Shown here in pieces: positions 1-64,000 of a stretch of DNA of 64,000 nucleotides. Origin of the DNA: an uncultured Chloroflexota bacterium. Its GTDB lineage: Bacteria; Chloroflexota; UBA11872; VXNJ01. The stretch is from the NCBI GenBank assembly GCA_913043205.1, contig CAJWLF010000003.1, positions 1 through 64,000 on the forward strand, given 5' to 3'. The position numbers and the translations under genes were made by a program. The notes under the pieces are model-generated. The model was not told the DNA's origin. It did no database searches and saw nothing but the letters and a program-made list of their open reading frames with translations. How positions within the stretch are numbered: position 1 is the stretch's first letter; each line of letters opens with the position of its first letter.

Positions 1-1
1 C

Positions 2-739
2 GGTAAAAAAATTATTGAAAAAGAATTGGTAGATAATATTTTAGTTACAAGATCACATAAAGGGATGAGTTTAATTAATAAACATGATATTATACATATA
101 GATACTACAGCTAAAGATGTGTTTGATGTTTGTGGTGCTGGAGATACTGTTGTTGCAGCTTTATCACTATGCGTAGCTAAAAATATTGAAATTAATACAA
201 CATTGAATTTGTGTAATAAGGCTGCAGGTATAGTTATAGGTAAATTTGGAACTCAAGCAGTAAATATTAATGATCTTTTTGATGAAGTAGATAATATAAA
301 AGTTATTACAGATGATGATAAAATTAATTTTATTAAAAACAAAGACAAAAAAATTGTTTTTACAAATGGAGTATTTGATATATTACATAGGGGACATTTG
401 GAATATCTGTCACAGGCAAAATTAAATGGTGATATATTGATTATAGGCTTAAACAGCGATGCTTCTGTAAAAAAAATAAAAGGTCCAAGTAGACCTATAA
501 ACTCTCAAGCAGATAGAGCATATATGCTTTCCTGTTTGAAATTTGTTGATTATATTATTATTTTTGATGAGGAAACTCCTTACCACTTAATAAAAAAAAT
601 AAAACCAGATGTATTAATTAAAGGATCAGATTATAGCATTGATGAAATTGTAGGTAAAGAGTTTTCTAAAGAAGTAAAAGTTATAGATTTTATTAAAGGA
701 TATTCAACAACAAATTTTATAAATAAATTAAAAAAATAA
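2..739 (+). CDS. hldE: Bifunctional heptose-7-phosphate kinase / heptose-1-phosphate nucleotidyltransferase, 5'-truncated by window edge
   Basis: The open frame enters from the left edge; a TTG at 26 is only an internal codon, because the frame is open and homologous-looking from base 2. Residues up to about 80 are the end of a PfkB/ribokinase-type kinase with the GAGDT anion-hole motif. From about residue 115 a cytidylyltransferase domain follows, with FTNGVFD and the HxGH motif (HRGH), ending in a YSTT segment typical of RfaE/HldE. The family makes ADP- or GDP-activated heptose for LPS, S-layer or capsule glycans. The DNA is strikingly AT-rich (roughly a quarter G+C by eye), unlike everything beyond about 800, with A/T-ending codons throughout. 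It lies 4 bases upstream of the next gene. The family call is firm; the kinase half is mostly outside the window. Confidence 0.85.
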   Translation, partial: GKKIIEKELVDNILVTRSHKGMSLINKHDIIHIDTTAKDVFDVCGAGDTVVAALSLCVAKNIEINTTLNLCNKAAGIVIGKFGTQAVNINDLFDEVDNIKVITDDDKINFIKNKDKKIVFTNGVFDILHRGHLEYLSQAKLNGDILIIGLNSDASVKKIKGPSRPINSQADRAYMLSCLKFVDYIIIFDEETPYHLIKKIKPDVLIKGSDYSIDEIVGKEFSKEVKVIDFIKGYSTTNFINKLKK

Positions 740-743
740 TATA

Positions 744-1772
744 ATGATTATTGTTACAGGTGGTGCAGGATTTATAGGTAGTAATTATGTGCATTATTTA
801 CTCGCCAGCACGAATATAGAGCGCATTGTCGTATTAGACAAACTAACCTATGCCGGAAGCTTAGATAACATTAGGTCTCCGTTAACTAATGGGCAGATAG
901 AGTTCATCCAGGGAGACATATCCGTAGAAGAGGATGTGGAATCTGCAATACGTCATTGTGACGCCGTAGTTAATTTTGCTGCTGAGTCCCACAATGATCG
1001 CGCTCTACTAGACCCATCGCCATTCATTGAAACAAACGTAAAAGGGGCTGGCATACTTGCCTATGCAGCTGCACAAAACGGTGTAAAACGTATGGTTCAT
1101 GTAAGTACTGACGAAGTGTATGGGGAGATACGTGAGGGATCATTCCACGAGTCTTTGGCGCTTCGGCCAAGAAGCACCTATCCAGCGGCAAAGGCCGGAG
1201 GCGAAATGATGATTTTAGCCGCCGTGGAGTCGTTCGGGCTCGAAGCATGCATTACCCGTGGCGTAAATAATATAGGCCCCTACCAGCACCCTGAGAAAGC
1301 TCTGCCGTTATTTGTTACTAATGCATTACTAGACATGCCATTGCCGATTTACGGCACTGGACAACAAGTTCGGGATCGCATGCACGTATTAGACCATTGT
1401 TCAGCCATACAAATTGCACTCGAGCGTGGCGAACCTGGAGGCTTATATAACGTCGGCGTGGACAATGAATGTACGAACGAATATATGGTCGATCACATAT
1501 TGCAACGTTTGAATAAACCCAAATCTCTTAAACGATATATTGAAGACAGGACTGGCCATGATTTTCGCTATTCTGTGGATTCAACGCGCATGCGAGAATT
1601 GGGATGGGAACCTCAATATGACTTAAACGCCGCTCTTAATTCTTCCATAGATTGGTATGTTAAAAATGAATGGTGGTGGCGGGAAGCCCGTAGTGAAGAA
1701 TTTGAAAATTACTACAAGGAAGTCTATCAAGATCGGCTTTCCCAGGCCGGTCAGGACCATACTCCGGCTTAA
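744..1772 (+). CDS. rmlB: dTDP-glucose 4,6-dehydratase-like NAD-dependent sugar nucleotide dehydratase/epimerase
   Basis: Extended short-chain dehydrogenase of 342 aa. It has an N-terminal GGAGFIG nucleotide-binding motif, a YAGSLDN segment typical of RmlB, the STDEVYG motif and an active-site YPAAK (YxxxK). RmlB converts dTDP-glucose to dTDP-4-keto-6-deoxyglucose for deoxysugar synthesis in the cytoplasm; rmlA, rmlC and rmlD are not in the window. The first ~18 codons are AT-rich like the preceding hldE, after which G+C jumps to the level of the rest of the window. The encoded start (MIIVTGGAGFIGSN) is what heptose epimerases (HldD) commonly begin with, and hldD often follows hldE, so the gene may be a hybrid joined within this conserved motif. 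The C-terminal tail has the WW pair typical of RmlB. A related sugar-nucleotide dehydratase is possible. Confidence 0.8.
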   Translation: MIIVTGGAGFIGSNYVHYLLASTNIERIVVLDKLTYAGSLDNIRSPLTNGQIEFIQGDISVEEDVESAIRHCDAVVNFAAESHNDRALLDPSPFIETNVKGAGILAYAAAQNGVKRMVHVSTDEVYGEIREGSFHESLALRPRSTYPAAKAGGEMMILAAVESFGLEACITRGVNNIGPYQHPEKALPLFVTNALLDMPLPIYGTGQQVRDRMHVLDHCSAIQIALERGEPGGLYNVGVDNECTNEYMVDHILQRLNKPKSLKRYIEDRTGHDFRYSVDSTRMRELGWEPQYDLNAALNSSIDWYVKNEWWWREARSEEFENYYKEVYQDRLSQAGQDHTPA

Positions 1773-1883
1773 GTCAACCAACTCCTATTTTATATAGCCG
1801 ATGGTCCATCATCCCCAGAATATTCCTGGACTACAAATACCCAAAATAAGACAAACTTATGGCTTGAGCCTTAATTGAATACT

Positions 1884-1919
1884 AAAAGGGCCCGAAGCCA
1901 ACACTGAGCTCCGGACCCT
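1884..1919 (-). terminator. Rho-independent terminator for the lipoprotein gene
   Basis: On the minus strand the DNA reads a 12-bp stem (AGGGTCCGGAGC paired with GCTTCGGGCCCT, two G-T wobbles) around a 9-base loop, directly followed by TTTT. It starts 8 bases past the stop of the lipoprotein gene. There is no T-run on the plus side, so it should act mainly on minus-strand transcripts. Confidence 0.75.
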
Positions 1920-1926
1920 ATGCAAC

Positions 1927-2457
1927 CTACTCGCGCGATATATCGCCCGGAGTAAATAGGTCAACTTCCCCTACAGCGTCTACTTGCCATTTACGTTCAT
2001 CACGCCTTCCCACAAGAAGAAGCCCAACCCCTGTGGTAACTTTGTTACCATCCTTGAATGTCAGAGTAACAGTGGAACGACCCTTACTCTTTCTTCTCTC
2101 CATATCGTCTACCGTAAAGGAAGCTAGATCACCTTCCGGTATTTCCACCCCAAAAGCGAGATATGAAAGCAACGAGGTTTTACCTTCGGTATCTCGTTTA
2201 TAACCCAACCTACTTTTCGTAGTTACGTGTGATAGAGATGGATTGTCGGAGGCCGTAACTCCATTTTCAACGACAGCGGTCAGCCACTCTGAGGTAACAT
2301 CTTTACCCGCCTGGATTTCAGCAGCTTCTCGTGCCTTTGTCTGCTCAGATGTCTCGCATGCACTGATCCCTATCACCCCTACTAACAGAAGAGATGTCAG
2401 TGCAATTAGCTTTGTCAGTCTTGGAAATTTCAATCGATACCTCAAATACCTCGGCAA
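1927..2457 (-). CDS. Putative lipoprotein of unknown function
   Basis: 176 aa. Basic N-terminus, a hydrophobic stretch at residues ~17-30 and a lipobox-like ISAC with Cys34 indicate a type II signal peptide, so the mature protein is probably anchored at the outer face of the membrane. The remainder (~140 aa) is polar with beta-rich segments; no family was recognised. It is the last gene of the long minus-strand run and ends in a strong hairpin terminator. A 111-base gap separates it from the sugar-phosphate transferase upstream, so it may be transcribed with the glycan locus or from its own promoter. Alternative starts are possible, because several basic residues precede the hydrophobic core. 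Confidence 0.65.
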   Translation of the reverse strand: MPRYLRYRLKFPRLTKLIALTSLLLVGVIGISACETSEQTKAREAAEIQAGKDVTSEWLTAVVENGVTASDNPSLSHVTTKSRLGYKRDTEGKTSLLSYLAFGVEIPEGDLASFTVDDMERRKSKGRSTVTLTFKDGNKVTTGVGLLLVGRRDERKWQVDAVGEVDLFTPGDISRE

Positions 2458-2568
2458 TTATCTATTGCAACAAATTAATCCGTCGTCGTAGTGTCCGTAA
2501 GACCACCACTGATTCCTTCATCAAGCAATTGTAGTGTGATTTGCACCGTTCGCACCAGTACAAAATTA

Positions 2569-3966
2569 TTAATATGCACCACGACCACTCAAAACCACCC
2601 ACACAGTCCTACACAATATCTGTAAATCTAGCACAGGTGAATAATTCTGTATGTAGTAAAGATCCAATTCTACATTCTCCCTCAATGGGGCCTCACTTCT
2701 TCCCTGAATCTGCCACCAACCAGTCATGCCTGGTGGCACAGACAATCGAGGACGCTGCCATGCTTCATACTCCTCAACTACCCACGGCAGTTCAGGTCGA
2801 GGACCTACCAGGCTCATCTCTCCTCGTAAAACATTCCATAGATTGGGTAGCTCATCAATACTAGACCTGCGCAACACTCTTCCAAATCGGGTAATTCTTT
2901 GATCGTCAACATGCTTATATACCCGTCCAGAGTATCGCCCTAGATCAGTGCCGGATGTATCCTGCCGCATGGTTCTAAACTTAAATATCCAAAACAAACG
3001 ACCGTTTTCCCCGACGCGTTGCTGAGTAAAAAATACTGGCCATCCATCATCGATCAATATTGCAATTGCCACCAATATCAGAAGGGGGGCTGTAATTACT
3101 GTTGCTATACCACCGATTAGCAAATCAAACGCGCGCTTAACTGCCCTATCAAATCCGTCAATAGTAGGTTCTCGAATTCCAATTAGTGGAATTCCCCAAA
3201 AGTCTTCTGCGCGTGCTCGGACACTCATAGTACTAAATATGTCCGGCACAACATGTACTCGTACCGGCATGTTTTCTGCCGCTGAGATTAATTCGACTAC
3301 CCGATCATGGGCACGCCATGGAAGGGCTAGTATCACATCAGACACTGTGTAATCACTTATAATGGAAGCCATTTCGTCACCAGTGCCTAGGACGGGGACG
3401 CCATCAAATTCCGCTCCCGCTAATGATAAATCGTCATCCACATAACCTACAGTGCTAAATCCAATCCAAGAACGTGGACCAAGCATCTCAGCAACCCTAC
3501 GCCCAACTGGACCTGCACCAACAATCAAAAGCTGGCGCCTAAGGCCCAACTGTTGCGATGATTTGAGCGTTAACCTCAGCATCAACCTCGTCACAATTAA
3601 CGCAATAAGATTCATCAGCAGGAAGTATAAAAACAATAAACGAGACAAAAATTCCACTTTGAAGACGAACAGATATGCAAATAGAAGAATGAAACATAGT
3701 AATACCGACGGTAAGAGTGACCTGAGTTCATCGGCAGTACTGAACATGCGCCTTGGCTGATACACCCTAAAAAGCTGAAATGCAAACGTCCAAATAGCCC
3801 ATACAGCTAAGTAGTGCTGAGCCCCTATCCACGTTAAATTCCGTCCAGATCCTGAGCCAAATGGTAGCTCATGTCTTAACCAGTCTGCCAAGTACAAAGC
3901 TAAGATGCTGAATAGGATGTCGAAAACATACAGGAGAGCAGCGAGGGTTCGAGTTCTTCTACCCAT
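2569..3966 (-). CDS. Undecaprenyl-phosphate sugar-1-phosphate transferase (polyprenyl glycosylphosphotransferase, WbaP/WcaJ family)
   Basis: 465 aa, the full length of the long-form family. There are four to five membrane segments in the first ~130 residues, a nucleotide-binding-like middle domain (~150-250) with a GAGPVGRR motif, and the C-terminal bacterial sugar transferase domain (~270-465). That domain shows a KRAFDL start, FKFRTMR, SSIDELPNLWNVLRG, LVGPRPE and PGMTGWWQ. It transfers a sugar-1-phosphate from a UDP-sugar to undecaprenyl phosphate, the first step of repeat-unit assembly on the inner membrane face. Its start codon directly abuts the stop of the upstream GT4 gene, so the two are translationally linked. 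It is the priming enzyme expected for the glycan locus. Confidence 0.9.
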   Translation of the reverse strand: MGRRTRTLAALLYVFDILFSILALYLADWLRHELPFGSGSGRNLTWIGAQHYLAVWAIWTFAFQLFRVYQPRRMFSTADELRSLLPSVLLCFILLFAYLFVFKVEFLSRLLFLYFLLMNLIALIVTRLMLRLTLKSSQQLGLRRQLLIVGAGPVGRRVAEMLGPRSWIGFSTVGYVDDDLSLAGAEFDGVPVLGTGDEMASIISDYTVSDVILALPWRAHDRVVELISAAENMPVRVHVVPDIFSTMSVRARAEDFWGIPLIGIREPTIDGFDRAVKRAFDLLIGGIATVITAPLLILVAIAILIDDGWPVFFTQQRVGENGRLFWIFKFRTMRQDTSGTDLGRYSGRVYKHVDDQRITRFGRVLRRSSIDELPNLWNVLRGEMSLVGPRPELPWVVEEYEAWQRPRLSVPPGMTGWWQIQGRSEAPLRENVELDLYYIQNYSPVLDLQILCRTVWVVLSGRGAY

Positions 3967-5124
3967 TTAAGAGCCCCCCCTAACTAATTCCCGGTAAATG
4001 CCCGCTGTTTTTTCAATCATTGATTTCAGACTAAACCGAGTTTCTAATCTGGAAGCCGCATTAAAGCAAATTTTTTGCGATAAAACCGGAGACTTAAGTA
4101 AGCGTGCAACCGATTCCGCAAGACCATCAACATCACCATGATCCACCAAAAACCCCGTATCCCCATTCTCTATGAAATCTTGGCTTCCTACCACATCCGT
4201 GGCCACTACTGGAACCCCAGCATACATGGTTTCCATAATGGTATAAGGCAAGCCTTCCCACTGAGATGCTAAGAGGAAAACATCCATAGCCGGCAATAAT
4301 GAACGCACGTTCGCACGATATCCCAGTAAACGGAAGTGATCCTGCAATCCTCTATTACCAATTTCTCGTTCAATATCTTTTTGCAGCTCCCCTACACCAA
4401 ACCATAAAAAACACAGCTCCGGGAAATCACTTCTTAACCTATCCACTACGCTAACTACATCATATGGCGACTTCTGAGCAGTAAAACGCGACACCGTACC
4501 AACAGTTATTGCAGACCCTGGAATACCGAGCATATTCCTAGCTTGGTCAGGGGTGTGCACTCGAAAATGATCTAGCCCATTCTCTATCATCCGTAATTTA
4601 TTGCGACTAGTCACCTTCTGATCTATTGCAGCGTTGTACTCACCATTTGACAAGGCAATAACTCTATCGCCAAAAGTAGATGCAAACCTTTCAAATAGTC
4701 GATAAGCCGTGCGTTTCACACTTGGTGGAAAATTCAAAAAATAGAACCCGTGTGGAGAATATACGACCTTAGTTTTCGGACACACAACAGATGCCAATCT
4801 ACCCAATACACCCGCTTTAGAACTGTGGCAATGCAAAATGTCAAACTGTTCATCCCGAAGTATCGACGCAATTTGAGCTAATGCGCGAATGTCAGCCATA
4901 GGACTTACCGGACGAACTAGGTCTAACACACGTAAATCTATTCCTAAGTCCTTGACATCTTCAAAGAACGAGGTATCACCATGGTGATGAGAACGAATGC
5001 TCGGTGCCCCAATAACAACTTCAAATTCATCCGAAGGCAATCCTGCACATAGGTCCAACAGATGACGTTTAGTCCCTCCAACTGTTGCTTCCAGTAATTG
5101 AAATACGCGGATTGGTTTGGTCAC
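3967..5124 (-). CDS. Family 4 glycosyltransferase
   Basis: 385 aa with a GT-B fold: an N-terminal glycosyl_transf_4-like half and a C-terminal glycos_transf_1 half. Visible features are an early glycine motif (VGGTKRHLLDL), a CHSSKAGVLGR segment as in EpsD/EpsF-type enzymes, the donor-binding VSRFTAQKSP segment and an E-x7-E-like motif in WEGLPYTIMETMYAG. It should add one sugar from a nucleotide-sugar donor with retention of configuration; donor and acceptor cannot be told. It abuts the priming transferase (no spacer) and lies 13 bases after the epimerase gene. Confidence 0.85.
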   Translation of the reverse strand: MTKPIRVFQLLEATVGGTKRHLLDLCAGLPSDEFEVVIGAPSIRSHHHGDTSFFEDVKDLGIDLRVLDLVRPVSPMADIRALAQIASILRDEQFDILHCHSSKAGVLGRLASVVCPKTKVVYSPHGFYFLNFPPSVKRTAYRLFERFASTFGDRVIALSNGEYNAAIDQKVTSRNKLRMIENGLDHFRVHTPDQARNMLGIPGSAITVGTVSRFTAQKSPYDVVSVVDRLRSDFPELCFLWFGVGELQKDIEREIGNRGLQDHFRLLGYRANVRSLLPAMDVFLLASQWEGLPYTIMETMYAGVPVVATDVVGSQDFIENGDTGFLVDHGDVDGLAESVARLLKSPVLSQKICFNAASRLETRFSLKSMIEKTAGIYRELVRGGS

Positions 5125-5137
5125 AACTCAACCAATC

Positions 5138-6115
5138 CTAGGAACTTTGATCTGTACGATCCTTTATCCATTCAAATTCCGCTTTCAAACCATCTTCCAG
5201 AGTGGTTTTTGGAGTGTAATCAAGAATGTGCCTAGCCTTAGCAACGTCAGCATGACTATGAAGCTGATCGCCTTTAACTGGTTCAACATATCTGCGGCTA
5301 AAACTCATCCCAGTCACTTCTTCAATAACTTTGAGATAATTGTTTAGCGTGTCATGATGCCCACCACCTATATTGATCACAGAGCCTTTTACATCAGCAT
5401 GGACTGAACTTAGTACTGCCTCAATAGCATCATCGATGTAAGTAACTTCCCGTGTCTGTTCACCATTACCATAGATAATGATCTCTTCCCTAAAAAGAAG
5501 TGCCCGCATAAAAATATGGAATCCCATATCAGGTCGCTGGCCCGGCCCATACAACGAATAAAAACGCAAAATCGTACTAGGAATTCCAAAATGTCGCCCA
5601 TAAGCATTTACAAGATTTTCACAGGCCAGTTTGGTTATCGCGTAGTAGGATTCCGGATTCGTCTCCGCTGACTCAGGGGTTGGCAACGGGGGATTGTAAC
5701 CATAAACAGACGACGTGGAAGCAAAAACCAGCCTTCGAGCCGGAGGACATTTGCGCAAAGCTTCAAGAAGACGTTGTGTGGACAGTAAATTGTCATAGTA
5801 ATAAGAATCAAATGGCTTACCCCATCCACCTCGCACACCAGCTCTCGCAGCCATGTGAAAAACATCATCAACGTCGCACAATATCCTGGAAAGATTTAAC
5901 TCAGCAAGGTGACCCTCGACAAACCTAAATGACGAGTGTTTAGTCAAATTGTTCAAATTATCGCGCTTCTGCTCTATAGCATAACTATCTGTAAATCCAT
6001 CTATACCTATCACCTCAGATCCCTGCCGAATAAGACGTTCAACCAAGCGAGACCCAACAAATCCAGCAGCTCCTGTAACTACACAGCGATTGCTGCAATG
6101 CTTAGTCTTGCTCAC
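5138..6115 (-). CDS. NAD-dependent nucleotide-sugar epimerase/dehydratase
   Basis: 325 aa extended SDR. The Rossmann motif TGAAGFVGSRL is at the N-terminus, the STSSVYG motif is in the middle, and the catalytic YAITK (YxxxK) and an RFYSLYGPGQRPDM segment follow. The last two resemble UDP-glucuronate/UDP-glucose 4-epimerases (GalE/CapI-like). It probably supplies an epimerised UDP-sugar for the surrounding glycosyltransferases. It overlaps the preceding GT4 gene by 4 bases, so it sits inside the operon. The exact substrate is not assignable. Confidence 0.82.
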   Translation of the reverse strand: MSKTKHCSNRCVVTGAAGFVGSRLVERLIRQGSEVIGIDGFTDSYAIEQKRDNLNNLTKHSSFRFVEGHLAELNLSRILCDVDDVFHMAARAGVRGGWGKPFDSYYYDNLLSTQRLLEALRKCPPARRLVFASTSSVYGYNPPLPTPESAETNPESYYAITKLACENLVNAYGRHFGIPSTILRFYSLYGPGQRPDMGFHIFMRALLFREEIIIYGNGEQTREVTYIDDAIEAVLSSVHADVKGSVINIGGGHHDTLNNYLKVIEEVTGMSFSRRYVEPVKGDQLHSHADVAKARHILDYTPKTTLEDGLKAEFEWIKDRTDQSS

Positions 6116-7245
6116 TGCAAAGACATTTCTGAATATACAGCTAGAGTCTTGTCAATCATGTCATCAGCAGAAAAATGAGATACTATTCTGCGCCGTCCAG
6201 CCTCACCCATTTCCTTTGCCTTGTGTGTATCCGATAAAACCGCTCCTATAGCACTAGCTAGAGCCGGTGCATCATCGTCTCCAACTAAAATCCCTGTAAC
6301 TCCATCATCCACTACTTCCACTATTCCTCCAACTCGTGTGGCCACGACGGGCAAACCGTGCTTCATAGCTTCTAATAGGGCTAGCCCCAATCCTTCCCAA
6401 CGGGACGACATAACTGCAATATCAGCTGTCGCTAAAAAGTTGTCCACATCAGACCTCAATCCTGTGAACACGACCCTGTCCTCAAGCCCCATCTCGATTA
6501 CCATATTACACAGACGTTCAACATAGTGATCACCACCCAATTGCGTTCCGCCAATTATGATTAAAAATGCATCAGGGTGATCAATCACAACACGACCCCA
6601 CGCTTGTAGCAACAATTGATGATTTTTTTGCGGGTCTATTCGGGCAACGCACACAGCAACCGGGGCTCGCTCCGGCACACCTAATTCCGAGCGAATCATC
6701 GAGGTGGGAGTACTACTCATCTTCTCTGTCAATTCGTCTATCCCATAGTGGATCACAATCAAGCGCGGACCCCTAACCCCACCAAACTGAATCATATATT
6801 CAGCGACAGCAGACGACAAAGCTATTATTCGTCTATTCCCCCTACTAATCCAACTATGAACTATACGAACGAAAGTGTTCTGCAGTGATACTTCAGCATT
6901 GTGCTTACTACTAACCACACAATCGACGCCAGCAATTTTAGATGCAATCATGCCCCAGAAATCCGCCTTCAATAAATGTGTATGAACAAAACTATATTCA
7001 CCTCGCGCCACCTGCCTTACCAAGGCTGGCATCCGCACAAACCCGTACACTCCATCCATTTGTATTTTGGTCACGGAAGACGTTATCCCTTCAAATTCTT
7101 TTAGTAGATCATCATCCTTGAAATATATGAGATGACATTCATAATTTTCCGACAAACCCTCTAGCAACCTTAATAGATGATGTTGTGCGCCCCCTACCGC
7201 TAAAGATGTAATGATGTGCAATATTTTGGGCCGATGTCCGTTCAA
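6112..7245 (-). CDS. Family 4 glycosyltransferase
   Basis: 377 aa GT-B enzyme. The N-terminus has HIITSLAVGGAQHHLLRLL, the standard acceptor-side motif. The C-terminal half has VARIDPQKNH for donor binding and the E-x7-E-like WEGLGLALLEAMKHGLPVV. It resembles the GalNAc/glucosyltransferase group annotated EpsF/WcaL, but specificity cannot be read from sequence. It overlaps both neighbours by 4 bases (ATGA type), indicating translational coupling. Confidence 0.85.
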   Translation of the reverse strand: MNGHRPKILHIITSLAVGGAQHHLLRLLEGLSENYECHLIYFKDDDLLKEFEGITSSVTKIQMDGVYGFVRMPALVRQVARGEYSFVHTHLLKADFWGMIASKIAGVDCVVSSKHNAEVSLQNTFVRIVHSWISRGNRRIIALSSAVAEYMIQFGGVRGPRLIVIHYGIDELTEKMSSTPTSMIRSELGVPERAPVAVCVARIDPQKNHQLLLQAWGRVVIDHPDAFLIIIGGTQLGGDHYVERLCNMVIEMGLEDRVVFTGLRSDVDNFLATADIAVMSSRWEGLGLALLEAMKHGLPVVATRVGGIVEVVDDGVTGILVGDDDAPALASAIGAVLSDTHKAKEMGEAGRRRIVSHFSADDMIDKTLAVYSEMSLQ

Positions 7246-8450
7246 AAGGCACCTGCCTCTAAATACTTATCCATCGTCTTGTCAGCTTGTTGTTTCAAAG
7301 TAAATAGCTCCTCCACACGCCTACGACCTGCACGCCCCATAGAATCCCTAAGTTTTTTGTCCCTCAGCAATTTTATGAGCCGCGTGGAAAATGCGATCGA
7401 ATCTCTCGGGTCGATTATGAATCCTGTTTCGCCATCAACGATGATTTCAGGAGCTCCCCCAAAACAAGTTCCAATAACCGGAATACCTAAGGACATAGCC
7501 TCTATATTGCCCAGGTTAAATGGGTCTGGATATATCGATGGCGTGGTAACTATTTGTGCGTTAATCAAGGTATCTCTAACTGCTTCAGAACTCAACCATC
7601 CCGTAATTTCAAGACAACCACTCAATCCCACAGATTCAGCAAATGCTCGGAGTTTGGTTTCATAACGAGGATTGTCTCCTAAAAACACAATCGTTGGCCG
7701 ATCCGATATTGGAACTTCAGCCACAGCTTTCAATAGAACCTCTGCTCCTTTTTCATCACTGATTCTGCCTGGGAGAGTCACTTTTGGCCTTATTTCTGTA
7801 TTCATATCCAAGTACTGAGGCACCCATTCATCGACATCTATCCCATTATGAATAGTCTCGACTCGTTCAATCCCATTTATTTCAAGCGCTCGCCTCATAA
7901 CATCACTTATTGCTAAAACATACGAGCTATGAGAGTTAATTATCTTACGTGCCGCAGCATTACGAAAGGGATTAAAACGTAATCTTTGTGTCATAGCGCA
8001 ACTGACAATATTTGGACGAAAACACTGTGGTCCAGTAGTACAAGTTAATCTTCCGCAACAAACAAAAAGATAATCATGGGAAGTTACAACGGTAGGCCAA
8101 CCCATATGATCGCTAGCCCTAATGCAGGCTAAGGACAGGTAATGGTGAATGTTATGAGCATGCACTAGATCAGGCTTAAATTCCGCCAGAGATGATCGAA
8201 CAGATGCAACTGCCGATGGATTATTGACACCCAAAAAGTTACGAAACCGTTCCGGGTAATTGACAGGTATCGCGATTACCGCAACACCATCAATTTCATA
8301 CTCTTTCTGCAAGACCTCTTCTTGCACGGTGGTCACCACCAATATTTCATGCCCTTGCCTAGCAAAATACTTTGCTAATCGGTGAGCGACTACCCCTGCC
8401 CCACCTCTGTTATATGGCGGATAAAAATCCGCTAACATCGCAATTCGCAT
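7242..8450 (-). CDS. Family 4 glycosyltransferase
   Basis: 402 aa. The N-terminus MLADFYPPYNRGGAGVVAHR is typical of WbuB/WcaI-like GT4 enzymes. The donor domain has PGRISDEKGAEVLLKA and the motif region FNLGNIEAMSLGIPV, in which the first Glu of E-x7-E is replaced by Asp/Asn. Four Cys around residues 130-150 (CCGRLTC ... C ... C) form a conserved insertion seen in some GT4 proteins and may bind metal. It overlaps the next gene by 4 bases and follows the upstream GT4 by 6 bases. Confidence 0.83.
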   Translation of the reverse strand: MRIAMLADFYPPYNRGGAGVVAHRLAKYFARQGHEILVVTTVQEEVLQKEYEIDGVAVIAIPVNYPERFRNFLGVNNPSAVASVRSSLAEFKPDLVHAHNIHHYLSLACIRASDHMGWPTVVTSHDYLFVCCGRLTCTTGPQCFRPNIVSCAMTQRLRFNPFRNAAARKIINSHSSYVLAISDVMRRALEINGIERVETIHNGIDVDEWVPQYLDMNTEIRPKVTLPGRISDEKGAEVLLKAVAEVPISDRPTIVFLGDNPRYETKLRAFAESVGLSGCLEITGWLSSEAVRDTLINAQIVTTPSIYPDPFNLGNIEAMSLGIPVIGTCFGGAPEIIVDGETGFIIDPRDSIAFSTRLIKLLRDKKLRDSMGRAGRRRVEELFTLKQQADKTMDKYLEAGAF

Positions 8451-8456
8451 AATAAA

Positions 8457-9521
8457 TTAACCTTGGTATTGTTCCAGGCAATGCATAGCAACCGATTCCC
8501 AGGTAAATCTCCGCAAGACATCATTTCGCGCAGCTGCGCCCATGTCCTTACCCAGAGAACCTTGACTCAAGAATTTATTCAAAACTGATCTAATATCTGT
8601 ATGCGAACCCGGCCTTACAACAAACCCAGTGACACCCTCGTTAACGACTTCTGGCATTCCTCCAACATTCGAACATACTATCGCCGTACCGCACGACATT
8701 GCTTCTAACAGGACCAATCCTAGTAATTCGGGAAATCTCTGATGCCGACCAACATAATCATGATGTACCGAAGGTAATATGACGGCCTCCGCTGAAGACA
8801 ATGACTCTACTACCTGGAAGTCATTAGCGTCGTGCACAAAACTTACATCCTTTTCTACTGCTTCTTGTTTGAGAAAAGTTAGATAATCCGCATCAATTGT
8901 TCGACCAATTACTGACAATTTCGATCCATAAGGTAATCCGCGAATTAGATGCTCAATACCCTTGTGAGGAAGAATTCTTCCAAGAAATACAAATTGACCG
9001 GCAATTTTTGGCTTACATGGATAGAATCTATTTATGTCAACCCCTCCATATATTGGAATTGATTCTTTCCCTATAGACCCCATAGTCTTATCGGCAAAGA
9101 CAGACTGGACCATTCGAGCGTCAATAATTTTCCCTAACCTCATGCGCCGCAACAAATCTAAACCACCACCACCATGGTCTGTCACGTAAGAAGAAGCACC
9201 TGTTAACTTAGCGACTATTGCTGATATCGGGCACACAGTCGAGCGAAATTGGTGGCAATGCACTACATCAGACCAGACTATATGGCGCAAAAAACCGATG
9301 TTTAAAGGTTCATTTGGATGACCTCGTACATGCAACAATGGGCGTTCAATACAAACTTTGAGGTTACCTTTGCTATACGCGTAAGATCGCGAACCAAACG
9401 TTACTAATCTGACCTCAACCCGATCTGACATAGCATGTGCCAACTCAAACGGAAACCGTTCGCCTCCACCAAATTCGCCATCCGGGCCAAAACCTCGTGG
9501 CGTTATGTGCACTACCTTCAA
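8457..9521 (-). CDS. Family 4 glycosyltransferase (start reassigned to TTG)
   Basis: The frame extends to an ATG at 9575, but that start would overlap the methyltransferase by 38 bases and add a non-homologous basic leader. The TTG at 9521 has AAGGA 5 bases upstream and puts the LKVVHITPRGFGP strand at the very N-terminus, as in other GT4 proteins, giving 354 aa. The glycine-rich GGGERFP loop, FLGRILPHKGIEHL and LLGLVLLEAMSCG donor-site segments are present. It probably adds one sugar to the lipid-linked glycan. Confidence 0.8.
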   Translation of the reverse strand: MKVVHITPRGFGPDGEFGGGERFPFELAHAMSDRVEVRLVTFGSRSYAYSKGNLKVCIERPLLHVRGHPNEPLNIGFLRHIVWSDVVHCHQFRSTVCPISAIVAKLTGASSYVTDHGGGGLDLLRRMRLGKIIDARMVQSVFADKTMGSIGKESIPIYGGVDINRFYPCKPKIAGQFVFLGRILPHKGIEHLIRGLPYGSKLSVIGRTIDADYLTFLKQEAVEKDVSFVHDANDFQVVESLSSAEAVILPSVHHDYVGRHQRFPELLGLVLLEAMSCGTAIVCSNVGGMPEVVNEGVTGFVVRPGSHTDIRSVLNKFLSQGSLGKDMGAAARNDVLRRFTWESVAMHCLEQYQG

Positions 9522-9537
9522 AGTGTTCCTTAGCCCT

Positions 9538-10377
9538 TTACTGCACCTCGTGACTGCCCGATATTTTTTTTGCAATTATTAGTTGACCAGCACCACACTC
9601 ACCATTTTTTACTCGACGTTGAGCAAACACAGACAGACCCACAGACCATATATAAGCCCATAGCTTAACCGGCAACATACCACGTCTATTCAGCCCTCTT
9701 ACTACATCCAGAATCCGACGTCCAAATATACGCGAAACCATCAATCTATCGAGCCTATGCCATATCCGGGCTGAGCGAGGCGGCAAAAATGTTACGTACT
9801 TTTGAATGCTTAGACCATTACGAGAGAGAATATCCCTCCATTCATCCAGCGACCGATAATGAAAATGGCCAAGACGCTGATTCAGTGCAGTAACCGCCTC
9901 TTTATCATTCACATCTATCAGCAACTGCTCAAAATCTGTACTGGGGGTTGAAAACACAAACAATCCTTCATCACGAAGAACCCTGGCAACCTCCGCTATA
10001 GCCAGCTCATCGGCAGGGATATGTTCGAATACACATATGCTCACTACAGCCCCATAGCAATTATCTTCGAATGGTAATGAAGTTGCGTCGCCCGTCACAG
10101 CGCCCAACATAGACGTTCTTTTTGCAGCGACTGAGGCTTCTACGTGCAACAAGTCGAGTCCAACAACGGGCGTATGGGAGCTCAATGCTATCTCAGCGAT
10201 ATCACCATTACCACATCCAAGATCTAGCACCGGGGAAGAAAATTCCACCTGTCGTAATTCTGTAAGCTCTAGTGATCTAAACAGACAGATTGCCGGCTGG
10301 TGGAAATGACACTCCAACAATTTTCGGAGTATTTTTCTTGATGACATCCCGACTACTGCAGAAGGGAACAAAGTCAT
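9538..10377 (-). CDS. Class I SAM-dependent methyltransferase
   Basis: 279 aa. Motif I is LDLGCGNGDIAE (~residues 52-63), followed by the acidic end of beta-2 (VVGLDLL), a FEDNCYGAVVSICVFEHI segment (Methyltransf_11 type) and VARVLRDEGLFVFSTP. It probably methylates a sugar or a lipid-linked intermediate of the glycan. It overlaps the upstream CgeB-like gene by 4 bases. The C-terminal ~100 residues contain a possible amphipathic or membrane-associating stretch (VKLWAYIWSVGLSV). Acceptor unknown. Confidence 0.8.
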   Translation of the reverse strand: MTLFPSAVVGMSSRKILRKLLECHFHQPAICLFRSLELTELRQVEFSSPVLDLGCGNGDIAEIALSSHTPVVGLDLLHVEASVAAKRTSMLGAVTGDATSLPFEDNCYGAVVSICVFEHIPADELAIAEVARVLRDEGLFVFSTPSTDFEQLLIDVNDKEAVTALNQRLGHFHYRSLDEWRDILSRNGLSIQKYVTFLPPRSARIWHRLDRLMVSRIFGRRILDVVRGLNRRGMLPVKLWAYIWSVGLSVFAQRRVKNGECGAGQLIIAKKISGSHEVQ

Positions 10378-11444
10378 GACGCATCTCCCACAACTAAACC
10401 CAAAACTTCGTTCATTCTCTTGCGATAAGTGTGTTTATTTAACACAGCTTTTTTAGTCTTTTCTGCGATCAACAATCGCTCTTTTGGATTGTTCAGATAG
10501 TGGCTTACCAACTCAACAAGGTTACTTACTGAGCTATAACAAACGATGTCTTCAGGGGGATTAAATAGACTATTTAAAGACTTGCGCTGATCAACAAGTT
10601 GAAACGCTCCCAAAGCCCCAGCTTCAAATGTACGCATATTTGTCCCATCAACCATTTGAGCATGGTGTACATTCAGCACTATGGAACTAGATTTGTAAGC
10701 AGCAGCAACCCGTGTTGCCGGCAATAAAGTCTCAGCTCGGACCGATGCATGCAAATCATACTCCTGCGGCAATTTATCCCACCCTCTGCCATAAATAGCC
10801 AAATTACAACCAATTCCGGCAACTGCTTCCACGAATTCAACTCGTCGCCAATTTTCCGGTAAATGCCCCATTTGGTGTCTAGAATCCCCAACAAAAATCA
10901 CATCGCATTTTTGGCTAGAAGGTTCTATATCCTCAGAGTAGACTTCCTCATCCACAGCATGGGCCAAATATGAAACATTGTGACCTCCGTGCTCTAAGAC
11001 TTTATCCACATAATGTTCGTCTGCCACGAAGAAATGATCATAAATCCCAAAACTACCAACTATATTCGGGAACCAAAACGGATTGTCGCCGCTCCAGTGA
11101 ATCATCGGACCTTTCAGCCGCTTTTTCACGGTTGCTAAAGTCTCGGGCAGAAAAGGCTCCCCTTTAAGCACAAAAAGTAAGTCTGGCTGAAATTCATCAA
11201 CCCTATGGATTAAATTAACATTGTCATTAAGCGCACTATCTAGCGTCCGCTCGATTTGAAATCGGTCGCTGCCAAGCAACTTACGCCTAATTCGGTCACG
11301 AATTCCCAAAGACCTATGTAAATCTGAACTGTAACGCAGCAAACTCGTAGTATGTCCCAAAAGCTGAAACGCTCGGGACACATATTCCGACCACATTCCG
11401 GTGTCCCACCACGGACCTACAACTAGTATTCGCAAAGTTACCAT
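10374..11444 (-). CDS. CgeB-like glycosyltransferase
   Basis: 356 aa. It shows the pattern of the CgeB/DUF3880 plus Glyco_trans_1_2 group: an N-terminal LVVGPWWDTGMW, a middle DLLFVLKGEPF, IHWSGDNPFW, CDVIFVGDSRHQ and a C-terminal NMRTFEAGALGAFQLVDQR that corresponds to the donor-binding segment. It is a GT-B-type transferase distinct from the nine GT4 enzymes nearby. It overlaps the methyltransferase by 4 bases and has a 57-base gap to the flippase gene upstream. Confidence 0.75.
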   Translation of the reverse strand: MVTLRILVVGPWWDTGMWSEYVSRAFQLLGHTTSLLRYSSDLHRSLGIRDRIRRKLLGSDRFQIERTLDSALNDNVNLIHRVDEFQPDLLFVLKGEPFLPETLATVKKRLKGPMIHWSGDNPFWFPNIVGSFGIYDHFFVADEHYVDKVLEHGGHNVSYLAHAVDEEVYSEDIEPSSQKCDVIFVGDSRHQMGHLPENWRRVEFVEAVAGIGCNLAIYGRGWDKLPQEYDLHASVRAETLLPATRVAAAYKSSSIVLNVHHAQMVDGTNMRTFEAGALGAFQLVDQRKSLNSLFNPPEDIVCYSSVSNLVELVSHYLNNPKERLLIAEKTKKAVLNKHTYRKRMNEVLGLVVGDAS

Positions 11445-11501
11445 TCCCTATTACGTGATGCATGTAGATTCTAGAATCTATTTATTACAATCGTTGATTA
11501 T

Positions 11502-12974
11502 TCAATTATTTCTAAGTCCAGCAACTTGACCCAACTCACTCCTAATTTCTTTACCATCAGTAGCGTAAAGAATTGCACAGTACGCAAACAAACACCCAAC
11601 ACTACCTATCACCAAAACGTAAATGTTTACATTCATAGGATCTACAATAAACCGAGCTACAACACCAACAACGACAGCAGTAATCGCAGGATTACCCACC
11701 GCTTTGACCACATCAATACCAATAGTCTTCCAAGCAACAAATACTATAGATATAGTAGCAATTGCCTGGCTTAATGCTAAAGCCATGGCCACTGAAGCAA
11801 ACCCATGCCCAAGAGCTATCAATAAAAATGCTATGGCCCAGCTAGAAATAGACCATATCGCCGCAAAGCAGGTCATCAAGCCGCTCCTGCCCACTGCATT
11901 CATAATAGGTAGCAATAGGCCATTAACGGGAACCAACACAGCATTTGCAGCTAGCCAGTACAACACTGAAACACCGTCTATCCACTGGGGTCCATAAATC
12001 ACGCGGGTAATGTCTGACGCGAATACGAAGATCACTATAAACACAGGAAAAGTTACTAGTGATGTCCATTTCAACGCTAGGTGGGTCCCTAACAAAACCG
12101 CGGCACGATCAGATTGCAATCGCGAAAATGTTGGCAAGCTAACACGCGCTACTAACTGGGTAAACAACAGTGGCTGTTGGGCCAGTTTATCAGCCCAACT
12201 CAACAATCCGGTTGAAGTACGCCCAAAAGCGGCAGGCCCGAGTATAGGGATAAGGCTATCTTTTAACATTAGAAGAAGTCGTTGTGCTTGAAACTTGGCT
12301 CCAAAATCTAGATTTGGCCAAATTCTTTGGCGATGTATCTCCAATGCTGGGACCCATGGTTTTAATGTATTCAAGACAGCTATAGGGATCAAACTAGCCC
12401 CAACGTGTGCCGTTATCAGAGCCCAAGGGCCAGCACCCGACAAAGCCAGAAAAATACCGGCAGCATAGAACCATATAGTCCCTGCAATGTCACCAATAGC
12501 AAGTCGTGAAAACTGCAAATGCCGTTCCAACATAGAGGCAGGAATCACCCGAAAAGCACTGAAAAACACTGAAATCCCGAACACTCTTATCATCCAATGG
12601 TCTGGCTTTCCCTCATCAAGCGATTGAATCAGTAATGGACCTACGAAAAAAACGATAGTTCCGGCTATTGAAGCTAAAAGCAACTGAATAGTAAAAACAG
12701 TACGTAAATCCTGTTCGTCCGGTTCTTTCTGGCTTTGAACGAGAGAGGCTGCCAAACCCAAATCACTAAAATGCTTGATGATTCCGGCGATAAAAGTGAT
12801 AGGCAAAATTAGACCGAACACATCTGGCGCAATCAGTCTGAATAGGATGATATCCCCGCCAAAAGCAACGATTCGCATCAATCCTTCTCGAATGCCTAGC
12901 GCCACTACTCCTGACAAAGCTCTCTGACCTACCCGCATGTTTCTCTTCGAATTATCCTGCGGATGTTCGTTCAC
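11502..12974 (-). CDS. Lipid-linked oligosaccharide flippase (Wzx/PST family, MOP superfamily)
   Basis: 490 aa with about 12-14 hydrophobic segments from residue ~20 to 480. The N-terminal pattern (VRMGQRALSG-like segment, then PDVFGLILPI and FSDLGLAASLVQ) is characteristic of the WzxC/polysaccharide biosynthesis C-type flippases. It would move undecaprenyl-linked repeat units to the outer membrane face. The start overlaps the upstream gene's stop by one base. Its presence implies a Wzx-dependent route, although no Wzy polymerase was recognised in this locus. Confidence 0.85.
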   Translation of the reverse strand: MNEHPQDNSKRNMRVGQRALSGVVALGIREGLMRIVAFGGDIILFRLIAPDVFGLILPITFIAGIIKHFSDLGLAASLVQSQKEPDEQDLRTVFTIQLLLASIAGTIVFFVGPLLIQSLDEGKPDHWMIRVFGISVFFSAFRVIPASMLERHLQFSRLAIGDIAGTIWFYAAGIFLALSGAGPWALITAHVGASLIPIAVLNTLKPWVPALEIHRQRIWPNLDFGAKFQAQRLLLMLKDSLIPILGPAAFGRTSTGLLSWADKLAQQPLLFTQLVARVSLPTFSRLQSDRAAVLLGTHLALKWTSLVTFPVFIVIFVFASDITRVIYGPQWIDGVSVLYWLAANAVLVPVNGLLLPIMNAVGRSGLMTCFAAIWSISSWAIAFLLIALGHGFASVAMALALSQAIATISIVFVAWKTIGIDVVKAVGNPAITAVVVGVVARFIVDPMNVNIYVLVIGSVGCLFAYCAILYATDGKEIRSELGQVAGLRNN

Positions 12975-14131
12975 TAGACCCTCGACCTAAACGCAGCACC
13001 CATATTGTTCCAAAGTGGCAATTTGGACATGTATAGAATAATTGCGAGCCCAAACCACAATAGATACTCGATTTCTCGGTCCAACATCTTAGAAGCGTGG
13101 CAGAGATATATAAGGACAGAAAACATGAATAATTTCGGGCGCGCACCGTAAGCCAGTCCAGCAGCAAACGGCATTAACAGATATCGAGAATGCACAACCA
13201 TCATCGATAGAGTGAAAACTATACCCACCTTAAAAAAAGCTTTGTGGGAATCTTTGTCAAATGAGGCAATCACTATAGATAAAGGGACAAAAATTCGAAG
13301 CCCCCAATCAAAAGATCCCCTCAGACCATCAGGCATCTCTAATCCCGTTAGTCGTGTAAAAACCCATATGATTGGCAACCCATCTCCCCTACCTTGTAAA
13401 TGACCAAATACCGCCCAAGAAAGACCAGAGAAATCACGGATTACATAGGGCAATACGACAACTACGAAAACAGCAAATCCTCCCATGAAGAAAGATTTGA
13501 ATAAATCTTTTCGGTGAATAGCGTATTGCAGGCCTATCAACATGGCTGGGAACAAGAACTCGCTACGTGTTGCAACCGCCAAACCCCACCATATCCCCGC
13601 CATCCATCCACGTCGATCAGATAACAATCCCAACAGAGAAAATAGGACTGCAAAAGATACAACATGACCTTGCATCGCGCTGGAATCTATTACCCACGGA
13701 CAAAAAAGCCACATGGCTGCCACTACCACAGCTTGAATTTCCTTAAGTCCATTTCGCATAGCCAGTTTGTACAGAGTCAAAGCCACCGCAATATCGGCAA
13801 AGTAAACCAAAACTTTAACCGCCCATATATCTGGATAACCAAGGCCTTGAATCACGGCTAGAACTGGTGACAGCATGTAAGGGAACAATGGCAGGTGCGC
13901 ATAAGTAAATATTGCCCCAGATTCCAATTCCCGAGAGTAATAGTCAAAATGATTTCGACCAAATAGTGTCTCGGAAAATGAAAAGAAATGCGTAAGGTCT
14001 CCTACGTGGTAGGAATCGACCAATCTAATGCGAATAGAAAGAGCTAATAAACAAACAACAACGAAAAGTGTTGCGACAAATATCTTTGACTTATCAGTAG
14101 CGATACCGCTCATTCCTGTCTTCACAAACAA
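12974..14131 (-). CDS. Polytopic membrane protein, probable GT-C-type glycosyltransferase
   Basis: 385 aa, about 10 membrane segments. An early extracytoplasmic loop holds acidic residues (GDLTHFFSF, ~residue 45), the usual place of the catalytic Asp in polyprenyl-phosphate-sugar-dependent GT-C enzymes. LPLFPYMLSP and the RSEFLFP segment resemble the GT39/GT87-like mannosyltransferases. It likely transfers a sugar on the outer membrane face. An inner ATG 6 codons downstream (MSGIA) could be the true start. A Wzy role is possible but there is no family signature. Confidence 0.6.
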   Translation of the reverse strand: MFVKTGMSGIATDKSKIFVATLFVVVCLLALSIRIRLVDSYHVGDLTHFFSFSETLFGRNHFDYYSRELESGAIFTYAHLPLFPYMLSPVLAVIQGLGYPDIWAVKVLVYFADIAVALTLYKLAMRNGLKEIQAVVVAAMWLFCPWVIDSSAMQGHVVSFAVLFSLLGLLSDRRGWMAGIWWGLAVATRSEFLFPAMLIGLQYAIHRKDLFKSFFMGGFAVFVVVVLPYVIRDFSGLSWAVFGHLQGRGDGLPIIWVFTRLTGLEMPDGLRGSFDWGLRIFVPLSIVIASFDKDSHKAFFKVGIVFTLSMMVVHSRYLLMPFAAGLAYGARPKLFMFSVLIYLCHASKMLDREIEYLLWFGLAIILYMSKLPLWNNMGAAFRSRV

Positions 14132-15237
14132 CTACCTAGAATTTTCTCGTATGTGGAAATCAATTTAGTCGCAGTGGAGTCCCAAGTCATAGATTTAGCC
14201 CTCCTCCGAGCACCTGCAGAGAGGCTGTCCGCTTTCTGTTGATCTTGCATAATACTTAACATAGCTGACGCAGTAGCACCTACATCATTTTGATTTACTA
14301 ACAAGCCGCTAACACCATTCTCTATAGCTTCTTCGGCACCTGAATCATATGTTCCAATTGCAGGTGTTCCGCATGCATTGGCTTCAAGATGTACTAACCC
14401 AAACCCATCAAAGCTTGTCTCAGAGCTAAGAAAATGGGCGACAAATACAGAGCTGCGATGGTACAAATCAATTTTTTGTTCCTCGTTCACTTCACCAATA
14501 AAATCAACTGCATGGCAGATGCCTAACTTCTGACATAGAGTCCGCAATTGATCGGGATACGGGCTATCCTCATCGACGCCGGCAATCACGTAGCGCGCTT
14601 CAGGTAGCACTTTGATGACTTCTGCAAATGCCGCCAAGGAAACATGGACACCTTTTCTCTCTTTTAGCATTCCCACCGTTACTACTAGGCCTGGTTCAAC
14701 TCTAGGAAGATTTCGATTTGGCCAAAACCTCCGTTCGTCAACACCCAGTGGGACAACGTCAACATCTTCAATCCCTGTCTCAGCGGAGAATCGTCTAGCG
14801 GTATATCCGCTTATCGCCGTAAATGCAGAGGCCCGCCGACAACCCCATGCAAATAATTGGGTGGCAAGAAGTGGATATTTCGAAGGCAAACAATAGGTGC
14901 CAACCAAGGACATAACGACAGGCGTTCCATTAGCAACCATCGACAACACCGGCAAGTACGGCTCAACCAGACAATGCACCAAGTCACAATTTTGAGTGGC
15001 TTTTCTGAGTGGTACGAATGAAGACCTCATTAATCGAGCCCAATGTCTATGACTGTACATAAATGACGGAATGGATTCGGAAATATTGGTCCGCAATTGT
15101 TCGTATTTGCAATGCTCTGCTGGACTGGCAATTTGAATGTCTACACCTAAATTTCGTAAGGCAATTGCTATTTCAGCAGAATATTGACCCCAGCCAGTAT
15201 TGGGTTCAAGAGCATCTGTAACCAAACATACCCTCAT
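14122..15237 (-). CDS. Family 4 glycosyltransferase (start at internal ATG)
   Basis: The frame is open to 15294, but the ATG at 15237 gives MRVCLVTDALEPNTG at the N-terminus and a 4-base ATGA overlap with the upstream YfhO gene, like other joints in this operon; this gives 371 aa. Donor-side features are VTVGMLKERKGVHVSL and FGLVHLEANACGTPAIG. It also overlaps the downstream GT-C gene by 10 bases. GT4 assignment is firm, specificity unknown. Confidence 0.83.
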   Translation of the reverse strand: MRVCLVTDALEPNTGWGQYSAEIAIALRNLGVDIQIASPAEHCKYEQLRTNISESIPSFMYSHRHWARLMRSSFVPLRKATQNCDLVHCLVEPYLPVLSMVANGTPVVMSLVGTYCLPSKYPLLATQLFAWGCRRASAFTAISGYTARRFSAETGIEDVDVVPLGVDERRFWPNRNLPRVEPGLVVTVGMLKERKGVHVSLAAFAEVIKVLPEARYVIAGVDEDSPYPDQLRTLCQKLGICHAVDFIGEVNEEQKIDLYHRSSVFVAHFLSSETSFDGFGLVHLEANACGTPAIGTYDSGAEEAIENGVSGLLVNQNDVGATASAMLSIMQDQQKADSLSAGARRRAKSMTWDSTATKLISTYEKILGSCL

Positions 15238-17801
15238 CTTTTTCGCCTCACTACTGCGCCAATTCGAAGACTCGAAAAGACACCGGGCGGCCACGCTAAA
15301 GCTGCGGCTACCGCTATCACTATTCCAAATACAACCAGAGATATATTCCTACCAATAGAAAAGCCCGGCGGCTCAAACCTAAATTCAATTTCGTGCACTC
15401 CTGTAGGTACCTCCACCCCCAAAGCAAATCTATCAATTAGGGATGCATCGACTTCATTTCCATCCAAGAAAACACTCCACCCAGGAATAGCAGAGGCTGT
15501 TAGTACAAGAATGGAAGGTCTATCTAGCCCGGCAACTCTAAATAGATATCCATCATTTTCACTGTCCATATACGTAATCCCGGCGTTAACGATTTCTTTA
15601 TCGGCCGTAAAGCTAGGACTGTTTGTTGTGTATATAACGCCTGGATTATCAATGACACCCTGGAATATTTCCTTTGACTTTAATAATCCATCGTCAAAAA
15701 TCCAGTCATTTGCAAATCGCGCGAGCGGCAGCGAGTTAGGAACCTCGTATATCCACACATTTTGACGAACACCAAATTCAACAGGAAACACCACTTCTGT
15801 CGAATTCATTTCTTCCCCAAGGTACTGACCAATATCAGTTCCAGAAATAATGTGAGTCACCCCAGCACGTGAAAGAAGAGCGAGTCGCTGTGAAAATAGT
15901 TCTGCTTTCTCGTGCTCGTGAGATATGTGGTCGGATGCAAATCCACGTATAGTGGTCCGTTCACTACCCACAAAAGAAAGGAATTCCGCTTGTCTTCGAG
16001 TCATTAGGTTTTCGTAACCGTCTATAGAGCTAATGCCTTCCATCAAAGACACATTTGGGGTAAGGGCTTCTCTTATAAACAGAAGTTCAATTAAGTCACG
16101 ATCCGCTTTCCCTACACGTCCGCCGGCAGCATTAGAAAGCTCCCATTTGTCAGAAAGGGCTCGATAAGAGAACACCCGAACATCGTCTTCTTCGAGGGAC
16201 AAAAGTGCAACTGTGTTAATCGGCCGCGATGCCAATTCAGAGCTAACCGTAGTTATTCCATGTCCAGGTGACAGGGTGAGATCGACAACCAATAAAGCCA
16301 CAACCACACAGGATCCCAAAGTGACTGAAATAATTTTTCGCGCCATGGCAATAAATAAGAACCCCGCACACAAGGCGATTAACATCAAGAATGGCGGAGT
16401 GAAAGAGGAAAATGTAAACGCATTTACCAACCTCTCTCGCACGATCCCAAATGCCCCCTTCCAAGCAACTTCATAACCTGAGTATGCGTCGATCCCACCC
16501 ACCAAAAATCTATCAATACCTCTGTTTAGATTGTCTCGGATAAAAGGAGCGTCACTATTCAAGACGAATGAACAGACTATCAGTCCCAATAGCAATACAC
16601 CGGAATAGCACAGCGCAGCCCAACCAACACGGCCAAAAAATGCTAAATCCCCTTTTTTAAGAGTTTCTAACCCTATAGCTGACAACATAGCAATGGCGAA
16701 TACAGACAAAAATACAAACCTGCCGGGAACACGAAAGAAAGAAAATGGAGGAAGGTTATGCAGAACCGCAAAAAACGGTGTATAAGAACCAAAAGCTAGG
16801 ATCCATGACACAATAAGGAGAATCAGCAAAAACCAGACGCGACGCGAACGGCGTCGTAATATTGCATAAAGGGCAAGAGGTATTGAAGCGAGGCCACAAT
16901 AAACTAAAGGTTCCGCCCTCAAAGAATCCCCAAAAATCCTAGGTAAATCAAAAGCCGGGTATGTGTAACCGAGTAGCAGGTGCAATGGATGGGCAGATCC
17001 TACAGAGGCTAAATCTAAATCCATCCCTTCAGATCGTGTAGAAAACGAAGTGAGGTTAAGAACTGGAATAATCCTAACAGCCCCCAAGGCGCCAGCTGTG
17101 ACCATAACACCGACTAGGATGATCAATATTCGTAGGGCCGCCTGATATCCGTGTGAAACGGCAAGAATCATCACTGAGTATGATGCATATAAGACCACTC
17201 CAAACGCGATTAGTAACCCTATATGAGGATGTCCTGCCAGTATTGTTGTCGCACCAGCAAACGTAAGTAACAAAACATACCAGGTCTTACCCCGAATTAT
17301 CATGTCAATCGACAATATAGACGCCGGTAAAACCCAGAAAACATCCGCAAAATTCAAAAACCTAGAAGTCGCAACAGTAAAAGGGCCGATGCCATAGATA
17401 AACCCCGCTAGAAATGCTGAAAGTGGAGACAGACCCCAACTGCGTCCTAACCAATACGTGCAAGCAGCAGCAACTACCAATCCGACAGATGCTTCCCCGT
17501 AATAAGCTAAAGGCAGAGGAAAAATCAACACAAACAACCACGTTACAGGATAAAACCATCCAAACTCAGAGAAACCTATAGGAAATCCTCCTAGAAAACC
17601 ATCTGTCCATATCGGAAGAGATCCGCTGTATAGACCATTCTGTAATGTTTGGTAGCGAGGTAGATAACTCAGCAATGTGTCAAAATCTAACCAGTACCTC
17701 CCTTGGATTAATATTTCTCTGTAGATACCCAGAACCAACACAACATACACACCAATCGCCAAGAACGCGGGTCGATAAATTTGGCGAAGATAAATTAGCA
17801 C
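15234..17801 (-). CDS. YfhO-family large membrane protein
   Basis: 855 aa starting at GTG 17801. About 12 membrane segments fill residues ~10-480, a large extracytoplasmic domain (~490-800) follows, and one last membrane segment (~815-835) ends in a basic tail. The N-terminal loops (YWLDFDTLLSYLP, GFPIGFSEFGWFYPV, ILAGHPHIGL) match the YfhO family, GT-C-like proteins implicated in glycosylation of lipoteichoic acid or other cell-surface polymers. An outer-face sugar transferase role fits the locus. It overlaps both neighbouring GT4 genes, by 7 and 4 bases. Confidence 0.78.
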   Translation of the reverse strand: MLIYLRQIYRPAFLAIGVYVVLVLGIYREILIQGRYWLDFDTLLSYLPRYQTLQNGLYSGSLPIWTDGFLGGFPIGFSEFGWFYPVTWLFVLIFPLPLAYYGEASVGLVVAAACTYWLGRSWGLSPLSAFLAGFIYGIGPFTVATSRFLNFADVFWVLPASILSIDMIIRGKTWYVLLLTFAGATTILAGHPHIGLLIAFGVVLYASYSVMILAVSHGYQAALRILIILVGVMVTAGALGAVRIIPVLNLTSFSTRSEGMDLDLASVGSAHPLHLLLGYTYPAFDLPRIFGDSLRAEPLVYCGLASIPLALYAILRRRSRRVWFLLILLIVSWILAFGSYTPFFAVLHNLPPFSFFRVPGRFVFLSVFAIAMLSAIGLETLKKGDLAFFGRVGWAALCYSGVLLLGLIVCSFVLNSDAPFIRDNLNRGIDRFLVGGIDAYSGYEVAWKGAFGIVRERLVNAFTFSSFTPPFLMLIALCAGFLFIAMARKIISVTLGSCVVVALLVVDLTLSPGHGITTVSSELASRPINTVALLSLEEDDVRVFSYRALSDKWELSNAAGGRVGKADRDLIELLFIREALTPNVSLMEGISSIDGYENLMTRRQAEFLSFVGSERTTIRGFASDHISHEHEKAELFSQRLALLSRAGVTHIISGTDIGQYLGEEMNSTEVVFPVEFGVRQNVWIYEVPNSLPLARFANDWIFDDGLLKSKEIFQGVIDNPGVIYTTNSPSFTADKEIVNAGITYMDSENDGYLFRVAGLDRPSILVLTASAIPGWSVFLDGNEVDASLIDRFALGVEVPTGVHEIEFRFEPPGFSIGRNISLVVFGIVIAVAAALAWPPGVFSSLRIGAVVRRKR

Positions 17802-18997
17802 TCAGTAATAAACCTTTTGATTCGAACGGCCCTTTGCCCCCAGGTAAATTCCCGTGCACGAAGACTCGCAGTAGTACCTAGTCGTTTTGCGAGCGTTGTG
17901 TCATATGACAACCGTTCTAGAGCTGCGACAATAGCATTCGGATTGTCCGGCGGCACCAGCAATGCATCAACCTCATGCGTCAACACTGATGAAATTGCCT
18001 GCACATTGCTTGCTATTATTGGCCGCCCCACTGCCATATATTCGAAAAGCTTTAGTGGAGATGTGTACAAACTAGATATAGCTTCAGCCCCGGTGTTGGG
18101 AATTAATAGAACATCAGCTGCAGCCAAATACCTTGATGCTTCTAACTGAGACATATGCTCCAAAACACAAACATTGTCCGCAGCTCCAGCTCTCACACGC
18201 TCCAGATCACGACCAGTTCCACCAATCAGATACATAAACCATTTATTATCCATCGAAAACGACGCTTCCAATAGAGTGTCCACACCCTTCCAAGGATAGA
18301 AATGACCTGCGTATACAGCTACAAGACAATTCTTGGGAATCCCGATCTGTAATTGCGCCACAGATTTACTTGGCAAAGATGAAAACAAGCCCTCGTTAAA
18401 CCCATCCCTGGCTATTAGAATTTTTGAAGGTTGAAAGCCAGCTTGCAAATAAAATTCGCTGATAGCATCTGATATGACAACAATGTGATCAAAACGACGA
18501 GCTGCCCATAGATGAAGCCATCGACTAAAAGATGATCTAGGTAATGTATGCACTTCGAATACATACGTTCGGTCCTTGCGAAGTGAAGCGAATTTGATAG
18601 CGACTAAGAGCAGCAAATCTCTCGAAAAAATCACGCCTCCCCCTAAAGTCGCAACGTAAAGCATAGAATTTAAAGTAAATGACAACAGTTGTACCAAATG
18701 CGCTATTTGTATGAATGGAAACCTGTTGAAAAATGACCAGTCCAAGCTAGCCCTTTTGATCGCATCTATAGACGGTAGACCGATGAGCCTAAACGTTTCT
18801 CCAACACCGTAATATTCGTAAAGATCAACAATTTTTTCCATAGCAGCTGTATTGGCCCGTCTCGAATATATGATCTGAACATGGTCAAAAACTTTGCTGA
18901 AAGCGTCGGCCATCTGCATTGTTTGAAGCACGTGCGCTTTCTCACTAGGCATACGAATATTGGCAAGAATAGTGAAATGTGTAGCAGAAGATGTCAC
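17795..18997 (-). CDS. Family 4 glycosyltransferase
   Basis: 400 aa. N-terminal FTILANIRMPSEKAHVLQTM matches GT4 proteins with an IRLP-x-EKAH signature. The C-terminal half has VYAGHFYPWKGVDTLLEA and SPLKLFEYMAVGRPIIAS, the standard donor-site segment for this subgroup. A hydrophobic region around residues 90-140 may let it sit on the membrane. It overlaps the YfhO gene by 7 bases and the upstream 608-aa gene by 4 bases. Confidence 0.83.
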   Translation of the reverse strand: MTSSATHFTILANIRMPSEKAHVLQTMQMADAFSKVFDHVQIIYSRRANTAAMEKIVDLYEYYGVGETFRLIGLPSIDAIKRASLDWSFFNRFPFIQIAHLVQLLSFTLNSMLYVATLGGGVIFSRDLLLLVAIKFASLRKDRTYVFEVHTLPRSSFSRWLHLWAARRFDHIVVISDAISEFYLQAGFQPSKILIARDGFNEGLFSSLPSKSVAQLQIGIPKNCLVAVYAGHFYPWKGVDTLLEASFSMDNKWFMYLIGGTGRDLERVRAGAADNVCVLEHMSQLEASRYLAAADVLLIPNTGAEAISSLYTSPLKLFEYMAVGRPIIASNVQAISSVLTHEVDALLVPPDNPNAIVAALERLSYDTTLAKRLGTTASLRAREFTWGQRAVRIKRFITEC

Positions 18998-20820
18998 AAC
19001 TCGTATGTAATCTTAATGGAGGTCCCCACCGAGGGATTTTTAAACTCAATCTTATGCGAATTCACAGCCCACTGCGCCAAATCCGAACAAGTCAAACACA
19101 TCGCATTACTCGGAGCTTGGAACCTTAAAGAGTCAATTGGAGCATTTATTTGAGCAACTTCTTGAACAATCAATTGCCCATCCTCAGTCAATGAAAAAGA
19201 TCGAGTTATTTGCACCACATTCGATCGGTGGCCAGACAAATCCGCTAAGCCACCTCTGAACACAACACAACAAACTCCTTCCGATTGAAGGTCCCAATGC
19301 ACAAAATTACCAGAACTAATTCTGGGCCTAATGATTTGGCCCAGTATCCAACTAAACTCACTAGTTAAATTTCGCAACGCTTCTATCGGCCTACCATAAC
19401 CAGCTATAGTTCGGGCCACATAAATGCGAAATCTGATATCTCGATAAATTGGATTATCTGACAGATATCTCGTAATCGTCTCTAACGAAAATCTGCAGGG
19501 GGCTGACCATCCTAACTTGGTAGATCTTGCTTCCTCCCTAGATACTTCCTCCTTCCATCCATAAGCTCGTCTACTCAAATGGACCAAAGAAGCACCTGCA
19601 GCACGTGACCCATACAGTATTCCGTGCTTAGGGCCAGGCGGAGCCGCCACAATCGCAGACGCGCTCGAAGATTGAACACGAGCTATTCCAGCGTTGACAA
19701 AAATACGCGTCCTAATCGGATTCGAAGTTGAAACAGGAGAATATTCAGGCATTAGTTGATCGAATTTGGATGCTCTGACTAACCATGCTACGTCCGCATT
19801 GTGAAATTGACGACATACAAACCCAGATGAACCTTTTAAGACTCCCGCAAAAGACCCATCGCTACATTGGGAGTCCATCATCCTCGCAAGTAAACTAGAA
19901 ATGATGCGCCGATCTGCTTGGTCTCCATGCGCGGCCAGTGCGTAAATATCATATGGATGGCTTCCAGTCTCAAAATCACCATTCCAAAACCAAGGTTTTG
20001 AGTCAAGTATTAAAGGTTTAAACCCTTCAGGGGTAATCAATGAACGCAAAAACTCTATCCCTCTCCCAAATTGTTCATCAAACGCTTCCAATTCACCACA
20101 ACAACGCAAAATATGGTCAGCAAAGGCCAAATGGCGGGAGTGATAATAAACCGTGGCGCCTCTGGCACCATCATGTAAATCAAATTCATTTGGTCTTGGA
20201 TGATATGGGAATGAACCATCGTCGTTCTGCTCAGCAAAGCTGATTTCAACCGATTGAAGAACCTTTTGTTTCCATTCATCATTCTCGGTGACTACGTATG
20301 CCGAAGCCACGCCCATAGCTGCCCATAATCTTTGGTTGGTAACCTCTTTATTTATTGCAGCCTGTGCCAAATAAGAATCCACATGTTGCACTATGGCATC
20401 TAGTATTCGTCCCTGCAATTTGTCGTCAATTAGTTGTTCAAAATTAACAAGGAATGTAGTTAAAGCATCAGTAACTTCTCCCCCATCTATGGCGCTAGTA
20501 GACATATTTCTTGCATCTAGCCTTCCGGGATGAAATATCCATCCACCATGCTCAGGATCAGGAGCCAGCCTAGACAGTATTGTATTTACACGAGATTTGG
20601 CTCGATTAAAATAGATTTCATCATTCGTAGATTGAAATAGCCCACAGTCGATAAGAATAGAACGAGAGGATTTACCAGTATGATCGACCCCATGAGCGAC
20701 ACACTCTAAGTACCCTCCTTTATCAGTAGCATGATCAAAATGGTCGGAAAGATTTGACAGTGGCCTTAGCACGCTGAGGGATATGGCACTATTGAATATG
20801 GAATCGCTACAAGCCGTCAT
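18994..20820 (-). CDS. Large protein of unknown function in glycan locus; helical-toroid-like
   Basis: 608 aa, not confidently assigned. Residues ~90-370 have repeated helical segments with glycine/aromatic turns (PEHGGWIFHPGR, NDDGSFPYHPRP, GARGATVYYHS, CSDGSFAG) that recall alpha/alpha-toroid enzymes such as polysaccharide lyases, GH-type hydrolases or prenyltransferase-fold proteins. Residues ~380-608 look beta-rich (RTRIFVNAGIARV, GILYGSRAAGASLV, ending ITYEL), as in heparinase II/III-type C-terminal sandwiches. No signal peptide is visible, so it may act in the cytoplasm. Its start overlaps the next gene by one base. A role in modifying or trimming the local polysaccharide is inference from position only. 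Confidence 0.5.
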   Translation of the reverse strand: MTACSDSIFNSAISLSVLRPLSNLSDHFDHATDKGGYLECVAHGVDHTGKSSRSILIDCGLFQSTNDEIYFNRAKSRVNTILSRLAPDPEHGGWIFHPGRLDARNMSTSAIDGGEVTDALTTFLVNFEQLIDDKLQGRILDAIVQHVDSYLAQAAINKEVTNQRLWAAMGVASAYVVTENDEWKQKVLQSVEISFAEQNDDGSFPYHPRPNEFDLHDGARGATVYYHSRHLAFADHILRCCGELEAFDEQFGRGIEFLRSLITPEGFKPLILDSKPWFWNGDFETGSHPYDIYALAAHGDQADRRIISSLLARMMDSQCSDGSFAGVLKGSSGFVCRQFHNADVAWLVRASKFDQLMPEYSPVSTSNPIRTRIFVNAGIARVQSSSASAIVAAPPGPKHGILYGSRAAGASLVHLSRRAYGWKEEVSREEARSTKLGWSAPCRFSLETITRYLSDNPIYRDIRFRIYVARTIAGYGRPIEALRNLTSEFSWILGQIIRPRISSGNFVHWDLQSEGVCCVVFRGGLADLSGHRSNVVQITRSFSLTEDGQLIVQEVAQINAPIDSLRFQAPSNAMCLTCSDLAQWAVNSHKIEFKNPSVGTSIKITYEL

Positions 20821-21425
20821 TATGACCTCTCACCAATAACTTTCGCAGGAATTCCTCCGACCACAGAATAGGGATCAACATCATCTGTAACCACAGATCG
20901 GATGGCAACAACAGCACCGTCACCTATTGAGACCCCTGGCAATATCACCACGTCGGAATAAATCATGACATCGCTACCAATTGTTACCGGATCACTTCGT
21001 ACAGGAGCTTCCATAACCGGTACGGTTGAATCAGATGTGTCATGAGTATGACTGATTATCTGACAATTTCGCCCTATATGGCTTTCTTCGCCTATGTGTA
21101 CATCGCCCGAGCAATCAATACGACTTCCAGATAAAACAAGAGTCCCTTTGCCTATAATAAGCGACCCAGTCGTTTCGGCATCACCATCACGGCCTACCCT
21201 TACATCCTCTTTGATCTCCACACCATCACCTAAATACATCGAAATATCCTTAGGGTAGTAGAACATCCGATGAATACGTACTCTGTGACCAATCGACACC
21301 GATGAATACATGCTAATGGTCCTGGCTCGAATCATTTGTACAGCAGTGCGAGCACTGGAAGGATACGGCAGATCCGGCAAAACAAGTATGAGCCGAATCA
21401 GCAGCCTCATCATAATAGACATCAT
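20820..21425 (-). CDS. Hexapeptide-repeat acyltransferase (left-handed beta-helix)
   Basis: 201 aa. Hexapeptide (I/V-G-x4) repeats run from about residue 65 (IGKGTLVLSG, IGEESHIGRN, IGSDVMIYSD, VSIGDGAVVA), with a catalytic-type His in SHTHDTSD and the classic C-terminal SVVGGIPAKVIGE of the WbbJ/maltose-acetyltransferase group. It probably O- or N-acetylates a sugar of the glycan. A short N-terminal hydrophobic stretch (residues ~7-17) precedes the helix. One-base overlap with the 608-aa gene downstream. Confidence 0.85.
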   Translation of the reverse strand: MMSIMMRLLIRLILVLPDLPYPSSARTAVQMIRARTISMYSSVSIGHRVRIHRMFYYPKDISMYLGDGVEIKEDVRVGRDGDAETTGSLIIGKGTLVLSGSRIDCSGDVHIGEESHIGRNCQIISHTHDTSDSTVPVMEAPVRSDPVTIGSDVMIYSDVVILPGVSIGDGAVVAIRSVVTDDVDPYSVVGGIPAKVIGERS

Positions 21426-21474
21426 TGCCCCTTAGTCATCAGTCATCGTTCTATAGTACATAGCCAAAAAACCG

Positions 21475-22542
21475 TTATGTTTTAGACACAGCATCCAACA
21501 CATCGATCACGCGATCAGCAAATCGGTCAATTCCATGCTCTGCCTTTACTCTGTCACGAAGGTTGATACCCATCTCCCGAGCTGCAGGTTCATCATTGAT
21601 AATACGAGAAATTTGCGATGCCAAGCTTTCAACATCATCATTTTGCATCATAAGGGCAGACTCATAATCCTTCAGTAGCCCTCTGTAGGAACAATTGTTA
21701 GTCACTATAGGGATCCCAGAAGCCATCGCTTCCAACCCGACCTTGTCCATCGCTGATGATGATCGTAAAGATAAGCAAACATCGGCACCACCATAGAATT
21801 CAGGCATTTCTTCGCCTGGAACCCCTCCTACAAATTCAACCCTTTCAGAAAGCTGTTTTTGTTCTATTACACGATGTATATCTTCCAGATAAAGCTTGTC
21901 ATCCTCATAGAATGTCTCTCCAGCTATCTTCAACTTTGGTTGAAGATAATGATCCCGAAGCAATGGATGGGACATAGCCTCAACGGCCAAATGCATCTGC
22001 TTCAAGGGGGTAATTCGCCCAGCCATGACGATAACAGGATGATTACCAGTATTCACAGCAAGTGGATACCGCGAAACATCGATTCCATGGCCTATTGCAA
22101 CAACTTTGTCAGTTCCGATGGGATAGCTCTCTATAGAAGCTGTCATGCCGACATCAACTAGGTGGGCGGCTAATCTACCCAGACGACTATTCCCATGACT
22201 CGTATACCACAGAGCTAAAGGACTGCGACTCAATCGAGCCCATGGCAAAGCCAACAAAGCATACATAGGAACCATGTGTGCCAGCACTACATCATATTGC
22301 TTCAATACAGTAGCTCGGGTCATGCTCACTGCAAAAGAAAACAGTAGAGCGACTCGTGGCACTTTTCCATGGGAACGAACATTAATTATTTTGATATTTT
22401 CTCTCAATTGGTGCTCCCCAACGTTAAAAGCCAGCACAGTCACAGCTTCCATTCTTTGGGCCAAAGCATTCAGCCAATCCTCAACAACCCTCAAGTTGCT
22501 GCTAGTTCTGTCTAAATTTTGAGTCAGAAATAAGACCTTCAT
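21475..22542 (-). CDS. Family 4 glycosyltransferase
   Basis: 355 aa. N-terminal VLFLTQNLDRTSSNLRVVEDW, a GHGIDVSRY acceptor/donor hinge segment, VMAGRITPLKQMHLAVEA and the C-terminal DKVGLEAMASGIPIVTN support GT4. It starts within the stop of the upstream GT4 (4-base overlap). A 49-base gap to the acyltransferase shows no terminator. Confidence 0.82.
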   Translation of the reverse strand: MKVLFLTQNLDRTSSNLRVVEDWLNALAQRMEAVTVLAFNVGEHQLRENIKIINVRSHGKVPRVALLFSFAVSMTRATVLKQYDVVLAHMVPMYALLALPWARLSRSPLALWYTSHGNSRLGRLAAHLVDVGMTASIESYPIGTDKVVAIGHGIDVSRYPLAVNTGNHPVIVMAGRITPLKQMHLAVEAMSHPLLRDHYLQPKLKIAGETFYEDDKLYLEDIHRVIEQKQLSERVEFVGGVPGEEMPEFYGGADVCLSLRSSSAMDKVGLEAMASGIPIVTNNCSYRGLLKDYESALMMQNDDVESLASQISRIINDEPAAREMGINLRDRVKAEHGIDRFADRVIDVLDAVSKT

Positions 22543-23678
22543 TGCGACTTATTCCTAATTGCGCTCAACGCAACATCCTTGTATGCAGATGAATATGCCT
22601 TCAGCGTACGTGATGCCTCAAAATGGGTGACTGAGGACGGCCCAAATTTTGCAAATCTTTCATGCTTCGATGGGGAACTCAAGATGTCTATAGCCATTTG
22701 CCCAATCTCTCGCCCGTCCCAATCACATATCTTGCCGTTTTTATCATCTTCAATTACCTCAGGCATCACGCCTACCGCTGTTGAGACCACCGGAGTCCCA
22801 CACGCCATAGCTTCCAAGCACACACGCGGCCCACCTTCATTGTAGGAAGTACACAAGAATACCCGGGAAGACCGATAGCTATCTGCTAATTCATGCTGCG
22901 ATTTAAACCACCCCACAAATGTCACCCGATCGTGTAACCCTCTCTTACTTAGTTCCTTTTCCATATACGGCTTGGACGGACCTTCGCCTACTACTAAAAA
23001 CTTGGCTTGAGGAAAGCGTGCGGCAATCACATCAAAGGCTTGTACTAGTAAATCAAGCCCTTTATTCGGAACCAATCTTCCGCAGAACATGACATCCCAT
23101 ATTGATTCAGCATTAGAGTCAGGTTGGAAAATTTGCATGTCAAGATAAAAAGAAGGGATCACCATAATTTTGTTAGCCGGGACACCCCAATCCGATAAAA
23201 GAGGTAGCATTTGAGTGGAATTTACTACTCTAAACCCCTCTACACGACCTTTAACCATGCGAACATAAAATTTAGCTATCCATTTATCGATACGCTCACG
23301 AATGTTTGCTGAACGAGGATGCCCTGAAACGTGATGTAATTCCGAAATATAAGGAATGCCATACCGTGATCTCACCCACAAAGCTCCAATCCCATTATAA
23401 AACAAACCAAAATCATGACTTATAGCCAAATGATATGACCTGTCCCTTAGCAAATCCCTAGTGGTGGTAACGATGTGAACCGGCTGTTTGTGACGGCCTC
23501 CAGAAGCTGGATGTAAAAAGATGTTCCCATGAACATTGTATACATTGGCTGCTTTCGTATAGGGAGTGATGACATCTATCCGATCCCATTTTTTCGATAG
23601 ACCAGCTAGAGTAGTAAAAAATGGCCCTTTCCTACCCTGCACGACGTCTCTATCCCCAGTAAACATCAGTAAATTCAA
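22539..23678 (-). CDS. Family 4 glycosyltransferase
   Basis: 379 aa. N-terminal MFTGDRDVVQGRKGPFF matches a GT4 subgroup; the acceptor domain has an ISHDFGLFYNG segment. Donor-site segments are FCGRLVPNKGLDLLVQAFD and YNEGGPRVCLEAMACGTPVV, with the E-x7-E-like pair intact. It is the first gene of a coupled run and is preceded by a 126-base gap that could hold a promoter. Confidence 0.85.
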   Translation of the reverse strand: MNLLMFTGDRDVVQGRKGPFFTTLAGLSKKWDRIDVITPYTKAANVYNVHGNIFLHPASGGRHKQPVHIVTTTRDLLRDRSYHLAISHDFGLFYNGIGALWVRSRYGIPYISELHHVSGHPRSANIRERIDKWIAKFYVRMVKGRVEGFRVVNSTQMLPLLSDWGVPANKIMVIPSFYLDMQIFQPDSNAESIWDVMFCGRLVPNKGLDLLVQAFDVIAARFPQAKFLVVGEGPSKPYMEKELSKRGLHDRVTFVGWFKSQHELADSYRSSRVFLCTSYNEGGPRVCLEAMACGTPVVSTAVGVMPEVIEDDKNGKICDWDGREIGQMAIDILSSPSKHERFAKFGPSSVTHFEASRTLKAYSSAYKDVALSAIRNKSQ

Positions 23679-23804
23679 TAAGATTAATCCTCCATTACCT
23701 CTGAACCACTCACTAGCAATCTAATGCAAAATTATCGAGCTTAATACAGAAACCATCTCAATCTAGATCACTAAACGAGAGATGCGCCACTAATTCCCAC
23801 TTAA

Positions 23805-24938
23805 TTATAAATAACTACTTGCCAGCAATTCTGCCGTCTCACGAACTTGCCGTTTCCACGAGTAATGTTCCATGCCGTCCTTTGCACGCTTAGCTAACGC
23901 CGAACCCTTTTCCGGATCTTTCAAAATTGAATTTACAGCCGCATAAAGCTTCCTGTTGCAACCAAATGGCACCAACAAGGCATTATATTCATGTTGTAAT
24001 AGCTCGAGGTTACCTTTGACTGAAGTAGTCACTATCGGGGTTTCGGCCCAGCGAGCCTCCAAAAGCACATGAGACATTCCTTCATATCGGGTATTCAAAA
24101 CAAATACATCAGCAGCAGCCAGATAACTGACTACCTCAGACTGTTCAATTGCACCCGTAAATACAACGCGACTTGCACACTTTTCAGCCAAACATTCCAA
24201 ATATTTTCGCTCAGGGCCATCACCTACAATCACCAGAGTAGCTCCACACGAAAACTGGTTAGCTATACGAATCAGTTCATCAATCTTTTTCCATGAATAA
24301 AGACGTGCCACCGTGATGACTATAGGACCATCTATAGAAAGCTTGTCCCGCAACATATCAGCAGGGATGACCAGCTTAGGAGACCTAGCCAACGAATTAT
24401 TAATTACATGCACCCTGTGGTTCGGAACTCCCCATCCCTCAACAAGCTCGCAGACATACTTGCTGGGGGTTATCAGATCATTCGCCATGCGGCAATAAGC
24501 ACGCTGCACCCAGCGAACCAATTCAACCCTAAACGAGTATCGTCGATTCTGAAACTCGTCAATACCGTCATCAGTCCATTCATGCCTTATTGCATACTCC
24601 CATGAAAAGTCGCCTACTACCTTTAATAGAGACCTAGTTCGCGAGATACGTGACGCTAAGGTAGCAGGCAACTCAAGGCCATTGATATAGACAACATCTG
24701 ATCTCAATGACCAAACAAATACCCAAAGGAATACAAGTGCAAATCTAATAATTACAGGCAAGTGCCGGGATATCCGTTTTATAGGATATTGATCTTTAGT
24801 CTCACTCTTTGCAACACAGCAAACCACCGCCCTCACATTATGCCCGTTTACATACATTTCTTCTGCAGTACGTGATATGTGAGTAGCAGGGCCACCAATG
24901 TCAGGCGGAAACAAGTTCGATACGAATAGAATACGCAC
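23805..24938 (-). CDS. Family 4 glycosyltransferase
   Basis: 377 aa. N-terminal FVSNLFPPDIGGPATHISRT is a classic GT4 start with the glycine loop. A hydrophobic patch (~residues 65-85) may anchor it to the membrane. Donor-site segments are VTVARLYSWKKIDELI and YEGMSHVLLEARWAETPIV. It is the most upstream gene of the glycan locus, 44 bases after the 112-aa hypothetical gene, and may be transcribed through from the core-gene run. Confidence 0.85.
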   Translation of the reverse strand: MRILFVSNLFPPDIGGPATHISRTAEEMYVNGHNVRAVVCCVAKSETKDQYPIKRISRHLPVIIRFALVFLWVFVWSLRSDVVYINGLELPATLASRISRTRSLLKVVGDFSWEYAIRHEWTDDGIDEFQNRRYSFRVELVRWVQRAYCRMANDLITPSKYVCELVEGWGVPNHRVHVINNSLARSPKLVIPADMLRDKLSIDGPIVITVARLYSWKKIDELIRIANQFSCGATLVIVGDGPERKYLECLAEKCASRVVFTGAIEQSEVVSYLAAADVFVLNTRYEGMSHVLLEARWAETPIVTTSVKGNLELLQHEYNALLVPFGCNRKLYAAVNSILKDPEKGSALAKRAKDGMEHYSWKRQVRETAELLASSYL

Positions 24939-24982
24939 TCAGATCGTCTGCATTTAACGCGCTCTGCCAAAACTGGACGCCA

Positions 24983-25321
24983 TCATAATTCTTTCCGCCA
25001 CCATGAGCTATGAGAAAACGGGTCAATATGATCAGGTTGGTCATCTCTCACAAATCCGGCAAAATCTAACCTTGCATCATTTCGAAGAGAAACAGATATA
25101 ACCTGTCCATGAAGAGCCATCAATGCCATCTCAGGTTCATCTCCCAATGTAGCAAGCGCAGCTTTGTAGGCTACCTCAAATTCATCCCGCTCTAGCATCA
25201 CCTCAATAAACCGTTTCGTGGAAAATTGACATATAGGTAGGCTATCCACCATCTGGGATATCACAGGATCCATAATCCTGCGAGCCTCAGTTACATCAGG
25301 TTCATGAAATGAACGAGTCAT
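24983..25321 (-). CDS. Hypothetical protein
   Basis: 112 aa, no family recognised. Mostly helical and acidic, with a LERDEFEVAYKAAL helix and an SSWWRKEL end; no signal peptide or membrane segment. It lies 55 bases after ctpA and 44 bases before the first GT4 on the same strand, at the border between core and glycan genes. Base composition matches the neighbours, and no opposing frame competes, which supports it being real. Confidence 0.5.
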   Translation of the reverse strand: MTRSFHEPDVTEARRIMDPVISQMVDSLPICQFSTKRFIEVMLERDEFEVAYKAALATLGDEPEMALMALHGQVISVSLRNDARLDFAGFVRDDQPDHIDPFSHSSWWRKEL

Positions 25322-25376
25322 CGTATGATACGTCGCCTACTTACTATTATTGCTGTCTACAGTACCAAGAATTCTA

Positions 25377-26612
25377 TCAAGCTGCTTTTAGATCATCACA
25401 ACACAATTCACCGCGCAAGATCTTCAAGGCTGCTTGAATATAGTTGTCCGCCTCTAATTCAACAGGTTGATTATTGTGAGAAAGATTAAAGTCGGGCCGT
25501 ATACCTTCTCCATCCAGGTATTGGCCATTTGGAGTTAACCATGTTGCAATCGTCACTTTGACGGCCGAATCATCTGATAAGGAAAATGGTCGTTGCACCG
25601 ATCCCTTCCCGAACGTCGTAGAACCTACTAGAGTTGCCCTCTTGTGATCCTGTAATGCCCCAGCAACAATTTCTGCAGCGCTAGCCGTACCCCCATTGAC
25701 TAACACAACAACAGGCAACTCTATCGCTAGGCCTCCACCTGATGCACGAAACTCCTTAATTTGATCATCACGACTACGCTCAATCAAAACCACTGTCTGT
25801 TCAGGCAAAAACTGAGAAGACACATCAATTGCCGAATCAAGTAACCCACCAGGATTATTTCTAAGATCTATGATCAAACCTTGTATATTGGTATCAAGAA
25901 GTGTCTGTAAGAACTTCTTCAAATCCTTAGCCGTTTCATTACCGAATGAAGTGATTCGCAAATATCCTATTCCCTCAATCATTCTGGATACGATCGAAGA
26001 GATCTTAATCTCGTCTCTTGTAATGCTTATATCAAACTGATCAGGAGCACCATCCCTCATAATTGTTAGAATAACTTTCGTACCCCTGTCACCACGGATT
26101 TTGGACGTAATTTCCCGTAATCCCTGCCCTCTTATATCGTTACCATCTATTTTAATCACTAGGTCCCCGGCCAATATTCCGGAAACCTCTGCTGGCGAAC
26201 CTGGAAGAGGATTTTCGATCAGAAGATAGCCGTGTTCACTTACCCGGACCGAAATTCCCACGCCTACAAACCGACCTTCAAGATGTTCGCGCGTCAAACG
26301 CATCTCTTCAGCGTCAAGATACTCGGTATAAGGGTCATCACTAGCATTTACCATCCCTTTTATCGCCCCTTGCATTAGTTTATGAACCTCCGTCGGCCCA
26401 GAATAAAAGTTCGCCTGCAACAACTCCCAAGCCTCCCAGAAGATCCCTATGTCACCTCGTAATTCGGATATTAATTCGGGGTTCGGTGCAGAATCAGCAA
26501 AAATACGGTCTTGCCGATCGGTGGATACTGCAAACAAATAACCAAGTAAGAACACCCCAGCAACGATCAATACACCTGCCAGAGAGCCAGTAACGATCTT
26601 AAACAATCTCAT
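25377..26612 (-). CDS. ctpA: Carboxyl-terminal processing protease, S41 family
   Basis: 411 aa. One N-terminal membrane segment (~residues 8-28) anchors it with the body outside. A PDZ domain spans about 115-195 (GVGISVRV ... GILAGDLVIKIDG). The S41 catalytic core follows, with IIDLRNNPGGLLD and the Ser-Lys dyad Ser311 (NGGTASAAE) and Lys336 (TTFGKGSVQ). Family members cleave C-termini of exported proteins and often control peptidoglycan hydrolases. It directly follows the coiled-coil M23 gene (51-base gap), which makes that hydrolase a plausible substrate (inference). Confidence 0.92.
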   Translation of the reverse strand: MRLFKIVTGSLAGVLIVAGVFLLGYLFAVSTDRQDRIFADSAPNPELISELRGDIGIFWEAWELLQANFYSGPTEVHKLMQGAIKGMVNASDDPYTEYLDAEEMRLTREHLEGRFVGVGISVRVSEHGYLLIENPLPGSPAEVSGILAGDLVIKIDGNDIRGQGLREITSKIRGDRGTKVILTIMRDGAPDQFDISITRDEIKISSIVSRMIEGIGYLRITSFGNETAKDLKKFLQTLLDTNIQGLIIDLRNNPGGLLDSAIDVSSQFLPEQTVVLIERSRDDQIKEFRASGGGLAIELPVVVLVNGGTASAAEIVAGALQDHKRATLVGSTTFGKGSVQRPFSLSDDSAVKVTIATWLTPNGQYLDGEGIRPDFNLSHNNQPVELEADNYIQAALKILRGELCCDDLKAA

Positions 26613-26663
26613 TTGGTCAGCAGTGTTTCATTGGATATGCAAACCGACTTCGTTTTAGTTGAG

Positions 26664-27917
26664 TTATCCAAGTACTTGTCTAGGGTTAGCTTTCCGATTG
26701 TTAACACGATATTCAAAATGTAAATGAGGCCCAGAAGTCCATCCAGTAACTCCCATGTAGCCAATAACATCACCTATAGACACAAACTGCCCTTCAGACA
26801 CAGTAGGCGGCAATGTAATGTCAGCCAGATGCGCATAAAGAGTGTCTTCCGTATTGCTATGGGCAATTATTACCGTCATACCGTATGAAGCCAACCTGTT
26901 TCCTGGAACCGCATACCCAGCTTTTAGAACCACCCCATCCGCTGCAGCAAGAATGGGCGTCCCTAACGGAGCAGCAATATCAATACCAAGATGAGGACAC
27001 TGTCCAAAAGTACAACCTCCATAGTCAGCCGTAATAATGCCAAGTACCGGCCATACCCACCCGCTTACAGCCCCACCTTGTCCAGCAATACGTCGGGCTG
27101 CTTCAATTGCACGTTGCCTCTCAAGACGGTCTATTTCAGCCTGTCGCTTGTTCCTCAGTGATGCTATTTCTCTCCTAATGGCTTCCGCTTCGGCTTCAAA
27201 CGCCGCAACATCCTTAGCTAATTCCGCTTCTTGTTCCTGAACCCGTGCCATCAAAGCCTTGTGGTCCGACATTCTACGATCGATTTCTTGCTGAACAGAT
27301 TGCCGCTCTTTTTTTAGTGTCTCAATCTCTGCTAATTGTTGATTCAATACAGACTGACGTATCTCGATTTCCCGCTTACGATCTAACAGATCACGAATAT
27401 CGGCGATATCTTGTTGAAGGACTGACTCCAATGAGCCAACTCTATCAAGACCTTGAGAAAACGACTCAGCAGAAAGAATCAATTCCAGATGACTTGTTCT
27501 TCTACTGGCCTTATACAAAGCTCGTAAACGCTCATTGACTGCCTTTATCGATTCGTCAAAATCCGAACTCAGAACTTCTATTTGCTGTCTGGTCTGCTGC
27601 CTCTCTAATTCTCGGCTATCCAGACGCGCTTGGACCTTTTGCAACTTCACAATTTCCCTGAAGCGAGCTTCATCTGTTACACGTAATTGGGTCTGTAAAG
27701 AAGATCTGCGAGCTTGAGTAGCAGCCAAAATCGCCTCGGCACGATCCTTCTCATCTTGAGCACTACCTAATTGTCCTTTTCTTCCTTCAATCTCAACATC
27801 GATTTCCCTAATATCAACCGCCGACATCATATTTCTTGTACCGATCGCAGTACTAGCTACGGCAACACCTATTCCAATAGCAGACTTCAGTAAGAGCCGA
27901 CGTGCCTTATTAGCCAT
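26664..27917 (-). CDS. Coiled-coil M23 (LytM) murein hydrolase, FtsEX effector-type
   Basis: 417 aa from the ATG at 27917 (a longer frame to 27962 would overlap the upstream ABC gene more). A hydrophobic export signal at ~residues 6-27 precedes a long coiled coil (~40-270, with RREIASLRNKRQ-type heptads). A C-terminal LytM domain follows with intact zinc ligands: His309 and Asp313 in HLGID, and His398/His400 in HLHF. This is the architecture of EnvC/PcsB-type partners of FtsEX, but unlike EnvC the metal ligands are complete, so it should cut peptidoglycan itself. The start overlaps the upstream ftsE-like gene by 8 bases. A GGGGGG tract inside that gene's last codons serves as ribosome site. 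Confidence 0.88.
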   Translation of the reverse strand: MANKARRLLLKSAIGIGVAVASTAIGTRNMMSAVDIREIDVEIEGRKGQLGSAQDEKDRAEAILAATQARRSSLQTQLRVTDEARFREIVKLQKVQARLDSRELERQQTRQQIEVLSSDFDESIKAVNERLRALYKASRRTSHLELILSAESFSQGLDRVGSLESVLQQDIADIRDLLDRKREIEIRQSVLNQQLAEIETLKKERQSVQQEIDRRMSDHKALMARVQEQEAELAKDVAAFEAEAEAIRREIASLRNKRQAEIDRLERQRAIEAARRIAGQGGAVSGWVWPVLGIITADYGGCTFGQCPHLGIDIAAPLGTPILAAADGVVLKAGYAVPGNRLASYGMTVIIAHSNTEDTLYAHLADITLPPTVSEGQFVSIGDVIGYMGVTGWTSGPHLHFEYRVNNRKANPRQVLG

Positions 27918-28587
27918 TGAACCCCCCGGAAAACTCATCAGAGGCCACCTTTCCCTGTTCAATTCTCACGACTCTTCGTCGGAGCCGGTCCACGGCATCA
28001 CGATCGTGAGTTGCAACAACTGTAGTCACGCCTGTTAGGCTGATTCCCAATAATAGGTTCATAATATTGTCGGCTGCACTAGGACTTAGACTATCCGTAG
28101 GTTCATCAGCAAGAAGTATTTCGGGCTGACTTACGATGGCTCGAGCTATAGCAACGCGTCTAAGTTCACCTCCCGACAATTCTGAAGCTTTTCTTTTAGA
28201 GAAACCATCTAGACCCACCGTTCTAAGACAATTTTCACAAGATCGCCGCATCTCTCCGCCAGAGACACCGGATATTCGTAGTGGCAATGAAACATTTTCT
28301 ATAACAGATCTGTCAGGAAACAGGCGAGTATCCTGAAACACCATACCTATACGCCGTCTATAGGCCGGAATCGCACTCTCGGAAACATTATCGGTGTCAA
28401 AACCTCCCACAATTATTAGTCCACTTGAAGGACGCTCCTCCAACGTAATCATTTTCAGAAAAGTTGATTTACCAGCTCCATTAGGACCAACCAGAAAGAT
28501 GAACTCATTTCTATCCACTGAGAGAGTGATGTCGTCCAACGCGACACGACCCCCATATGACTTAGTCACGTTCTGAAAAACAATCAC
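27910..28587 (-). CDS. Second FtsE-like ABC ATPase (paralogue downstream of ftsX)
   Basis: 225 aa starting at GTG 28587, overlapping the ftsX stop by 4 bases. Complete ATPase motifs: Walker A GPNGAGKST, signature LSGGELRR, Walker B ILLADEPT and switch His in VATHD. The D-loop reads SLSP, where FtsE has NLDP. The N-terminus (MIVFQNVTKSYG) and C-terminus (SGGFNG) closely resemble those of the upstream FtsE (MIVFQKVVKSYG, SGGYEGG), so it looks like a tandem paralogue. It may form a heterodimer with FtsE on FtsX, or serve a separate permease. No second permease gene is present. Confidence 0.85.
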   Translation of the reverse strand: MIVFQNVTKSYGGRVALDDITLSVDRNEFIFLVGPNGAGKSTFLKMITLEERPSSGLIIVGGFDTDNVSESAIPAYRRRIGMVFQDTRLFPDRSVIENVSLPLRISGVSGGEMRRSCENCLRTVGLDGFSKRKASELSGGELRRVAIARAIVSQPEILLADEPTDSLSPSAADNIMNLLLGISLTGVTTVVATHDRDAVDRLRRRVVRIEQGKVASDEFSGGFNG

Positions 28588-29486
28588 TCAATCGAGGCCA
28601 GATGACGGTGGACAGACAAATAAGATCCAGCAGCGCCGAGTAAAACACCAACGACAATAGTAAAAACAGAAACGTTTGAAACAAACGCGGCTCCTGTTTG
28701 TATCGGAAGGAAAGAAATAACAGACTCTATTCTTGGTCCTACACGAGCAAAACCTATTATCAGAACAGCAGATGCTATGGCAGAACCGAGTAGCCCTATT
28801 ATTGCCCCTTCGACCACAAATGGACCTCGGACAAACCAGTCAGTAGCACCAATAAGCTTCATTATTTCAATTTCATCCCTACGGGAAAATACCGCAAGCC
28901 GAATTGTATTTTGAATAACAAAAATAGTTACCAATCCAATCGAAACAATTAATACTCCTCCGGCGAATCTCACTAGTTGCGATATGTATAGCAATCTACT
29001 CACTACATCGTCACGAATCAGAACTTCTTCCACAATATTTGTGCGACTTCGCAGTTCATCGGCAAGCACTAATATGGCCTCCGGATCATTCATTCGGATT
29101 TCGATGCTGGCCGGAAAAGGATTATTTTCGATCACATCCAATATTTCAGCCAATTCATCCAGTGTATTTCGAAATTTCACAGCTGCGTCATCTCGACTGA
29201 TAAAAACAACTTCCCCAACGCTGACATCATTTTCGAGTTCGCCCACCAAATCAGCAGTATCAGAAGGAAGGGCATTATCGTTCAAGTACACAACCATATT
29301 TGTCCTACGACCCATAGCATCAATCATGCGTTCTAAAGTGTCATTCACCACTAGGAAACCCCCAAACATCAGTAACATTACAGCTGTAGTCAGAACAGCA
29401 TAAATAGTTCCTTCCAAGTTACTCCATATTGACCAAAATGCAGACTTTAGGACATACGGGAATGCACGTAAATTAGCCACCTTCAT
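28584..29486 (-). CDS. ftsX: Cell-division permease FtsX
   Basis: 300 aa from the ATG at 29486, with GGGGGGA just upstream (the frame stays open to 29534, inside ftsE). One membrane segment at ~residues 25-45, an extracytoplasmic domain (~50-165) with the FtsX-type MVVYL ... DEL segments, then three membrane segments in a FtsX/MacB domain (~175-295) with SRRDEIEIMKLIGAT. FtsX relays FtsE ATP hydrolysis to periplasmic or surface peptidoglycan hydrolases at the septum. It sits between two FtsE-type ATPase genes and just upstream of a LytM hydrolase. Confidence 0.92.
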   Translation of the reverse strand: MKVANLRAFPYVLKSAFWSIWSNLEGTIYAVLTTAVMLLMFGGFLVVNDTLERMIDAMGRRTNMVVYLNDNALPSDTADLVGELENDVSVGEVVFISRDDAAVKFRNTLDELAEILDVIENNPFPASIEIRMNDPEAILVLADELRSRTNIVEEVLIRDDVVSRLLYISQLVRFAGGVLIVSIGLVTIFVIQNTIRLAVFSRRDEIEIMKLIGATDWFVRGPFVVEGAIIGLLGSAIASAVLIIGFARVGPRIESVISFLPIQTGAAFVSNVSVFTIVVGVLLGAAGSYLSVHRHLASIE

Positions 29487-30156
29487 ATCCCCCCGATCTT
29501 TCATCTCGTATAACTTGACCGTTCTCAAGAGCAATTACACGGCGCTGCATCGTATCGACCAACGCCTGATTGTGAGTCGCCACTATCACAGTAGTCCCGG
29601 CCGCATTAATTCGCACCAAAAGGTTCATAGTTTCTCTACCAGAGTCCGGATCCAAATTGCCAGTAGGTTCGTCGGCCACAACAATAGACGGATTAGTCAC
29701 CAAACAACGAGCAACGGCAACTCTTTGCCTTTCCCCTCCTGAAAGCTGCTCTGGGTAACTATTCAATTTGGAGTCCAATCCAACAGTTTCCAAGGCTCCA
29801 AGAATCCTCTCTCTTGAATTTGATCCATAGTCGTCCACCACTCGCAAAGCAAATGCTATATTTTCGCCAACAGTGCGATCCCCCAGCAGTTTAAAGTCTT
29901 GGTGCACAACACCAATTTTACGCCGGAAGATGGGGATATCTTTCCTGCCCAACCTGCCAGTATTTACCCCATCCACAAATATCGCACCACTAGTGGGTCT
30001 TTGGTCGCAGTTTATTAGCCGTATCACCGTTGTCTTACCGGCACCACTCGATCCCACCAAAAACACAAAATCCCGTTCCGGAATTTGAATAGATAAACCG
30101 TTTAGGGCATTGACACCCGAGCCATATGATTTGACTACTTTTTGAAAAACAATCAA
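29473..30156 (-). CDS. ftsE: Cell-division ATP-binding protein FtsE
   Basis: 227 aa, TTG start at 30156 chosen because it gives the standard MIVFQKV N-terminus; no good ribosome site is visible. Motifs: Walker A GSSGAGKTT, LSGGERQR signature, Walker B VVADEPTGNLDP with canonical D-loop, and ATHN switch His. VHQDFKLLGDRTV around the Q-loop is FtsE-like. The stop overlaps ftsX by 14 bases, and codons for the C-terminal GGYEGG supply ftsX's ribosome site. First gene of the division cassette, preceded by a 170-base intergenic space. Confidence 0.92.
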   Translation of the reverse strand: MIVFQKVVKSYGSGVNALNGLSIQIPERDFVFLVGSSGAGKTTVIRLINCDQRPTSGAIFVDGVNTGRLGRKDIPIFRRKIGVVHQDFKLLGDRTVGENIAFALRVVDDYGSNSRERILGALETVGLDSKLNSYPEQLSGGERQRVAVARCLVTNPSIVVADEPTGNLDPDSGRETMNLLVRINAAGTTVIVATHNQALVDTMQRRVIALENGQVIRDERSGGYEGG

Positions 30157-30246
30157 TTGTATAACTATCCGTTAACGCCTAAAACGTTAAGATTTAGGTT
30201 CTTTGATAGGACGAACATTTCATTACATTGTAACGGATTATTCGAA

Positions 30247-30270
30247 TAGCAGATCATCTAGCAGATCATC
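30247..30270. repeat. Tandem 12-bp direct repeat (two copies)
   Basis: TAGCAGATCATC occurs twice head to tail in the gap upstream of ftsE. It may be slippage or a paired protein-binding site for the division cassette; function unknown. Confidence 0.5.
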
Positions 30271-30326
30271 AACAAAGACAGTTCATCAAACAATAAATCA
30301 ATATCCGAGTCGTTCATTCAAACCCT

Positions 30327-30617
30327 TCAATTATTTGTTTGATGTCGCCGATATGACAAGATTGCGACGGTAGAGATCAATATAACGAACAGTGTTCCGG
30401 TAGCCGCAGCAAAATACCTTACCCGATAATCTGGCTCAGGCAAGTTCTCAACATCTTCGAACAAAGTCTGCGGTGTAGGCACCGGAATTGCATCTTGCTG
30501 TTGTATAGGATAGGTGGCAGTTGTTCCATCGAAGGCAGAATATATAGTTCCTACACTCAAATGAAAGCAAATCACCAAACACAAAATGGCAACACACACA
30601 CGCAATTTAGCTATCAT
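30327..30617 (-). CDS. Small membrane protein of unknown function
   Basis: 96 aa from the ATG at 30617, which overlaps the end of prfB by 11 bases; the frame stays open to 30662, but the ATG at 30617 puts a signal-like hydrophobic stretch (~residues 4-24) at the N-terminus. A short Pro/acidic extracytoplasmic linker ([18 protein letters not shown]) and a second membrane segment (~67-85) with a basic tail (YRRHQTNN) follow. No family recognised. Translational coupling to prfB and position before ftsE are visible; a role in either process is not shown. Confidence 0.55.
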
Positions 30618-31717
30618 CAGACGCTGCAAGATTTGAGCGTAGATAAGCTTCAATAAAGGCATCTAAGTTACCATCAAGAACAGACTCGGCATCACTAGTT
30701 TCAAAATCAGTCCTCAAGTCTTTTACTGACTTATATGGATGAAGCACGTATGATCGAATTTGATTACCAAAATCAGCCTTAACATGCTCTCCGCGTAAAC
30801 GAGAGTGCTCTTCTTCTTTTTCTCGCATCCTTAATTCAGTGACGCGAGATCGCAAAATAGTCCAAGCAACCTCACGGTTTTTTATCTGAGAACGCTGACT
30901 CTGGCAAGAAGCGGTGATACCGGTGGGGGTGTGAGTTAGCCGAACAGCAGAATCAGTTTTGTTCACATGTTGCCCACCTGCTCCACCAGCACGAAAAGTA
31001 TCAATCCTTACGTCATCTGCCGGTATATCTACAGCAACAGCATCTTCTATGACGGGTACGACCTCAACGCGTGCAAACGAAGTATGCCGCCGATTCCCAG
31101 AATCAAATGGGGATATCCTGACCAGTCTATGTACCCCAGCTTCAGCTTTGAGATAGCCATAGGCATTTCTGCCTTCAAATTTTATGGTGACACTCTTAAT
31201 CCCAGCCTCTTCTCCAGGCGATAAATCTAATATTTCTGCCTGATATTTTCTTGCTTCACTCCATCTCGAATACATCCTCTGCAACATCTCAGCCCAGTCT
31301 TGAGATTCAGTTCCACCGGCTCCAGGAGCTATAGATATAATGGCACCAGATTCGTCATATTCACCTGAAAACATCAGCTCCATTTGCCTGCGCTCAAGTT
31401 CGGTCTCTAATGTCGATATCCCTATTTCAATACCATTGAGCATTTCAGCATCGCCCACCGCGATTTCCGCTAGTTCGAGTAAGTCCCGGGAATCCGATTC
31501 GAGCTCTGCCCACGACTGCATCTCATCACGTTTAATGTGAATTCGTTTCATGACTAGCCCAGCAGCTCGCCTGTTGTCCCAAAAGCCTGGCTTAGAAGTT
31601 TCTTCTTCCAAAGCCGCTATCTGTGCATCAACAGAAGAATGGTCAAAGATGCCCCCTAATCTCGCGCACACGATCCAAAACCTGCAACGCTCTCTGAGCA
31701 GCTTCCTTAGCGTCCAT
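30607..31717 (-). CDS. prfB: Peptide chain release factor 2, with programmed +1 frameshift
   Basis: Decoding starts at ATG 31717. Twenty-four codons lead to CTT followed by an in-frame TGA (31645-31643); a +1 shift at CTT-TGA-C joins the long downstream frame, giving about 369 aa. An AGGGGG stimulator lies just upstream of the slip site. The GGQ motif ([16 protein letters not shown]) that triggers peptidyl-tRNA hydrolysis and the RF-2 type N-terminal coiled region are present. RF2 terminates at UGA/UAA, so the shift makes a feedback loop in which scarce RF2 favours frameshifting. It lies 47 bases after secA, a pairing found in many bacteria, and overlaps the small membrane-protein gene. Confidence 0.95.
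31642..31654 (-). promoter_or_regulatory. prfB programmed +1 frameshift site
   Basis: Minus-strand reading is GGG-CAT-CTT-TGA-C: the slippery CTT codon, an in-frame UGA with the weak C context, and a Shine-Dalgarno-like AGGGGG (reaching 31656) a few bases before it. This matches the conserved RF2 autoregulatory element. Confidence 0.95.
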
Positions 31718-31764
31718 TATGAGTCCGACAGTTCACACCTATATCCAATCTAAATGTTCCCTAA

Positions 31765-34344
31765 CTATGCTCTACTGCGTTTAGACAGCTTAGCCTTCCG
31801 CCTACGTTGGGCACGATTAAGTCCTTGGTCTGAAGCACTGCCAGTGGTTGATTGAGAAGAAATTCTATCGTCCAACGTATGTCCCTGAACACCACCTCGT
31901 TTTTCAAGCCCTGCCTGCGCTGTCAAAATAGTTTCCGTTTCTGTCACAGGACGAGCCTCTAGGCGAAAAAATCTCCGGGTAACTTCATATCGCATAACAT
32001 CCTGCAGCTGCCTAAACAATCGAAACCCTTGACGCTTAAATTCCACCAAAGGATTTTGCTGCCCATAGGCCACTAACCCTATCCCTTGCCGTAACTCTTC
32101 AACTGCTGTCAAATGTCCCACCCATAGAAAATCAAGCTGCTGTAGCAGAAGCCAACGCAGCAGATCATCAAGGTAATCGCCAAAATCCTCAGATCTTTGG
32201 TCAATCAATCGTCGGGCCCTTTGACAAAGATCATTGATTATTTCCTCAGACTCGCAATCCAATAAGTCTTCAAGCTCCAGCTCTTCGTTATGCGTCAATT
32301 CATTGAACGAAGTAACCCCTGCTAATAAATCTTCGTCTGAAGAATGAAGATCCAGATCCCGATTAATGACCAAATTATGAACTTCCTGATCTAGCATTTC
32401 CTCCAACACACCCCTAAGATTTTCGCCTTCAAGATATTCTTCACGCTGACGATAAATTATTTCACGCTGCCTGTTCACTACATCATCAAATTCCACAACA
32501 TGTTTACGAATATCAAAGTTATATGCTTCCACGCGACTTTGCGCCGATTCTATGGACCGGGAAACTATCTTGTTTTCTATCGGTACAGAATCATCCATAC
32601 CAAGCTTTTCCATGATTCCAGCAATGCGATCACTGCGAAACCGTCGCATCAATTCATCTTCAAGAGATATAAAAAACCGTGATTCACCTGGGTCACCCTG
32701 TCTACCTGAGCGACCACGAAGTTGATTATCTATCCGACGAGACTCATGACGTTCAGTACCTATCACCGAAAGTCCACCTAATTCAGCCACTCCCGACCCA
32801 AGCTTAATATCGGTGCCTCTACCAGCCATGTTGGTAGCTATCGTCACAGATCCCAATTGCCCTGCATTTTCTACTATGGAAGCTTCTTGCTCATGATATT
32901 TCGCATTGAGAACTTGATGACCAATCTTGCGTACCTTGAGCATCTCACTCAAACGTTCCGATGACTCGATAGAGGTAGTTCCCACCAAAACTGGCCGACC
33001 AGATGAGTGAGTTTCACGTATATATGTAGCAACAGCTTCATACTTTGCCTCAATGGTTCTATATATATAGTCTGAGTGGTCCTGACGAATCATTGGTTGA
33101 TGAGTTGGCACAACTTGCACGTCAAGACCATATATTTTTTGCAACTCCTCTTCTTCTGTTTTAGCAGTACCAGTCATGCCAGCTAGCTTGATATACGTCC
33201 TGAAAAAATTTTGATAGGTGACAGTCGCTAACGTTTGAGTTTCTGCCTGAACCTGGACACGTTCTTTAGCCTCAATAGATTGGTGCAATCCCTCACCAAA
33301 ACGCCTGCCCGGCATGAGCCGTCCAGTAAATTCATCAACTATCGCTATCTCGGCATTAGGATCTTTACCATCGATCACGACTCCATCCCTCACCAGGACA
33401 TATTCCTTACCCCGATGGTAGAGGGATTTCGCCTTTATGGCCTGCTGCAAGTAATGCAACATCTGGAAATTACCCTCAGCATATATATTGTCGATATTTA
33501 ATCTTTGTTCGACTCGATCAATGCCATCGTCGGTCATAGAAATCGCCCGGGCCTTAAGATCTACCGTATACTCAGCGCCCTCCTCAAAGTTTCTGACTAA
33601 TCTCGCAAATTCGTAATAGTGCTGTGCAGATTCCTCTGCCTGACCCGAAATAATTAACGGTGTGCGTGCTTCATCAATAAGAATGTTGTCGATTTCATCA
33701 ACAATAGCAAAATTGAGTTGCCGCTGAACTCGAGCAGAGAGATCATGCACCATATTGTCGCGAAGATAATCAAATCCAAATTCATTGTTAGTACCGTAAG
33801 TAACATCACATAGATATGCCGCCCGTCTGTCATCAGCAGACATGCCAGCTTGGATTACACCTACACTCAATCCCAGGGATTCCAACACAGGACCCATCCA
33901 ATCACGATCACGACGAGCTAAGTAGTCGTTCACTGTTACCACATGAACACCCTGTCCTGAGAGAGCATTCAAGTATGCCGCCAAAGGGGCGCAATAGGTT
34001 TTCCCTTCGCCGGTCTTCATCTCAGCGACAGACCCCTTATGCAGTATTATTCCGCCCATAACCTGCACGTCAAACTGCCGATCTCCAATCGTGCGAACAG
34101 TGGCTTCACGCACTGCAGCAAAAGCTTCCGGTAACAGGTCATCAAGAGAAGAGCCGGACTGAATTCGTTCCCTGAATTGCAGAGTTAATTTGGCCATCTG
34201 GTCATCAGATAGGGATTGCATACTTTCTTCATTGCGGTTGACCAGATCGACTATAGGCTGCAGCCTCCTAGCTGTCCGCTGAGGTGTATCTGGATTCAGA
34301 TTTTTAAGCCAACCGAGCAATTTATTTACTGGATTTTCTATCAC
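31765..34344 (-). CDS. secA: Preprotein translocase ATPase SecA
   Basis: 859 aa, normal length. Motifs: MKTGEGKT (Walker A), VTVNDYLARRD, the DEAD-like VDEIDNILIDEARTP, IDEFTGR-type (VDEFTGRLMPGRR), TNMAGRGTDI and QLRGRSGRQGDPG. SecA drives exported proteins through SecYEG. The C-terminus is basic (RAQRRRKAKLSKRSRA) and lacks the CxCxSG zinc-binding tail, a common variation outside Proteobacteria. It is followed by prfB in the same direction and preceded by dnaB with a 97-base gap. Confidence 0.97.
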   Translation of the reverse strand: MIENPVNKLLGWLKNLNPDTPQRTARRLQPIVDLVNRNEESMQSLSDDQMAKLTLQFRERIQSGSSLDDLLPEAFAAVREATVRTIGDRQFDVQVMGGIILHKGSVAEMKTGEGKTYCAPLAAYLNALSGQGVHVVTVNDYLARRDRDWMGPVLESLGLSVGVIQAGMSADDRRAAYLCDVTYGTNNEFGFDYLRDNMVHDLSARVQRQLNFAIVDEIDNILIDEARTPLIISGQAEESAQHYYEFARLVRNFEEGAEYTVDLKARAISMTDDGIDRVEQRLNIDNIYAEGNFQMLHYLQQAIKAKSLYHRGKEYVLVRDGVVIDGKDPNAEIAIVDEFTGRLMPGRRFGEGLHQSIEAKERVQVQAETQTLATVTYQNFFRTYIKLAGMTGTAKTEEEELQKIYGLDVQVVPTHQPMIRQDHSDYIYRTIEAKYEAVATYIRETHSSGRPVLVGTTSIESSERLSEMLKVRKIGHQVLNAKYHEQEASIVENAGQLGSVTIATNMAGRGTDIKLGSGVAELGGLSVIGTERHESRRIDNQLRGRSGRQGDPGESRFFISLEDELMRRFRSDRIAGIMEKLGMDDSVPIENKIVSRSIESAQSRVEAYNFDIRKHVVEFDDVVNRQREIIYRQREEYLEGENLRGVLEEMLDQEVHNLVINRDLDLHSSDEDLLAGVTSFNELTHNEELELEDLLDCESEEIINDLCQRARRLIDQRSEDFGDYLDDLLRWLLLQQLDFLWVGHLTAVEELRQGIGLVAYGQQNPLVEFKRQGFRLFRQLQDVMRYEVTRRFFRLEARPVTETETILTAQAGLEKRGGVQGHTLDDRISSQSTTGSASDQGLNRAQRRRKAKLSKRSRA

Positions 34345-34441
34345 GATGATTTATACAACACATATTTTAAACAGAATCATGCAAAACATAACGCACAAAA
34401 AGGTGCGCCAGGAACAGCAAAAAATAGTCAGGGGATATTGC

Positions 34442-35791
34442 TCAATTGAATGGCTCGGATCGATCATTGTTGGACCGTGCACCCGCTTCCAAGAACAATC
34501 CTTGCTGCCTAAGAAACATGACATCAAGTTCACCTACAGAACCGTGTCTATGCTTAGCCACTTCAACTTTCATTCGTAAAGGACCAGAATGTGGGACATC
34601 TCCACCATCAGCGTACAGAAACATAACAATATCTGCATCTTGCTCTATGGATCCGGATTCTCTAAGGTCTGACAGTCTGGGCTTTTGGTCCCCTCTTGCA
34701 TCAATAGCACGAGACAACTGAGCTCCAGCAATAACAGGCACATCTAGTTCACGAGCTATGGATTTAAGGGATCTAGTAATTTCAGATATCTCCTGCACCC
34801 GATTTTCTGTGCGCCCACTAGTACGCATCAATTGCAGGTAATCCACCACTATCAGTCCTATATTGTGCTGAGCATGCATACGCCGACATTTCGCCCTGAG
34901 CTGAAGGATTGACAAGGCAGGAGTATCATCGATAAAAACAGGACATTCAGATAACTCTCCTATAGCTTGCCCCACTTTCTGGAAGTCGGCATCAGTAAGC
35001 CGTGCATCCCTGAGTAACGATGAATCTATTTGGGCTTCCATGCTGACCAAACGTTGTGCCAATTGAACCGGGGACACTTCCAAAGTAAACAACGCCACTG
35101 GAACATCTTGTTGACGGGCTGCCTTCCAGGCAACATTTAACATAAATGTTGTTTTACCCATTCCAGTTCTCGCTGCAACTATGATGAGATCTGAACGTTG
35201 ATAACCGCCAAGCAACTCATTAAGTTTGTTATAGCCCGTAGGAACCCCATTTAGTAACTCAGGCCTCTCATGCCGAAAATGCATGTCATCGACATAGTCA
35301 GTAAGAATCTCGCGAAGGGAATAATAACGAGCTGACTCGGATTTCCGCGCGATACGGAAAATTATCTCTTCAGCATTATCCAAGACAGTAGCCGCATCAG
35401 CATCCGAACTCAACGCTAAGCTACTTATGTCTCCAGCCCCAACAATAACCTGCCTCAATATTGAGGCCCGCTTAACAATATCCGCATAATACTCCACGTT
35501 AAAAGCACTAGGGACATCATTTGCCAAAGAGGAAACATAGGATTCCCCCCCTACCGTTTCCAAAACTTCCATGCGCTCCAATTCATCACAAACAGTGACA
35601 AAATCGGCAGGTTCATTACGAACACCTAATAGGCGAATCGCTTCATATATAGATCGGTGAGATTGCCGGTAGAAATCATCAGGATCTATCAAGTCGGAAA
35701 CCTTAGTAAATCCGTCAGGATCTATCAGCAAGCTCCCAAGAACTGATCGCTCAGCCTCAATATTTTGTGGCGGCAAACGGTCAACAGCCAA
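34442..35791 (-). CDS. dnaB: Replicative DNA helicase DnaB
   Basis: 449 aa. N-terminal DnaB domain starts PPQNIEAERSVLGSLLIDP; the C-terminal RecA-like domain (~180-449) has Walker A RTGMGKTTFML, IGLIVVDYLQLM (Walker B) and the LRESGSIEQDADIV segment with the Arg finger region. It unwinds DNA at the fork as a hexamer. No intein is present. It lies 42 bases after rplI, the usual rplI-dnaB order. Confidence 0.97.
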   Translation of the reverse strand: MAVDRLPPQNIEAERSVLGSLLIDPDGFTKVSDLIDPDDFYRQSHRSIYEAIRLLGVRNEPADFVTVCDELERMEVLETVGGESYVSSLANDVPSAFNVEYYADIVKRASILRQVIVGAGDISSLALSSDADAATVLDNAEEIIFRIARKSESARYYSLREILTDYVDDMHFRHERPELLNGVPTGYNKLNELLGGYQRSDLIIVAARTGMGKTTFMLNVAWKAARQQDVPVALFTLEVSPVQLAQRLVSMEAQIDSSLLRDARLTDADFQKVGQAIGELSECPVFIDDTPALSILQLRAKCRRMHAQHNIGLIVVDYLQLMRTSGRTENRVQEISEITRSLKSIARELDVPVIAGAQLSRAIDARGDQKPRLSDLRESGSIEQDADIVMFLYADGGDVPHSGPLRMKVEVAKHRHGSVGELDVMFLRQQGLFLEAGARSNNDRSEPFN

Positions 35792-35833
35792 CTACAACCC
35801 CAAGTTTTCTATGTTGATGGACACCCGCAATTA

Positions 35834-36436
35834 TTATGTGCCCAGCTCCTCTTGTTCCAATTCTGTTACTTGATTCTCTTCAATACGCAAAGCATCTAAT
35901 GCCTCTGCCTCGTTCACTTCCACATCTAAATCGCCATCTACAGCATCATTATCATTCTGTGCTTCAGCAACCATAGGGTCTTCCTCTTCAGCGACATCAA
36001 CCACTTCAACATTTAATGACACATCAAAGCCATGTCCTATTCGTAAAGGCAGGCGAAACGAGCCTAAAGAACGTATTGGCTCATCAATCTCAATTTTATG
36101 CCTATCCAGTTCCATTTTGAGCTGTTCAGAAATCGCTAAAGACACCTGCTGAGCCGTAACTTGTCCGTGCAAGCGATTTTGCCCTCCAACACGAGCAGCA
36201 ATTTTCACAGTTGCACCCTGCAGATTATGAGCTAAATTCTCAGCTTGTTCACGCTCTTGCATAATCCTATGCTTCTCAATGCTGCGACGGAAACCAGCAT
36301 CTCGAAGAATACTCGCCTCTGCCAAACGAGCTTTCCCCGTCGGAATCAAGAAATTACGTCCATAGCCGTCAGATACTTCAGCAACATCCCCTATAGACCC
36401 CACATTAGCCACTTCTTCGAGCAAAACTACTTTCAT
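35834..36436 (-). CDS. rplI: 50S ribosomal protein L9 with acidic C-terminal extension
   Basis: 200 aa, about 50 longer than typical L9. The N-terminal domain has the signature VLLEEVANVGSIGDVAEVSDGYGRNFLIP, followed by the connecting helix and the C-terminal domain ending near residue 150 (DVSLNVEVVDV). From ~152 a strongly acidic, low-complexity tail (EEEDP, NDNDAVDGD, EVNEAEALDALRIEEN, EQEELGT) extends to the end. L9 binds 23S rRNA at the L1 stalk base. The tail has no known function. Located between rho and dnaB on the same strand. Confidence 0.95.
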   Translation of the reverse strand: MKVVLLEEVANVGSIGDVAEVSDGYGRNFLIPTGKARLAEASILRDAGFRRSIEKHRIMQEREQAENLAHNLQGATVKIAARVGGQNRLHGQVTAQQVSLAISEQLKMELDRHKIEIDEPIRSLGSFRLPLRIGHGFDVSLNVEVVDVAEEEDPMVAEAQNDNDAVDGDLDVEVNEAEALDALRIEENQVTELEQEELGT

Positions 36437-36526
36437 TACAATACAGTCCTTTAAATCGCCGACCTAATTCAGAAAAAACAAACACACCATCCGTGGTAAA
36501 TAGCCAAATATTGTAGCAAAACCTCA

Positions 36527-37891
36527 CTAGAACGATTGCTTGGTGATTTGTTCCAAAAATTCTTTGTTGGTTTTTGTCTTTCGCAACTGGTCCATCATCA
36601 ATTCCACTGCATCCTCGTCGCCCACCGCACTCAGCATACGTCGCAAAAGCCAACTCAAACGGGTTTCCTCCTCGTCCAGTAGCAATTCTATGCGACGAGT
36701 TCCAGACTTCAAAACATCCACTGCTGGGAATGTCCCACGCTCAGCTAGCCTACGATTAAGTATTAATTCCCAGTTACCTGTCCCTTTGAATTCCTCGTAG
36801 ATCACTTCATCCATTCGACTTCCAGTATCGATCAAGCAAGAAGCCAATACGGTTAGGCTCCCACCACCCTCAATATTCCGACCAGAGCCAAAAAACGTTT
36901 TAGGTGGTATTAGCCCTGCAGGATCCATACCACCTGACATGGTTTTACCACTCGATGGTACCGCCAAATTATAGGCCCTCGCCAACCTTGTAATACTGTC
37001 CAAAAACAAAACTACATTCTCACCGCTCTCAACTAGCCGCCGAGCCCTCGCCATCGTCATTTCTGCAACACGACAGTGGCTATCAGGGGTCTCATCGAAA
37101 GTAGAACTAATGACCTCTGCATCAATCGCTCGTTCCCAATCTGTAACTTCTTCAGGTCGCTCCCCTATCAATGCCACCACAGTGTGCACATCGCCATGAT
37201 TCGAAACAATAGCTCGGGCCACTCTCTTCATTAACTCGGTCTTACCGGCTTTAGGAGGAGAAACGATAAGGCCGCGCTGTCCTCTACCTATCGGGGCAAT
37301 CATGTCTATAATGCGACTCGTCAACTCTGCCGTATCGTTTTCCAAAGTAAGTTGATCCTCAGGAAATATCGGAGTTAGTCGTTGAAAGCGAGGTCTCTTT
37401 GCGGCTGCCTCAGGCTCGCCATTATTGACAGCGACTACCCTGACTAACCCCCTATACTTTTCGTTATCCTTAGGTCGTCGCACCTGCCCAGTAAGCTGAT
37501 CTCCAGTTCTAAGTCCAAATCTACGAACTTGGGTCTGTGATACATATACGTCAGTTCTAGACGGTAACCAATGCTCATCGCGACGTATGAATCCATATCC
37601 ATCATCCACGATCTCCAAAACCCCCACCTCCAAGCTACTAGCCTGCAGTTCATCACTTATCGAGATAAGCCTGCCAATTAAATCCCTCTTATCCATCGAA
37701 GAAGGATCCGGCAAATCTAAAGCTTCTGCCGCGGCTAGGAGCTCTTGCATATCCCGTTGGTAGAACTCTCGGGACGAGAGTAATCCAAGATTTTCGACCT
37801 CACCATTCAACAAACCAAAATCAAACTCTGGTGCTGCCCGAGATCGTGAAGGTCGTGAAGATCTCCGTCTACTACCCATTGTTGTTCCCAA
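36527..37891 (-). CDS. rho: Transcription termination factor Rho
   Basis: 454 aa. A short basic N-terminus (RRRSSRPSRSR) leads to a Rho_N helical domain (~45-90), the RNA-binding cold-shock-like domain (~95-165, VLEIVDDGYGFIRRD) and the RecA-type ATPase with SPPKAGKTEL (Walker A), VVALIGERPEEVTD and NVVLFLDSITRLARAYN. The C-terminal R-loop/K-loop region (SSGKTMSGGMDP) is intact. It terminates untranslated transcripts as a hexamer. An ATG five codons in (37879) is an alternative start. Its upstream region is a 474-base divergent spacer facing nadD, where autoregulatory leader RNA might lie. Confidence 0.96.
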   Translation of the reverse strand: MGTTMGSRRRSSRPSRSRAAPEFDFGLLNGEVENLGLLSSREFYQRDMQELLAAAEALDLPDPSSMDKRDLIGRLISISDELQASSLEVGVLEIVDDGYGFIRRDEHWLPSRTDVYVSQTQVRRFGLRTGDQLTGQVRRPKDNEKYRGLVRVVAVNNGEPEAAAKRPRFQRLTPIFPEDQLTLENDTAELTSRIIDMIAPIGRGQRGLIVSPPKAGKTELMKRVARAIVSNHGDVHTVVALIGERPEEVTDWERAIDAEVISSTFDETPDSHCRVAEMTMARARRLVESGENVVLFLDSITRLARAYNLAVPSSGKTMSGGMDPAGLIPPKTFFGSGRNIEGGGSLTVLASCLIDTGSRMDEVIYEEFKGTGNWELILNRRLAERGTFPAVDVLKSGTRRIELLLDEEETRLSWLLRRMLSAVGDEDAVELMMDQLRKTKTNKEFLEQITKQSF

Positions 37892-38365
37892 CCATAATCA
37901 TAAAACCGCCTGTCTGAGATATCACACGTATCATCGTGGCTTCCCTATATGTGTACGTGGTGCTTTTATTCAAATTTAGTCATATTTTGATAATTCATTG
38001 CACATCACTGGGTGCCCAGATGAAATGAGAGACACAAATAATGACTTAGGCCAATCCAAAAGCCAGATTGCAAACTCTGCTTAGTGCGTCGCCACTTTAT
38101 TAAAAAATTCAACAATCGAACGACTGCAAATAAAGAGGTACTGTGTTAACCCTGAAAAACTATTCCAATTTCAGGACCGCGGCCAATAATCATAATACCG
38201 ACCGACAGGATCAAGTTATCACGGCTATAACAACGCGTCAATCGAAACGTACACACAATTTACTGCTTACAATGAGTGGCGCTGGCGCCCCAACCCGTTT
38301 ACCCTTCTTAGATTAATGCTAAATTTGACGCTAGACACATCACTCCACTAAATACGGAGACCACA
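37892..38365. other. Divergent intergenic region between rho and nadD
   Basis: 474 bases with no convincing reading frame. It must hold the promoter(s) for rho (leftward) and nadD (rightward). Visible elements are a TTGACG at 38325-38330 pointing at nadD without a convincing -10, a GC-rich palindromic patch (GGCGCTGGCGCC) near 38279-38290 without a T-run, and GGAG at 38356-38359 as nadD's ribosome site. I see no tRNA or known riboswitch. Confidence 0.6.
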
Positions 38366-38992
38366 TTGACTTATGAGCATCGTATTGGAATGCTGGGAGG
38401 GACATTCGACCCTATTCACAATGGGCACATTTCAATAGCTCGTCAAGCTGCCAACGAATTCGGCCTAAGCCAAGTGATACTTGTGCCTGCACACCAGGCT
38501 CCGTTACGTGACAAAATGGCAGCCCCGGCAGCCAATCGCGTATCCATGTGTCAGCTCGTCGCCGAAACCGACCCTTTATTTCAAGTCAACATCACTGAAA
38601 TCAACCGACAATCCCCGTCCTATACGATAGATACAGCGGAAGAATTGGTTGAAAATAATCCCCGAAGCTCTATCTGGATGATTGTCGGCCAAGATATTGT
38701 AGCTGAATTGAAACGATGGAAATCTATCAAGAGACTACTTGAAATAGTTAGAGTTATTGCAGTAAATAGGCCAGGATCGGACGCCCCTAACCCAGCCGAC
38801 ATTGCCCACTCTCTCAATGCCAGGCCTGATAGGTTGGTTTCGTGCTGGGGCAACAAATCCGCCATATCCTCTACCCAGATACGTAATTTAGCACGCGCTG
38901 GCAAGGACTACAGTTCATTGGTACATCCTTCCGTTGCTTCGTACATAGACAAGTACAATTTATATGCATGCAAAAACAATTGGATGGCCTAA
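38366..38992 (+). CDS. nadD: Nicotinate-nucleotide adenylyltransferase
   Basis: 208 aa from TTG 38366, which has GGAGA six bases upstream; no in-frame ATG lies closer. The N-terminal GMLGGTFDPIHNGHISIA carries the HxGH nucleotidyltransferase motif, and the C-terminal SSTQIRN (ISSTxIR) motif is present. It converts nicotinate mononucleotide to deamido-NAD in NAD synthesis. It is followed by rsfS after 61 bases, the common nadD-rsfS pairing. Confidence 0.95.
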   Translation: MTYEHRIGMLGGTFDPIHNGHISIARQAANEFGLSQVILVPAHQAPLRDKMAAPAANRVSMCQLVAETDPLFQVNITEINRQSPSYTIDTAEELVENNPRSSIWMIVGQDIVAELKRWKSIKRLLEIVRVIAVNRPGSDAPNPADIAHSLNARPDRLVSCWGNKSAISSTQIRNLARAGKDYSSLVHPSVASYIDKYNLYACKNNWMA

Positions 38993-39053
38993 CACATGGC
39001 TACTATAAAAGGAACCAAACATCACTAAGTTCGGAGAAATTTATCACGTAGAT

Positions 39054-39398
39054 ATGAGTCCTAGAAAATTAGCACAAGAAATTGCGTTTAGAGTTAGTGA
39101 TCGTAACGCCTCTGACATAACACTGCTAGATATAAGACAGTTGTCTACAATTGCCGAGTTTTTTGTAATCTGCACAGCCACTAGTACCGTCCATGCCAAG
39201 GCTCTCTCAGAAGATCTGTGCCGACATTGGAACGACACCCATAAAATACGTGGCAAGAGTGAAGGTAGTCCCCAAGAAGGATGGGTTGTGGTCGATTTTG
39301 GATCTATTCTGGCCCACATCTTTCTCGAAGAACGTCGTACTCACTACGCCTTGGAGCGATTGTGGTCAGACGCGCCCGTCTTGGTACAAATTCTTTGA
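39054..39398 (+). CDS. rsfS: Ribosomal silencing factor RsfS (Iojap/DUF143)
   Basis: 114 aa. The core shows DITLLDIRQLSTIAEFFVICTATS, GSPQEGWVVVDFGSILAHIF and the C-terminal YALERLWSDAP that close the RsfS domain. It binds L14 and blocks subunit joining under starvation. It lies downstream of nadD and is convergent with the smr gene; no clear terminator is seen in the 110-base gap. Confidence 0.95.
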   Translation: MSPRKLAQEIAFRVSDRNASDITLLDIRQLSTIAEFFVICTATSTVHAKALSEDLCRHWNDTHKIRGKSEGSPQEGWVVVDFGSILAHIFLEERRTHYALERLWSDAPVLVQIL

Positions 39399-39508
39399 TA
39401 TCATCTCTTTAACCGCATCTATCGAAACTACTGCCGACCAACAATGTGTCCATCTACTCGCATTGTGCAAAGGTCAAACAATGACATCTAGACATCGATC
39501 ATCGCATC

Positions 39509-39820
39509 TTATTCACAACGTAGTACCGCAACAGTAACGCCACCTCCTCCTCTAAGAACGCCTCCATCACCAAAACTATCAACAAATTCATGGTCAGTCA
39601 GATGTAATCTAACCATATCTCTCAGAGCACCTGTTCCTCGTCCGTGAATTAAATGGATAGTTCTATGATTTGTTTTTATAGCGTGATCAATCCAATAATC
39701 AACAACGTCTGGAATATCGTCAGGATGCCTCCCATGCAAATCAACTTCAAGAGGTATTAGGTTGCTATCCATTTTCTTTAATCGACTCCAGCCCCGTTTT
39801 ACGGTGCCAATTTTGCACAA
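39509..39820 (-). CDS. Small Smr-domain protein
   Basis: 103 aa, essentially one Smr domain: LEVDLHGRHPDDIPDVVDYW, the HLIHGRGTGALRDMVR catalytic loop and GGGGVTVAVL end. Smr domains nick or bind DNA or RNA and form the C-terminus of MutS2. The first ~22 residues (CKIGTVKRGWSRLKKM) resemble the piece just before Smr in MutS2, so this may be a remnant or a stand-alone derivative of a mutS2 gene. It starts 10 bases after the secreted M23 gene's stop. Confidence 0.8.
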   Translation of the reverse strand: MCKIGTVKRGWSRLKKMDSNLIPLEVDLHGRHPDDIPDVVDYWIDHAIKTNHRTIHLIHGRGTGALRDMVRLHLTDHEFVDSFGDGGVLRGGGGVTVAVLRCE

Positions 39821-39830
39821 AGCCCTGTGT

Positions 39831-41402
39831 TCAACTTATAGGAATAGTTTGAGCCTGGACCCATAAATTCGGGTCCACTGGCACACCTAGCACCCGAACC
39901 TCCCAGTGCAAATGAGCCCCAGTTGATCGGCCGGTAGACCCTACCAATCCTACGGCATCACCAACAGATAATGCATCACCCTTCTTCACACTGAAATTAG
40001 CAAGGTGTGAATATACCGTAGAAACGCCCAATCCATGATCGACAATGACGGTGTTGCCATGAATTGGTAGTGACCCAACCCAGAGTACAATCCCATCAGC
40101 AGCAGAAGAGACAATTGTCTCGCTATCCGCAGGAAAATCTGTCCCTGTATGGTAGCTATGTACAGCGCCAGGCATAAAAATTCTATGTTCCCCAAACCCA
40201 GAATTCTCGTTCATTTGCAGGGGCTTCACAAAAGTTCCTTTCCACAACTGCTTGGTATTTATTTCATCAAAAACGCTATCAAAAAATAAACCTTCCTCCG
40301 TCGAGTATTTTGAGTCCAATAAATGGCTTATCGATCTTGGAACCTCAATATTAGCGCTGTCCACATCACGTTTACTGACGGTGTAGAAGGCGTTTATCTC
40401 TTCATCGACTAACTCTATAGACATAGATTGCTCCCCTGTTCTGGAATCGATGGGTATTGGAAGAAAAAACACATGCTCACCATTCATACAGAAAGAATTC
40501 ACTTGAATTCCATTCACTGTAGAACTCATAGGACCCCTCAATCCTCTCAACCTTACAAGCCCTACTGATCCTTGAATCAATTTGTTCGGCATGATTATTT
40601 GCGGTAACCGACCCGAGTCCCCACTCGGATGATGAGCCTCAATCGCATAAGAAGGAAACATGCCGGCATCTTTAGCCAAAGACCCTATCTCTAAGACTTC
40701 CACTGGAACATCGAATTCACCAGATTTATCTGTATTTTGCCCAAATTGGCCAATACGAATCACTGCCCGCTGAGCACGCAAAGTTTTTGTTCCCTCTATC
40801 TCGCCATAAGCAACAGGTAACCCATATAAGTCCAACCATGATTTTGATTCACCAAACATGCTCTCCAGGATCATATTGCCCTTTATGATGTCAAGATGAG
40901 CAGATTTGATCTCTTCAAATTCAACATAGCTGTTTGGATCTAACTTAGACCCATAATCAATGATCTTGTGGTCTGGTATCCGCCATTGAGACAACAAATA
41001 ATCATCGTGTCCAAGCCTACTCAACTCGTCGAGAGTGTTAACAAAGCTAACATCTTTTTTTTGAGGATCCCACCGCAAAACCGCATATTGAAATCCTTGC
41101 ATCAAAAACCCTTTGTAGCGGAACGGTTGAGTGATGGGATATCCAAGAATTGGAACTCCCCCACGACGATTAAACCCTGTCCACATATCGGCCGAATCAT
41201 TATCCACAACAGAAAACCCCAATCCGGTACCATCACCACCTTGAGAGTAAAACCATCCTCCTAAAACCGGATAGTCCGGGGAAATTGAACAAAGTGTTGG
41301 CGGATTATCTGCATACGCAGTATCAACATAAAACGCACATAGCGTAAGTACCAGACAAGAGACCATAAGTATGCGATTTTTGACCCTATTTAAACGATCC
41401 AC
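39831..41402 (-). CDS. Secreted M23 metallopeptidase with Chloroflexota-type N-terminal repeat
   Basis: 523 aa. Signal peptide at ~residues 10-31 ending TAYA. Residues ~70-120 contain GGVPILGYPITQPF followed by MQGFQYAVLRWDP, the 'GYPI ... VQYFERARFE' type module common in exported Chloroflexota proteins. A middle region (~120-390) is unassigned and beta-rich. The C-terminal LytM domain keeps its zinc ligands: His418/Asp422 (HTGTD) and His497/His499 (HLHW). It should act on peptidoglycan or a surface protein outside the membrane. Located between the PASTA protein and smr genes, same strand. Confidence 0.85.
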   Translation of the reverse strand: MDRLNRVKNRILMVSCLVLTLCAFYVDTAYADNPPTLCSISPDYPVLGGWFYSQGGDGTGLGFSVVDNDSADMWTGFNRRGGVPILGYPITQPFRYKGFLMQGFQYAVLRWDPQKKDVSFVNTLDELSRLGHDDYLLSQWRIPDHKIIDYGSKLDPNSYVEFEEIKSAHLDIIKGNMILESMFGESKSWLDLYGLPVAYGEIEGTKTLRAQRAVIRIGQFGQNTDKSGEFDVPVEVLEIGSLAKDAGMFPSYAIEAHHPSGDSGRLPQIIMPNKLIQGSVGLVRLRGLRGPMSSTVNGIQVNSFCMNGEHVFFLPIPIDSRTGEQSMSIELVDEEINAFYTVSKRDVDSANIEVPRSISHLLDSKYSTEEGLFFDSVFDEINTKQLWKGTFVKPLQMNENSGFGEHRIFMPGAVHSYHTGTDFPADSETIVSSAADGIVLWVGSLPIHGNTVIVDHGLGVSTVYSHLANFSVKKGDALSVGDAVGLVGSTGRSTGAHLHWEVRVLGVPVDPNLWVQAQTIPIS

Positions 41403-41469
41403 TTGAGATACATAGTCCTAAATAGTCTTAATTGGTACTTTGGCACTGAAAAACATGTGAGTGCTCAGC

Positions 41470-43296
41470 CTAGTTTCCAGTAGTCAATATTACAGAGTCG
41501 CCCACTGAAACTTTTGTCCCGGCAATAGGAGATTGCGATTTCACTACTACAGGCAGGACAGGATCCGACGCTGGTGATTTAATACGACTTAATACTAACT
41601 CTGCATTTGTTAATGCAATTAACGCTTCATTCAATCCAATCCCAACTAAATTTGGCATCAATACAATCGCTGGTTCAAAAATACCGGCCGTGACCAATGA
41701 GTCCAATTCAACAACCGAACCAGACCCAGGATCCTGAGAAATCACTTGCCCTATATCTATACCGGGAACACCATCATGAACAGTGTCAGCAACAAATTTT
41801 AGCCCCAATTCCGTAATCATCTTTTTTGCAGATTCTTCACTTATCCCAATTATCCTCGGAATAGAAATCAGCTCTGAGCCCTTGCTTGCCTCCAATATAA
41901 CCTGCTCTCCACGCGCTCTTACTTGACCTGCAATTGGATCTTGAGTTATCACAATCCCAGCAGCAATATCTGGATGAAAAGACCTGGTCTCTACAACAAT
42001 AAATCCAAGATCTGAAAGAATTTCACGAGCCTCAATAACAGAGCGGCCCACAACTGAAACTAGGAAAGCACTCGCTTCTCCACTGCTAACAACAATTTTC
42101 AAAGAAACATCCTGATTTATGTATGATCCCGCAGGCGGATCTTGTGCTATAACCGTCCCGGGCACAACCTTTGAGTCAAAAGCATCATCTACGGCTAGGC
42201 GGACTCCTAGTTGCCCAGCCAGAACTTGAGCCTCAGTGAGTTGACGATTAAGTAGATTTGGTACCGTGATGGTGTTTTCAGTCTTCTCAAACCCAGACGT
42301 ACTTTTCTCAGGAGCAGTCAGCGCTACCTGCATCTCATCAATAAGTCCAACAATAGGTGTGAGTGGGTTATCAATCCTGGGTAGAATTAGTAAAAACGCC
42401 ACAATCACAGTGGCGATAGTAGTGCCAATCATCCAGCCATTCAGGCGCGCCTTCGAGTCCTCAGGCACAGTTACTCGTCCAATGTTTATGCGCGCAGCTT
42501 TTGCCAAAGGAAATGTACGCTGACGGTCAACAATACGTCGCTCCGAAAATATTACATTGGATCGACTACTAGGATCCTTTTCTTCGATATCAAGCGCTAG
42601 GGCCCGCAAATCATCATATCGCTTGCCCGACAAGTTGGTCGCCCTAGATGCGACTGAATCAAGCCAATACGGCAATCCTTCAGTCATTAACTCATTACCT
42701 AGCCTGCTCAACAAAACACCAACCGCATAAACCGCGCCAACTTCCACATTGTTACGATCTAGTGTTTGTGGATTAAATCGCAATCCGTCGGCACCATCCT
42801 TCCCAACAATCAAACCCATTACGTCTGATAGCCAGCCATGTGCCAGAGCTACCTCACCTGTATCGCCCTGCAACACCTGTATAGGATCAATAGCAACGAC
42901 TCTGTTGCCATCCACTAAATACTGTGCAGAAATACGGGCAACCTCGATTATTACAAAAGCCAGACGAGAACCATGCAAATCCGTTGATCTTTTACACGAT
43001 TTAAATAATTCAGACCCTTTTGTCCTGTCCAAGACATAGAATTTTTTGTCTTGTTCAAAATAGCTCAAATCATACTTTTCGTTTGAACACCATCTGCCAA
43101 TTGCAGCTGTAATTTGCTCTACCAATGCCACACCTAAATTGGCGGTTTCAAAAATAGCCAGCCGAGCAAATGATACGTCGTCTTCAATTACACATTTATA
43201 CATGTGAATCGGACCAAGTTTGGCGTATAAATCAAGGCTACCAGGCACCACTCCCAAACGGTCAGTAGTCAAATCGTGGATTTCCATTGGCCTCAA
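41470..43296 (-). CDS. PASTA-repeat membrane protein with degenerate Ser/Thr kinase domain (pseudokinase)
   Basis: 608 aa. Residues 1-~240 align by pattern with the C-lobe of PknB-type kinases, but key motifs are gone. The segment before VLQGDTGEVALAHGWLS stands where the DFG loop should be (AHG instead of DFG), and the HRDxKxxN catalytic loop is replaced by VVAIDPIQ. No P-loop is visible. A basic linker, one membrane segment (~288-306) and four PASTA repeats (~343-608, each with VPNL/IPRI-type starts and QDP-x-x-G motifs) follow. PASTA modules bind peptidoglycan or muropeptides. It probably senses the cell wall without phosphorylating. Its start overlaps the smc stop by 4 bases. Confidence 0.8.
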   Translation of the reverse strand: MRPMEIHDLTTDRLGVVPGSLDLYAKLGPIHMYKCVIEDDVSFARLAIFETANLGVALVEQITAAIGRWCSNEKYDLSYFEQDKKFYVLDRTKGSELFKSCKRSTDLHGSRLAFVIIEVARISAQYLVDGNRVVAIDPIQVLQGDTGEVALAHGWLSDVMGLIVGKDGADGLRFNPQTLDRNNVEVGAVYAVGVLLSRLGNELMTEGLPYWLDSVASRATNLSGKRYDDLRALALDIEEKDPSSRSNVIFSERRIVDRQRTFPLAKAARINIGRVTVPEDSKARLNGWMIGTTIATVIVAFLLILPRIDNPLTPIVGLIDEMQVALTAPEKSTSGFEKTENTITVPNLLNRQLTEAQVLAGQLGVRLAVDDAFDSKVVPGTVIAQDPPAGSYINQDVSLKIVVSSGEASAFLVSVVGRSVIEAREILSDLGFIVVETRSFHPDIAAGIVITQDPIAGQVRARGEQVILEASKGSELISIPRIIGISEESAKKMITELGLKFVADTVHDGVPGIDIGQVISQDPGSGSVVELDSLVTAGIFEPAIVLMPNLVGIGLNEALIALTNAELVLSRIKSPASDPVLPVVVKSQSPIAGTKVSVGDSVILTTGN

Positions 43297-46200
43297 TCCC
43301 TTACACTAACCACCGACCCGTTGTCCGATGACAACAAACCCTCTTCTCTCACTCGCAACGAGACTACTTGAGAAATACCGTCATTTGCCATAGAGACACC
43401 AAATATTGCATCGGCCCCTTCCATAGTCCCTGCATTGTGCGTGATCACAATAAATTGCGTCAGCCCGACAAAATCCTCGAGAATCCTTCTGAATCTACCG
43501 GTGTTCTGGTCATCTAAAGCAGCATCGACTTCATCCAGAACACAGAAAGGACCAGGCCTGGCACTAATCATTCCAAATAGTAATGCAGCAGATACTAAGG
43601 ACCTTTCCCCACCAGACAATGCAGTCATTAACTGCACACGCTTTCCTGGCAATTTTGTAGTAATGGCGATCCCTGATTCAGCCGGCACTATTGGATCATC
43701 AAGCAAAATATCGGCTTCGCCCCCATCAAACAAAAGTCGAAAATACCTACGAAACCCTTCGCGCACATCCTCAAATATCGCCATAAATTCACGTCTAACC
43801 GCATTCTCTAGGTTACTAGTCAACTCAACCAGTTCATCTATAGACAATTCCATGTCTTCAATTTGTGATTTTAGGTCCTCATATTTCAACAAATCCTCTT
43901 CATATTGTTGCGGAGCCAAAAGATTCACAGGGCCTATCTCATGTACTAGGTGCCGCAATCGAGCAATTTCAGACTCTAATTTGCCAATCGACCCCTCGTA
44001 TCGTTCAGGCTGCATACCTATCGCTCCAAGCTCCTCTTGGCCTCGAGACTCAATATCTTCCATCTGCTGTCGAGAAGCTGCAATCCGATCATTTGATCGT
44101 TCAATTGCGTTACGCAATTTGCCAATTTCAACTTCCAATGACTGCTGAGCCAATAATGCCCTTTCTCGCTCTATCCTTAGCTCTGCCACTGCAGCAGAAG
44201 CGGCATCAACTGACTTCACCTTCTCCCTCTCTGTTGCCCTTAATTGATCCAATTTCACTAAACATTTTTGAACTTCTGTCTCAGCTGTTAATTTTGTAGC
44301 TGCGCTAGTTTCCGCACGACTACCCAATCTATCCAAAGCCTGATCCAGTGCTTCCAGTTGGCGCTTTAAATTGATAATACGATCGTTATAGTTTTCCAGA
44401 CTTTGTCTATCCAGAAGTATCTTTGCTTGTTCATTTTCAAGAGATGAGACCGATGACTGAGCTTCAGAAAGGTCATTCTCAGCAGCATCTGCATTACCTA
44501 AAGCCCTATCAAGCAACACTTCATACTCTGTTAATTTACTTTCTGTGTCCCGTTTCTGACTTTCCAATTGTTTAACACTGACCGTCACCCTATCAATGAC
44601 TTCACCCCAATACACTCGTTGCTTCTTAAGTGAATTTAGTTCTTCTTCCACCCCACGCTTGGAAGCTACAATCTTTGATTGGTTGTTCGTAGCCTGTTCC
44701 ATATCTAGCAAATTGGCAGCTTTGTCCGTTTCAGCACTCTCTAAACCTCGCTGGGCCTCAACTTCAGCCTGCTCACCAATCTCAATATTCCTACAACATT
44801 CATCGATCTTTTTTTTCAGATCAGTAATTCTATGGGTAACAGTGAGCCCCGACGACAATTCATCGGCACTTACGGATATCGACCCATCAGGACTGATTAC
44901 GTCACCATCCAGTGTTACCAATACATGCCCAGAAATAGACACTTTTTCGTTGCGAATTGTGAGTGCTGTAGATAGATCCTGTACAACAATAATCGATGAC
45001 AATAACGGTTCCATCATATTCAAATATTCTGCATTCACCTCCATTAATGACGACAACGCCCCTATAACACCTTTTTCGCCAACAGCCACATCAGAAGGCC
45101 AAGTAATAGAGGGCAATTGTGGAAACCCAGACAACGATCGCAAACTAATCCCGGATAGTTTTTCAGACCGTACATCAGAGATGACAGTCAACAAATCGTC
45201 AGTGTTTTCGATAACTATGTCGTCCAATGCATGAAACAAGACCGCACCCACTGCCTTATCAAATTCAGCTGGAACATCCCGTATCCCGTCACGAAGCAAC
45301 CCCACTATATTGGATGACTGGTTGCGTTTTCTAATTCGCTGAATGCCCTCATCGCCTCCATTTCGCGCATCCTCCAACACTTTCAATTCGTCCTTCATCG
45401 CCTCCAAAATCGCCCTGTCTCTAGTCAGTTGTGTTCTAACTTTATCGAGCCCATTTCTAGCATCCACCACTGCTCTATCAGTAGTATCGATATGTTTACG
45501 TAGCTCAGACAGTGCAGTACTGATCGAACTGAGTTCTTTATCACACGAATCTATAATTTGATGCGCCTCAATTTCGGATTCTTCTATCAGGCTGTGCTCA
45601 ATCTGAGCTTCTCCCAAATCACGGACCAGCTCGTCCGACCGCAAACTAGACGACTTAACCAAGTCCTGTAGGCGAGAAACTTCCGTTGTGACACGAACGG
45701 CTTCAGCACGAGCTTCAACAACGACTTGCTTGATCCCAGACAAATCAGGTATTGCCGACAATAGTGGCTTATCTTGATCGGAATCCGCCGATTCTAATTC
45801 TCCAATAACCTGCTTCTTTTGCTCGTATTCAGCCGTAAGTAATTCCAGTTCACCACATACTCGACATCTCTCTTTATCGTTTTCATCAATACGTTCTTGC
45901 AACTCCTCCCCAGCTCTAAATTCGAACAATACTCCTTGCTCTGCAACCGCACACCTAGCCTTAGTATCCGACAATTCATCTCTTAATTGCTGAAGCTCTA
46001 TGGACAATTGCTCCGAAGATGCAATCATGGAATTGACTTCATCTTCTGATGGACCTTCAACAGCATCAATTTCATTCGCTTCAAGCTTACGTAATTGCTC
46101 TTCAGATTCAGATTTACTTTCGCTAGCCAGTCTTTCTGCATTGGAAGCCAGATAGAGTCTGTGACCAAATAATTGCTTTAACATAGCTTCAAGTTCAATG

Positions 46201-46856
46201 CGAATATCTCCACTTTTACCAGCAACTTCAGCCTGGATCCTTAATTGCTCCAATCGTGGCTCAATCTCTGAACATAAATCACGAATCCTATCTAGGTTTC
46301 TATTAGTTTGCTCTAGCCTACGACGTGCCTCATCACGCCGGGCGTAATATCGCGAAACTCCTGCACTTTCCTCGAGTAATTCTCTTAATCCGTCAGGCTT
46401 CAATGTAAGGGCAGCATCTATTTGCCCTTGGTTAATAACTGAATTACCACCTACCCCCAATCCAACGCTACGCAACAAATCCTGAATGTCCTTGAGCCTG
46501 ACACGGGCACCATTTAGTAAATATTCATTTTCCCCAGACCTGTGCGCACGTCTCGTAATTGCAATTTCATTGAAATCGACTTTGAACCACCCATCAGCAT
46601 TGTCAAAAGTTAAAGATACTTCAGCTAACCCAGATCTGCCTCGATTGCCCCCCCCACCAAAAATGACATCCTCAGTCTTCGTACCTCTAACAGCTTTCAT
46701 ACTTTGTTCGCCTAGCGCCCACCGCACAGCATCGGCAATATTACTTTTGCCTGATCCATTCGGACCAACCACAGCTGTCAACCCTTGCTCAAATTCCAAA
46801 ACGGTGCGCCGGGGAAAACTTTTGAATCCAAAAATATCTAGACGCTTCAAATACAT
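43293..46856 (-). CDS. smc: Chromosome partition protein SMC
   Basis: 1187 aa, full length. N-terminal Walker A GPNGSGKSN (~32-40) and RSGENEYLLNGARVRLKD are followed by a long coiled coil, a hinge near residues 500-650 with AVGAVLFHALDDIVIEN, a second coiled coil, and a C-terminal head with LSGGERSLVSAALLFG and PFCVLDEVDAALDD. It compacts and organises chromosomes with ScpA/ScpB. It lies 12 bases after rnc (a usual pairing) and overlaps the PASTA gene by 4 bases, so the pseudokinase is in the same operon. Confidence 0.96.
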   Translation of the reverse strand: MYLKRLDIFGFKSFPRRTVLEFEQGLTAVVGPNGSGKSNIADAVRWALGEQSMKAVRGTKTEDVIFGGGGNRGRSGLAEVSLTFDNADGWFKVDFNEIAITRRAHRSGENEYLLNGARVRLKDIQDLLRSVGLGVGGNSVINQGQIDAALTLKPDGLRELLEESAGVSRYYARRDEARRRLEQTNRNLDRIRDLCSEIEPRLEQLRIQAEVAGKSGDIRIELEAMLKQLFGHRLYLASNAERLASESKSESEEQLRKLEANEIDAVEGPSEDEVNSMIASSEQLSIELQQLRDELSDTKARCAVAEQGVLFEFRAGEELQERIDENDKERCRVCGELELLTAEYEQKKQVIGELESADSDQDKPLLSAIPDLSGIKQVVVEARAEAVRVTTEVSRLQDLVKSSSLRSDELVRDLGEAQIEHSLIEESEIEAHQIIDSCDKELSSISTALSELRKHIDTTDRAVVDARNGLDKVRTQLTRDRAILEAMKDELKVLEDARNGGDEGIQRIRKRNQSSNIVGLLRDGIRDVPAEFDKAVGAVLFHALDDIVIENTDDLLTVISDVRSEKLSGISLRSLSGFPQLPSITWPSDVAVGEKGVIGALSSLMEVNAEYLNMMEPLLSSIIVVQDLSTALTIRNEKVSISGHVLVTLDGDVISPDGSISVSADELSSGLTVTHRITDLKKKIDECCRNIEIGEQAEVEAQRGLESAETDKAANLLDMEQATNNQSKIVASKRGVEEELNSLKKQRVYWGEVIDRVTVSVKQLESQKRDTESKLTEYEVLLDRALGNADAAENDLSEAQSSVSSLENEQAKILLDRQSLENYNDRIINLKRQLEALDQALDRLGSRAETSAATKLTAETEVQKCLVKLDQLRATEREKVKSVDAASAAVAELRIERERALLAQQSLEVEIGKLRNAIERSNDRIAASRQQMEDIESRGQEELGAIGMQPERYEGSIGKLESEIARLRHLVHEIGPVNLLAPQQYEEDLLKYEDLKSQIEDMELSIDELVELTSNLENAVRREFMAIFEDVREGFRRYFRLLFDGGEADILLDDPIVPAESGIAITTKLPGKRVQLMTALSGGERSLVSAALLFGMISARPGPFCVLDEVDAALDDQNTGRFRRILEDFVGLTQFIVITHNAGTMEGADAIFGVSMANDGISQVVSLRVREEGLLSSDNGSVVSVRD

Positions 46857-46868
46857 GGCGATCCAAAT

Positions 46869-47630
46869 CTAACTAACATAGTCGGATCCCATAAACATAT
46901 TCAATGCAATTCCTGCAGCATCTTGCTCTGCCCGTCTCACACTAGTACCTTTGCCGATGCAAATGGTCTGACCTTCAATAATTAGCTGCACACTATAGTT
47001 GGGCGCATGATCAGGGCCAATCATTTCCAGCAACTGATATTCTGCAGTGCCCCTATCTCTCGCCACTAGATATTCGTTCAACCTACTTTTATTCTGGCTA
47101 GAGTCCTTTGCCAAAGAAAAGTCATAATTATCATAGAAATCATCCATCCACGGTAGTAAAAATTTCTCAACTGTCGAATACCCTGCATCGACAAATACAG
47201 CACCTATGACAGCTTCGAAACAACTGCCAAGCACATTAGATCTAGCACGTGAAGACGCTGACAAGACCCCCCCGCCAGTAGCTATGTAATCTCCCAGCCT
47301 TAATTTCTCTGCAGGGATTGATAGATTTCTGGTATTAACCGCTGCTGCTCTGGCTAAGTGCAAATCTCCTTCGGCTCGATCAGGGTATCGACGATACAAA
47401 TACACGCTCACAACTAGTCCTAATACAGAGTCCCCCAAAAACTCCAGTCTCTCATTTGCATCTGATTGATCGAGGTTAGTTTCATTAAGTAGAGAGTCGT
47501 GCGTTAGCGCACATTGTAATAACGAAATATCACGAAAAGAATGTCCTATGCCATCCTGCAAAGGTCCCAAGTTAGCCCATTGGCGGTTTTCTCTCGAATT
47601 CAACTTGGTTGCCATCCAAGAACATTGCAT
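46869..47630 (-). CDS. rnc: Ribonuclease III
   Basis: 253 aa. The RNase III signature ANERLEFLGDSVLGLVV provides Glu60, Glu63 and Asp67. The second metal-binding segment reads GSCFEAVIGAVFVD: Glu139 is kept, but the residue matching E. coli Asp114 is Ser136. A C-terminal dsRNA-binding domain (~175-250) starts near SRLNEYLVARDRG and ends VRRAEQDAAGIALN. It processes rRNA precursors. An ATG five codons in (47615) is another possible start. Followed by smc after 12 bases. Confidence 0.93.
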   Translation of the reverse strand: MQCSWMATKLNSRENRQWANLGPLQDGIGHSFRDISLLQCALTHDSLLNETNLDQSDANERLEFLGDSVLGLVVSVYLYRRYPDRAEGDLHLARAAAVNTRNLSIPAEKLRLGDYIATGGGVLSASSRARSNVLGSCFEAVIGAVFVDAGYSTVEKFLLPWMDDFYDNYDFSLAKDSSQNKSRLNEYLVARDRGTAEYQLLEMIGPDHAPNYSVQLIIEGQTICIGKGTSVRRAEQDAAGIALNMFMGSDYVS

Positions 47631-47783
47631 GCATCTTCAGAACAAATAGGCCAAGCATTGACACTATTCCTACTACTCATAGTCGCACAATTGGAAGGCC
47701 ATTCTCTTATCGGACAATACGGACAACCCCTATATTAAGGACATCAGCAAACTGCTGCCACAGCCCAGTAGTCGCAAGCGTGT

Positions 47784-48740
47784 CTATTGCCCAGCACCTG
47801 CATACACCGGCTTGCACCAATGAGCATACGATTGGTGGTTACCTTTGACCACATCGAAGTATAGCTTTTGTAAACTACTAGTTACCGACCCCACCTCCCC
47901 ATTACCAACTTTCCGATTGTCCACTTCAGAAACTGCAGAAATTTGTGCGCCGGTTCCACAAAGAAACAGTTCATCTGACACATACAACTCAGTACGATCG
48001 ACGCGTCGCTCAATAGTGTCTATGCCCAATTCTGTTTTTGCCAGCTCTATAACCGTTGCACGAGTTATACCTTCCAGAATATTTTCGGATCGAGCAGGCG
48101 TAACTAGATGGCCATCTCTGACAATAAATAGATTTTCCCCACTGCCTTCACTAACATGACCATCAGTAGTAAGCATGATTCCTTCGTCGTAACCCAATTC
48201 CTCTGCTTCAGTTTTTGCCAAAGCAGAATTCAGATAAAGCCCCGTAGCTTTCGAACGTGCTGGAATCATATTGTCATCGATCCGATTCCAAGATGATATA
48301 CAGCACCTAATCGGCTTGTTGACATCCAGATAATCTCCAAAGGGCACAGCAAACAAGAAAAAGTCATCCGGCAAGAATTCAATGGTTGAGTCTGTACGCC
48401 TTACCATACTCAGGCCTACGATAGCCCCACTTTTATATACAACCGGCCTCACATAAGTATCAGTACGATACTCGTTTAAACGAATTAATTCCGCGGCAAA
48501 CTCAGTCAATTCATCTACCGTATAGCGCAGAGACATACGCAGCATACTTGCAGACCGATGTAGACGTTCAAAATGCTCTGGAGCTCGAAACATGTACATC
48601 TCTGAATGTTCGCTGTTCCAATAGCCACGTATACCCTCGAAGCAACCTGTCCCGTAGTTCAACGCATGAGTTTTGACGCTGACGCGCGCTTCATCAATAG
48701 GTACAAACTTACCCTCAAAGAAAGCCCATTCTTCAGCCAT
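47784..48740 (-). CDS. ilvE: Branched-chain amino acid aminotransferase
   Basis: 318 aa, class IV PLP aminotransferase. THALNYGTGCFEGIRGY, the PLP lysine Lys164 in ARSKATGLYLNS and the conserved GSGENLFIV and GTGAQI segments are present. It interconverts Val, Leu and Ile with their keto acids. GAGAGG lies 7 bases before the ATG. The 153 bases between it and rnc carry no recognisable gene. Confidence 0.93.
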   Translation of the reverse strand: MAEEWAFFEGKFVPIDEARVSVKTHALNYGTGCFEGIRGYWNSEHSEMYMFRAPEHFERLHRSASMLRMSLRYTVDELTEFAAELIRLNEYRTDTYVRPVVYKSGAIVGLSMVRRTDSTIEFLPDDFFLFAVPFGDYLDVNKPIRCCISSWNRIDDNMIPARSKATGLYLNSALAKTEAEELGYDEGIMLTTDGHVSEGSGENLFIVRDGHLVTPARSENILEGITRATVIELAKTELGIDTIERRVDRTELYVSDELFLCGTGAQISAVSEVDNRKVGNGEVGSVTSSLQKLYFDVVKGNHQSYAHWCKPVYAGAGQ

Positions 48741-48905
48741 TTACAAACCTCTCTGTATTGGCCCTAAAACCTGTCGTCATCAGCTTGATTGGATCACCGC
48801 TGCAGAAATTAGAACTTATTGCTCAATTAGCTCAAGCTAGATCGAAATTATACATTTGGAACACCAAACCCAATAACACAGAGATCAAAACACCTTGTTT
48901 AGCGA

Positions 48906-49427
48906 TCACACATTGGAGGGAATTGCCGCCACCAATCTTCGCAAGAGAATCAGGTCGCCACGCAAATCACATATTTCGGAAAATTGTTCAAACCCCCACT
49001 TTTCATAGAGATCCTTTGCATAGTCATTTGGACGATCCACTCCAATAATCGCACTAGTCCGGCCCACTAATTTCCCATATTCACATGCCATATCGACCAA
49101 CTCTTTACCGACACCCTGTCTCCTGTATTCTTCCAAGACAAACAAAGTGTGTAAGTAACAATCGGTTTCCGCATCCGCAATATTGGGATCCATCTGGTTA
49201 AGTCGCACCCATATTTGTCCAATAATCCGAGAATCTATAACGGCAACAATAGAATATTGATCCCCATGGTCCATATCCCCAAAATACCTGTGGATCACTC
49301 TGGTTTGATTGGCACTTAGGCCAGATCCCCAGTGCTCCGCTAATTGGGACGCATCCGAAGGCACTCCCGTCCGTATGACATATGGCTGAGGGGCAAGCGT
49401 ACCCATTAGCTTTAGTTCATTCCACAC
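48906..49427 (-). CDS. GNAT-family N-acetyltransferase
   Basis: 173 aa. The acetyl-CoA loop is EEYRRQGVGKELVDMA (motif A, R/Q-x-x-G-x-G/A), preceded by YLHTLFVLEEY and followed by AKDLYEKWGFEQ (motif B). Substrate unknown. It lies 24 bases after the TSUP transporter gene on the same strand. Confidence 0.85.
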   Translation of the reverse strand: MWNELKLMGTLAPQPYVIRTGVPSDASQLAEHWGSGLSANQTRVIHRYFGDMDHGDQYSIVAVIDSRIIGQIWVRLNQMDPNIADAETDCYLHTLFVLEEYRRQGVGKELVDMACEYGKLVGRTSAIIGVDRPNDYAKDLYEKWGFEQFSEICDLRGDLILLRRLVAAIPSNV

Positions 49428-49451
49428 AATATTTAGTCCAAGAAGTTGATG

Positions 49452-50222
49452 CTAGAAACGTTTTACTTTCCGTATTAACCACCCGTCTAAACCTAAGCTC
49501 CTCTGGGAAAAGTACATCATTATGACAGCAAATCCCATAGCCAACACCCTATCAGAAGACTCTATTGCCACTACAGAACCCAAAATGCCACCAGACACTG
49601 AACCTAACGTAAGTGGTACCACTGCCGGCCACAACACATTTCCCAACCGCATATGCACCAATCCAGCACTAAAGGTCGTAGGTACCATGACAAGTAAAGA
49701 CAATCCTTGAGAAGCAAGTTGAGGCATCCCAAGAAAAATAGCACTACCAGGAACCACAATTACACCACCTCCAATTCCCATTAAGCCTGATACGGTCCCG
49801 GAAGTTAGTCCTATCAATGGTGCGGCCATTGTTGGGTCGATTCCAAATCGATGATCTGACTCATGTGGCACATCGCCAAACAGCATCCTAACAGCAGCCA
49901 AAAATATCACCGTCGCAAAAATACGTCTTAAGCAAACTCCATCAACTTTGTTGACAATGGCGGCTGCCAAAGCAGCCGCAACAACCGCGGGCAGAGCAAT
50001 TGCAAACGCTAGCCCCAAATCATAGTCCACCTTGTTGTCGTAGGAAGCCGCTGCAAAGATTGCCGTCATACATATAGCCACCGTAGAACTACCAATTGCT
50101 TTTGTGTGATCCACTTTTGCCCAAATTACCATTAATGGAATACTCACTACGCCTCCACCTACGCCAGCCAAGCCGGCTACCAATCCGCCAATAACGCCTA
50201 TAAATGCAAAACGCGTCCACAC
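49452..50222 (-). CDS. TSUP-family permease (TauE/SafE)
   Basis: 256 aa with about 7-8 membrane segments and the duplicated glycine-rich motifs GLAGVGGGVVSIPLMV and GLMGIGGGVIVVPGSAIF that define the TauE/SafE family. Members export or import sulfite, sulfonates or organic anions; the substrate is unknown here. Neighbouring genes give no sulfur context. Confidence 0.88.
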   Translation of the reverse strand: MWTRFAFIGVIGGLVAGLAGVGGGVVSIPLMVIWAKVDHTKAIGSSTVAICMTAIFAAASYDNKVDYDLGLAFAIALPAVVAAALAAAIVNKVDGVCLRRIFATVIFLAAVRMLFGDVPHESDHRFGIDPTMAAPLIGLTSGTVSGLMGIGGGVIVVPGSAIFLGMPQLASQGLSLLVMVPTTFSAGLVHMRLGNVLWPAVVPLTLGSVSGGILGSVVAIESSDRVLAMGFAVIMMYFSQRSLGLDGWLIRKVKRF

Positions 50223-50337
50223 TAGAAATTCATCTCCGTCCTATCCTCAGCAAGCCTATTAGCAGAACAGAACTTATACTAAATTTTAAATCCGTACCTA
50301 TACGTGTATGCATCATGAAAAGTAAAAGGAACTCATC

Positions 50338-51276
50338 ATGAACTATCCGGAATTGCTCAGCATGGGTGAGTGTATGGTTGAACTCGTAACATCTGACCCT
50401 ATCAAGGATGCTACCTCTTACAGCAGGGCATACGGTGGCGACACCCTTAACGTAGCAGTTATGGCTGCACGACTTGGAAGCAAAGCAGGTTACTTAACCA
50501 ACGTGGGCGACGATCCTTTCGGAGACTATCTGATAGAAGCATTTGTGAGTCAAGACATTGATGTGAGCGCCATTTCACGTGTGCCTCAACCTAATGGCTT
50601 GTATCTAATGGCTACTCTCAAGTCAGGTGAGAGAGAGGTGGTGTACTACAGGACGGACAGTGCTGCTTCAACCATCAATCCGGATAAATTGCCAAGAGAA
50701 CACTTGATCAATACAAAAATCTTTCATTTCAGCAGTATTTCGCAAGCCTTGTCATCCTCGACTAGGGAATCTGCAACACTGGCTGCCTCAATGGTTCTAA
50801 AAGAAGGAGGGCAAGTTAGTTATGACCTGAATTTCCGGTCCTCATTGTGGATGAATAATGACCCTAGAGTCGTAGTTCAAGAAGCAATTGCACTTGCCAA
50901 CATAGTGTTTGTTAGCTGGCCGGAAGATCAACCAGTTTTTCCAAACATGGAAATCTCAGAAATCATCGATTACCTAAAGCAACTAGGCCCCGAAATAATA
51001 GTTGTCAGAGAAGGGGAGCTAGGGTCATTGGTTCTAGCAGACAACCATGAACAACGAATACCCGCAAACGAAGTTCCTGTAGTGGATACGATTGGAGCAG
51101 GGGATGCATACACAGGAGCATTCTTACACTCACTTCTTAACGGCCTTGATCCTTTTGAGTCTGGATTAGTTGCAACCACAGCAGCTGGACTTTCTGTACA
51201 AGGCCCCGGGACTGTGATGTCGTATCCATCGCTCGACCAAGTACGTAATAACTTAGCCAAAAGCGTTGTTCTGTGA
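50338..51276 (+). CDS. PfkB-family sugar kinase, 2-keto-3-deoxygluconate kinase-like
   Basis: 312 aa. The N-terminus (SMGECMVELVT, YGGDTLNVAVMAARLG) and C-terminal DTIGAGDAYTGAFLHSLL (anion hole and catalytic Asp) are intact. The N-terminal pattern is that of KdgK enzymes, which phosphorylate 2-keto-3-deoxygluconate; fructokinase is an alternative. AAGGA lies 8 bases before the ATG. The stop overlaps the next gene's GTG start by 4 bases (GTGA), so the two are coupled. Confidence 0.87.
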   Translation: MNYPELLSMGECMVELVTSDPIKDATSYSRAYGGDTLNVAVMAARLGSKAGYLTNVGDDPFGDYLIEAFVSQDIDVSAISRVPQPNGLYLMATLKSGEREVVYYRTDSAASTINPDKLPREHLINTKIFHFSSISQALSSSTRESATLAASMVLKEGGQVSYDLNFRSSLWMNNDPRVVVQEAIALANIVFVSWPEDQPVFPNMEISEIIDYLKQLGPEIIVVREGELGSLVLADNHEQRIPANEVPVVDTIGAGDAYTGAFLHSLLNGLDPFESGLVATTAAGLSVQGPGTVMSYPSLDQVRNNLAKSVVL

Positions 51277-52370
51277 CTAACTCATCTAACGGCGTTGATC
51301 GAGATGAAATTGCAGCTGAGTTTAATAACGGAAGTGGCATATATAGCTCTAAGTTAGACACTACGGATTTCAATTCGCTTGTAGTTAGCCTGTTATCAAT
51401 AATCAGTTCTACCGGTCTCACAGGATTAAATCATCATCAGTCACTGGGCAAAATAACTACCATCGATGCGATGATGTCACTTCCCGGGCTATTTATCACA
51501 ACGGGCAATGCCTCACTAATGAAATCGTTGTTGATCGAAGAATCGAGGCGAGTTAGAAAAGGCCAATTACCAATATCGCTTTCCCAGCGGACAGACGCCA
51601 CACTAGACAAATCTTCGGAAGCAACTTTATGGCTACTCGAAGCTATAGCAACCTATATTTCATCGACAGGAGACCAATCGATACTGCAAGAAGTATTGAC
51701 GCCCATGGTTTTGGCTATAGATCGTCAAATCGCTAGCAACAACAACGATATTGGCCTAGATCCCTCAGACGGGCTACTTTCTTTGAAATGCGAAGACCTG
51801 GGTTCTCGAAAGCCTATACGGCTAAATTCATTGTGGTACTCATGCCTAAGAAACCTCGAGGCCTGGCTTAAAACTGCAGGTTGGAGCGATCGAAAAGTAG
51901 CTGATTTGGCGGATTTGTCAGCCATATCATTCAGGGAGAAATTCTGGGTAGCCAGGTCTGGTTATCTAGCTAGCGAGACTAATCAGCCAAATCCTAACGA
52001 ACCCGACTCGGATCAACTCTTTGCCCTAGCACTTACACGACCACTAATTCACGGTAAATTGGCTCGGTCGGTAGTATCTCATGTCCGATCATCACTACTA
52101 ACTCCGTATGGACTCAGGCGTGGCAACTCAGTACTACCATGGATGTTGTCACCATTTGTCTCAGCACATCTTCATGCATATGGATCCAAAAATAGTATCG
52201 AACACGTACTAGACGCACTAATACAAATACCCAGCTGCACTAACCATCATCTGCGTAAATCCTTGCCCTTGAATACAACATCGGAATCCGGTGTGCCCAA
52301 CCACCCCAACTCACTGCACCTCCCCAGCATTGCATCTATTCTGCAAGCAGACCAACTATTGTCCTACTGA
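51273..52370 (+). CDS. Degenerate glycogen-debranching-enzyme-like (GDE_C/GH133 type) protein
   Basis: 365 aa, GTG start overlapping the sugar kinase stop. It keeps the toroid skeleton of the amylo-alpha-1,6-glucosidase family: AMMSLPGLFITTGN, EATLWLLEAIATYISSTGD, LDPSDGLLSL, RLNSLWYSCLRNLEAW, FREKFW, TPYGLR and VLPWMLSPF. The catalytic pieces are missing: WGRD before SLPGL is TTID, the TWMDAK block between DGLL and INALWYN is deleted, and the YHQGTVWPW segment is shortened to GNSVLPW. Family enzymes are much longer, with an N-terminal sandwich that is absent here. Catalysis is unlikely; a carbohydrate-binding role is possible. Confidence 0.7.
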   Translation: MTNSSNGVDRDEIAAEFNNGSGIYSSKLDTTDFNSLVVSLLSIISSTGLTGLNHHQSLGKITTIDAMMSLPGLFITTGNASLMKSLLIEESRRVRKGQLPISLSQRTDATLDKSSEATLWLLEAIATYISSTGDQSILQEVLTPMVLAIDRQIASNNNDIGLDPSDGLLSLKCEDLGSRKPIRLNSLWYSCLRNLEAWLKTAGWSDRKVADLADLSAISFREKFWVARSGYLASETNQPNPNEPDSDQLFALALTRPLIHGKLARSVVSHVRSSLLTPYGLRRGNSVLPWMLSPFVSAHLHAYGSKNSIEHVLDALIQIPSCTNHHLRKSLPLNTTSESGVPNHPNSLHLPSIASILQADQLLSY

Positions 52371-52377
52371 CTACAAT

Positions 52378-53190
52378 TTACCTGATTCCTCTCACTCCAC
52401 TCAGAACGTGTATCACATCGAGAAGAGCCTGTCTCTCATCATCGCTAAGCCTCTCCTCAGAAAATCGATAATCAGCCTTGCGCACAACTTCCGCCAAATG
52501 AAAGTCAAGTTGATCCCAATGAGTTATTTGTACATCTATCAACAACTCAATTAAATCCGGATCAACCGCAGCATCTATGGTCTTCGTTAAATGAGGTAGG
52601 CAAAGGGCAGATCCGGACTTAAACCGTTCTTGTAAAAGACTATCTTGCCAATGAGTAATTACTGTAGAAACATATCGAATTTCCGCATTGTCAATTTCAG
52701 TACATACAGGGCAAGATTTCGTTTGACTAAACACTACATTATTTTCAGAAGTCCGAAGCCATTTTCTACCAAATAATCGTATTGCACGAGGGATGAAAGA
52801 TTTCCAGTTCGATGGTTCAGCATTCTGCAATTCTCGCCGGATCTTGCGCAAAATATCCGAGTAGGTAAACGCAACTGCCAACGGACTAAATTGCGTAGAC
52901 ATTAGTTGATGCGCGTGCACATTACAGAACCCATTAGATTCCCTGATCCGAGAACGAATGTCTACATCAGTGACGTTATCACCGCAATAGACATCAATAT
53001 ACCGACGAGAGATCCTGTCAGACAGAAAGCACAACGAACATCCGTCACGCCCCATCGCCTCATACAATTCAGCAAAACTGGGTTCGCGAGTTGAAAACCT
53101 CGGATCGGACCAGTCAATATCCAACCGCCCAACATGGTGCTTGGATTTACATTTAGCTCTGTGGTATTCGGATGATTCGGTCATATACAA
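52378..53190 (-). CDS. DUF6062-like Cys-rich protein
   Basis: 270 aa. Two similar halves each start with a CxxC pair: CSLCFLSDRISRRYIDVY followed by GFCNVHAHQL, and CPVCTEIDNAEIRYVST followed by ALCLPHLTKT. This CxxC...C-x-x-H pattern suggests one metal or redox site per half and matches DUF6062 proteins known from Chloroflexota and Firmicutes. Function unknown. No signal peptide, so cytoplasmic. It is divergent from the Lon-like gene and convergent with the debranching relative, whose stop is 7 bases away. Confidence 0.75.
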   Translation of the reverse strand: MYMTESSEYHRAKCKSKHHVGRLDIDWSDPRFSTREPSFAELYEAMGRDGCSLCFLSDRISRRYIDVYCGDNVTDVDIRSRIRESNGFCNVHAHQLMSTQFSPLAVAFTYSDILRKIRRELQNAEPSNWKSFIPRAIRLFGRKWLRTSENNVVFSQTKSCPVCTEIDNAEIRYVSTVITHWQDSLLQERFKSGSALCLPHLTKTIDAAVDPDLIELLIDVQITHWDQLDFHLAEVVRKADYRFSEERLSDDERQALLDVIHVLSGVRGIR

Positions 53191-53325
53191 ATTTATCTGT
53201 GAATTATCCTGCTCATCTATAAGATCCGGTTCGCTGATTTAGAACACTACAAGGGATTGTAAGCGAAATACAGGTATATACTGCTTAAAAAGCCCAGCGT
53301 ATTAATAACTACTACGAAAGACAGT

Positions 53326-54918
53326 TTGATCTTCATTATGATAGTTGAAGAACTTAGTTCCCAGATTAATGAATTAGCCATCCCAGAGCACACTCGCAAG
53401 GTGGTGGATCTTCATCTCGAATTTCTTCGAGATTGTCCCGATAATTCCCTAGACACAATCACCACCATTGATTTCTTGAGCCAGGTAGCACAGCTACCTT
53501 GGAAATCCTCCGATAAGTCTGTAAACCCGAAGAATATATCTGATTTGCCCACAGTAAACATAGGCCAATATGTACCTGACTATATGCACCGACATTTGAC
53601 AGATTTTATAACCACCTACCCCATCTCCGAACCCAAGACTCTGGACAAAATACCCGTTCTAGTAGGCCCTCCGGGAACTGGGAAACGCACACTAACAGAA
53701 CGCATTGCAGGCGTATTGAATATGCCTGTACAAGAAATTGATCTTGGATTCATGACACACGACGGCCACTTATTTGGAACACCAGGTGACTCATCATTAG
53801 CAGAGTCCGGAGCGTTGATCAAAGCGATTATGGATTCAGGTCGCCCAGACACAGTAATTGTTCTTCGCAACCTTGGATTGGCCGTGGAACAGTGGCCAGA
53901 TCGTGGACTAGACCTTTTACGGTTGCTCACAAATTATAAATCCAGACAGAATTTTCGTGACCGATTTCTAAACATAGAGTTTGACCTTACCGATGTTTTG
54001 TTTGTTATTCATCTGAATTCAACCGACGAATTACCAGAAATCATATGTGATCAAACATGTCTCATAGACTGCCCAGGATACACATCTGATATGCGAAAAC
54101 AATTAGCAATTACGTCCATCATGCCCAAAATATTAGACACGTATGGCTTAGACTCCACCGAGTTAATGCTTGGCGAAGACGCAGCTGGAGATTTGGTTAG
54201 AGATTATGCAAAAGAACCAGGACTTTCTTCGTTAGAAAGAATTTTGCACAAACTAGTAAGACAACTTGCAGCCAAACAAGCACGAAATGAGGATTGGCAA
54301 GGAACTATAGACTCAACGATACTTAGAAATATGCTTGGGTCGCCTTCCGACAGATGTGTTGCTATAAACACGGCTCCAAGGCCCGGAGTGAGTAAAGGAA
54401 TCGTACTGTCAAAGACAGGAGCTTCAGTAGAACCATTAGAAACAGTAGTCATCCCCGGTGAAAAATATTTTTCACTGATCGACAGTCGAAACACTGCATT
54501 GTACCGAGTAACCGACACTGCTTATCATTTTGTAAGGTCACGTATGACAGAGTTGGATATATCCGCCCGACAGCTATATGAGTACGGATATCAGATCGGT
54601 CACCAGATTCATCCAGCAAATCAAGACTCTACTGTTATGGGACTAGCCATGCTGGTATCAATAGTATCCATCTTGAGAGACCGTTCTGTAGATCCAGAGT
54701 TGGCCTTGGTGGGAGAATTGACACTAAATGGCCAATTACTCGGGGTCACGCACCTAAATCATCGTCTTCTTGCAGCAGAACGCGCTGGTATTCGTAGAAT
54801 AATTTTACCTAAAGCTAATAGCGACGCAGTCGCCGAATTGCCACAAGATTTACAGAGCCAGATAAGTCTGGTGTTAGTGAATGACGTAGAACAAGCTATT
54901 CGGGTTGCTCTGCAATAG
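53326..54918 (+). CDS. Degenerate Lon-family protein (AAA+ and Lon-P folds, catalytic residues lost)
   Basis: 530 aa from TTG 53326 (ATG 53338 is an alternative; numbering from the TTG). It lacks the N-terminal LON domain but keeps the linker helix (FLSQVAQLPW), an AAA+ module and a Lon-type proteolytic fold to the C-terminus. Walker A (GPPGTGK, ~114-120) is intact. Walker B is VIVLRNLG where Lon has FLLDEID, the arginine finger DRM is DQT, and the sensor-2 Arg is Ser (GLSSLER). In the protease fold Ser435 (PANQDS) fits the catalytic Ser, but the Lys position is Arg480 (HLNHRLLAA versus GLKEKLLAA). It is probably a non-proteolytic, non-hydrolysing scaffold or chaperone-like protein. Confidence 0.85.
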   Translation: MIFIMIVEELSSQINELAIPEHTRKVVDLHLEFLRDCPDNSLDTITTIDFLSQVAQLPWKSSDKSVNPKNISDLPTVNIGQYVPDYMHRHLTDFITTYPISEPKTLDKIPVLVGPPGTGKRTLTERIAGVLNMPVQEIDLGFMTHDGHLFGTPGDSSLAESGALIKAIMDSGRPDTVIVLRNLGLAVEQWPDRGLDLLRLLTNYKSRQNFRDRFLNIEFDLTDVLFVIHLNSTDELPEIICDQTCLIDCPGYTSDMRKQLAITSIMPKILDTYGLDSTELMLGEDAAGDLVRDYAKEPGLSSLERILHKLVRQLAAKQARNEDWQGTIDSTILRNMLGSPSDRCVAINTAPRPGVSKGIVLSKTGASVEPLETVVIPGEKYFSLIDSRNTALYRVTDTAYHFVRSRMTELDISARQLYEYGYQIGHQIHPANQDSTVMGLAMLVSIVSILRDRSVDPELALVGELTLNGQLLGVTHLNHRLLAAERAGIRRIILPKANSDAVAELPQDLQSQISLVLVNDVEQAIRVALQ

Positions 54919-55009
54919 TTCAAAACAAAATTGGATAACGCTGGTACCCTAACGACGTAGAATCGACGGTTGCAACACTAACTGCAATCGATCACACATA
55001 GGGTCAATA

Positions 55010-56068
55010 ATGTTTGGCGTAGGCGCATTTGAATTCGTCTTAGTCCTATTAATTGCAATGATTGTATTAGGACCAGACAGAATACCAGTAGCAATGCGGA
55101 CTCTCGGAAGGTGGGTCCGACAGTTACGCAAAGTAGCAGCTGATTTCCGTCAAGAATTTGATGAGGAAATCAGTATTTTGCGTGGAGAAGTTCAGGCTTT
55201 GCGCGAAGAAGCTGAACTCACCAGGGCCGAACTGCAAGAGATTCAGGACGACATAGCCCAGACAGTTGGAGAAGCACAGGGAGACTTAGAAGAAGCCGCT
55301 GACGACATTTCTGGACAGATACGTTCCACTGGACAGGCAGTATCGGGCACCCAAGAAATCACTCCTCGTCCACATGCACATAAAAACATGGACACGGGCC
55401 CAGTCACTGAAATTGAGAGCAGTTCAACATTCAGACATGATCTCGACCCCGCAGACTCAATGTTTGACGTGCTTTCAACAACTAGCAATGCCGATACAAA
55501 TTATTCCAATATTGAGCCGCCCTTCAGCCCAATAGAAACTCTAGGATGGGACAGCATTAGGCAGCTTTCTCCTTCTGGGCAGAACTTTGGCGCAATGCTG
55601 AGGCTTGTCGTTAATGACGAAACTTCAGTATTGGATGCCCGTAATTTATTAGCTCAACAAGCCGAAATAGACGCAAAACAATTAGCAGGCTTCATGAATA
55701 AAGGCCCACTAGCCGCGGCCATATGCTGGGCTGCACAAAAACAATTTTGGATGAATGCCGGCGATATAGACATCGACCAACCAGAAGATAGCACTGTAAG
55801 AATACGACTCTACAAAGATCCGTATGGATTAGACGCACGTACGGACGGACCGGCTGCGATCCTAAGTCAAACTTACGATTTGACACTCTTGGAAAAACTT
55901 GGGGTCGAAGGTGAGTTTACTGAATTGCTGTCGCATGGATCCTCTTATACTGAATTGATACTCCGCAATGCATCGACACAGAAAGATGATTCCGAACCAA
56001 ATGCAAGCGACGCTGATCTCCTATCTCCCGAAGGAACGGTTCCTACAAAAGAACCCAAACCGCGATAA
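55010..56068 (+). CDS. tatB: TatB-type twin-arginine translocase subunit with long C-terminal extension
   Basis: 352 aa, about twice a typical TatB. The N-terminus MFGVGAFEFVLVLLIAMIVL has Glu8, as in TatB, then the GPDRIPVAMRTLGRWVRQLRK hinge and amphipathic helix that match TatB closely. A coiled coil follows (~55-110), then an unstructured linker (~115-180). A further domain of ~110 residues (~185-300; WDSIRQLSPSGQNFG, DARNLLAQQAEIDAKQLAGF) is not part of TatA/TatB and is unassigned. No tatC is in the window. The start has no strong ribosome site. Confidence 0.85.
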   Translation: MFGVGAFEFVLVLLIAMIVLGPDRIPVAMRTLGRWVRQLRKVAADFRQEFDEEISILRGEVQALREEAELTRAELQEIQDDIAQTVGEAQGDLEEAADDISGQIRSTGQAVSGTQEITPRPHAHKNMDTGPVTEIESSSTFRHDLDPADSMFDVLSTTSNADTNYSNIEPPFSPIETLGWDSIRQLSPSGQNFGAMLRLVVNDETSVLDARNLLAQQAEIDAKQLAGFMNKGPLAAAICWAAQKQFWMNAGDIDIDQPEDSTVRIRLYKDPYGLDARTDGPAAILSQTYDLTLLEKLGVEGEFTELLSHGSSYTELILRNASTQKDDSEPNASDADLLSPEGTVPTKEPKPR

Positions 56069-56115
56069 ATCACAGATTACGCTAACATCAAATAAACATT
56101 TTGTAGGGGAATTTT

Positions 56116-56901
56116 ATGGAAATAGATCGCAAAGTAGCCGTCGTCACCGGAGCTTCATCTGGTATTGGTCAAGCAGTCGCAGAATCGCTTGGTAAATTGG
56201 GACTCTCGGTGGCTGTCAACTATTTTAAAAATAAAGACGGAGCGAACGCAGTGGCAGCCAATATAAATCAATACGGCCAGGCAGCCATAGCGCTTCAAGC
56301 TGACGTGTCTATAGACGAACAAGCCCAAAAACTGATAATTAACACTTTTTCGGAGTTTGGTCGCATAGATTACCTGGTCAATAATGCAGGAATGACCTAT
56401 TTTGCCGAACACGGCGATCTCAATGCCATGACAGAAGACATGTGGCTGGATATCTATAAAGTAAATGTGATAGGAGCTTTCCAAGTATCAAGAGCGGCTT
56501 CAAATTACATGCGTGCAAATGGAGATGGAGCAATAGTCAACGTATCTTCAATCGCCGGTATTACCGGAGCCGGTAGCTCCATAGCTTATGCAGCTTCTAA
56601 GGCAGCTCTAATTTCAGTAACAAAAAGTTTGGCAAGATCATTAAGCCCAGAAGTGCGTGTCAATACCGTGGCCCCGGGGTTTGTTGATACTCCATGGTGG
56701 CAGAAACGACCGGACTACCAGAATAGATTGGAAGCCGCCAAAGCAACAACTATGCGTGATTATGTGTCCGGTCCAGAAGCAATAGCAGATACCATCGTTC
56801 CACTTTTAGTTCATAATAAATACGTAACCGGCGAAACTATCATTGTGGATGGTGGCACCGCATTAAATAACATCGCAACAAGATACCAGAGGCACGCGTA
56901 G
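56116..56901 (+). CDS. Short-chain dehydrogenase/reductase (FabG-like)
   Basis: 261 aa. TGASSGIGQAV nucleotide-binding motif near residue 11, NNAG, VNVSSIAGITG and catalytic YAASK, and a C-terminal VTGETIIVDGG. NAD(P)-dependent oxidation or reduction of an alcohol or ketone; FabG, sugar or alcohol dehydrogenases all share this form. AGGGG lies 7 bases before the ATG. It is followed after 24 bases by an Ldh2-type dehydrogenase, so both may act on one carbon source. Confidence 0.87.
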   Translation: MEIDRKVAVVTGASSGIGQAVAESLGKLGLSVAVNYFKNKDGANAVAANINQYGQAAIALQADVSIDEQAQKLIINTFSEFGRIDYLVNNAGMTYFAEHGDLNAMTEDMWLDIYKVNVIGAFQVSRAASNYMRANGDGAIVNVSSIAGITGAGSSIAYAASKAALISVTKSLARSLSPEVRVNTVAPGFVDTPWWQKRPDYQNRLEAAKATTMRDYVSGPEAIADTIVPLLVHNKYVTGETIIVDGGTALNNIATRYQRHA

Positions 56902-56925
56902 GCCTCCGCAGGGATTACAAGTAAC

Positions 56926-57957
56926 ATGAATGTGCACCATAAGCATTTAGGTGTTTTTTGTTCCAAGCTCCTAGAGTGCAAAGAAGTACAACAAGAAGAT
57001 GCCACATTTGTAGCGAAGACGCTGATAGACGCAGATATGCGTGGTCATCATTCACACGGCATCAGCCTACTACCTAGATATCTAGAAGAATTGGATTCCG
57101 GCCTACTTGATCCACACGGCCAGATACAACATACACGGATAAGTCCGTCGATTATCTCAATTGATGCCGGAGGTTCACTAGGGCAGATAGGTGCCCGGGC
57201 AGGGGTGGAAAGCGTTATCGAATTAGCTGCAGATTCAGGCGTGGGAATAGTTTGTGTCAAAAATACAGGGCATTTTGGCGCCGGATCATACTGGGTTGAA
57301 CTTATAGCAAAACAAAATATGATCGGGTTAGCCACGTCCACTGAACCAGCCGGGACTGTAACCCCCTTCGGTGGAATTGAACCTATGGTGTCTAACAACC
57401 CAGTAGCGTGGTCGGCACCTATCGCTGATAGGGAACCTTTCATATTGGATTTCGCCACCGGAATTGTTGCAGACGGGAAAATACGAATAGCGTCATCAGA
57501 AGGCAATTTGATTCCAACCGGATGGGGCCTAAATAGTGATGGACAGACAGAAAACAATCCTGATCAAGTATCCAGAATTCTGTCTTTTGGAGAAGCCAAA
57601 GGATTCGGCATCGGCATAATCACTGAAATCCTCGCAGGGCTGTTAACAGCAGATTTCACCAGCACCCTAGTGAAAGACTCTGGGCACAACACTGGGGCTA
57701 CAACAGGACAATTCTTTTTAGCTATTTCAGTAGCCAAGATGACGAATTTAAAAATGTTTAGTAAAAACCTGGACAAACATCTATCAATGCTGAAAAACAG
57801 TCAGCCTGCAATTGGCAGCGATGGTGTCACAATCCCTGGTCAGAGAGCTGCTGCCAAAAGAAAACATGCCATAGAAAACGGGGTCTCCCTGCCACAAAGT
57901 GTCCGAAAAAGTCTTGAAGAATTAGCAAAAAAAGATTCAGTAGCAACCCCTTGGTGA
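56926..57957 (+). CDS. Ldh2-family malate/lactate/ureidoglycolate-type dehydrogenase
   Basis: 343 aa. RGHHSHGISLLPRYL near residue 45 corresponds to the active-site RGHDSHG of the family (Asp to His at one position), with NTGHFGAGSYW, STEPAGTVTPFGG, DFATGIVADGKI and EAKGFGIGIITEIL. Members use NAD(P) to oxidise 2-hydroxy acids and are unrelated to classical LDH. Start at ATG 56926. It probably works with the adjacent SDR in 2-hydroxy acid metabolism, which is inference. Confidence 0.87.
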   Translation: MNVHHKHLGVFCSKLLECKEVQQEDATFVAKTLIDADMRGHHSHGISLLPRYLEELDSGLLDPHGQIQHTRISPSIISIDAGGSLGQIGARAGVESVIELAADSGVGIVCVKNTGHFGAGSYWVELIAKQNMIGLATSTEPAGTVTPFGGIEPMVSNNPVAWSAPIADREPFILDFATGIVADGKIRIASSEGNLIPTGWGLNSDGQTENNPDQVSRILSFGEAKGFGIGIITEILAGLLTADFTSTLVKDSGHNTGATTGQFFLAISVAKMTNLKMFSKNLDKHLSMLKNSQPAIGSDGVTIPGQRAAAKRKHAIENGVSLPQSVRKSLEELAKKDSVATPW

Positions 57958-58004
57958 AAATAGATCGGTTCTGCAGAGTAAGTAATAGTCAGCATTAAGT
58001 CTAT

Positions 58005-58580
58005 ATGTCAGATAGAGATTCAGAATCATCAGCAAAGTATTTCATGAAAATTGTCTATCAAATTGTCGAATTGATGTTCCTTTCCCAACAAACACTTGCT
58101 GCAATAAGACATGACACTCCAAGACTATCTTCAGGGAGCCTCGCAATCATTTTGCCGATTAGTGTAGGGACAGCGGGTTCCGTCATTTTTCGCACAGGTG
58201 ACTTCCGACATGCGGGATTGATAGTAATTGTAGGAACAGCTTTTGCATTGCTCGGATGGCTGCTAGTAGCATTAGTTTTACACACAGTTCACTCCAACTT
58301 GTTCCAGGTCAACAGCAGCTATTCGGACACCCTCGCAGCAACTGGCATGTGTTATGGCCCTGTAATGTTGCAAATGTTCATGTTCATCAACCCAATCAGC
58401 GCTGCACTGTGGGCAGTAAGTTGGATGTGGATATTAGTCATCCACCTGGTTATGGCCAAAGCCTTGGCCAATCGCGGATATATTAGGGCATCGATTGCCA
58501 TCTCATTAGGTTGGGGGACATGGATAGTGACTCAATATTATTTGATGTGGTCTGGTCTCCATCCTGCAAACTGGATATGA
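58005..58580 (+). CDS. Yip1-like small membrane protein
   Basis: 191 aa with five hydrophobic segments from residue ~45 to ~185. Layout (LLGWLLVALVLHTVHSNLF, then a loop with SYSDTLAATGMCYGPVML) resembles bacterial Yip1-domain proteins. Function unknown. It is followed by the minus-strand tRNA-Val. Confidence 0.6.
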   Translation: MSDRDSESSAKYFMKIVYQIVELMFLSQQTLAAIRHDTPRLSSGSLAIILPISVGTAGSVIFRTGDFRHAGLIVIVGTAFALLGWLLVALVLHTVHSNLFQVNSSYSDTLAATGMCYGPVMLQMFMFINPISAALWAVSWMWILVIHLVMAKALANRGYIRASIAISLGWGTWIVTQYYLMWSGLHPANWI

Positions 58581-58588
58581 AGCTCCGT

Positions 58589-58664
58589 GGTGGGTGTGAC
58601 AGGATTCGAACCTGTGACCTCACGGATGTGAACCGTGCACTCTAACCAACTGAGCTACACACCC
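58589..58664 (-). tRNA. tRNA-Val (anticodon CAC)
   Basis: Minus-strand cloverleaf: acceptor stem GGGTGTG/CACACCC, D-arm GCTC...GAGT, anticodon stem CACGG/CCGTG around loop TTCACAT (anticodon CAC), T-arm ACAGG-TTCGAAT-CCTGT, discriminator A and an encoded CCA (58589-58591). It reads GUG codons. Confidence 0.95.
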
Positions 58665-58699
58665 CTCAAAGCAGATCAACATTTTGATGTCTGTACGAG

Positions 58700-59965
58700 C
58701 TACGTCAACAACAACACTAAAACTGTTTCGCCAACTGCAATTCCTTGAATATCTTCCGGGACTATCGCCAATCCATTTGCTGCAGCCATAGACGACATTA
58801 TCCCAGAACCCTGATCCCCGGTCGGCTTACAGACAAATTCACCGTCTAATTGATCCACCAATACCCTAGCAAACATACGTCGCCCATCTCCACCGGGGAT
58901 CGCAAAAGTAGCTGTGGCCTTCACGCAAATTCGCTGCAGGTCAGTGTAGCCCATCATCTTCATAATCGCTGGCCTTCCAAACAGCTCAAAAACCACTAGC
59001 CCAGACACCGGATTACCGGGCAATCCAAGGATAGGCACATCGTTGATTCGTCCCATCACTAAAGGTTTGCCTGGCTTCATCAAAACTTGCCAAAAGTCTA
59101 GTTGCTCTTCTCCTATCACAGTCTTGACAAGATCATAGTCCCCCATTGAAACACCCCCTATAGTCAAGATTAAATCTGAATTTTCTGACGCCTCAAATAG
59201 CGCATCGCGCACATCTTGGATGTCATCTGAAACGATAGAAGTGCGATAGGGAGTGGCTCCAGCCGATCTCACCAAAGCCTCGAGCGCCCATGCATGACTA
59301 TTTCTCACCTTCCCAGAGGACATGGGTTTGTTTATTTCAATTATCTCATCACCAGTAGGAACAATCGACACTACTGGACGAGGATGGACAGAAATGTTTG
59401 TGTATCCGATCGATGCCAATACACCAATCCCACCAGGAGTCACCATAGCGCCAGAGGCGATAGACACATCATTCTGGCGTATATCCTCCCCAGCCCGTCT
59501 GATTGCATTTCCTGCTTGTATAGACTCTGTAATTCCGACAATTGAATTATCATCCTTCGCAGATTGAGGATCACTCCCTAATTTGCCCCAGTCCAAGCGA
59601 TCTGTGTCTTCAAACCCAATTACAGCATCCGCGCCCTGAGGTATTGTTGCACCAGTCATTATTCGAACTGCTTCACCGGACTTCACAAACACCTCTGCTG
59701 TCCGTCCCGCAGCCAAATCCGCAATTACAGTCAATTTAGCGGGGCTGCCAACAGTTGCGCCCTGTACATCTGAGGCCCGTAATGCATACCCATCTAAGGC
59801 AGAGTTATCCTTATAAGGGACATCGTGAGGAGCAACTACATCCTCCGCCAAAACTAATCCCAATGCGTGCTGTAATCCCACCCTCACCGGATCTAGCGGG
59901 GCGAAACCGTCTAAAACACGTGTCAATGCTTCATCGACATTTAACATGCGATCCGTATTTGCCAC
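58700..59965 (-). CDS. moeA: Molybdopterin molybdenumtransferase MoeA
   Basis: About 421 aa. The frame is open to 60031, but GTG 59965 has GAGAGG six bases upstream and the homologous part begins near MLNVDEALTRVLDG (ATG 59947). MoeA features: DVPYKDNSALDGYALRA, VRIMTGATIPQGAD, ILTIGGVSMGDYDLVK (MPT-binding domain) and ILGLPGNPVSGLVVFELF. It inserts molybdenum into adenylated molybdopterin, implying Mo-enzymes elsewhere in the genome. It is divergent from ribB. Confidence 0.92.
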   Translation of the reverse strand: MANTDRMLNVDEALTRVLDGFAPLDPVRVGLQHALGLVLAEDVVAPHDVPYKDNSALDGYALRASDVQGATVGSPAKLTVIADLAAGRTAEVFVKSGEAVRIMTGATIPQGADAVIGFEDTDRLDWGKLGSDPQSAKDDNSIVGITESIQAGNAIRRAGEDIRQNDVSIASGAMVTPGGIGVLASIGYTNISVHPRPVVSIVPTGDEIIEINKPMSSGKVRNSHAWALEALVRSAGATPYRTSIVSDDIQDVRDALFEASENSDLILTIGGVSMGDYDLVKTVIGEEQLDFWQVLMKPGKPLVMGRINDVPILGLPGNPVSGLVVFELFGRPAIMKMMGYTDLQRICVKATATFAIPGGDGRRMFARVLVDQLDGEFVCKPTGDQGSGIMSSMAAANGLAIVPEDIQGIAVGETVLVLLLT

Positions 59966-60184
59966 CAAAGACCTCTCAAATTCACAAAAATAGATTTTAC
60001 TAGAAAACCGATATTCATCATCCAAGAACATTTGAGGCGAAGGCTAGTCACACCGGGTGGTGTATCCGACAAGAAATATTTGCTAATTTAGTCAACCTTG
60101 ACACTAAATCAACAGCTTAGGTTTACTATGTTGCCTGGACATATTTGTTAATAATTGGATAATTGGAAGGCCACGCAGACATTT

Positions 60185-60847
60185 ATGGTGAGCAAAACTG
60201 CCAAAAGCAAATTTGACCATGATCCCCATCTGTCCCGAACCCTGGCGGAAGCTGTGTCAACATTGCAAGAAGGAGGCTATATCATGCTTCTTGACAATGA
60301 GGACCGGGAAAACGAAGGCGACTTGGTCATGGCAGCCGAATTCGTTCAACCCGAACATATAACTTTTATGGCCGAAAATTGCCGAACCATCGTCTGCCTA
60401 GCTATACACGGACCACGCCTAGATGAACTAGCTATCCCGATGATGGTAGAAGAAAACACCTCGAGTTATGGCACCCCATTCACAAGGAGCATCGACATCA
60501 AAGACTCTTGTATATCGGGAAGTTCTGCAGAGGATAGAGCGAGAACGATCAAAGCCCTACTAGACGATACCTCTACAGCGGATGATTTCTGTTCACCTGG
60601 ACATGTGTTTCCATTAAGGGCACATAATAAAGGATTGATTGAGCGTGATGGCCATACTGAGGGTGCAGTTGCCCTGGCCACCATAGCAGGGCTCTACCCG
60701 GCAGCATTAATCTCAGAGGTGCAAAACGCCAAAGGCAAGATGATGTGCGGGACGGAACTAATTAACTTTGCTCGTGTATGTAACGCACCATTAATACACA
60801 TCAGTGAAATCAAAGATTATCTTCTAAAATCCGGATTTTTTAGTTAG
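60185..60847 (+). CDS. ribB: 3,4-dihydroxy-2-butanone 4-phosphate synthase
   Basis: 220 aa from ATG 60185 (a TTG at 60155 adds 10 residues). Signature DNEDRENEGDLVMAAEFV with the acidic metal site, DDTSTADDFCSPGHVFPLRA and HTEGAVALATIAGL. It makes the four-carbon precursor of riboflavin from ribulose 5-phosphate. Only the RibB domain is present, with no GTP cyclohydrolase II half. No FMN riboswitch is seen upstream, so regulation is not through that element. Confidence 0.92.
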   Translation: MVSKTAKSKFDHDPHLSRTLAEAVSTLQEGGYIMLLDNEDRENEGDLVMAAEFVQPEHITFMAENCRTIVCLAIHGPRLDELAIPMMVEENTSSYGTPFTRSIDIKDSCISGSSAEDRARTIKALLDDTSTADDFCSPGHVFPLRAHNKGLIERDGHTEGAVALATIAGLYPAALISEVQNAKGKMMCGTELINFARVCNAPLIHISEIKDYLLKSGFFS

Positions 60848-60917
60848 GTTATAGCATATGCATTGATAATAACCGGTTGACCATAACGCCAAGCGGCGAT
60901 AGTTTCTAGGCAAGCGA

Positions 60918-60992
60918 TCCTCGGTAGCTCAATGGTAGAGCCGTCGGCTGTTAACCGAAAGGTTGCAGGTTCGAGTCCTGCCCGAGGAGCCA
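60918..60992 (+). tRNA. tRNA-Asn (anticodon GTT)
   Basis: Acceptor TCCTCGG/CCGAGGA, D-arm GCTC...GAGC, anticodon stem GTCGG/CCGAA with loop CTGTTAA (anticodon GTT), T-arm GCAGG-TTCGAGT-CCTGC, discriminator G, encoded CCA at 60990-60992. The anticodon stem has one mismatched or wobble end pair. Confidence 0.95.
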
Positions 60993-61029
60993 TCCAATTA
61001 GAAGTCCTATCTCATCCAACCGAGATTTA

Positions 61030-61419
61030 CTATTTGTCACAATCGCAAGATTCACTTCTGCCAGTCATCCGCAATCTATTTTTAGCAAATAGTCGATACC
61101 CGACGTCCAGAATGTGAGATAGCCCAGGTAATCGGGTTAGCAATACGAGATACCGTAATCCAATCGCCGAATAGATTACCCGAAAAACTTCCACTCCCTC
61201 CACAATAGATCCATCAGCAAGCCGCCCATGTATTCTCTTCATCAGATTTTCCCAGCTTACATCAATAGATTCTCTGTCAAAGTCAGAATTAGAAATATCG
61301 GTACAGCGCACCACACCCTTTTTATCCATGCGTTGAATTAACCGCATTTCCCGGTAACAAAGAGGGCAAGCACCATCATAGAACACTTCGACATGATACC
61401 TGGCACTTGCATATCCCAT
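61030..61419 (-). CDS. DCC-family thiol-disulfide oxidoreductase-like protein (DUF393)
   Basis: 129 aa. N-terminal VEVFYDGACPLCYREMRLI carries the DxxCPxC motif of the DCC family; FRVIYSAIGLRYLVLLTRLPG is the usual middle segment. The C-terminus ends CDCDK. The biochemical role of the family is unclear. It is convergent with tRNA-Asn. Confidence 0.85.
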   Translation of the reverse strand: MGYASARYHVEVFYDGACPLCYREMRLIQRMDKKGVVRCTDISNSDFDRESIDVSWENLMKRIHGRLADGSIVEGVEVFRVIYSAIGLRYLVLLTRLPGLSHILDVGYRLFAKNRLRMTGRSESCDCDK

Positions 61420-61545
61420 CTATCGATAACCTCATTTTCAAGCGATCGTAATATCTTCACTTGCCGACAATTATAACCTCGCTTGTGAACATAATCACAA
61501 TATCGATTAACCCGTCATTATAATGGAAATCAAGCTGCCTTCAGA

Positions 61546-62028
61546 TCAGTTCTGAGGCTCTAAAAATGCGATCGTTTGGTCACGCCTATAGTCAAATATC
61601 TTAGCCAATACCTTCGCGACAAAAACCTTGTGAGCGATCATTCCTAAAACACCTAATGGCTCCCTATATTCAACTAGATCAGAAACTACCGTACAGTCGT
61701 CTCCACAAGATATAAATTCGTGTGTGTGACGCCAAAACGCGAATGGGCCGGACTCTTGTTCGTCAATAAATCGGATATTTGGTTCCCAACAAGAAATACG
61801 GGTACGCCAACGAATGGGAACTCCAAACAACGATAATGCATAATCAATTCTTCCCTCAAGCTCCATCTGTATAGGACTTTTCGTCAATATCCTGAAATGA
61901 AGAAATGGCGGCGTTATCGCTTCCAAGTTCGATGCGTTTGAAAAAAACGCAAATACTTCGGAGATTGGTTTATGGACAGTCAGATTCCGGCGCAAAGTAT
62001 GATTTTGGCAACCCACTTTGCTCATCAC
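61546..62028 (-). CDS. SRPBCC-fold ligand-binding protein
   Basis: 160 aa. Segments RNLTVHKPISEVFAFFSNASN, NLEAITPPFLHFRI and FIDEQESGPFAFWRHTHEF match cyclase/coenzyme Q-binding-type SRPBCC proteins of the START superfamily. These bind a hydrophobic ligand; the ligand is unknown. The start overlaps the upstream gene's stop by 4 bases. Confidence 0.82.
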   Translation of the reverse strand: MMSKVGCQNHTLRRNLTVHKPISEVFAFFSNASNLEAITPPFLHFRILTKSPIQMELEGRIDYALSLFGVPIRWRTRISCWEPNIRFIDEQESGPFAFWRHTHEFISCGDDCTVVSDLVEYREPLGVLGMIAHKVFVAKVLAKIFDYRRDQTIAFLEPQN

Positions 62029-62819
62029 TTTTCAATATTAGGGGCATGATTTAAATGAGTTGTCAGCGGATAATGATCAGAAGCCATCTGTGTGTCTTTA
62101 TCATCCACTACATCCGAGCTAACTATCAACTCGGTAAGTTCACCAGAAACAAATATGTAATCAAGCCGTACCGGACTGAATTCCGATTCTGGAGTTGCCG
62201 GAGTTGGAATAGTATGCTGTCTTCGATTAGTATGCATATGAGCATACGTATCAGTGAAGCCTGCGTCCTCCAGTTCTTGAGTAACTCGAAAGTCAAGTAC
62301 ACCATCACGCGAATGCCTGATGAGAGTAGGTTCAGCCAACTCACTTGCCCCTATATCATCTAAATGGCTGATCGAGTTAAAGTCTCCCATGATTACCGTA
62401 GGTTCGCCCTCCCTATAATGTCTTAGCACAGTCTTTATCTCGTTTAATTTGAGGTCGGTGTCCCGCGGATGAAGATGCGTACATAGCACTCGGACACGTG
62501 ACCCGCTTCCATCATCCACCAAGACATCTATTACTCCGTGCCAAAACCCGTCGGTGGAAGAATCAGCACTCACAATAGTAAACGGATCTCTTACGAGAAC
62601 AGCAATCGGAAAGCCATCAGTGACCAACATCAACCCAGACATCCCTACATTATGTTGAAATTCCCGGAATAGCCGGTTCCCATCTGACTCCCAGCCGACA
62701 CATTCTTGTAAAGCAATAATGTCTGGAGATTGATCGAGAACCACGCGAGAAACTATATCCCGCCTATCTCTTAAAATTCCAAGAGGGACGTTCCCTCCCT
62801 CCAGAATGTTGAACGTCAT
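62025..62819 (-). CDS. Endonuclease/exonuclease/phosphatase (EEP) family protein
   Basis: 264 aa. EEP motifs: MTFNILEGG, DIIALQECVGWE (metal-binding Glu), VLCTHLHPRD, TVIMGDFNSI (catalytic Asp/Asn), LDYIFVSGEL and ASDHYPLTTHL (general-base His). Members hydrolyse phosphodiester or phosphate-ester bonds in nucleic acids, sphingomyelin or inositol phosphates. No signal peptide. The ATG sits directly at the first beta strand, and no ribosome site is visible. Coupled to the SRPBCC gene by a 4-base overlap. Confidence 0.87.
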   Translation of the reverse strand: MTFNILEGGNVPLGILRDRRDIVSRVVLDQSPDIIALQECVGWESDGNRLFREFQHNVGMSGLMLVTDGFPIAVLVRDPFTIVSADSSTDGFWHGVIDVLVDDGSGSRVRVLCTHLHPRDTDLKLNEIKTVLRHYREGEPTVIMGDFNSISHLDDIGASELAEPTLIRHSRDGVLDFRVTQELEDAGFTDTYAHMHTNRRQHTIPTPATPESEFSPVRLDYIFVSGELTELIVSSDVVDDKDTQMASDHYPLTTHLNHAPNIEK

Positions 62820-63123
62820 TAATTTCAGTGCGCATCACCAATAGTTTGATTTGCGGATATGGTAATAGTCCGACAACCTACAATAAGTCGGAACAAAGGC
62901 ATCAAAGTGAAATACTTGGCAAATAAGCCAGTTTTCATCAAGAACCGCACCCAACAAACATTCAATTCATTTCTTTTAATTGCTCGGACAGCCAAACAAT
63001 GCCCTCCAATTGGACACAAACACCTATCTCATATAATTTAGGATGCCCTATTGAATAACACATTCCTTCTCTGCGCCAGCATTATGATTACTAAACCGAA
63101 ATGAACCCGAAGCAAAAAAACCT
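62820..63123. other. Divergent intergenic region upstream of glpD
   Basis: 304 bases between the EEP gene (leftward) and glpD (rightward). Short frames on both strands have no homology-like character. I see no tRNA, riboswitch or clear promoter pair; it must carry promoters for both genes. Confidence 0.5.
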
Positions 63124-64000
63124 ATGGTATCTGACGCCATGTCAATAACGACCAAAGCAGACAACTCAATCGGGAAAATATCAGATCGCCAACAGACACT
63201 TTCTTTGGGCGATCGAAACTTTAATCTGGACAAATTGGCCAATGATATTTTTGATCTACTGGTGATAGGTGGCGGAATAACAGGATGTGGGATAGCACTA
63301 GATGCTTCTAGCCGAGGACTCAAAGTAGCACTCATCGAAGCCCACGATTTTGCCTCCGGTACGAGCAGTAGATCAAGTAATTTAATTCACGGCGGCTTGC
63401 GTTATCTCCAACAACTTGAATTCGGACTGGTGCGAGAAGCCGCAGTGGAAAGACAGCTTCTCACAAAACTTGCCCCCGGACTGGTTACTTTTTTACCATT
63501 TATTTTACCCGTCTATGGCAGCATAAAAGACTCTATAAAATATCGTGCTGGACTGACTATATACGATCTGCTTGCTGGTAAAAACAATTCAAATCGTCAC
63601 AAGAAACTATCCAAAACAGAGTTATTTGACCTGTCCAAACTGATAGAAACCAAATCCTTAAAAACTGCTTACGAATACTACGACGCCGTCACCGACGATG
63701 CCCGGTTAACAATTCAAGTTGCAAAAGTCGCTTCCTCATTAGGGTGCACTCTATCGAATTACGTGCAATTCCTGGCCATTACCAAAAATGGCACAGATGG
63801 CGCCGAGGCAGTAGTTCTTGATCGTCGCACAGAAAAAGAATTCACCATCAAAGCCAGCCAGATCGTGACCGCAAGTGGAGTATGGACAGATCAATTAGGT
63901 CTAGCAAAGGAAACGCAGCAGGGCCTGTCAATATCTCCATCTAAAGGAAGCCACATCCTTCTTAAAGCAGACCGCATGTTGCCTGCAAATGCTTTTAGCA
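63124..64000 (+). CDS. glpD: Glycerol-3-phosphate dehydrogenase (FAD-dependent), 3'-truncated by window edge
   Basis: The frame runs from ATG 63124 (or ATG 63139, five codons later) to the window end, about 292 codons. FAD-binding LLVIGGGITGCGIALDASSRG, then the GlpD signature ASGTSSRSSNLIHGGLRYL and TDDARLTIQVAKVA. It oxidises glycerol 3-phosphate to dihydroxyacetone phosphate at the membrane. The remaining third lies outside. A ~40-residue polar leader precedes the FAD motif, longer than usual. Confidence 0.93.
   Translation, partial: MVSDAMSITTKADNSIGKISDRQQTLSLGDRNFNLDKLANDIFDLLVIGGGITGCGIALDASSRGLKVALIEAHDFASGTSSRSSNLIHGGLRYLQQLEFGLVREAAVERQLLTKLAPGLVTFLPFILPVYGSIKDSIKYRAGLTIYDLLAGKNNSNRHKKLSKTELFDLSKLIETKSLKTAYEYYDAVTDDARLTIQVAKVASSLGCTLSNYVQFLAITKNGTDGAEAVVLDRRTEKEFTIKASQIVTASGVWTDQLGLAKETQQGLSISPSKGSHILLKADRMLPANAFS

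Follow-up and report, generated by a model that had tools for sequence, protein, structure and literature searches.

We find that a gene in the window (the 64,000-nucleotide stretch of DNA analyzed here, from a Chloroflexota MAG of 1.87 Mb) encodes a protein of Lon fold that lacks the LON N-domain. The protein represents a new branch of pseudoenzymes within a known family: it has lost its catalytic residues, while purifying selection, as estimated from relatives, acts on its frame and fold. This pseudo-Lon belongs to one ancient clade that is seen only in its own order of Chloroflexota, where it occurs in the family of the window genome (f1) and in a sister family (f2). Judging from its motifs, the motor, pore and protease of the protein are probably all inactive.

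The window protein and its motifs

The pseudo-Lon frame is intact over 530 codons, from a TTG at 53326 to 54918 on the forward strand, as are all features of the gene given below; residue numbers are counted from this TTG. The preferred start is the ATG at 53338 (53338-54918, 526 codons), from which the relatives also align, with TTG 53326 as the alternative. Four of the five f1 homologues can be aligned with the window protein over ~521-547 amino acids. Full-length identity to LonA is 23-24%, and sequence searches of the PDB match residues 7-528 to Lon. Pfam matches above cut-off are Lon_lid (54142-54291) and the protease-fold domain Lon_C (54307-54912; 1.5e-30), while the NCBIfam "lon" equivalog scores 213.7 bits, below its cut-off of 608. 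The N-terminal helical region is NTD3H-like (residues 7-59; 53344-53502); it aligns to 4ypl and 3m6a from query residue 7 and ends in a conserved LPW. The initial annotation of this DNA had described the LON N-domain as missing, and there is indeed no Pfam match to the LON substrate-binding N-domain (PF02190, LON_substr_bdg) in the window pseudo-Lon.

It had also described both folds as kept, which agrees with the Lon_lid and Lon_C matches and with an AlphaFold2 model guided by Lon sequences. The model (pLDDT 83.8, pTM 0.78) was built from an alignment in which the window protein is joined by three f1 relatives and 15 Lons from viral contigs. With four sequences only, the protease domain was poor (pLDDT 57), a problem solved by adding the viral-contig Lons. 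Against both LONP1 and E. coli Lon, the model reaches a TM of ~0.88. In a Foldseek search, Lon structures occur all through the matches listed, with TM to the query of up to 0.89. The model suggests that the pseudo-Lon sequence is compatible with a Lon fold, in a prediction that is steered by the canonical Lons in the alignment and does not imply ring formation. The ATPase-lid-protease core probably still takes a Lon-like fold.

Motifs were called from an alignment of the pseudo-Lons with 41 canonical Lons. Walker A (GPPGTGKRT, residues 114-122; 53665-53691), initially annotated as kept, is kept by half: Lys120 is present, but the almost invariant Thr that follows is Arg121. Arg occupies this position in all five f1 members, and in one of them (G001) the Walker A Lys is gone as well (GGGRRS). 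Within Walker B (53854-53871), DE is replaced by Arg181-Asn182, the arginine finger position is Gln243 (54052-54054), and the sensor-2 Arg is Ser301 (54226-54228), inside Lon_lid. Sensor-1 Asn231 (54016-54018) is kept; together with Lys120, it is all that is left of the AAA+ motifs. At the position of pore loop-1 (53776-53811; limits taken from residues 393-404 of E. coli Lon, PMC9569914), the almost invariant canonical sequence DEAEIRGHRRTYIG is gone, and the canonical GHRRTYIG is replaced by FGTPGDSSLAES.

The Ser-Lys catalytic dyad is absent from the window protein, which has Val437 (54634-54636) at the position of the Ser and Arg480 (54763-54765) at that of the Lys. Thus, the replacements initially reported in Walker B, the arginine finger, sensor-2 and the dyad Lys are all correct, and to them we add the catalytic Ser, the Walker A Thr and the pore-loop-1 sequence. 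A second Lys able to take over in the active site, which would have spoken against a dead enzyme, was sought in the alignment with canonical Lons, and none was found near the active site. It is very improbable that the protein is an active enzyme with misaligned motifs or with other residues in use, such as Ser435 or Thr436 with Arg480. These two residues do lie two and one positions before Val437, and one survey gives the dyad as S679, K/R722 (PMC2605481). However, the alignment is ungapped within the motif, the neighboring Ser and Thr are not conserved in f1, members of f1 lose Ser and Lys in differing combinations, and Walker B and sensor-2 are also gone.

The pseudo-Lons have conserved residues of their own. 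The most conserved stretch of the f1 proteins, VRSRMTELDISARQLYEYGY (54532-54591), contains the pattern SARxxxE (Ser413, Ala414, Arg415 and Glu419), which is common to f1 and f2 and rare in canonical Lons. In RDRSVDPE (54676-54699), Arg451, Asp452, Asp456 and Glu458 are conserved in pseudo-Lons only. Arg491 is likewise common to pseudo-Lons and rare in canonical Lons.

Distribution, divergence and selection

Of the 24 genomes of the order, 23 carry a pseudo-Lon orthologue; it is partial in two (G021 and G022) and otherwise runs to ~530 codons. The gene is unseen in the remaining genome, G013, because its expected place runs off the end of a contig: 402 bp separate the conserved f2 neighbor ThiF from the contig end in the direction in which the pseudo-Lon is expected. 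Among the 301 Chloroflexota genomes sampled, no member was found outside the order. Full-length order members score 632-783 bits in this set and the two partial copies 464 and 568 bits, while the best non-order match reaches 438 bits, in an 829-aa frame. A search of genome contigs with a single sequence gave no match, and one with the f1 alignment returned three Chloroflexota MAGs.

The 23 pseudo-Lon sequences fall into one fully supported clade on a stem of 1.4 changes per site, in a tree for which the program warns of long branches. The clade is independently backed by the shared residues described above, from Ser413 to Arg491. Divergence within it is high. Pairs of f1 pseudo-Lons are 38-39% identical, as against 54-61% for the full-length Lons of the same species, and the pseudo-Lons of the f2 genera g5 and g6 are only 43% identical.

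Purifying selection is evident among the relatives. Close pseudo-Lon pairs have dN/dS values (NG86) of 0.09-0.21, compared with 0.06-0.13 in two groups of active Lons, and the f1 pair G002/G004, in which the dyad is broken (Ser, Leu), has a dN/dS of 0.11. Whole-tree codon omega (IQ-TREE) is 0.03-0.08 for pseudo-Lons, and canonical Lons give 0.01-0.06 on the same trees; since branches in f1 are saturated under the codon model, these values are supportive only. All of these estimates come from relatives, as the window strain is without a close relative in the set. We found no stops or frameshifts in 21 full-length pseudo-Lon copies.

The initial annotation had argued that the gene is kept by selection, and proposed an orthologue search and a dN/dS computation as checks. 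Both bear it out: frames are intact across the order, dN/dS between close pairs is low, and the sequences group in one clade marked by conserved residues of its own. Intact enzymes among the orthologues would have pointed to a recent pseudogene in the window, but the orthologues are not of this kind. A recent pseudogene is ruled out by the distribution and dN/dS, and a frameshift or sequencing error by the orthologues. Fast evolution and the loss of many conserved residues could also mark a decaying paralogue that is heading for loss and kept by chance. We consider this most improbable, and already contradicted by the evidence in hand, given a gene that is free of stops and frameshifts, present in every testable genome of the order, constrained even in the dead-dyad pair, and equipped with family-specific invariants.

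Stepwise decay, genomic companions and possible roles

Losses in the pseudo-Lons appear to have been stepwise. The sensor-2 Arg and the pore-loop sequence are absent in every member, so we place these losses on the stem, where the LON N-domain would also have been lost. The five f1 genomes have Ser/Lys pairs of V/R, T/R, S/L (two genomes) and A/K, which amounts to four routes of dyad loss. Complete f2 sequences keep both Ser and Lys, with the exception of G008 (Ser to Ala), and Walker A is well preserved in f2 too. The initial description of a Lon relative without nearly every catalytic residue therefore holds for f1 but not for its sister family. These patterns suggest that the dyad was lost later than the stem residues, by several routes, within f1. 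Like the ATPase-dead LonC, the f2 proteins may still be able to cleave peptides, and the dyad kept in f2 suggests that peptide cleavage may have been part of the original function.

For the window protein, the loss of N-domain, pore loop, motor and protease makes a non-enzymatic role the natural reading. Such a role, also put forward in the initial annotation, is probable on sequence grounds, and retention by selection backs it. Our leading proposal, which we hold tentatively, is that the pseudo-Lon is a non-catalytic Lon-type ring that serves as a scaffold or regulatory subunit, alone or mixed with full-length Lon. The proposal leads because of the precedents of ClpR and FtsHi and the two full-length Lons of each genome checked. 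The pseudo-Lon would assemble as a ring by itself or with one of these two Lons, and the ring might regulate the active enzymes, with the conserved SARxxxE / RDxxxDxE patch as a putative contact surface. Co-occurrence with full-length Lons is the only link between pseudo-Lon and active Lons that we observed.

Close behind this proposal, on the sequence evidence, we place an independent ATP-independent line resembling LonC. Here the f2 proteins would be motor-less peptidases, and their f1 relatives would bind or hold unfolded peptides or a client without contact with active Lons. Ser and Lys are present in almost every complete f2 sequence even though g5 and g6 proteins are so divergent, and the pseudo-Lons as a whole have lost the sensor-2 Arg, the Walker B Asp and the pore-loop sequence. 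LonC itself provides the precedent, as a hexamer of Lon fold that has no ATPase activity (PMC3391209). The rapid divergence of the pseudo-Lons from the full-length Lons is as compatible with a separate role as with a shared ring. Against this reading, the surroundings of the f2 Ser (GPSAG) and the Thr and Glu of MTGE are changed, which makes activity uncertain; G008 has lost the Ser; and a protein without N-domain and pore loops has no obvious means of client uptake. A broader scenario, which we regard as speculative, adds peptidase activity in f2 to the scaffold/regulator proposal. The order would then have a third, motor-less Lon throughout, an ATP-independent peptidase in f2 and, in f1, a cleavage-less structural subunit or regulator of active Lons that acts through the new patch. 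If true, this would be the first Lon described in which both halves are dead, and living lineages would show the intermediate steps.

Every genome checked has two full-length LonA-type Lons. Those of the window genome have intact motifs, which answers the question, raised initially, of whether an active Lon is encoded elsewhere. LON domains in the window genome are found in these two proteins and in one stand-alone protein of 210 aa. Stand-alone LON-domain proteins are common in bacteria. We rejected a split Lon made up of the pseudo-Lon and the stand-alone protein, as the latter shows no specific link: it occurs through the order, G013 included.

The full-length Lons of the order vary too. 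In all six g5 genomes (G015, G007, G008, G012, G005 and G014; L145-L148, L099 and L101), the second full-length Lon has GPASG instead of GPSAG, so that the catalytic Ser is moved by one residue; the ATPase motifs and the Lys are intact. This Lon is possibly a protease-dead unfoldase, and as such a second inactivation in the same order. The second Lon of G003 (L095) has Thr for the catalytic Ser (GATAG) and is otherwise canonical. A further Lon copy (L114; G030:C21) has a scrambled Walker A (GRPARRRQDQP), likely through a frameshift, with the other motifs intact. Lon genes, many of them full-length, also occur on IMG/VR contigs of up to 437 kb (L118-L144) that are classed as viral, some of which may be misclassified host DNA.

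Gene neighbors are conserved within f1. In all five f1 genomes, the pseudo-Lon lies between a divergent DUF6062 gene (52378-53190, reverse strand, in the window) and a same-strand tatB-like gene (55010-56068, forward strand, 91 bp downstream and with a long C-terminal extension in the window). In f2 it adjoins a divergent ThiF gene, and we found no neighbor common to the f1 and f2 pseudo-Lons. The GDE-DUF6062-TatB locus is retained in two f2 genomes (G010 and G006), in which an isocitrate-dehydrogenase-like gene fills the position of the f1 pseudo-Lon; genus g5 is without DUF6062. These two loci and the DUF6062-less g5 rule out DUF6062 and TatB as order-wide functional partners. The neighbor check suggested initially thus succeeded within f1 but yielded no partner across the order: the neighbors characterize a single family and say little about pseudo-Lon function.

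Three observations concern the locus itself. The gene between DUF6062 and tatB in f2 (L158, 7228-8397; L159, 8303-9379) was named by eye as isocitrate/isopropylmalate-dehydrogenase-like. The C-terminal region of the window tatB-like protein ends in a conserved segment, RIRLYKDPYGLD..YDLTLLEKLGVEG, which is also present in f2; Pfam gives nothing for this protein beyond the TatA/B domain. The amylo-alpha-1,6-glucosidase (GDE_C) gene of the window (51273-52370) has only 365 codons, compared with at least 659 at the same locus in f1 relatives.

Comparison with known systems

The pseudo-Lon shares with LonA (MEROPS S16; E. coli, B. subtilis and human LONP1) the NTD3H-like helices, the AAA+ core, the lid and the Lon_C fold. 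It differs from LonA in being without the LON N-domain and the 5-helix part, and in the replacement of Walker B, arginine finger, sensor-2, pore-loop-1 sequence, Ser and Lys. LonC (Meiothermus MtaLonC, Thermus TTC1975) is similar in its Lon fold, dead ATPase and absence of a LonA-type N-domain. However, the Ser-Lys dyad persists in LonC (~719 aa), which cleaves unfolded proteins, whereas the f1 protein is dyad-less. LonC also forms a clade separate from LonA and has characteristic insertions downstream of the catalytic Lys, including CX3GLX(G/E), which lies between the Lys helix and the strand that follows (PMC3391209). No insertion of this type follows Arg480 when the window protein is aligned with LonA. 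The f2 members resemble LonC in principle, by an independent route.

BrxL (BREX) and RadA/Sms likewise put a Lon-like C-terminal domain to non-proteolytic use. By analogy, the pseudo-Lon could be a regulator outside any ring, whose Walker A remnant or SARxxxE patch binds nucleotide, DNA or protein; we consider this unlikely. Its protease domain is weakly but significantly similar to the RadA and BrxL profiles, the window protein keeps the sensor-1 Asn and the Walker A Lys, and the new charged residues are conserved. Nevertheless, the similarity is confined to the C-terminal domain at 51-56 bits, far under the family cut-offs, and the full-length BrxL profile (54-56 bits) matches that domain only, which places the pseudo-Lon outside that family. 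Moreover, the Walker A Lys is lost in G001, and Arg stands for the conserved Thr throughout f1.

The scaffold or regulatory subunit that we favor has its closest parallels in ClpR (plastids, cyanobacteria and apicoplasts; PMC7966870) and FtsHi (plants; PMC8197885), dead relatives of AAA+ proteases that are also kept beside active paralogues. These belong to other protease families, and the association of ClpR with active subunits is experimental, while that of the pseudo-Lon is proposed. In the open-access literature searched, we found neither a dead Lon subunit akin to the Clp and FtsH cases nor a Lon dead in both halves, although an ATPase-dead Lon (LonC) is described. The order studied here holds all states, from ATPase-degenerate with a dyad to doubly dead. 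Because these occur beside full-length Lons of the same genomes, both the order in which an AAA+ protease loses its activities and the use of a bare ring become directly testable.
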